Source: Candidatus Woesearchaeota archaeon
GTDB lineage: Archaea > Nanobdellota > Nanobdellia > Woesearchaeales > JAFGLG01
Direction: 5' to 3'
Length of the DNA: 9,073 nt
Assembly (NCBI GenBank): GCA_016928155.1
Contig: JAFGLG010000003.1
Location: 1-9,073 of the forward strand
Shown: in pieces, positions 1-9,073 of the stretch
How positions within the stretch are numbered: position 1 is the stretch's first letter
Layout of the letters: the number at the start of each line of letters is the position of its first letter
Position numbers and translations under genes: made by a program
Notes under the pieces: generated by a model
The model's input: the letters and a program-made list of their open reading frames with translations, nothing else
The model's database searches: none
What the model was told of the DNA's origin: nothing

Positions 1-168
1 TGTGTCGACTGCTGGTGAGCTTTCTGATATCGCTAATGTTCCCAGGTCAAGGAGCTATGATGTTCTTGAATCCCTTGAGAAGAAAGGATTCATTGTGATG
101 AAATTGGGCAAGCCTATCAAGTATATCGCTGTCCCGCCCGAAGAGGTCCTCGAGAGGGTCAAGAAGAA
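1..168 (+). repeat. Left arm of 168-bp inverted repeat (TrmB DNA-binding domain)
   Basis: Bases 1-168 match the reverse complement of 8906-9073 at 162 of 168 positions. Bases 1-87 and 101-168 match exactly. All six differences (88, 91, 92, 93, 99, 100) fall within 13 bases. Past base 168 the two genes diverge sharply. The repeat is coding sequence for the winged-helix part of both regulators and starts at the very first base of the window, so its full extent is unknown. Confidence 0.95.
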
Positions 169-703
169 AGTACAGGAAGACAGCTCAAAGCAGATAACCA
201 TGATCGAAAGCCTCAAGAATACAGACGTCCTTTCTGAGCTTAAGCTACTGCACAACCAGGGCATCGAGCTGGTCGAGCCAACAGACCTTTCCGGCGTATT
301 CAAGGGAAGGAATAACCTATACAATCATCTTGAGCTGATGGTAAAATCTGCTGAGAAATCAATAACGCTCATGACCACAACAAGCGGTTTCATCAGGAAA
401 TCAGATGCCTTCCAGAAAGCAATGGAGAAGGCAAAAGAAAGAGGAGTAAAGATCAGGATCGCCGCACCAGTCACAAAAGAGGCCCAAGGCGCATTACGGG
501 ACATATCAAAGCTAGCAGAAGTGAAGAGCTTCAAGGACATGAAGGGGAGATTCCTTGTAGTCGACGGGAAAGAAGTCATGTTCATGCTGCTCGATGACGA
601 AGAAGTGCATCCCACTTATGATGTCGGTGTCTGGGTCAACACACCATTCTTCGCAACAATACTAGAGAAGCTGTTTGACCAGAACTGGAAGCAGACAAAG
701 TAA
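2..703 (+). CDS. TrmB-family transcriptional regulator, copy 1 (5' end missing)
   Basis: This is a winged-helix regulator of the TrmB family, which in archaea binds promoter DNA and senses sugars or other small ligands. The first ~55 residues carry the family's DNA-binding hallmark (STAGELSDIANVPRSRSYDV, then LEKKGF). A helical linker covers about residues 50-80. The rest resembles the TrmB sensor domain with a phospholipase D-like fold: GVKIRIAAP near 150, then RFLVVDG and HPTYDVGVWVNTPF near the end. I see no HxK catalytic motif, so enzymatic activity is unlikely. The frame is open to the window edge, and the codon at base 2 (GTG) lies inside the recognition-helix region, so the true start and first helix are outside the window. 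A T-run follows the stop. The paralogue at the other end of the window shares an almost identical DNA-binding part. The regulated genes are unknown; agmatinase downstream is a candidate only by position. Confidence 0.85.
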   Translation: MSTAGELSDIANVPRSRSYDVLESLEKKGFIVMKLGKPIKYIAVPPEEVLERVKKKVQEDSSKQITMIESLKNTDVLSELKLLHNQGIELVEPTDLSGVFKGRNNLYNHLELMVKSAEKSITLMTTTSGFIRKSDAFQKAMEKAKERGVKIRIAAPVTKEAQGALRDISKLAEVKSFKDMKGRFLVVDGKEVMFMLLDDEEVHPTYDVGVWVNTPFFATILEKLFDQNWKQTK

Positions 704-707
704 TCCT

Positions 708-720
708 TCTATTTTTTTCC
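708..720 (+). terminator. T-rich terminator after TrmB copy 1
   Basis: A pyrimidine-rich stretch with seven consecutive T (712-718) begins five bases after the stop codon. There is no hairpin. Archaeal RNA polymerase commonly releases at such U-tracts, so this probably ends the regulator's transcript before the agmatinase promoter. Confidence 0.5.
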
Positions 721-764
721 TTAATCCGGATATAATATCAATCAATATCAACCCAAATCCCATA

Positions 765-781
765 CAATATATTCTATATTG
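765..781. promoter_or_regulatory. Perfect 7-3-7 palindrome, possible operator
   Basis: CAATATA-TTC-TATATTG is a perfect inverted repeat with a 3-base centre. Its middle is about 73 bases before the agmatinase start and 43 bases upstream of the proposed TATA box. The dyad and its size suit a dimeric winged-helix regulator. An AT-rich chance palindrome is the main alternative. Slightly upstream, AATATCAA occurs twice (734-741 and 744-751) with a 10-base period. Confidence 0.35.
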
Positions 782-787
782 AAAATA

Positions 788-813
788 ATATTACAAAATG
801 ATATTACAAAATC
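788..813 (+). repeat. Tandem 13-bp duplication upstream of agmatinase TATA box
   Basis: ATATTACAAAATG at 788-800 is followed at once by ATATTACAAAATC at 801-813, a match of 12 out of 13. The second copy touches the proposed TATA element. It could be a binding-site array or a recent slippage duplication. Confidence 0.7.
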
Positions 814-820
814 TTTATTA
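813..820 (+). promoter_or_regulatory. TATA box of agmatinase
   Basis: CTTTATTA is centred about 30 bases before the ATG at 847, preceded by an A-rich stretch that could serve as the BRE. Archaeal transcription starts about 25 bases downstream of the box, so the 5' leader would be only a few bases or absent. That fits the lack of a Shine-Dalgarno sequence before the gene. Confidence 0.4.
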
Positions 821-846
821 AACAACATCATATAGGGCATACCACA

Positions 847-1734
847 ATGCAAACTCCATCAGACCAAACTTCATCTAACCACACCACACCAAACTTCTGC
901 GGCATGGAAGAACAGGATTTCTCCAAGAGCAAAGCAGTGGTGCTCCCTGTCGCTTATGAAGGCACAGTAAGCTATCTAAAAGGAACCTCAAAAGGCCCGG
1001 CAGCAATAATCGAAGCATCAAGGAATATGGAGATCTATGACATCGAACTCGATGTGCAGCCAGATGAAACAGACATATTCACAACAGAAGAGATAACACA
1101 CAGAGGAGAGAACCCAGAAGAGATGATGGAGAAGATCAAGAAAGAATACAGCATCCTCCTAGATTCCGGGAAATTCATAGTCATGCTCGGCGGCGAGCAT
1201 TCAGTGACAAATGGAGCACTGCAGGCGCTAAAGGAAAAAGGATTCAAAGGAAGCATACTCCAGATAGATGCACATGCAGACCTGCGCGAGGAATATGAAG
1301 GCACAAAGAACAACCATGCATGCGCAATGAGAAGAGCAAGAGAGATGTTCCACTGCGTGCAGGCCGGCATAAGGAGCATGTCAGTGCAAGAAAGCAGATT
1401 CATCAAAGACAACAAAATAGACACGATCTTCTATGCACCACTCACAGAAGAGAAGATACCTGAAATAATATCAAAGCTCAAGGATGATGTATATATCACC
1501 ATAGATCTTGACGGCTTAGACCCAAGCATAATGCCTGGTGTCGGAACACCAGAACCGAATGGCCTGAGCTATGAGTTCCTGCTAAGATTATTGCGAGCAG
1601 CATTTGAGAAAAGAAATGTGATAGGGGCAGATGTAGTCGAACTAATGCCGCTCCCAGACAACAAGGTATCTGATTTCACAGCATCACTGATAACATACAA
1701 GCTCATATTATATAAGCTCTTCCTGGCAGATTAG
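847..1734 (+). CDS. speB: Agmatinase (ureohydrolase family)
   Basis: The enzyme hydrolyses agmatine to putrescine and urea in cytosolic polyamine synthesis; some archaeal members act on aminopropylagmatine instead. All binuclear manganese ligands of the arginase/agmatinase fold are visible: H118 in GGEHS, D141, H143 and D145 in DAHADL, and D220 and D222 in TIDLDGLDP. GVGTPEPNGL (231-240) is the agmatinase-type substrate loop, and E265 in DVVEL matches the guanidinium-binding Glu. The length of 295 is normal. Residues 1-16 are polar and low in complexity; M20 is an alternative start, but F17 and G19 fit the family and the TATA box suits 847. The gene appears to be a single transcription unit. 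In other archaea this enzyme supports hypusination of aIF5A; neither aIF5A nor deoxyhypusine synthase is in the window. Substrate choice between agmatine and aminopropylagmatine cannot be settled from the sequence. Confidence 0.93.
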   Translation: MQTPSDQTSSNHTTPNFCGMEEQDFSKSKAVVLPVAYEGTVSYLKGTSKGPAAIIEASRNMEIYDIELDVQPDETDIFTTEEITHRGENPEEMMEKIKKEYSILLDSGKFIVMLGGEHSVTNGALQALKEKGFKGSILQIDAHADLREEYEGTKNNHACAMRRAREMFHCVQAGIRSMSVQESRFIKDNKIDTIFYAPLTEEKIPEIISKLKDDVYITIDLDGLDPSIMPGVGTPEPNGLSYEFLLRLLRAAFEKRNVIGADVVELMPLPDNKVSDFTASLITYKLILYKLFLAD

Positions 1735-1765
1735 CCACTACAACCAGAGAGCAGAAAACAAAACC

Positions 1766-1773
1766 TTTATAAA
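1766..1773 (+). promoter_or_regulatory. TATA box of the small membrane protein gene
   Basis: TTTATAAA, preceded by A-rich sequence (AAAACAAAACC), lies 63 bases before the ATG at 1829. Predicted initiation near 1795 gives a leader of about 30 bases that includes the Shine-Dalgarno site. Confidence 0.6.
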
Positions 1774-1812
1774 TGTAGCTCCGTTTAAAAAGGCATACAA
1801 TTCATATTCAAA

Positions 1813-1820
1813 AAAGGAGG
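1813..1820 (+). promoter_or_regulatory. Strong Shine-Dalgarno site
   Basis: AAAGGAGG ends eight bases before the ATG at 1829 and fixes that start. It is the strongest ribosome binding site in the window and contrasts with the apparently leaderless or near-leaderless agmatinase and pheS genes. Confidence 0.8.
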
Positions 1821-1828
1821 ATGATAAC

Positions 1829-2041
1829 ATGGCATTAAGTGTTGAAGGACTGACACTGAGCATAATCATTGGAACCCTTGCTGCAATCGTGTACAGCCTA
1901 AGAATTCTCGTGCTTCTTGAAAGAAGGATCGCAAGGATGGACCTCAATATCGAGAGGATCACCAGGAGAATAGCAGCAGAAGAACTGGTAATCGAGAGAC
2001 AAGAGTCCCAAATCCTGAAGAAGCTCAAGAAAAAGAGATAA
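1829..2041 (+). CDS. Small single-pass membrane protein with basic coiled-coil tail
   Basis: I do not recognise this 70-residue protein. It has one hydrophobic segment at about residues 8-30, rich in Ile, Leu, Val and Ala. A continuous charged helix follows (31-70) with heptad-like hydrophobic spacing and a very basic end (KKLKKKR). The positive-inside rule puts the tail in the cytoplasm. The layout suggests a membrane tether or oligomeric scaffold, perhaps binding nucleic acid or acidic protein through the tail, but that is inference. Its own TATA box, strong Shine-Dalgarno site and a T7 tract after the stop argue that it is a real, well-expressed gene. The nuclease gene begins 20 bases downstream, so some read-through is possible. 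Confidence 0.7.
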   Translation: MALSVEGLTLSIIIGTLAAIVYSLRILVLLERRIARMDLNIERITRRIAAEELVIERQESQILKKLKKKR

Positions 2042-2048
2042 TTTTTTT
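2042..2048 (+). terminator. T7 terminator after small membrane protein
   Basis: Seven T follow the TAA stop directly, with no hairpin. The tract lies within the 20-base gap before the nuclease gene, which has no clear TATA box of its own, so termination is probably partial. Confidence 0.45.
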
Positions 2049-2061
2049 CCATTTCTTTAAA

Positions 2062-2673
2062 ATGATAAAACATGTCTCACTTAATCATGGCTGGTTCTAT
2101 TATTACAGGCTGCACACAAAGAAGGTCGCAGAGCTGTGCACAGGATTTCCGGAACTGAACACATACCTGGAAAAGATGTTCACTGAATGCCCAAATGACT
2201 ATTTCCTTGATGGGCCCAGATCATCGCACCTCAAATTCAACCTGGGCATAGATGTCAGCTGCATAGGGCTCCACGAAGTGTCCGGCCTGGCGAAAGAAGG
2301 CCTGAAAAGCAAAGCATACAAGACTGCGCATTCAAATGTCGAATGCTTCATGCTGGAAAGGGATGACAAGACAATAGCAGTCGAAGTGCCCATATGGCTT
2401 CACCCCTATGAGATAAAGATGTACGAAGAGATCTTCAAATCAAACAAGCCACTGTCAGGCCACATAGACATACTCAGGGTGGAAGACGGCAAGATATGGA
2501 TATGGGATTATAAACCCAAGGCCCACAGAGAAAAATATGCCGACACACAGACATTCTTCTATGCATTCATGCTGAGCAAAAGGACAGGGATACCTCTCGA
2601 GAAATTCAGGTGCGGTTATTTTGACGAGAACAATGCATATGCCTTCAAGCCAACAGAGGGAATCATCGCATGA
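2062..2673 (+). CDS. PD-(D/E)XK nuclease-like protein (RecB/Cas4-like)
   Basis: The second half matches the RecB/Cas4-type nuclease core. E108 lies in a hydrophobic strand (AVEVPIWL). GHID at 133-136 gives the metal-binding Asp. DYK at 149-151, on a strand IWIWDYK, gives the acidic residue and Lys of the D/ExK motif. QTFFY (163-167) is the QxxxY motif. All core residues are present, so DNA cleavage is plausible. The first ~85 residues are unfamiliar and could set specificity. The cysteine cluster of Cas4 iron-sulphur proteins is not evident, no helicase is fused, and no cas gene is nearby. The start at 2062 is the first ATG after the previous stop and has no Shine-Dalgarno site. The 3' end overlaps the next gene by ATGA, which implies joint translation with it. 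Confidence is high for the fold and low for the biological role (repair, defence or RNA processing). Confidence 0.75.
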   Translation: MIKHVSLNHGWFYYYRLHTKKVAELCTGFPELNTYLEKMFTECPNDYFLDGPRSSHLKFNLGIDVSCIGLHEVSGLAKEGLKSKAYKTAHSNVECFMLERDDKTIAVEVPIWLHPYEIKMYEEIFKSNKPLSGHIDILRVEDGKIWIWDYKPKAHREKYADTQTFFYAFMLSKRTGIPLEKFRCGYFDENNAYAFKPTEGIIA

Positions 2674-3302
2674 AAACCAATATGCCTGAAGCTGCAAAAA
2701 CACTGAACGAGAAAGTGCAGAGATCAAAGGCAAAGAATTCAAGAGAGCTGATGAGATACATATCCATGTCAATCAAAAAAACCGGCAAGAAGGATCCGCT
2801 CGCAGAAAATTCTCTTAAATTCATGACATACCTGCTCAGACCATACCATGTCCTTGACCTCAAGCACACAATCAAAGAGAGATACGAAGAGCTGGCCCAT
2901 CATTTATCTGCATCAGACGAGAAAATCGCGAAGCTGGCCTCAAAAAAGATAAAGAACGGATCAAAGATCGGCATCTCAAGCAACAAAGGACTCGTGGGGA
3001 AAGCGCTGGGAAATGCGAGATCCGACAGAAAGAGATTCACAATATCCAAAATAGAGGATCCTGAAAACGACATTATACTGGCTGAATGCGAAGCAGTGAC
3101 CCCCTATGGTGCGGTAAGCAAAGCGCTGCGCGGTAAGAGGACCGGGCATGCCCAGACCTTCCTTCTCTGCAACACACACAAATTCACAAAAAGGGATGAG
3201 AGAAAAGGAATCCCAGATATGGTTATCATATCTGAGCTAGGCATCCATAAGCATAAAGCACTCCTTGAAGAAATAAAGAAATATCCCTGGCTCACTTCTT
3301 AG
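2670..3302 (+). CDS. Reduced eIF2B-fold-like protein, function unknown
   Basis: I do not recognise an exact family. From about residue 70 the pattern resembles the eIF2B alpha/ribose-1,5-bisphosphate isomerase fold. ASDEKIAKLASKKIKNGSKI (81-100) resembles the helix and strand before that family's TH-C/S-N/S loop, here GISSNKG. FTISKIEDP matches the usual V-x-V-x-E-x-x-P stretch, EAVTPYGAVSKA (141-152) the DAVTPxGAVNKxGT stretch, and LLCNTHKF (165-172) the PFYVxxxxxKF strand. The usual segment with the DSA motif (a catalytic Asp in the isomerase) appears deleted. At 210 residues it is well below the usual ~300. The isomerase active-site Cys is also missing, so binding or scaffolding is likelier than isomerase activity. 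Residues 1-70 are basic and helical. The start is fixed by the ATGA overlap with the nuclease gene, and the end overlaps the convergent TFE gene by 11 bases. Confidence 0.6.
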   Translation: MKTNMPEAAKTLNEKVQRSKAKNSRELMRYISMSIKKTGKKDPLAENSLKFMTYLLRPYHVLDLKHTIKERYEELAHHLSASDEKIAKLASKKIKNGSKIGISSNKGLVGKALGNARSDRKRFTISKIEDPENDIILAECEAVTPYGAVSKALRGKRTGHAQTFLLCNTHKFTKRDERKGIPDMVIISELGIHKHKALLEEIKKYPWLTS

Positions 3303-3906
3303 AGCGAATCTTTTTCTTTGCTGTTTTCCTGGCAGGCTTATCCCTAGTGACCCTGACCTTGGGTGATCTGGCTGCCTTCGGCCTTGCAGCCGCTTTCCTG
3401 ACCTTAAGACCCATTATCCTCTCAATATCAGAGATATCACTCCTCAATTCAGAGATCTTCTTGACATTGTCATCATGCTGCATTATCGCGCCGCATTCAG
3501 GACACTTAAAATTGAAATTCGAGGCCTGATCAAAATCCAACCTCATGCAGTTGTTGTTACAGAAGAAAAAGAAGCCTTCTTCCTCACGCCCCAGCCTCTC
3601 CTGTAGCCTGACTAGCTTTCCTGTCATGATCTCATCCATGAGGAATCTCACACGCTTCGGATTGAAGTTCCAATAATAGATATACCATCCTTTCTTCTTA
3701 TCCTTTCTCCTGGCGAACGAAACAAGATCCCTGTGATATAACCTATAAAGCATATTCCTTGTCTCATTGACCTCCTGCTTCAGGGTCTCAGCAAGCTTAA
3801 ACTCAGAAATATTCTTCTTAGCCCTCAGAATCTTGACCAGGGGCATAACATCCTGTCCAGCGATATCTGTGACAACCTCTTCAATTATCTTGTTAGACAG
3901 CTTCAT
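3292..3906 (-). CDS. tfe: Transcription factor E, alpha subunit (TFIIE-alpha homologue)
   Basis: TFE joins the archaeal preinitiation complex with TBP, TFB and RNA polymerase and helps open the promoter. Using residue numbers from the longer GTG start at 3915, the extended winged helix spans about 8-95 (LAETLKQEVNETRNMLYRLY, then GWYIYYW). A linking helix follows, then a zinc ribbon with cysteines C119, C123, C138 and C141. The first zinc knuckle is CNNNC, one residue longer than the usual CxxC. I prefer ATG at 3906 (MKLSNKIIEEVV), which matches other TFE N-termini; GTG at 3915 would add three residues. Residues 172-207 form a Lys/Arg/Ala-rich tail not typical of the family, which may bind DNA. 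Its 3' end overlaps the eIF2B-like gene by 11 bases. Transcription probably starts from the TATA box at 3961-3968. Confidence 0.92.
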   Translation of the reverse strand: MKLSNKIIEEVVTDIAGQDVMPLVKILRAKKNISEFKLAETLKQEVNETRNMLYRLYHRDLVSFARRKDKKKGWYIYYWNFNPKRVRFLMDEIMTGKLVRLQERLGREEEGFFFFCNNNCMRLDFDQASNFNFKCPECGAIMQHDDNVKKISELRSDISDIERIMGLKVRKAAARPKAARSPKVRVTRDKPARKTAKKKIRSKK

Positions 3907-3960
3907 CCAAACCACATGACTCTTTTTTGCAATATAACAGGAATTTCCTCAAAAGGGGGA

Positions 3961-3968
3961 TTTATAAA
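3961..3968 (-). promoter_or_regulatory. TATA box of tfe
   Basis: TTTATAAA, preceded on the minus strand by GGAAAATA (a good BRE-like purine and A stretch), is centred about 58 bases before the ATG at 3906. Initiation near 3938 gives a leader of about 30 bases. No canonical Shine-Dalgarno site is near the start. Confidence 0.55.
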
Positions 3969-4012
3969 TATTTTCCTAAAATCCTGCAAAATAATTGGCT
4001 AAAAAACCCCTA

Positions 4013-4034
4013 AATCCCAGTATAAGCTGGGATT
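4013..4034. other. Perfect 8-bp hairpin in the tfe-rpl34e region
   Basis: AATCCCAG (4013-4020), a six-base loop TATAAG and CTGGGATT (4027-4034) form a perfect stem. It is upstream of the tfe TATA box on the minus strand and just ahead of a plus-strand TATA-like element at 4049. It may be a protein-binding dyad rather than an RNA hairpin. Confidence 0.5.
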
Positions 4035-4048
4035 GGGAAGATTACAGG

Positions 4049-4056
4049 TTATATAA
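4049..4056 (+). promoter_or_regulatory. TATA-like element without an assigned gene
   Basis: TTATATAA is 241 bases before the rpl34e ATG, too far to be its main promoter. Initiation would be expected near 4076-4080. It could drive a small RNA, a long rpl34e leader, or nothing. Confidence 0.3.
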
Positions 4057-4169
4057 ACATTTCTGTGTCGTTACTTGAAGATAAACAAAAAATAATTGAA
4101 AATAAAATCAGAAGAAATCTTAGATCCATCCCAAAACACCAGAAAATCCTCATATATACAAATAGGGGG

Positions 4170-4177
4170 TTATAAAG
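4170..4177 (+). promoter_or_regulatory. Second TATA-like element upstream of rpl34e
   Basis: TTATAAAG follows a run of five G and would start transcription near 4200, about 90 bases before rpl34e. The context AGGGGG-TTATAAA resembles the element at 3954-3968 (AGGGGGATTTATAAA). It could be an alternative promoter giving a longer ribosomal-protein leader. Confidence 0.3.
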
Positions 4178-4249
4178 CCACTCCAATCACAAAAAAAGAA
4201 TATTCATCCTTCTATGGATACTGAGCAGGCATCTAATCCTATCAAAAAA

Positions 4250-4257
4250 TTTATAAA
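4250..4257 (+). promoter_or_regulatory. TATA box of rpl34e
   Basis: TTTATAAA, preceded by a run of A (CAAAAAA), is centred about 36 bases before the ATG at 4290. The predicted leader is about 10 bases and contains GAGGG (4281-4285), a weak Shine-Dalgarno site close to the start. Confidence 0.6.
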
Positions 4258-4289
4258 AGCCCCCCAGTTCCGTCAGCAACGAGGGCAAC

Positions 4290-4550
4290 ATGGTAGAAGG
4301 AAAACACAGATCAAGATCATTAAGGCGAGTCTTTGTAAAAACTCCAGGCGGCACAAACAAGATACAGTACAAGTTGCGCAAGCCATCAAAAGCCAAGTGC
4401 GTGTGCGGTGCAGAGCTCCAAGGCGTGCCAAGAAAGACAACAAGACAGATGAAGAACACGCCGAAGAGCAAGAAGAGGCCCCAAAGAGCGTTCGGCGGGA
4501 CACTCTGCTCAAGATGCACAAGGAAAAAGATTATTGAGAATTCTCGATAA
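4290..4550 (+). CDS. rpl34e: Large-subunit ribosomal protein L34e (eL34)
   Basis: This is a small zinc-binding protein of the 50S subunit, found in archaea and eukaryotes only. The family signature is clear: RSRSLRRVFVKTPGG near the N-terminus, then KPSKAKC, GVPR, KSKKRPQRAFGG and LCSRC. The length of 86 is typical. The second zinc knuckle is a normal CSRC (C73, C76). The first is C37-V-C39, a CxC where CxxC is usual, although the flanking residues align well, so a sequencing error is unlikely to explain it. The ATG at 4290 fits the nearby TATA box. In many archaea this gene sits in a cluster with adenylate kinase, cytidylate kinase, L14e and the Cbf5/TruB pseudouridine synthase; here only L14e follows. 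Confidence 0.95.
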   Translation: MVEGKHRSRSLRRVFVKTPGGTNKIQYKLRKPSKAKCVCGAELQGVPRKTTRQMKNTPKSKKRPQRAFGGTLCSRCTRKKIIENSR

Positions 4551-4563
4551 TCTCTTTTTATTT
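4536..4563 (+). terminator. Palindrome plus T-tract at the end of rpl34e
   Basis: GAGAATTCTC (4536-4545) is a perfect palindrome spanning the last codons. It is followed by a T-rich stretch, TCTCTTTTTATTT, to 4563. This may end part of the rpl34e transcripts, leaving L14e to read-through, as no good TATA box lies between the two genes. Confidence 0.4.
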
Positions 4564-4576
4564 GAAAGTGAATCCA

Positions 4577-4590
4577 TGACGGCGACGTCA
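4577..4590 (+). other. Hairpin with GCGA (GNRA) tetraloop before rpl14e
   Basis: TGACG-GCGA-CGTCA forms a perfect 5-bp stem closed by a GNRA-type tetraloop, 31 bases before the L14e start. Its high GC content stands out from the AT-rich surroundings. It could be a processing or protein-binding site in the ribosomal-protein mRNA. Confidence 0.5.
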
Positions 4591-4592
4591 CG

Positions 4593-4620
4593 GAGGATAA
4601 AATAAAAACGAGAGGATAAA
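4593..4620 (+). promoter_or_regulatory. Duplicated Shine-Dalgarno-like element before rpl14e
   Basis: GAGGATAAA occurs twice, at 4593-4601 and 4612-4620. The second copy is directly before the ATG at 4622 and probably serves as the ribosome binding site. The first touches the foot of the hairpin at 4577-4590 and could be a standby site. Confidence 0.55.
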
Positions 4621-4621
4621 C

Positions 4622-5002
4622 ATGATCGAAATCGGAAGAGTCTGCAAGAAACTGGCGGGTAGAGACGGAAACAACTACTGCATCATAGTCGATGTGCTGG
4701 ATGACAAGTATGTGCTGATAGACGGCAATGTAAGAAGGAAGAAGTGCAATGTCTCACACCTTGTCGAGACAAAAGACAAGACAGATATAAAGAAGGGAGC
4801 AGACACAAACGCAGTCCTCAAAGCACTGGAAAAGCTGGGCGTGAAAATACTAAAGAGAACAGCGCCAAGAAAAAAGAAACAGGAGAAGCCGGCAAGGGTG
4901 CGCAGGAAGAAAGAGAAGCCTAAAAAGGCAAAGCAAGAGAAGAAACCCACAGAGAAGAAAGCCGAGAAGACAGAAAAAACAGAGACAACAGACAAAACAT
5001 AA
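4622..5002 (+). CDS. rpl14e: Large-subunit ribosomal protein L14e (eL14) with long charged tail
   Basis: This archaeal/eukaryotic 50S protein has a KOW-type fold. Residues 1-50 match the family: IEIGRVCKKLAGRDGNN, then IIVDVLDDKYVLIDG, VRRKKCNVSHL. The core ends by about residue 82. Residues 83-126 add a tail made almost wholly of Lys, Glu, Thr, Ala and Arg, so the 126-residue product is clearly longer than the usual archaeal protein of roughly 75-100. The tail is probably disordered and may contact rRNA. The gene lies 71 bases after rpl34e, with a Shine-Dalgarno-like GAGGA before the ATG. It converges on pheT, with only 30 bases between the stops. Confidence 0.93.
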   Translation: MIEIGRVCKKLAGRDGNNYCIIVDVLDDKYVLIDGNVRRKKCNVSHLVETKDKTDIKKGADTNAVLKALEKLGVKILKRTAPRKKKQEKPARVRRKKEKPKKAKQEKKPTEKKAEKTEKTETTDKT

Positions 5003-5010
5003 TCTTTTTA
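5003..5010 (+). terminator. T-tract after rpl14e
   Basis: TCTTTTTA begins directly after the TAA stop in the 30-base gap to the convergent pheT gene. It is a short U-tract without a hairpin. Confidence 0.4.
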
Positions 5011-5032
5011 TCCAACCTTTTCCAAATATTTC

Positions 5033-6691
5033 TCAATAAAAATTCTTTTCAACCCTTCCAAACAGCCCAGTGATATCCAGCTCCAGCACTGCAACAGGAT
5101 AGTCAAGCGAAAAATTCTGCAGGACCTGCGGGTGCATCTCGCCGATGAAAGCAATCTTCTCATTGCCGACCGAGACCCTGCCGACCCTCCCCGGGATGAA
5201 AGAAGGATGGGAGACCTCATCAATGCCGTACACAAGCCCGAGATTTGCAAACAGATAATCAAGAACCTGCTTAATCTTGGTGAAATTCGCTTCAGCAGAG
5301 CAGAGAGTCACGCAAAGCCTGATATCCTCCCTGACACCTGTTTCAGTATCGCCCTTCCTGAAAACAGTATTGATCTCAAAGATATCCTGAGGATATTCAT
5401 AGCTCTTGTTCCTAGCCAGGATCTCGAGATGATTGGGCACAATCCAATACCTAAGGACATTGTAGTCTGATGTCAAGGCATTCTTCAACTCAACAACATC
5501 AGCATCAAGCAGCATCCTACTGCACTGGACATCCTTATTCGAGATATGATATGAATTGACTTCAAGAAGCCCCAATCCGAGCAGGATATGAGCAATCTTC
5601 CTCCTGAAAATCTCAATAATGTCCTCTCTCGCAATAGTGGACACCTCAGGTATCTCCTCCTTGAAACTCTCAAAACCATATGCAATGGCTATATCCTCCA
5701 CAAAATCCACCTGATGCATGATATCAGCACGATAGCAAGGGACAGAAACCCTGCCTTTCGAGTATCCAAAACCCATCTTTCCCAGAAGCTTTTTCACATC
5801 AGGTTCAGAAAGCTCAAGCCCCAGGCGCCTATTTATATAAGCAAGATCAAGATCCCACAGTTCAGGCTGCATCTCCGGCGAAACGATCCTCTCATCAGGG
5901 TACTCCAAGACCATCTCATGTATCTCGCCACCCATGTCAGCCAAGGAACAGAGGATTATGTTCAGCAATCTGCTCTGGGCCTTCATGTCAAAGCCGGATG
6001 TCTCAATGAACACATCAGTGGTCTTATCACAAACCTTGCCAGTCATATGGGAGTTGATTATCGGCGGCATGGACAGAACATTGCCGTCAGCATCCTCAAA
6101 GACAGGAAAAAGATCCTTGCCTTCAAGAAGATGAGCGAACTCCCTCCCTGTTGGATGCTGCCCTAGGATCTGCAAGCCATTGAGCTTCTTATCCATCTCG
6201 AGAGGAACAAAACATATATCCTTGGGCTTCTTTGCCCTATAATAGATCGGAAGCCTGATCTTCTCCAAGGGATAGATCCCAATAGCTGCCTTCTTCCTGT
6301 TCCTGCAGAATGTGACATGAAGCTTCTCCTGAAGCTGGATTATCTCCCTTATCTTCTCGTCATCAAACTTAAGGTTCTTCACTATCGCGCACATGGTATA
6401 AGGCCTCACTTTCTTCACGCTCGGCTCGACAATCACACGATAATCTGATTTCCTCACCTTGTATTCCCTGAGGCCGGTCTTGACACCTATGAACGAGGCA
6501 AAAGCCCTGGCAAAACCCTGCTCAGAAAGCATATCAGGACGATTCGGGAAGATCTCAACGACAATATCATTCCCCTCAATCTTCTCCAGATCAGTACCGA
6601 GCATGGAAATACGATCCTTGAGACTATCATCATCAAGCTTCTTGCCAACCAGCTTCTCGAATTCCTTCCTGTTTATGGTTATTGTCGGCAT
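5033..6691 (-). CDS. pheT: Phenylalanyl-tRNA synthetase beta subunit
   Basis: With PheS it forms the cytosolic heterotetramer that charges tRNA-Phe; the beta subunit binds tRNA and carries editing activity. At 552 residues it is the short archaeal/eukaryotic form. The N-terminal B1-like part holds FPNRPDMLSEQGFARAF (48-64). The B3/B4 editing domain covers about 90-265, including GQHPTGREFAHLLEG and PPIINSHMTG. B5 lies at about 275-342, with the typical YRADIMHQVDFVEDIAIAYG. The C-terminal part (about 355-552) is the catalytically inactive class II-like fold. No gap or frameshift is seen. The ATG at 6691 is 57 bases after the pheS stop with no TATA box in between, so pheS-pheT is an operon. 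The spacer has no strong Shine-Dalgarno site near the start and repeats GACAAT three times. Confidence 0.96.
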   Translation of the reverse strand: MPTITINRKEFEKLVGKKLDDDSLKDRISMLGTDLEKIEGNDIVVEIFPNRPDMLSEQGFARAFASFIGVKTGLREYKVRKSDYRVIVEPSVKKVRPYTMCAIVKNLKFDDEKIREIIQLQEKLHVTFCRNRKKAAIGIYPLEKIRLPIYYRAKKPKDICFVPLEMDKKLNGLQILGQHPTGREFAHLLEGKDLFPVFEDADGNVLSMPPIINSHMTGKVCDKTTDVFIETSGFDMKAQSRLLNIILCSLADMGGEIHEMVLEYPDERIVSPEMQPELWDLDLAYINRRLGLELSEPDVKKLLGKMGFGYSKGRVSVPCYRADIMHQVDFVEDIAIAYGFESFKEEIPEVSTIAREDIIEIFRRKIAHILLGLGLLEVNSYHISNKDVQCSRMLLDADVVELKNALTSDYNVLRYWIVPNHLEILARNKSYEYPQDIFEINTVFRKGDTETGVREDIRLCVTLCSAEANFTKIKQVLDYLFANLGLVYGIDEVSHPSFIPGRVGRVSVGNEKIAFIGEMHPQVLQNFSLDYPVAVLELDITGLFGRVEKNFY

Positions 6692-6748
6692 AACATCATC
6701 CCATTGTCATCATCTAAATATTGTCTTCTCTCTATTGTCCTCGCTCCT

Positions 6749-8302
6749 TCATTTCATCCACTTCTTCAGCCTTCTCAGCTGGCCGATATCATTCCTGTAG
6801 AGATCCCTTATATCTGTAAGACCAAAATATTCCATAAGCTGCCTGTCCAATCCCGGACCCCAAGCCAGAACCGGAACATCAATGCCGAGCAGAGGCTTCA
6901 CGACCTCGGGCCTGAAAATCCCGGCACCGCCGAGCTCAACCCATTTCTTGTGGACAGGATGGAAGACGTCAATCTCGACACTGGGCTCTGTATACGGGAA
7001 GTGAGCAGGCCTGAACCTGGCTTCAGGAAATCCTATCTTCCTGAAAAATTCCTTGAGATAACCCAAAAGATGCCTGAAATTAGCGTCCTGGTCTATCACA
7101 ATGCCCTCGAACTGATTGAACTCAAAGAGATGGCTCCAATCCATTGTCTCATTCCTGAAATTCCTCCCGACTGCAAAGAATTTTTTCGGAAGATCAGACT
7201 TCTTCAGCGAGGCGAGAGTGCGGGCGCTCAATACAGTGGTGTGGGTCCTCAGCACATTCTGTTTGGCCTCATTCTCATCCCAAGGCTTGCCCCAGCCTCT
7301 TGATCCTGTGTCCCCTCCTCCCTCATGAACTGCCCTGACCCTGGCGACAAGCCTCTTATCAGGAAGCCTGCCCTCAGACGGCGATTTAATGAAAAAAGTA
7401 TCCTGCATCTCCCTCACAGGATGATCCTGTGCAGTGAAGAGCGCATCAAAGTTCCAGAAAGATGTCTGGGCATACTGGCCTGACATCTCCTCGAATCCCA
7501 TATCAAGCCATACACGCCTCGCATAATCAACCACATCGCAAACAAAATGACGCCTGCCCCCATTTATCCTCGGCACATTTATCCTGACATCATAACGCCT
7601 GAATTCCCCACCTTTCCAGGAACCGTCCTTGAGCATCCCGGGCGTGAGCTTCTCGAGAAGCCCCATCCCCATGTCTGATGAGGCAACTTCCTTCCCCAAG
7701 GGAGTCAGCTTCGCGTACTTAGTCTTGCTGGCTGCCTTCTTTATTATCAGAGGCCTCTTGCAAAGCTCATCAAAGGCAAACTTCTCCTCTGGTTTCAGGG
7801 ATGAAAGCTCCATATAACCTTTCCCGAGCTTCATGATAAGCCTGTCCTCCAAAGAATCCTTCAGAAGCATGTTCTTCCCATTCTCCTGAATGCTGAATCT
7901 AGGCCCTGGCAGGACGATTATCGCGCCTTTCTTCTTCAGACTGCCGATGCAGACACCCAACTCATCCTTATCAAGAGATGCAGCCCTGCCTATCTCCTCA
8001 AGAGAAAGAGGCTTTTTCCTGACTGCTTCCAGGAACCTCTTCTCAGGAAGGCCCTTGTCAGCATAGACAACACCATTCTTATCCAGAGAAATAAAATCAG
8101 CAGATGACGACTCAATCTCAACAAGGCCCTTATTAGAAAGCCATTGGAAAGCCCTCATCACCTTTATCTCTTCAAGCCCTGTCGCAGAACAGACATCATC
8201 CAGGGAAGCCCGGCCTTTCAGAGAGCCAAGGACAGCCGCCTCTACCTGAGAAAGGCCTTTCGCTATCCACAAAATGTCAGTCTTAACCTGCTTCTTCGGC
8301 AT
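6749..8302 (-). CDS. pheS: Phenylalanyl-tRNA synthetase alpha subunit
   Basis: This is the catalytic subunit, which activates phenylalanine and transfers it to tRNA-Phe. The 517 residues follow the archaeal/eukaryotic plan. About 220 N-terminal residues form winged-helix modules (VEAAVLGSLK near 20, FLEAVRKKPLSLEEIGRAA near 90-108). The class II catalytic domain follows. Motif 1 lies around 250-300 (DVVDYARRVW, then DHPVREMQDTFF). Motif 2 is at 376-400 (FAVGRNFRNE, then HLFEFNQFEG). The phenylalanine pocket is at 435-443 (FPYTEPSVE). Motif 3 is at 480-490 (AWGPGLDRQLM), with its Arg at 487. All are intact. It is the first gene of the pheST operon. The ATG at 8302 lies 26 bases from the centre of a canonical TATA box, so the mRNA is probably leaderless. 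Confidence 0.97.
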   Translation of the reverse strand: MPKKQVKTDILWIAKGLSQVEAAVLGSLKGRASLDDVCSATGLEEIKVMRAFQWLSNKGLVEIESSSADFISLDKNGVVYADKGLPEKRFLEAVRKKPLSLEEIGRAASLDKDELGVCIGSLKKKGAIIVLPGPRFSIQENGKNMLLKDSLEDRLIMKLGKGYMELSSLKPEEKFAFDELCKRPLIIKKAASKTKYAKLTPLGKEVASSDMGMGLLEKLTPGMLKDGSWKGGEFRRYDVRINVPRINGGRRHFVCDVVDYARRVWLDMGFEEMSGQYAQTSFWNFDALFTAQDHPVREMQDTFFIKSPSEGRLPDKRLVARVRAVHEGGGDTGSRGWGKPWDENEAKQNVLRTHTTVLSARTLASLKKSDLPKKFFAVGRNFRNETMDWSHLFEFNQFEGIVIDQDANFRHLLGYLKEFFRKIGFPEARFRPAHFPYTEPSVEIDVFHPVHKKWVELGGAGIFRPEVVKPLLGIDVPVLAWGPGLDRQLMEYFGLTDIRDLYRNDIGQLRRLKKWMK

Positions 8303-8324
8303 GCGTTCACAGATAAGCGAGAAT

Positions 8325-8332
8325 TATATAAA
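8325..8332 (-). promoter_or_regulatory. TATA box of pheST
   Basis: TTTATATA on the minus strand is centred about 26 bases before the pheS ATG, which places initiation at or beside the start codon. It lies only 20 bases downstream of the stop codon of the TrmB gene on the same strand, so promoter and upstream terminator are packed into 50 bases. Confidence 0.65.
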
Positions 8333-8338
8333 TGTTAT

Positions 8339-8352
8339 CAAAAAGAAAAAAA
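8339..8352 (-). terminator. T-rich terminator of TrmB copy 2
   Basis: On the minus strand two T-runs interrupted by one C follow the TGA stop directly. This separates the regulator's transcript from the pheST promoter just downstream. Confidence 0.5.
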
Positions 8353-9072
8353 TCATTTGATGTTCTGGTTTGCAGGCTTCATGTTCTTCCAGGCAACATC
8401 AAACAGGTTCTCCATGGCATTCGCGTAGAAAGGCGTGTTGACCCAGATGCCGACATCATAAGTCGGGTGAACCTCTGAGTCGTTAAGGACCATGAAGACG
8501 AGCTCCTTGCTGTCAACAATACAGAACCTCGCTTTCCTGTCAGTATGCCTGACCTCAGCAACAGCACCGACATCCTTGAGAGCATTCATTGATTCCTTTG
8601 TCATAGGTGCTGCAATCCTTATCTTGACACCCTTCTTCTTCAGCTTCTCAAAAACCGGCTTCAATCCCTCGACCTTCCTGATGAAACCCTGGGATGTGGA
8701 CATGATAGTCACAGATTTCTGTGCGTTCTTGATACTCATCTCAAGGTGATTGTAGAGATTATGCCTCCCTTTCAGGGAGCCGCTCAGATCAGACGGCTCG
8801 ATCAGCTCGATGCCCTGGGTGTGGAGAGTCTTCAGCTCGTCGAGAATCTCAGTATCCTTGAGCTCCTCAAGCCTCAGCACCTGCTTCTCTGACTCACTCT
8901 TGATGTTCTTCTTGACCCTCTCGAGGACCTCTTCGGGCGGGACAGCGATATACTTGATAGGCTTGCCCAATTTGGTCACAGCAAACCCTTTCTTCTCAAG
9001 GGATTCAAGAACATCATAGCTCCTTGACCTGGGAACATTAGCGATATCAGAAAGCTCACCAGCAGTCGACAC
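8353..9072 (-). CDS. TrmB-family transcriptional regulator, copy 2 (5' end missing)
   Basis: This is a paralogue of the regulator at 2-703, facing it from the other end of the window. Residues 1-55 differ from copy 1 at only two positions (31 and 33), including an identical STAGELSDIANVPRSRSYDV recognition region. After residue 56, identity falls to about 55% by eye. The conserved sensor-domain landmarks remain: LYNHLE, KKGVKIRIAAP, HPTYDVGIWVNTPF. Like copy 1 it lacks an HxK catalytic motif. The C-terminus is slightly longer (KPANQNIK). The frame is open to the last base of the window, so start codon and promoter are missing. It lies upstream of pheST on the same strand but is separated from it by a T-rich terminator and a TATA box. 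Shared DNA-binding and different sensor halves suggest that both read the same operators in response to different signals. Confidence 0.85.
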   Translation of the reverse strand: MSTAGELSDIANVPRSRSYDVLESLEKKGFAVTKLGKPIKYIAVPPEEVLERVKKNIKSESEKQVLRLEELKDTEILDELKTLHTQGIELIEPSDLSGSLKGRHNLYNHLEMSIKNAQKSVTIMSTSQGFIRKVEGLKPVFEKLKKKGVKIRIAAPMTKESMNALKDVGAVAEVRHTDRKARFCIVDSKELVFMVLNDSEVHPTYDVGIWVNTPFYANAMENLFDVAWKNMKPANQNIK

Positions 9073-9073
9073 A
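8906..9073 (-). repeat. Right arm of 168-bp inverted repeat (TrmB DNA-binding domain)
   Basis: This is the reverse-complement partner of bases 1-168, with 162 of 168 identical and an exact match of 8987-9073 to 1-87. It runs to the last base of the window. Both arms begin at the same base of the gene, which is what an assembly broken at a repeat would produce. Confidence 0.95.

Follow-up and report, generated by a model that had tools for sequence, protein, structure and literature searches.

The window analysed in this study is the whole of contig C3 (9073 bp) of an archaeal genome, G000, which comprises 1.48 Mb in 17 contigs and is 99.7% complete. Both ends of the window lie inside convergent trmB-like genes. 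Gene A (2..703, forward strand) is the 3′ part of an ORF from codon 32 to the end, and gene B (8353..9072, reverse strand) is likewise a 3′ part. In both genes, PF01978, the TrmB winged helix-turn-helix at the N-terminus, and PF11495 scored above cut-off. The structure model of a relative of the K class (defined below) displays the winged helix-turn-helix, a coiled-coil helix at residues 78-104, and a PLD-like C-terminal domain. Bases 1-70 of the window also form the 3′ ends of two other contigs, C9 and C6, which hold the missing gene starts: codons 1-31 and the promoter of gene A lie at the 3′ end of C9, and those of gene B at the 3′ end of C6.

The intervening region (847..8302) encodes an agmatinase-like protein, a 70-aa protein, a PD-(D/E)XK protein, an IF-2B-like protein, and TFE alpha, as judged from Pfam matches and ORFs. 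It also contains genes which I take to be those of L34e, L14e, PheT, and PheS, named by sequence recognition rather than by a profile search. The ORF with the initiation-factor-2B-like match (2670-3302) adjoins the PD-(D/E)XK nuclease-like ORF (2062-2673). On C9, a PolD large-subunit-like ORF of 1173 aa lies upstream of the trmB-like gene (L005:299-3820), and an intein-like insertion in it was suspected by eye only.

Two ancient regulator classes and their shared block

Relatives of the regulator were found in 114 of the 117 genomes of the order, mostly two per genome; in named collections, they belong to Candidatus Woesearchaeota and related DPANN bins. The N-terminal alignment splits them into two classes, K (MIVKEEFLSKLRRYFSLNLYEVKIW...) and Q (MIVQKDFLSKLKDFGLNSYESKLW...). 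In the tree of the sensor domains, the K sensors cluster tightly, with a single long-branched Q row falling among them, and those of Q are more diverged. With cross-validated profiles, every K gene scored at least 35 bits towards K and every Q gene at most 8 bits. The sensor of gene B is of the K class (TrmBL2-like) by tree and profile, and gene A is of the Q class by the sensor tree and a small profile margin (-4 bits). Since gene A goes with Q and gene B with K, gene A was paired with C9 and gene B with C6. In no genome is the N-terminus of one class combined with the sensor of the other, according to trees and profiles. The protein sequence of the DNA-binding segment is nearly invariant across the order.

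The gene order around the two classes is conserved: a PolD large subunit gene near Q, then the genes for the 70-aa protein, TFE, L34e, L14e, PheT, and PheS, followed by K and a 349-aa ORF. Other families also have this core, from the 70-aa protein gene to pheS, lying between their Q and K genes. Thus, the K/Q duplication predates the families, and by synteny it is older than the species compared here, as concerted evolution implies.

When positions 1-168 of the window are aligned with the reverse complement of 8906-9073, 162 of the 168 bases agree (96.4%). The mismatches are solely at positions 88, 91, 92, 93, 99, and 100, so that 1-87 and 101-168 are exact matches, and divergence between the two genes sets in immediately at base 169. 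The sequence-only reading had noted about 96% identity with a sharp break at base 168, both of which hold, and had placed the identity in the first bases of the genes, which does not. C9 and C6 stay identical for 17 nt beyond the window and are mostly unlike thereafter. Since the block is equally sharp-edged upstream, the tract is internal and does not represent the gene start. In full, it comprises 185 bp with six mismatches and covers codons 26-87 of about 265. The conversion tract thus lies at 1..168 on the forward strand in gene A and at 8906..9073 on the reverse strand in gene B, extending 17 nt upstream on C9 and C6, respectively. From the structure model of the K-class relative, it spans the end of helix 2, the helix-turn-helix with the recognition helix, the wing, and the start of the coiled coil.

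Outside the tract, the promoter, N-terminus, and sensor of the two genes are diverged. The sensors are 57% identical at the protein level, close to the earlier estimate of about 55% for the rest of the proteins. Within the window part of the block, 51 of the 53 shared residues have identical codons, as compared with 47 of 97 in the sensor. For the complete tract (codons 26-87), the values are 57/59 versus 48/98. Chance can be excluded, because the share of identical synonymous codons between K and Q genes of different genomes averages 0.39 and reaches 0.71 at most (n = 2352). A tract with sharp borders between unlike flanks is a mark of concerted evolution. A search of the G000 genome found the segment in genes A and B only, and the recognition helices of the other G000 TrmB proteins examined differ from those of genes A and B.

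Could the assembler have joined reads of one gene onto the other? Each of the four contig ends carries exactly 87 nt of a 104-nt exact repeat, in keeping with a de Bruijn assembler that stops at a repeat longer than its k-mer. One relative, G049, looks misassembled at the same place. This break accounts for the contig end. It does not account for the second exact block (101-168), which is separated from the first by diverged bases and does not reach the length of the inferred k-mer; the earlier claim that this match is no end artefact was therefore right. Moreover, G023, G117, and G120 hold both homogenised copies on one contig with unique flanks, and the assembly of G071 breaks independently at the same place. 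An assembly chimera, which the sequence-only reading had named as a possible refutation, is thus highly improbable. In G049 (C9:34700-36100 and 65800-67200), both copies are without their N-terminal codons and the junctions coincide with the start of the shared repeat; the loss of the N-termini is probably a local misassembly at the repeat.

Homogenisation of the DNA-binding segment across the order

Is this common in the order? In each of 49 genomes, the proportion of residues shared by K and Q that also have the same codon was compared between the DNA-binding domain and the sensor of the pair. The DNA-binding domain was significantly above the sensor in 10 of the 49 pairs (BH q<0.05), namely in G000, G071, G049, G081, G066, G069, G058, G108, G015, and G097. 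Four of five further pairs are also homogenised (G023, 60/60; G117, 52/57; G123, 41/55; G120, 39/55). Of all 54 genome pairs, 14 thus have silent sites that are homogenised in the DNA-binding segment but not in the sensor. The excess of identical codons is highest at residues 37-54 (0.97). The plot of synonymous divergence along the gene, proposed in the sequence-only reading, is thus low over the DNA-binding segment only, in G000 and in 13 of the 53 other pairs, and the sensors of the homogenised pairs belong to two different classes by trees and profiles, as it had anticipated. Its explanation by gene conversion is well supported, although not as a single event, since the homogenisation recurs throughout the order.

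The near invariance of the protein segment in the order may suggest that the two genes are kept alike in the absence of conversion, either by purifying selection or by a DNA or RNA signal that has a function within the coding sequence. However, the synonymous identity between K and Q genes of different genomes is 0.387 in the DNA-binding segment and 0.391 in the sensor, so that silent sites are equally diverged in both. Since the DNA-binding domain is no more alike than the sensor between genomes, the pattern is not explained by codon constraint or by a DNA signal embedded in the gene, and this alternative is hardly tenable. In four of five genomes of one family (f82), each of the two genes resembles its paralogue more than any of the orthologues compared; such an order of likeness at silent sites is a further mark of concerted evolution. 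An identical segment beside diverged segments could also be produced by a recent duplication with domain fusion, which would make one of the two genes a new chimera of this domain and a different sensor. Both genes have orthologues at the same place in distant families, each with the N-terminus and the sensor of its own class, which makes such a fusion extremely improbable.

It was found that the identity drops with the distance between the copies (rho -0.57, p 0.006, n = 22, with kinship partly controlled; -0.76 with f82 collapsed). An effect of orientation, by which convergent pairs would be more homogenised, had been suggested by the first same-contig pairs. It was dropped (p 0.17), undone by G023 (tandem, 60/60) and G122 (convergent, 23/57).

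The G000 copies are convergent, a crossover between them would invert 9 kb, and the orientation of C3 is not fixed by the assembly. Thus, it was considered whether inversion between inverted copies serves as a switch that swaps sensors or promoters and homogenises the copies only incidentally. An invertible switch implies that both arrangements of the gene halves exist; no exchange of classes was found in any genome, and sensor swapping by inversion was rejected in view of the class agreement of N-terminus and sensor. Homogenisation is also seen in tandem pairs such as G023, and orientation has no significant effect on identity. A switch of this kind is very unlikely. Since the N-terminal and sensor classes were never exchanged, the surviving events are gene conversions and not crossovers.

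No significant homogenisation was seen in 40 of the 54 pairs. Since the protein domain also stays alike throughout the order in pairs that show no sign of recent conversion, its likeness does not depend on conversion. From the sequences compared here, conversion seems to accompany a shared specificity; that it is necessary for the specificity is no part of the claim.

The wing strand, a putative operator and a model

All six mismatches of the G000 tract lie in an island at 88..100 (forward strand), in or beside residues 62-64. These residues belong to the first strand of the wing and are class-characteristic, IVM in gene A and AVT in gene B. Q proteins mostly have I-[IV]-M and K proteins mostly [VA]-[VI]-[MT] at this site. 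In G117, too, this island separates two stretches that are identical for the most part, while in G023 the island was converted as well. The downstream border of the tract coincides with a class-specific position (VKKN/VKKK) at the start of the coiled coil. This pattern suggests selection against conversions that overwrite the residues of the wing strand or the coiled-coil start.

The Q promoters of the order have a 20-bp palindrome, TTRTTACT-N4-AGTAAYAA, which ends 4-7 bp before the BRE/TATA. Its EM log-likelihood was 210 for the Q promoters of about 30 genomes, as compared with 27-35 in shuffles. I consider TTATCACTATTAAGTGACAA a candidate operator sequence for the K and Q proteins. The candidate regulon of G000 was sought by pattern search only, and 15 perfect sites were found versus one for the reversed control; most of 39 relatives also show an excess of sites, with few exceptions. 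A strong BRE/TATA match begins 4-5 bp downstream of 8 of the 15 G000 sites, versus a control rate of 0.3%, and several more sites have weaker BRE/TATA matches at the same spacing. A site with one mismatch (C9:187339) lies in the upstream region of the Q gene itself, and a PEP synthase-like gene has a perfect site in front of it. No operator motif was found inside the window. The K and Q proteins may bind the predicted palindromic sites. Against this, the K promoters, in which the TATA block is conserved, have just degenerate operator half-sites at the same offset, and other TrmB paralogues are present in the genome and could bind the predicted operator instead.

Sites in G000 also precede genes for a caspase/FHA protein, SLT transglycosylase-like and RNA methyltransferase-like proteins, and unknown secreted-looking proteins. 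The K promoter block AAAAA-n-CGTAACATATTAATAGTAGT is conserved across many families, for example upstream of the K gene on C6, more than would be expected for a plain TATA box. The AGTAGT following this block might be a second regulatory site.

Taken together, I favour, with a probability of roughly 85%, ancient K/Q paralogues whose DNA-binding domains have repeatedly undergone gene conversion and which would read one operator and pass on two signals via their different sensors. In this model, two ancient trmB-like paralogues, the TrmBL2-like K and Q, flank the housekeeping pheST/TFE/L34e/L14e locus order-wide, and homologous recombination without crossover repeatedly copies about 0.1-0.2 kb of the DNA-binding domain between them. 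The tract itself, its recurrence, the dependence on distance, and the lack of class swaps are seen directly in the sequences. Conversion may be able to start in this domain because the same protein constraint in both genes preserves matching stretches of DNA, while the promoter, N-terminus, and sensor may be too diverged to pair. Conversions overwriting the class-specific wing strand or the coiled-coil start would usually be lost. Both proteins may read the palindrome TTRTTACT-N4-AGTAAYAA, which lies just upstream of BRE/TATA like the sites of TrmBL1-activated promoters, and they may receive two different signals through their different PLD-like sensor domains. The earlier proposal that two regulators with different sensors are kept on one operator set is plausible on this sequence evidence. 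I would advance only tentatively, at somewhat less than even odds, the stronger claim that conversion confined to one domain is what holds the two regulators on one operator, with the wing strand spared by selection, as a two-input node maintained by recombination.

Duplicated regulators usually diverge in specificity or disappear. In the present case, sequences from many separate lineages reveal a process that could keep the DNA specificity common while the sensors diverge. Recombination, protein constraint, and network wiring are thereby connected in the DPANN archaea, about whose regulation almost nothing is known, and a predicted operator and a candidate regulon are obtained.

Comparison with known systems

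The closest solved relative is TrmBL2 (5BPD; full-length sequence match, E 5e-20), and TrmBL2 of Thermococcales (PDB 5BPD, 5BOX, 5BPI, 5BQT) is the best structural match of the model of the K-class relative. They share the winged helix-turn-helix with a Tyr-Asp pair at about 50/51 and are similar in length. In contrast to TrmBL2, there are two paralogues per genome here, and the model aligns poorly over the full length (TM 0.46). The positioned palindromes suggest sequence-specific regulation rather than mainly chromatin coating, unlike TrmBL2.

The operators of TrmB and TrmBL1 are known as TACT-N3-AGTA and the TGM, TATCAC-N5-GTGATA, and a site upstream of BRE/TATA is associated with activation by TrmBL1 (PMC4158304, PMC4706686). 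The predicted sites resemble these in being palindromes with a TACT/AGTA core just upstream of BRE/TATA and in having a PEP synthase among the genes concerned. They differ in the TACT-AGTA spacer, which is 4 in the present motif, known from motif search only, and in that several other site-bearing genes are unrelated to sugar metabolism.

I found no literature on TrmB gene conversion, Woesearchaeota TrmB, or DNA-binding-domain conversion that describes this pattern. In prokaryotes, 26 genes are known to have undergone recurrent concerted evolution (Wang and Chen 2018, PMC6053082). According to the available text of that report, these are enzymes, tuf, flagellin, a P-II protein, and histones, including seven archaeal genes, all of methanogens, and that text names no DNA-binding transcription regulator among them. 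As far as the same text goes, the K/Q pair resembles those cases in that the copies of one genome are more alike than orthologues are, silent sites included, with gene conversion as the cause, and in the recurrence over deep time at conserved chromosomal places. It differs from them in consisting of transcription factors, in belonging to a DPANN order, and in being homogenised in one domain only, the remainder being anciently diverged. As far as I could find, no transcription factor has been described whose concerted evolution is limited to one domain and extends over an order. The process itself is already known; what appears to be new is its confinement to a single domain of two paired regulators throughout an order.
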